Shown: positions 1 through 7,210 of the stretch, one piece after another
How positions within the stretch are numbered: the first letter of the stretch is position 1
Layout: the number at the start of each line of letters is the position of its first letter
From: Rhodospirillales bacterium
Lineage (GTDB): Bacteria > Pseudomonadota > Alphaproteobacteria > Rhodospirillales_A > Casp-alpha2
Assembly: GCA_016763915.1 (NCBI GenBank)
Contig: JAESSX010000146.1
Coordinates: 1 to 7,210, forward strand
Length of the DNA: 7,210 nt
Reading direction: 5' to 3'
The notes under the pieces: model-generated
Told to the model about the DNA's origin: nothing
The model's database searches: none
The model's input: only the letters and a program-made list of their open reading frames with translations
Program-made: the position numbers and the translations under genes

Positions 1-147
1 GAAGTCGTCGTCGGAAGCGGCATCAGGGTAACCGCGGCACCTGCCGCGCTCTCTAGTTCCTCCAGGCCCTCTGGCTCCTCCAGGCCCTCGTTCTCCTCCA
101 AGCCCTCGTCCTCCTCCAAGCCCTCGACGCCCGGGGACAAGGCGTGA
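1..147 (+). CDS. 3' end of an unidentified gene directly upstream of fliP (FliO candidate), with a Ser/Pro-repeat tail
   Basis: Only the last 48 codons are in the window. The frame is open from base 1 and ends at TGA 145-147. The visible protein begins EVVVGSGIRVTAAPAAL and ends in four copies of a hexapeptide S-S-(R/K)-P-S-x followed by PGDKA, a low-complexity, basic, probably disordered tail. Its stop overlaps the GTG start of fliP in a GTGA arrangement, which implies one operon and translational coupling. In many bacteria the gene before fliP is fliO, a small membrane protein that helps assemble the FliP/Q/R export gate and often has a poorly conserved C-terminus. That makes FliO the first candidate, but the identification rests on position only, since no FliO-specific motif is visible. 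FliN is less likely, because the typical hydrophobic/charged FliN C-terminus is absent. Confidence 0.6.
   Translation, partial: EVVVGSGIRVTAAPAALSSSSRPSGSSRPSFSSKPSSSSKPSTPGDKA
58..129 (+). repeat. Four tandem 18-bp coding repeats (hexapeptide SS(R/K)PSx)
   Basis: Four consecutive 18-bp units start at 58, 76, 94 and 112. They share the pattern TCCTCCARGCCCTC followed by four variable bases and are exactly in frame with the gene ending at 147. They encode SSRPSG, SSRPSF, SSKPSS and SSKPST. Units 1-2 have AGG (Arg) and units 3-4 have AAG (Lys), suggesting stepwise duplication. The array could vary in copy number between strains without breaking the frame. Confidence 0.85.
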
Positions 148-932
148 CCCCGGCCCGGCGCCGTTCGCTAAAGTCCGCCGTCGTCCTCTTCGCCGGGGCC
201 GCGACGGCCTGCCTTGCCTTAAGCGCCGTGTTGATGTGGACGGCCGGCCCCGCCGCCGCGCAAAGCCTTTCGCTGAACTTAGGGGGCGACGGCGACGGCG
301 GCGAATCGACGGCCCGCGTGATCCAGATCATCGCCCTGGTCACGGTGCTCAGCCTGGCGCCGTCGATCCTGGTCATGATGACGTCGTTCATACGCATCAT
401 GGTGGTGCTGTCGTTCCTGCGCACGGCGCTGGGCACCCAGCAGACGCCGCCCAATCAGGTGCTGGTCAGCCTAGCGCTGTTTCTGACCCTGTTCGTGATG
501 ATGCCGACCTTCGAGACAGCCTTCGAAAATGGCATCAAGCCGCTGATCGAGGGCGACATCGAAGAAGCCGAGGCCTTCAAGCGCACCGTCCAGCCGTTCC
601 GCGTGTTCATGTCGTCCCATGTGCGCGAGCAGGACGTCGCCCTGTTCGTCGAAATCGCAAAAGTTCCCGAGGCAGAAGTCCGCAAAGAAATGCCGATGCG
701 GGTATTGATCCCGGCGTTCATGATATCGGAACTGCGCCGCGCCTTTGAAATCGGCTTTCTGGTCTTCGTGCCGTTTCTGATTATCGACATGGTGGTGGCG
801 TCGGTGCTGATGGCCATGGGCATGATGATGCTGCCGCCGATCATCATAGCGCTGCCGTTCAAGATCATTTTCTTCGTGCTGGTTGACGGCTGGTTCATGA
901 TCGTCGGATCGCTGGTGCGCAGCTTCGGCTGA
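144..932 (+). CDS. fliP: Flagellar biosynthetic protein FliP (export-gate subunit)
   Basis: FliP forms, with FliQ and FliR, the membrane core of the flagellar type III export gate through which rod, hook and filament proteins pass. The 262-residue product begins at GTG 144, with GGGGA at 133-137 as a likely ribosome-binding site, and overlaps the upstream stop. This start gives a long N-terminal signal peptide (basic MTPARRRSLK, hydrophobic to about residue 35, likely cleaved after AAA at 39), as FliP proteins usually have; starting at the ATG at 234 would remove most of it. Hallmarks follow in order: a first membrane segment with APSILVMMTSFIRI at about 72-85, then FLRTALGTQQTPPNQVLVSL at about 91-110, a second membrane segment ending in MMPTF, a periplasmic loop at about 125-180, then RVLIPAFMISELRRAFEIGF, and two C-terminal membrane segments including MMMLPP. 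Family, length and domain order are normal and the call is secure. The next gene converges on it after 29 bp, with no obvious hairpin terminator between them. Confidence 0.97.
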   Translation: MTPARRRSLKSAVVLFAGAATACLALSAVLMWTAGPAAAQSLSLNLGGDGDGGESTARVIQIIALVTVLSLAPSILVMMTSFIRIMVVLSFLRTALGTQQTPPNQVLVSLALFLTLFVMMPTFETAFENGIKPLIEGDIEEAEAFKRTVQPFRVFMSSHVREQDVALFVEIAKVPEAEVRKEMPMRVLIPAFMISELRRAFEIGFLVFVPFLIIDMVVASVLMAMGMMMLPPIIIALPFKIIFFVLVDGWFMIVGSLVRSFG

Positions 933-961
933 CTGTTCCGTTCAAATCCAATTGATTCCTG

Positions 962-1384
962 TCAGAGCCAACCAGCCGTTTTAAGGGGACTCCTATTTTC
1001 GACAAGATCGGCAATGGTATATTTTCCGAGCGCGTCCAGGAAAGCTCTGCGGGCCTCATCCAGCACATTCCTTAGCTTGCACTTCTGCGCGAGCGGACAA
1101 CGCGGTTCAAAGCACTCAATGATTTTCATATCGTGTTCCATGATTTGCACGACGTTGGCGACCGTGATCTCCGCCGCCGGGCGTCCCAGACGGATGCCGC
1201 CGCCTTTACCGCGCACGGTTTCCAGGAACCCTTTTGTCGACATGGTGTGAACCACCTTGGTCAGGTGATTGCGGGGAATGTCACATTTTTCCGTAATTTC
1301 GGAAATATTCGTAAGCCGGTCCGAATTCGCGGCCGTGAAAATCAATACCCGAAGTGCGTTATCTGTGAATTTTGTCAGGCGCAT
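962..1384 (-). CDS. nsrR: NsrR, Rrf2-family [4Fe-4S] nitric-oxide-sensing repressor
   Basis: NsrR represses nitrosative-stress and nitrite-reduction genes and lets go of DNA when NO attacks its iron-sulfur cluster. I start it at ATG 1382-1384 (140 residues, MRLTKFTDNALRVLIF) because this aligns with the family N-terminus; a GTG at 1391-1393 would add three residues. Residues 1-60 form the winged helix, with TEKCDIPRNHLTKVV in the recognition-helix region and the wing RGKGGGIRLGRP at about 58-69. The cluster region carries C91, C96 and C102 (C-x4-C-x5-C), the same spacing and numbering as E. coli NsrR, and D8 stands where Asp is the fourth ligand in Streptomyces NsrR. The C-terminal YTIADLVENRSPL is also typical of NsrR and separates it from IscR and RirA. 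C34 is an extra cysteine. The gene is divergent from the multicopper oxidase-nirK operon, whose promoter contains an NsrR-like operator, so that operon is its likely target. Confidence 0.93.
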   Translation of the reverse strand: MRLTKFTDNALRVLIFTAANSDRLTNISEITEKCDIPRNHLTKVVHTMSTKGFLETVRGKGGGIRLGRPAAEITVANVVQIMEHDMKIIECFEPRCPLAQKCKLRNVLDEARRAFLDALGKYTIADLVENRSPLKTAGWL

Positions 1385-1432
1385 GGAGATCACTCTGTAA
1401 ATTTGACGTTATTTTCTAAAGCCTTACCGAAG

Positions 1433-1438
1433 AGTATA
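1433..1438 (-). promoter_or_regulatory. Candidate -10 element of nsrR
   Basis: On the minus strand this reads TATACT, five of six matches to TATAAT. It lies about 50 bases upstream of the nsrR ATG, which would give a 5' leader of about 40 bases. At 17-bp spacing the -35 position is a T-run with poor match to TTGACA, so the promoter would be weak or need help. This is a pattern match only. Confidence 0.3.
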
Positions 1439-1487
1439 CATCGCTGGCCCACATGAAAAAAATACGCTGATTTATTTTTACACGGAC

Positions 1488-1516
1488 TTGACAGTTTTTC
1501 ACCCGCTCCATAAAGT
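1488..1516 (+). promoter_or_regulatory. Sigma70-type promoter of the multicopper oxidase-cytochrome-nirK operon
   Basis: A perfect -35 hexamer TTGACA (1488-1493) is followed after exactly 17 bp by TAAAGT (1511-1516), four of six matches to the -10 consensus. Transcription would start near 1523, giving a leader of about 30 bases before the ATG at 1553. The -10 lies inside the left arm of the NsrR-like palindrome, so a bound repressor would block polymerase directly. A consensus -35 with ideal spacing and an overlapping operator fits a promoter that is strong when derepressed and otherwise kept shut. Confidence 0.7.
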
Positions 1517-1540
1517 GCATTTCAAATACATCTTATGGAG
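1506..1540 (+). promoter_or_regulatory. NsrR operator within a 35-bp imperfect palindrome
   Basis: The left arm is CTCCATAAAGTGCATTT (1506-1522), the centre is C1523, and the right arm is AAATACATCTTATGGAG (1524-1540). The arms match at 14 of 17 positions. The inner 23 bp (1512-1534; AAAGTGCATTT, C, AAATACATCTT) fit the known NsrR site pattern of two 11-bp half-sites, AAGATGYATTT-like, around one central base. The outer arms CTCCATAA and TTATGGAG add a perfect 8-bp match not required by the known NsrR consensus. The palindrome overlaps the -10 element on its left and includes the GGAG ribosome-binding motif on its right. Confidence 0.85.
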
Positions 1541-1545
1541 TGATT

Positions 1546-1560
1546 ATGGTCCATGTCTAA
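1546..1560 (+). other. Possible five-codon leader ORF (Met-Val-His-Val-stop) overlapping the oxidase start
   Basis: ATG 1546-1548, GTC, CAT, GTC, TAA 1558-1560 forms a complete tiny ORF. Its ATG sits five bases after GGAG (1537-1540), an ideal Shine-Dalgarno distance, whereas the ATG of the oxidase at 1553 lies 12 bases away, which is long. The mini-ORF runs out of frame across the oxidase start and terminates three bases past its ATG codon, so ribosomes stopping there could re-initiate by a short backward slide. Whether it is translated cannot be told from sequence. Confidence 0.35.
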
Positions 1561-2614
1561 GAAAATTACCACCATGCTGGTTGCTGCGTTTTTCGTTTGG
1601 ATCAACCCGAACGCATCGAGCGCCGCCGAACGTGTATTTAACCTGACCATAGACGAGGTCGCCATCAATGTGGCGCCGGACCTTAAGTACAAGGTTTTCG
1701 GTTTCAACCGCCAAGTTCCCGGCCCGCTGATACATGTGCAGGAAGGCGACGACCTTACCATCAACGTCACCAACAACACCGCCATGCCGCACACTATTCA
1801 CTGGCACGGTTTTCATCAGTTGAACAACTGGCGCAACGATGGCGTGCCCGGAATAACTCAGAAAGACATCAAACCCGGCGAGACCTACACCTACACCATG
1901 AAAGCCGACCGCATCGGCACGCTTTGGTATCACTGTCACGTGAACGTCAACGAACACGTCGGCATCCGCGGCATGTGGGGGCCGATTGTGGTTGCGCCCA
2001 AGACCCCCCTGCCCATTGAGACCGAGGTCACCAAGGACGTCATCATGATGATGTCCACCTGGGAAAGCGTCCATGCCAGCAAGTATGGCGAGGGCGCCGT
2101 TCCCGGCACCATCGAGGATTATTTCTCCATCAATGCGCGCTCTTTTCCATCGACCCAGCCGATCAGAATGAAAACCGGCGATGTCGTTCGCGTTCGCTTT
2201 ATCGGGGCCGGTGGCGCCATTCACGCTATGCATTCCCACGGTCACGACATGCTGATCACCCACAAGGATGGATTGCCGCTTACCGCCCCCTATAGCGTCG
2301 ATACTATTTTGATCGGACCGGGTGAGCGCTATGACGCAATTATTCGCGCCAACCATGACGAGGGCCGTTTCATCTTCCACGACCATGTGGACAAACACGT
2401 TACCGCTGGCGGCAAGTTCCCCGGCGGGCCGATCACCGTCATGGAATACGCCGGAACGCCCATGGACGATTGGTATGTCTGGAAGGACATCAAGTATGAC
2501 GCCGATTTCTTCTATAGCGAATCGATGAAGAAAGGTTTCGGCATGTTTGCCAACCCCGCCTTCGTCGGCGAGACCATCAAGCGTAAACGTCGTCGCCGGA
2601 CAAGGGCCAAATAA
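1553..2614 (+). CDS. ncgA: Two-domain (type C-like) multicopper oxidase, NcgA-like
   Basis: This is a periplasmic two-cupredoxin-domain copper oxidase of 353 residues, expected to work as a trimer with trinuclear copper centres between subunits. A Sec-type signal peptide covers about residues 1-25 (MSKKITTMLVAAFFVW, cleavage near ASSAAE). In domain 1, H80-T-I-H83-W-H85-G and WYH127-C128-H129, with H135 and M141, supply a type 1 copper (H80, C128, H135, M141) and ligands for types 2 and 3 (H83, H85, H127, H129). Domain 2 has H224-x2-H227-S-H229-G-H231 and H276-D277-H278: the trinuclear-centre histidines remain, but Asp replaces the type 1 cysteine. A single type 1 site in domain 1 matches the Nitrosomonas europaea blue copper oxidase class encoded beside nirK. 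Its substrate is not settled. The start is fixed, since an in-frame stop (TGA 1541-1543) lies just upstream. The C-terminus is a strongly basic KRKRRRRTRAK tail. The next gene begins two bases after its stop codon. Confidence 0.9.
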   Translation: MSKKITTMLVAAFFVWINPNASSAAERVFNLTIDEVAINVAPDLKYKVFGFNRQVPGPLIHVQEGDDLTINVTNNTAMPHTIHWHGFHQLNNWRNDGVPGITQKDIKPGETYTYTMKADRIGTLWYHCHVNVNEHVGIRGMWGPIVVAPKTPLPIETEVTKDVIMMMSTWESVHASKYGEGAVPGTIEDYFSINARSFPSTQPIRMKTGDVVRVRFIGAGGAIHAMHSHGHDMLITHKDGLPLTAPYSVDTILIGPGERYDAIIRANHDEGRFIFHDHVDKHVTAGGKFPGGPITVMEYAGTPMDDWYVWKDIKYDADFFYSESMKKGFGMFANPAFVGETIKRKRRRRTRAK

Positions 2615-2615
2615 A

Positions 2616-3296
2616 GTGAAAAAACTGGCTATAGCCCTGGCGCTGGGGATGGCGGCGTCGCCCGCCCTGGCGATCGAGCATGGATCGGCCTTGTTGCAGG
2701 AGCGTTGCGCCGCCTGTCACGACCTGACCGGCCCCGCCGCCAAAAGCCTAACCGAGCTAAAAGCGCGCAAAGGCCCGGACCTGTTTTATGCGGGCAACAA
2801 GTACCGCGCGGACTGGCTGGCCGGTTGGTTGCGAAAACCGTCGCGCATCCGTCCGGCAGGGGTGTTTTACCTCGACCACATCAAACCCGGCGCCAAGCAG
2901 GACGAGATCGACGGCACCACCCTGAAGCCGCATCTGGCGCTAAACGCCGATGATGCCGCAACGGCGGCAAAAGCCCTGATGGGGCTCAAAGCCAATGGCG
3001 AACTGTTACAAACGAAGCCTTTTGTAACCGGCCCCTCGCCATTGGGTGAAATGAGTTTCGACAAATTTTACGGCTGCATGGCGTGCCATGAGATTGAGCC
3101 CGGTTTCGGCGGTAAAACGGGGCCGGAGGTTTATACCGCCGGGCGGCGATTAGCGCCTGAATTCATGGTCAGCTTCATCCGCAACCCTCAGGCCTGGAAC
3201 CCCAAGGGCCTGATGCCCAACAAGCATGTGCCCGAGGTCAACATTCCGAAGCTGGTGAACTTCATGCTCGAACTGGCCAAGGAGGACTGGAAATGA
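2616..3296 (+). CDS. ncgB: Periplasmic diheme cytochrome c, NcgB-like
   Basis: This is a 226-residue secreted cytochrome c with two heme-attachment motifs, CAACH (C31, C34, H35) and CMACH (C154, C157, H158), one in each of two class I-like domains. I choose GTG 2616 as start: it lies one base after the oxidase stop, has AAGGG at 2602-2606 as ribosome-binding site, and directly precedes a clean signal peptide, KKLAIALALGMAASPALA, cut after about residue 19. An ATG at 2547 inside the oxidase gene would put 23 polar residues before it. Heme 2 has a likely axial methionine in GLMP (M200). For heme 1 the usual MP pattern appears as TTLKPHLALN (about 101-110), with no methionine, so its sixth ligand is uncertain. 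By position it is expected to pass electrons within the NirK/multicopper oxidase system. The ncgB symbol rests on gene order and is less certain than the cytochrome call. Its stop overlaps the next gene's ATG (ATGA). Confidence 0.9.
   Translation: MKKLAIALALGMAASPALAIEHGSALLQERCAACHDLTGPAAKSLTELKARKGPDLFYAGNKYRADWLAGWLRKPSRIRPAGVFYLDHIKPGAKQDEIDGTTLKPHLALNADDAATAAKALMGLKANGELLQTKPFVTGPSPLGEMSFDKFYGCMACHEIEPGFGGKTGPEVYTAGRRLAPEFMVSFIRNPQAWNPKGLMPNKHVPEVNIPKLVNFMLELAKEDWK
3005..3028 (+). repeat. Perfect 8-bp inverted repeat inside the diheme cytochrome gene
   Basis: GTTACAAA (3005-3012) and TTTGTAAC (3021-3028) are exact inverted copies separated by eight bases. They lie in the linker between the two heme domains. 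The spacing would suit either an RNA hairpin or a dimeric-protein site, but no T-run follows, so it is not an intrinsic terminator. It may be chance. Confidence 0.4.
3279..3285 (+). promoter_or_regulatory. Strong ribosome-binding site for the monoheme cytochrome
   Basis: AAGGAGG, a near-complete anti-16S complement, lies seven bases before ATG 3293 and inside the last codons of the upstream cytochrome gene. It fixes the start and, with the ATGA overlap, points to coupled translation with strong independent initiation. Confidence 0.85.
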
Positions 3297-3646
3297 GGAG
3301 CTTGAGCGCATTTCTTCTGGCGTTGTTCGTGCTGTCCGGCCCCGTGTCGGCCGCCGAAAGCGCCAGGGACAAATATAATGCGTACTGCGTTCAGTGCCAC
3401 GGCCTTCAGGGTAACGGTATGGGCCTGAACATCCGCGACATGTCGGTGCAGCCGCGCGACCATACGGACGCCAAGTCCATGAGCGGGCGCAGCGACGAAG
3501 AACTTTTCAAGGTCATCAAGGAAGGCGGTCTGGCGATCAGCAAATCGGTGCTGATGCCGGCATGGCAAGGCACCCTTTCGGATCAGGAAATCAACGATCT
3601 CGTGGGTTTCCTGCGGGACTTGTGCAAATGCAAGTTCGGAAAATGA
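3293..3646 (+). CDS. ncgC: Small periplasmic monoheme class I cytochrome c, NcgC-like
   Basis: This 117-residue protein has a signal peptide, MRSLSAFLLALFVLSGPVSA, cleaved after about residue 20, leaving a mature cytochrome of roughly 97 residues. The heme motif is CVQCH (C32, C35, H36), followed by GxxGNGMG, which is common in cytochrome c modules that follow CxxCHG. The likely axial methionine is M88 in LMPAW, and the fold closes with the usual C-terminal helix (LSDQEINDLVGFLRDL). It is a plausible soluble electron donor to NirK, encoded 42 bp downstream. Two extra cysteines (C111 and C113, in LCKCKFGK) lie outside the heme motif at the C-terminus, which is unusual for a small cytochrome c. 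Start and ribosome-binding site are clear, and the gene overlaps the upstream stop by four bases. The ncgC symbol follows gene order. Confidence 0.9.
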   Translation: MRSLSAFLLALFVLSGPVSAAESARDKYNAYCVQCHGLQGNGMGLNIRDMSVQPRDHTDAKSMSGRSDEELFKVIKEGGLAISKSVLMPAWQGTLSDQEINDLVGFLRDLCKCKFGK

Positions 3647-3674
3647 ATCGCCGTGAACAATAAAAACTTAAACT

Positions 3675-3680
3675 AGGAGA
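3675..3680 (+). promoter_or_regulatory. Ribosome-binding site of nirK
   Basis: AGGAGA lies eight bases before ATG 3689 in the 42-bp AT-rich gap after the monoheme cytochrome gene. The gap shows no convincing promoter or NsrR-like palindrome of its own, so nirK is most simply read from the operon promoter upstream of the oxidase gene. Confidence 0.8.
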
Positions 3681-3688
3681 AACGCAAA

Positions 3689-4636
3689 ATGAATATAGCT
3701 AAAATATCGTTGTTGGCGGGGGCTGCGTTCGTGTTATCGGCTCTCATCGGCGCGCCACAGGCATCGGCGAAAGTGGTCAAAGTGACCATGACCGCGATGG
3801 AAAACGATGTCGTCATCGACAACAAAGGCACCAAGTATCCGGCATGGACCTTTGACGGCGCCATCCCCGGAAAAGTGGTTCGGGTTACGGAAGGCGACAT
3901 CATTGAGTTCACCTTGATTAACCCCAAGGAAAATAAAAACTCCCATTCCATGGATTTCCATGCCGCCGAAGTCGATGTGCTGAAAGAATTTGCCGAGGTC
4001 AAACCGGGCGGAACCAAGAAGTTCACGTTCCATGCCAAACGTGCCGGCGTCTATATGTACCACTGCGGCGCAAGCGTGATGGTGCAGCACATCGCACGCG
4101 GCATGTACGGGACCATCATTGTCGATCCCAAGGAATACACGAAAGACTTCCCCAAGCCGGATCGTGAGTATGTGCTCATCCAGCAACAATTCTTCCCCGA
4201 TGCCAAAAACTATAAGGCCATGCTGGAGAACGCCGGTTGGACCAATTCTTTAATCAACGGAAAAATTTTCCATTACGATCCGGTGCATGATCCCAAAGCC
4301 ACCAAGGTTCTGATGTCCAAACCCGGCGAGCGTGTACGTATCTTTTTCATCAACGCCAACGTCAATATGCCGGTCGCCCTGCATCCGATCGCGGGCATCT
4401 GGGACCGGGTCTATCCCAATGGCAGCCCGAAAAATGTGCTGTATGACATGCAAACATACGGCGTTCCGGTCGCCGGGGCAGCGGCCTTCGATATTGTCTC
4501 TCCGGCGGACAGGCCAACAAATGTTGCCATCGTCGATCACACCATGAGCGCGGCCCTGCGCGGCGCCATCACGGTTCTGATGAACCGGCCGGACGCTGAC
4601 CCGACTCTGGGCAAGGGTGATAAAATCCTTCCCTAA
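3689..4636 (+). CDS. nirK: Copper-containing nitrite reductase NirK (nitrifier-type)
   Basis: NirK reduces nitrite to nitric oxide (EC 1.7.2.1) in the periplasm as a homotrimer. The 315-residue product has a Sec-type signal peptide cut after about residue 27 (QASA). Type 1 copper ligands are H86, C126, H134 and M139 (NSH-SMDFH, YHCG, QHIARGM). Type 2 ligands are H91, H125 and H284 (VDHTMS), the last in the second cupredoxin domain. The catalytic pair is present as D89 in SMDFHAA and H232 in LHPIAG. All copper ligands are in place, so it should be active. Two features differ from the Alcaligenes/Achromobacter type: the C126-H134 spacing is one residue shorter, and the second His of the usual GGHGD is replaced (AGIWD). 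Phrases such as INGKIFHYDPVHDP and VLYDMQTYGV recall the Nitrosomonas europaea enzyme from memory. Multicopper oxidases can look similar, but the H-x4-H and HCG patterns, with no trinuclear-centre motif, decide for NirK. It is the last gene before the terminator. Confidence 0.96.
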   Translation: MNIAKISLLAGAAFVLSALIGAPQASAKVVKVTMTAMENDVVIDNKGTKYPAWTFDGAIPGKVVRVTEGDIIEFTLINPKENKNSHSMDFHAAEVDVLKEFAEVKPGGTKKFTFHAKRAGVYMYHCGASVMVQHIARGMYGTIIVDPKEYTKDFPKPDREYVLIQQQFFPDAKNYKAMLENAGWTNSLINGKIFHYDPVHDPKATKVLMSKPGERVRIFFINANVNMPVALHPIAGIWDRVYPNGSPKNVLYDMQTYGVPVAGAAAFDIVSPADRPTNVAIVDHTMSAALRGAITVLMNRPDADPTLGKGDKILP

Positions 4637-4655
4637 GGACGCAGTCCACACAATT

Positions 4656-4691
4656 AGGCTGGAGAGGCATTTCGCCCCTCCAGCCTTTTTT
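4656..4691 (+). terminator. Rho-independent terminator of the nirK operon
   Basis: AGGCTGGAG (4656-4664) pairs perfectly with CTCCAGCCT (4678-4686). After one A/C mismatch, GGC (4666-4668) pairs with GCC (4674-4676) around a five-base loop, ATTTC. Six T follow from 4686 to 4691. It starts 19 bases after the nirK stop, is GC-rich and well formed, and separates the operon from the convergent TPR gene. The opposite strand has only a weak T-tract, so it is mainly a rightward terminator. Confidence 0.93.
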
Positions 4692-4710
4692 GTGACCGTC
4701 TCACGACGCC

Positions 4711-7210
4711 TTAGGCCTGCGGCGATGGTCTGGTCTGTTGTTCGGGGGCCGGTTTTTCGGCATCCGGGGCCGCCGGTTTCGGGCTCACCGCCTTGGCGGG
4801 CTCCGCCGGCATCAGGTCACTCAGGTTTTCCTTCTTCAGCCGTTCGCGGTAGGCGGCCATGAAGGTCTGGAAATTTTCCGCCACCTTGACCCGGGCCCGC
4901 ACCAGTTCAGGGTCCAGCAGCCCCAGGGACGTGGGCGACACGATCAGCCGGAAGGCGTCATTCAGGCTGCCTTTCGCCATGGCGGCGGAGTAGTCGCTGC
5001 GCGCCCGGCTGAGGGCGCGTTCATTGCCGCTGAGGGTCAATGCAATGGCGTAATTAAGGACGTACGCCGCCTGTTGCTCATTCAGCGGCTTGCCCGGTTT
5101 GGCATCCGATTCGCGGATCAGGTTACCAAGCGACTGTGACGTCTTGGACCAGTTTCTGGCGCTCCAGAAAATCTCGGTCCTGAGAAGCTCCGCATCGCGG
5201 CTTTTATCTCCCTTGAGCACCGCCAGCGCCTGCTCGCGCTGTTTCAGGCCGATCAAGGCCTTGGCCCGAAGATGCCGGCGTTTCGTCGACAGGGCTTCGG
5301 GCATACCGGACGTCTGCGTTTCATCCAGCGCCTTCAGGGCCTCGGCATATTGACGGGCCAGGATATTCACCAGCGTCAGTTGCGCGCCGACCCGGGCCTT
5401 TTCCACGCCCTGGAGCCGATAGCGGACCTGCGAGCGCAGCAAGGCCGCGGCACGGTCGAGAAGATCGACGCCGACCAGCCGGTCGGCCAGTTTTCGGATC
5501 ATCTCGTCGCCTTGCACGCCGGCCGGGGTCAGTTCCTTGAATTCGTCGTACAAGGCGATCGCGGTCACCGGCTGCAACGTATCGGCGGCGTCTTCCAGAT
5601 ACATGCGCGAAAAGACGTCGGACATCTGCAGCGTCACCTGCGGCGCTTGCGCATGGGAGCGGAAATAGGTCGCGGCCTGGCGCAGCCTGTCCAGCCCCTT
5701 GCGGTATTGGCCTTCTTCCAGATACAGCGTTCCGAGACGCCGCAGCAGGTTGAATTCGAATTCGTCGCCGCGCCAGGCGAAGCGGATTCCCTCAAGGTCC
5801 CGGATCGCCTCGGCGCGCGGCATCTGTTTCATCTTCCTGAGCAGTTCCATGCGCGCGACAATGGCCTTGGGGCGGCTCGGCCGATGGGCGCCGTCGCGAA
5901 CGGATTCCCACTTGGCGATGGCGGCGTCAAAGTCGCCGGACAGTTCCAGGACCCGCCCTTCTTCGTAATCCAGCAGACTGGTTTCCTCGGGCGAAAGGGT
6001 ATCCAGGCGAAGGATTTCGAGGAAATGGCGGGCCTGCTTGATATCGCCGATCTTGAGCGCCGCGTCGACGATCAATTGTCCTAACGGGACTTTGATGGCT
6101 TTCGGATAGGGCCGGATGATGGGGCCGGTGCGCTTCAGAATCGGCGCCGCGGCGGTGATGTCGCCGACGGCGGCCCGGGCGGCGGCCCGCCAGAAAGCGG
6201 CTTCATCGCTCCATTGCAAATCCTTATGAACAAAGTCTTTATCGGCTTCGATATAGCGGCCCAACATGAACTTGGCGGCCCCTCTCAACACCCGATATTC
6301 GGGGTCCTGGTCGATTTCGGCGCGGCCCCGGGCGGCTTCGCGCAAAACGGCAAGGGCCTCGGCATGGAAGCCGTTGGAAAAATAAAACCGCGCCAGATTG
6401 AGCTGTGCCGCCTCGCGCGCGGCGTTTTTCGATTTGCTGATGGTGTTCAGCAGCTTGTATTTCCGGGGCAGGAAGGAACTGATGCTCTTAACCTTCCATG
6501 GATCCAGGTCGAGGACACGGCTCAGCGGCTTCATGGCGGCCAGGCGGCGATTCGCTTCGGCCGCGGCCGACACCGCGGAAATTTTCAATTCTCCGCCGCT
6601 TGTCACCTCAACCCCTTCGCGCAACGGGCGCACCCGGATGTCGTCTATACGCGGCTGAATGACGATGCCCTGGGAGGTCGGCAGAAAGCGAATCTGCGGA
6701 TAGACATATTCCAGACCAATGCCGTGGCCGAGGGGCAGAAGCGGCACGATGACCAGATTATCGCCGACCTCGGGGTCGGTGATGCCGATGGGCTTTCCGG
6801 GTTCGGCGACCGGAACGAACAGCCGCGCGCCGACCGGTGAATCCGGCTGCGCATTGACCGTCAAAGGCGTTTGCGCGTTGATCGGCTGTTTGCGGAAATC
6901 GAGAAGCCAGGCCAGGCCGTCGCGCCGAACGGACGGATTAATGCCGGCCACGGTCGACAGCCTGAGAACCGTCGCCTGGGTCGTGCCCATTTGCTCGACG
7001 CCCTTGATGATATTGCGGCCCGCTTCGCGCAATTGCGCGATGTCAATCGCCGTCGGCTTGTCGAAGACCACCCACAATATACCGGCACGGCGGAAGATGG
7101 CGGCGCCGACCGGCTCGCTCCAGTCAAAACGCAGCGTCACCGCATCGGCGGGCGGGCCGGAGAGGGCCGGGGACTGGACGCTGACCTGAGAAGGCATCGG
7201 CGGCAAAGGC
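4711..7210 (-). CDS. Large TPR-repeat protein of unknown function (N-terminus outside the window)
   Basis: The frame runs from the right edge to TAA at 4711-4713, with at least 832 codons and no stop at the edge. A TTG at 7204-7206 and an ATG at 7195-7197 are possible starts, but neither is followed by a signal peptide and the frame is open upstream, so the true start is probably outside the window. Numbering from the TTG, residues about 20-106 form a beta-rich module (VTLRFDWSEPVGAAIFRRAG, LWVVFDKP, WLLDFRKQ) that resembles AMIN-like envelope domains; this is a weak resemblance. Residues 110-215 are also beta-rich. From about 262 to 780 there are repeated helical pairs of TPR type, such as LARFYFSNGFHAEALAVL, EEGRVLELSGDFDAAI, LGTLYLEEGQYRKGLDRL and AKALIGLKQREQALAVL. 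The tail is Pro/Ala/Lys-rich. A role as an envelope scaffold is plausible, and nearness to fliP makes a flagellar link possible but unproven. Confidence 0.8.
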   Translation of the reverse strand, partial: PLPPMPSQVSVQSPALSGPPADAVTLRFDWSEPVGAAIFRRAGILWVVFDKPTAIDIAQLREAGRNIIKGVEQMGTTQATVLRLSTVAGINPSVRRDGLAWLLDFRKQPINAQTPLTVNAQPDSPVGARLFVPVAEPGKPIGITDPEVGDNLVIVPLLPLGHGIGLEYVYPQIRFLPTSQGIVIQPRIDDIRVRPLREGVEVTSGGELKISAVSAAAEANRRLAAMKPLSRVLDLDPWKVKSISSFLPRKYKLLNTISKSKNAAREAAQLNLARFYFSNGFHAEALAVLREAARGRAEIDQDPEYRVLRGAAKFMLGRYIEADKDFVHKDLQWSDEAAFWRAAARAAVGDITAAAPILKRTGPIIRPYPKAIKVPLGQLIVDAALKIGDIKQARHFLEILRLDTLSPEETSLLDYEEGRVLELSGDFDAAIAKWESVRDGAHRPSRPKAIVARMELLRKMKQMPRAEAIRDLEGIRFAWRGDEFEFNLLRRLGTLYLEEGQYRKGLDRLRQAATYFRSHAQAPQVTLQMSDVFSRMYLEDAADTLQPVTAIALYDEFKELTPAGVQGDEMIRKLADRLVGVDLLDRAAALLRSQVRYRLQGVEKARVGAQLTLVNILARQYAEALKALDETQTSGMPEALSTKRRHLRAKALIGLKQREQALAVLKGDKSRDAELLRTEIFWSARNWSKTSQSLGNLIRESDAKPGKPLNEQQAAYVLNYAIALTLSGNERALSRARSDYSAAMAKGSLNDAFRLIVSPTSLGLLDPELVRARVKVAENFQTFMAAYRERLKKENLSDLMPAEPAKAVSPKPAAPDAEKPAPEQQTRPSPQA

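Follow-up and report, generated by a model that had tools for sequence, protein, structure and literature searches.

The window analysed here, a stretch of 7,210 nucleotides from a Rhodospirillales bacterium, carries the quartet ncgA-ncgB-ncgC-nirK on one strand together with a divergent nsrR, all five frames being open, between fliP and a TPR gene. The genes and regulatory features are as follows.

144 to 932, plus strand: fliP (TIGR01103, 296 bits, cut-off 217), a host gene and the left border of the presumed insertion site
962 to 1384, minus strand: nsrR, divergent from the operon, with Rrf2 domain PF02082 (116 bits); ATG at 1384, a longer listed ORF beginning with GTG at 1393
1488 to 1516, plus strand: sigma-70-type promoter match before ncgABC-nirK, TTGACA-17-TAAAGT, 10 of 12 consensus positions
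1512 to 1534, plus strand: predicted NsrR-type operator, an inverted repeat of 11-1-11 layout that overlaps the -10 hexamer
1553 to 2614, plus strand: ncgA, two-domain multicopper oxidase with Cu-oxidase_3/_2 domains
2616 to 3296, plus strand: ncgB, diheme cytochrome c with cytochrome c domains and a GTG start
3293 to 3646, plus strand: ncgC, monoheme cytochrome c (PF13442)
3689 to 4636, plus strand: nirK, cassette-type copper nitrite reductase with Cu-oxidase_3/_2 domains
4656 to 4686, plus strand: intrinsic terminator after nirK, a stem-loop followed by six T (inverted repeat I7)
4711 to 7209, minus strand: TPR gene with TPR domains, truncated by the window's end; a host gene convergent with fliP and the right border

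Spacing within the operon is extremely tight, with a one-base gap between ncgA and ncgB, a four-base overlap between ncgB and ncgC and a 42 bp gap between ncgC and nirK. Raw GC values are 53-60% for the cassette genes and 62-63% for the two flanks. An earlier note on this DNA had described such a cassette between fliP and the TPR gene, its tight spacing, a layout like that of the Nitrosomonas europaea cluster, NsrR-type control and an alphaproteobacterial host. The gene families, coordinates and ligands were all confirmed, as was the spacing; the gene set and the NsrR-family regulator are those of N. europaea, and the kin of fliP and the TPR gene place the host in the Alphaproteobacteria. Control by NsrR is upheld as a prediction, from an operator over the promoter and an adjoining NsrR-family gene.

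Copper, heme and regulatory features

The best solved structures for NcgA in the PDB comparison were 2zwn (570 bits) and 3g5w (404 bits), the latter of which we take to be the N. europaea blue copper oxidase. NcgA contains the copper motifs HWH, HCHVNVNEHVGIRGM, HSH/HGH and HDH and a single cysteine (128), with the type-1 copper cysteine located in domain 1. Two CxxCH motifs are found in NcgB (at 31 and 154) and one in NcgC (at 32); both cytochromes are probably exported, as is NcgA, whose signal peptide was judged by eye. For NirK the best solved structure was 4kns, presumably the N. europaea NirK, at 366 bits, the next best reaching 168. Residues H86, C126, H134, M139, H91, H125, H284, D89 and H232 are all present and are invariant in an alignment of 17. 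The first four are assumed to bind the type 1 copper and H91, H125 and H284 the type 2 copper; the protein has the ligands of both sites and the catalytic Asp/His. The classic alphaproteobacterial nirK-nirV type was rejected, given that the classic nirK model TIGR02376 was not passed (173 bits against a cut-off of 296) and that no nirV-like gene occurs among the seven genes scanned in the window.

The nsrR product is probably an Rrf2-family NO-sensing repressor. Its best PDB match is the NsrR structure 5n07, and Asp8 and the clustered cysteines 91, 96 and 102 are present, all four of which we assume to be [4Fe-4S] cluster ligands. The promoter is a consensus match alone, with 3 such sites in the region against 2.0 expected. 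The predicted operator has 3 mismatches to the NsrR 23-mer, a match reached by 0 of 200 dinucleotide shuffles; that 23-mer appears in an excerpt of PMC5320621 as the E. coli ytfE site. When the region before ncgA was surveyed in relatives at a threshold of <=5 mismatches to the 23-mer, an NsrR-type operator was found in 26 of 66 copies from several classes (17 of 57 when the nine Nitrotoga-type copies are set aside) and in 0 of 2179 control tiles, while 28 of the 66 had only poor matches of 7 or more mismatches. The same survey detected no operator before ncgA in L120-L123, where a weak one (6-7 mismatches) precedes nirK, their first gene.

The divergent nsrR varies more in its presence than the quartet: tblastn with the window NsrR found one in 7 of the 51 quartet loci having 1.5 kb before ncgA. 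In an NsrR tree built on few columns, the window and L002 form one clade apart from the Gamma- and Zetaproteobacterial cassette NsrRs, a tentative hint of separate recruitment in a tree that also draws on database hits. Behind nirK, the terminator region (4646-4694) folds at -27.4 kcal/mol (z -7.9; equalled by 0 of 200 shuffles). A simple terminator scan overlooked this stem-loop.

Occurrence, probable insertion site and affiliation

The quartet order was found in 61 of 80 related loci, and in 55 of the 65 with room, meaning 3.3 kb or more ahead of nirK. Its carriers belong to the Alpha-, Zeta-, Gamma- and Betaproteobacteria and the Nitrospirae, and the recurrence of this order is more than chance. 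Nine of the 10 roomy loci without the quartet are from Zetaproteobacteria. Among the 80 locus titles, nine name Nitrotoga, one an uncultured Nitrosomonadales and 70 no nitrifier at all. A cassette of this kind is rare: among the 297 genomes of the order 6 hold one, other types being present in five of the six, and 0 of 384 genomes from the rest of the class do. In the family of G001 it was found in 1 of 11 genomes, namely G001. A rearranged cassette, nirK-ncgB-ncgC-ncgA-nsrR, is carried by G116, G123, G130 and G205, which share a family with kin G176. NnrS scored above cut-off in 8 of 10 alphaproteobacterial genomes but is not informative, because it is present also in kin without the cassette.

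In each of the 33 relatives for which the spacer was read, fliP and the TPR gene are convergent and no cassette gene lies between them. The two stop codons are 33 bp apart in G176, whose fliP is 85% identical to that of the window, and 72 bp apart in G285. In G274, the nearest kin by TPR, the fliP-TPR junction falls in an assembly gap. The TPR gene was matched at E<=1e-100 in 239 of the 297 genomes of the order, and within the kin family of 48 genomes this NirK type was matched just four times, in each case on another contig or >0.5 Mb away. In L001, L002 and L003 the cassette stands beside genes other than fliP and TPR. The window is a single assembly, in which a mis-join is possible.

A genomic island with its own integrase was rejected: no integrase or transposase was found among the seven genes of the window, the tRNA scan of the window was empty and no pair of border repeats stands out. 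The Rfam scan of the window was also empty, the 11 pattern matches in viral contigs included no relative, and plasmids gave no match at 1e-60. A second empty site was sought at the L001 cassette in G692, G688 and G690 and was readable in none of them. The hydantoinase gene is present there (78-89%) and the remaining L001 neighbours are absent; the 89% match indicates that the L001 contig fits the family of its bin.

In the NirK tree, the window groups with three genomes that bear the name Rhodospirillaceae or Magnetovibrio (support 100/97), with Zetaproteobacteria as sister (alpha plus 16 Zetaproteobacteria rows, 100/96). The NcgA tree contains an alpha clade of three, window counted (100/99), and pairs 2zwn with the cassette NcgA of L063 (100/99). 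Both window proteins fall among Rhodospirillales sequences, in a clade whose allies are Zeta- and Gammaproteobacteria. The NirKs of the rearranged cassettes are 59-61% identical and form a separate branch (AU p 0.025, for a group named after the loci had been seen).

The cassette was likely gained horizontally, judging from the empty site in kin, the other sites occupied in other Alphaproteobacteria and its rarity, and to this extent the transfer proposed in the earlier note holds. Vertical descent, with a cassette ancestral in Rhodospirillales and lost in most lineages, appears improbable. It would agree with the single clade formed by the alpha copies (with the window included, four members for NirK and three for NcgA), and a FliP tree rooted on Gamma/Betaproteobacteria is compatible with a host order matching the NirK order: there, window and G001 as sisters were rejected (p 1.6e-5), but a window nearer the G001 family than its Magnetovibrio kin was not (p 0.43). 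A strict host-versus-cassette conflict was sought with this tree and none was demonstrated; as the nearest family is left undecided, no conflict is claimed. The TPR tree was dropped for this purpose, three carriers being too few for a conflict. Against descent stand the scarcity of the cassette in the order, the class and the G001 family, its other chromosomal sites, the uniformly empty fliP-TPR spacer, and the identities between the window and G001, a genome of another family, which are 91% for NirK, 66% for FliP and 38% for TPR. A nitrifier donor, in which an ammonia or nitrite oxidiser would have passed the cassette to an alphaproteobacterium, is more doubtful still and very improbable. The gene set and NsrR control do match those of N. 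europaea, as far as sections of PMC4940428 and PMC5080386 describe them, and 4kns is the best solved structure for NirK; nevertheless, the AU test rejected one NirK clade with 4kns (p 6.9e-5) and equally a clade that joins the window to ten Nitrotoga-type rows (p 2.4e-32), and NcgA is likewise far from 3g5w. The nitrifiers in these trees are N. europaea (4kns, 3g5w) and the Nitrotoga-type rows. The label 'nitrifier-type' in the earlier note consequently stands for the layout and fails for the sequence branch, neither NirK nor NcgA grouping with the sampled nitrifiers. These trees suggest that the source branch is one common to Rhodospirillales, Zetaproteobacteria and Gammaproteobacteria rather than the sampled ammonia or nitrite oxidisers.

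Proposed role and known systems

Taken together, the locus is probably a member of the ncgABC-nirK family under NsrR-type control, gained by this Rhodospirillales bacterium when it inserted into the short stretch that separates the convergent fliP and TPR genes. In the mechanism envisaged, cluster-bearing NsrR would occupy the operator at the -10 box and hold the operon silent until its Fe-S cluster is damaged by NO and the repressor comes off. NcgA, NcgB, NcgC and NirK would then work jointly in the periplasm, electrons passing from the cytochrome bc1 pool through NcgB and NcgC to the copper enzymes. NirK would reduce nitrite to NO, and NcgA, with O2 as acceptor, would hold free NO and electron pressure low and may possibly oxidise NO. 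The net outcome would be that the cell withstands nitrite and NO when oxygen is low, rather than growing by denitrification. In N. europaea, according to parts of PMC5080386, nirK with ncgABC confers nitrite tolerance and nirK without ncgABC is harmful.

That NirK instead serves as a respiratory nitrite reductase, in an energy-conserving denitrification step at low oxygen with NcgA as a side oxidase, is unlikely but retains some plausibility. Its catalytic ligands are kept, cytochromes c are encoded within the operon, and several cassette-carrier groups are microaerophilic; the NsrR-type site at the promoter, the conserved oxidase partner and the tolerance role in N. europaea speak against it and are not decisive. 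A RirA-like iron sensor in the place of NsrR, through which the operon would respond to iron and not NO, is quite doubtful. RirA is widespread in Alphaproteobacteria, and the NCBIfam models score the window regulator nearly equally (NsrR 134 bits, cut-off 182; RirA 133 bits, cut-off 193), but the operator over the promoter is of NsrR type and is kept before ncgA in several classes, an NsrR is the best PDB match, and several relatives are annotated at source as 'nitric oxide-sensitive'.

Beyond the preferred reading of an NsrR-controlled tolerance cassette, a bolder and rather unlikely extension is that ncgABC-nirK, with the NsrR site embedded in its promoter, is a self-sufficient plug-in module for NO handling that spreads into convergent-gene spacers, works at once because its own operator and terminator come along, and falls under the control of any NsrR present in the host. 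NcgA would then oxidise NO in the periplasm and, together with NirK, complete a nitrite-NO loop. On this view the regulator may change place while the operator stays.

The cassette itself is known; its host branch is new and its landing site is clear. These genes, commonly described as typical of nitrifiers, form a module that many groups share, and as 70 of the 80 titles name no nitrifier, nirK plus ncgABC in a metagenome does not by itself indicate nitrification or a complete denitrification pathway. Retained across several classes, the operator offers a sequence marker by which NO-responsive nitrite reduction can be recognised. The empty spacer in kin makes this a clean candidate case of recent gain.

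Compared with known systems, the locus resembles the N. europaea cluster, as presented in portions of PMC4940428, PMC5080386 and PMC6967387, in its set of genes, its regulator of the NsrR family, its two-domain oxidase and its type of NirK, and differs in sequence branch, the 4kns NirK lying outside. The two-domain laccase 2zwn is the nearest solved relative of NcgA, though it bears the laccase name. The rearranged cassettes share the five gene families and differ in gene order and NirK branch. Nitrobacter winogradskyi, an alphaproteobacterial nitrifier, has a nirK-ncgABC cluster with the same gene names, which the relevant part of PMC5080386 ties to quorum sensing, unlike the present case. 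A nirK-ncgABC cluster has already been published for Zetaproteobacteria of the Loihi iron mat (PMC3603346, in part); this group is sister to the alpha NirK clade, yet also supplies nearly all of the roomy loci in which the quartet is absent.

The cassette and its control

Between fliP and a TPR gene that converges on it, the window carries a divergent Rrf2-family gene (nsrR) and the four-gene operon ncgA-ncgB-ncgC-nirK. The cassette described in an earlier note is confirmed, and so are its figures for the operon spacings: a one-base gap, a four-base overlap and 42 bp. NcgA has multicopper-oxidase HxH pairs and only one cysteine, within the HCH motif of domain 1; its closest solved structures are 2zwn (a two-domain laccase) and 3g5w, and that of NirK is 4kns, the last two of which we take to be Nitrosomonas europaea proteins. 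Two CxxCH motifs were counted in NcgB and one in NcgC. NirK retains nine copper-ligand and catalytic residues. Judged by eye, the N-termini of all four proteins look like Sec signal peptides. Apart from its haem cysteine pair, NcgC (3293-3646) has a C-terminal Cys-Lys-Cys motif (Cys 111 and 113), a possible metal site. Directly upstream of fliP (55-130), a CTCCTCCAGGCCCTC-like unit is repeated, as seen by eye.

Regulatory features of the window
1488-1516, + strand: promoter TTGACA-17-TAAAGT, weak taken alone (3 such sites found against 2.0 expected)
1512-1534, + strand: candidate NsrR-type operator, an inverted repeat overlapping the promoter, 3 mismatches to the NsrR 23-mer
4656-4686, + strand: terminator 3' of nirK, hairpin and T-run, z -7.9

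The 23-mer is the ytfE site of Escherichia coli (PMC5320621). None of 200 shuffles contained a match like that of the candidate operator, which differs from the published consensus gATGyAT-N5-ATrCATc (PMC1274295) at two positions in the left half and fits fully in the right. Within 360 bp around the ncgA start, the closest match in each of 66 copies (the window among them) had at most five mismatches in 26 cases and at most six in 38. Control tiles from those loci, mostly coding DNA and therefore unmatched in composition to the ncgA start regions, reached these levels in 0 and 5 of 2179. Among 100 mononucleotide shuffles each, none was as good for 25 of the 26 copies and one was for the other. 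Nine of the 26 are Nitrotoga-type; excluding these, the counts are 17/57 and 29/57. The remaining 28 of the 66 copies have at least seven mismatches. The site is often retained in copies for which no neighbouring nsrR was found. For N. europaea nirK, an NsrR site has been predicted (PMC1274295); broader conservation before ncgA was not met in our literature search of excerpts, which does not imply its absence from print.

Distribution and the fliP-TPR site

Scanning species genomes with an alignment of NirK confirmed 176 relatives. Among the best 80 of these, the quartet occurs in 61; 65 of the loci have 3.3 kb or more upstream of nirK, and 55 of them carry it, the ten others being nine Zetaproteobacteria and one Nitrospirae. 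Carriers among the same 80 include, by title, Rhodospirillaceae, Magnetovibrio, Mariprofundaceae, Gallionella, Nitrotoga, Rugosibacter, Methylomonas, Chromatiales and Nitrospirae. Eight of the nine quartet-less Zetaproteobacteria loci (L004, L005, L006, L009, L017, L024, L054, L064 and L069) retain ncgBC-nirK, and L024 and L054 each have two nirK copies with a separate ncgABC set close by. At E<=1e-60, NirK of the cassette kind was found in 6/297 genomes of Magnetovibrio's order and, class-wide, in 1/385, the centre genome itself; both are lower bounds, since genome completeness was not given.

Across the order the TPR gene is widespread (239/297 genomes). In all 33 genomes with both gene ends in one fetched locus, fliP and TPR converge and enclose no cassette gene; the aligned ends lie at most 700 bp apart in 20 and are separated by 1-4 kb in 13. 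Ten of the latter are Magnetovibrio kin, and intervening genes are present in 7/7 read. In 12 further genomes with both genes on one contig, known by coordinates only, the distance is 22-38 bp in two and 1.3-3.3 kb in ten. The distance between the stop codons is 33 bp in the close kin G176 (FliP 85%, TPR 73-75% identical) and 72 bp in G285, compared with 3778 bp between the genes in the window, where fliP is intact and TPR is open to the window's end. In G274, whose TPR is closer yet (83%), such a NirK is missing and the fliP-TPR junction is unassembled. Of the kin family's 48 genomes, four have this NirK type, on other contigs or more than 0.5 Mb from fliP. As raw values with no significance test, GC and GC3 are 53-60% and 61-75% in the cassette genes and 62-63% and 77-85% in fliP and TPR.

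Two other cassette types were observed in Alphaproteobacteria. A rearranged one, nirK-ncgB-ncgC-ncgA-nsrR on one strand throughout, is present in 4/48 genomes of the kin family (L120-L123; NirK 59-61% identical), with a weak NsrR-type site preceding nirK. The other, L124 in G286 (NirK 50% identical), has the canonical order and a divergent nsrR, with a near-perfect palindrome between nsrR and the operon.

Relationships and probable transfer

In the midpoint-rooted NirK tree (89 rows), the window groups with the relative L001 (100/97), then with L002 and L003 (100/97), and these four join 16 Zetaproteobacteria rows (100/96); outside all other rows lie 4kns and G286. Holding the window clade together with 4kns (p 6.9e-5) or with ten Nitrotoga-type rows (p 2.4e-32) was rejected. 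Holding it with the rearranged type gave p 0.025, and with that type plus G286 p 1.6e-45, both groups having been chosen after the loci were seen. In the NcgA tree (68 rows, midpoint root), an alphaproteobacterial clade of three (100/99) shares a set (99/96) with two Zetaproteobacteria and eleven Gammaproteobacteria rows. With midpoint roots, the trees give no direction for the old exchange between classes. The nitrifier origin suggested earlier is not supported by these trees, in which 4kns, 3g5w and the Nitrotoga-type rows represent the nitrifiers. L124 branches with 4kns and 3g5w in the respective trees, on long branches. The laccase 2zwn pairs with the cassette NcgA of L063 (100/99 in the NcgA tree), and so may derive from an ncgABC-nirK operon.

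The cassette occupies different sites in its nearest relatives, preceding an MmgE/PrpD gene in L001 and adjoining an aminotransferase gene in L002 and an MFS gene in L003 (sequence for that side only in L001 and L003). In G001, the genome of L001, fliP and TPR are still neighbours, with 157 bp between them. The G001 NirK shares 91% identity with that of the window, its FliP 66% and its TPR 38%, against 81% for NirK and 50% for TPR in Magnetovibrio G003; the host whose TPR is less similar thus has the closer cassette. A sister relationship of the window and G001 was rejected by both the TPR (p 5.7e-4) and FliP (p 1.6e-5) trees; a strict conflict between host and cassette trees was sought with a rooted FliP tree and not shown, a window nearer to the family of G001 than to the Magnetovibrio kin being not rejected (p 0.43). 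The L001 contig is probably no stray, because one of its flanking genes has an 89% identical counterpart in another genome of the same family. Given the empty fliP-TPR site, the other sites and the rarity of the cassette, its horizontal gain, as had been proposed, is likely.

Function and known systems

In N. europaea, nirK and ncgABC are reported to confer nitrite tolerance, and nirK without ncgABC is harmful (PMC5080386); the role of ncgCBA is described as incompletely known (PMC6967387). Suspected NO sources include the multicopper oxidase (PMC2844404), and N. europaea NirK has been proposed to oxidise NO to nitrite (cited in PMC10999283). We favour the cassette as a tolerance module, and rank a respiratory role below it; the electron routes and the NcgA substrate of such a module are inferred. 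A published NirK clade brings together comammox bacteria, Proteobacteria that do not nitrify and a few ammonia oxidisers (PMC10999283). The cassette itself is already known; the novelty lies in the host branch, where the landing site is clear.
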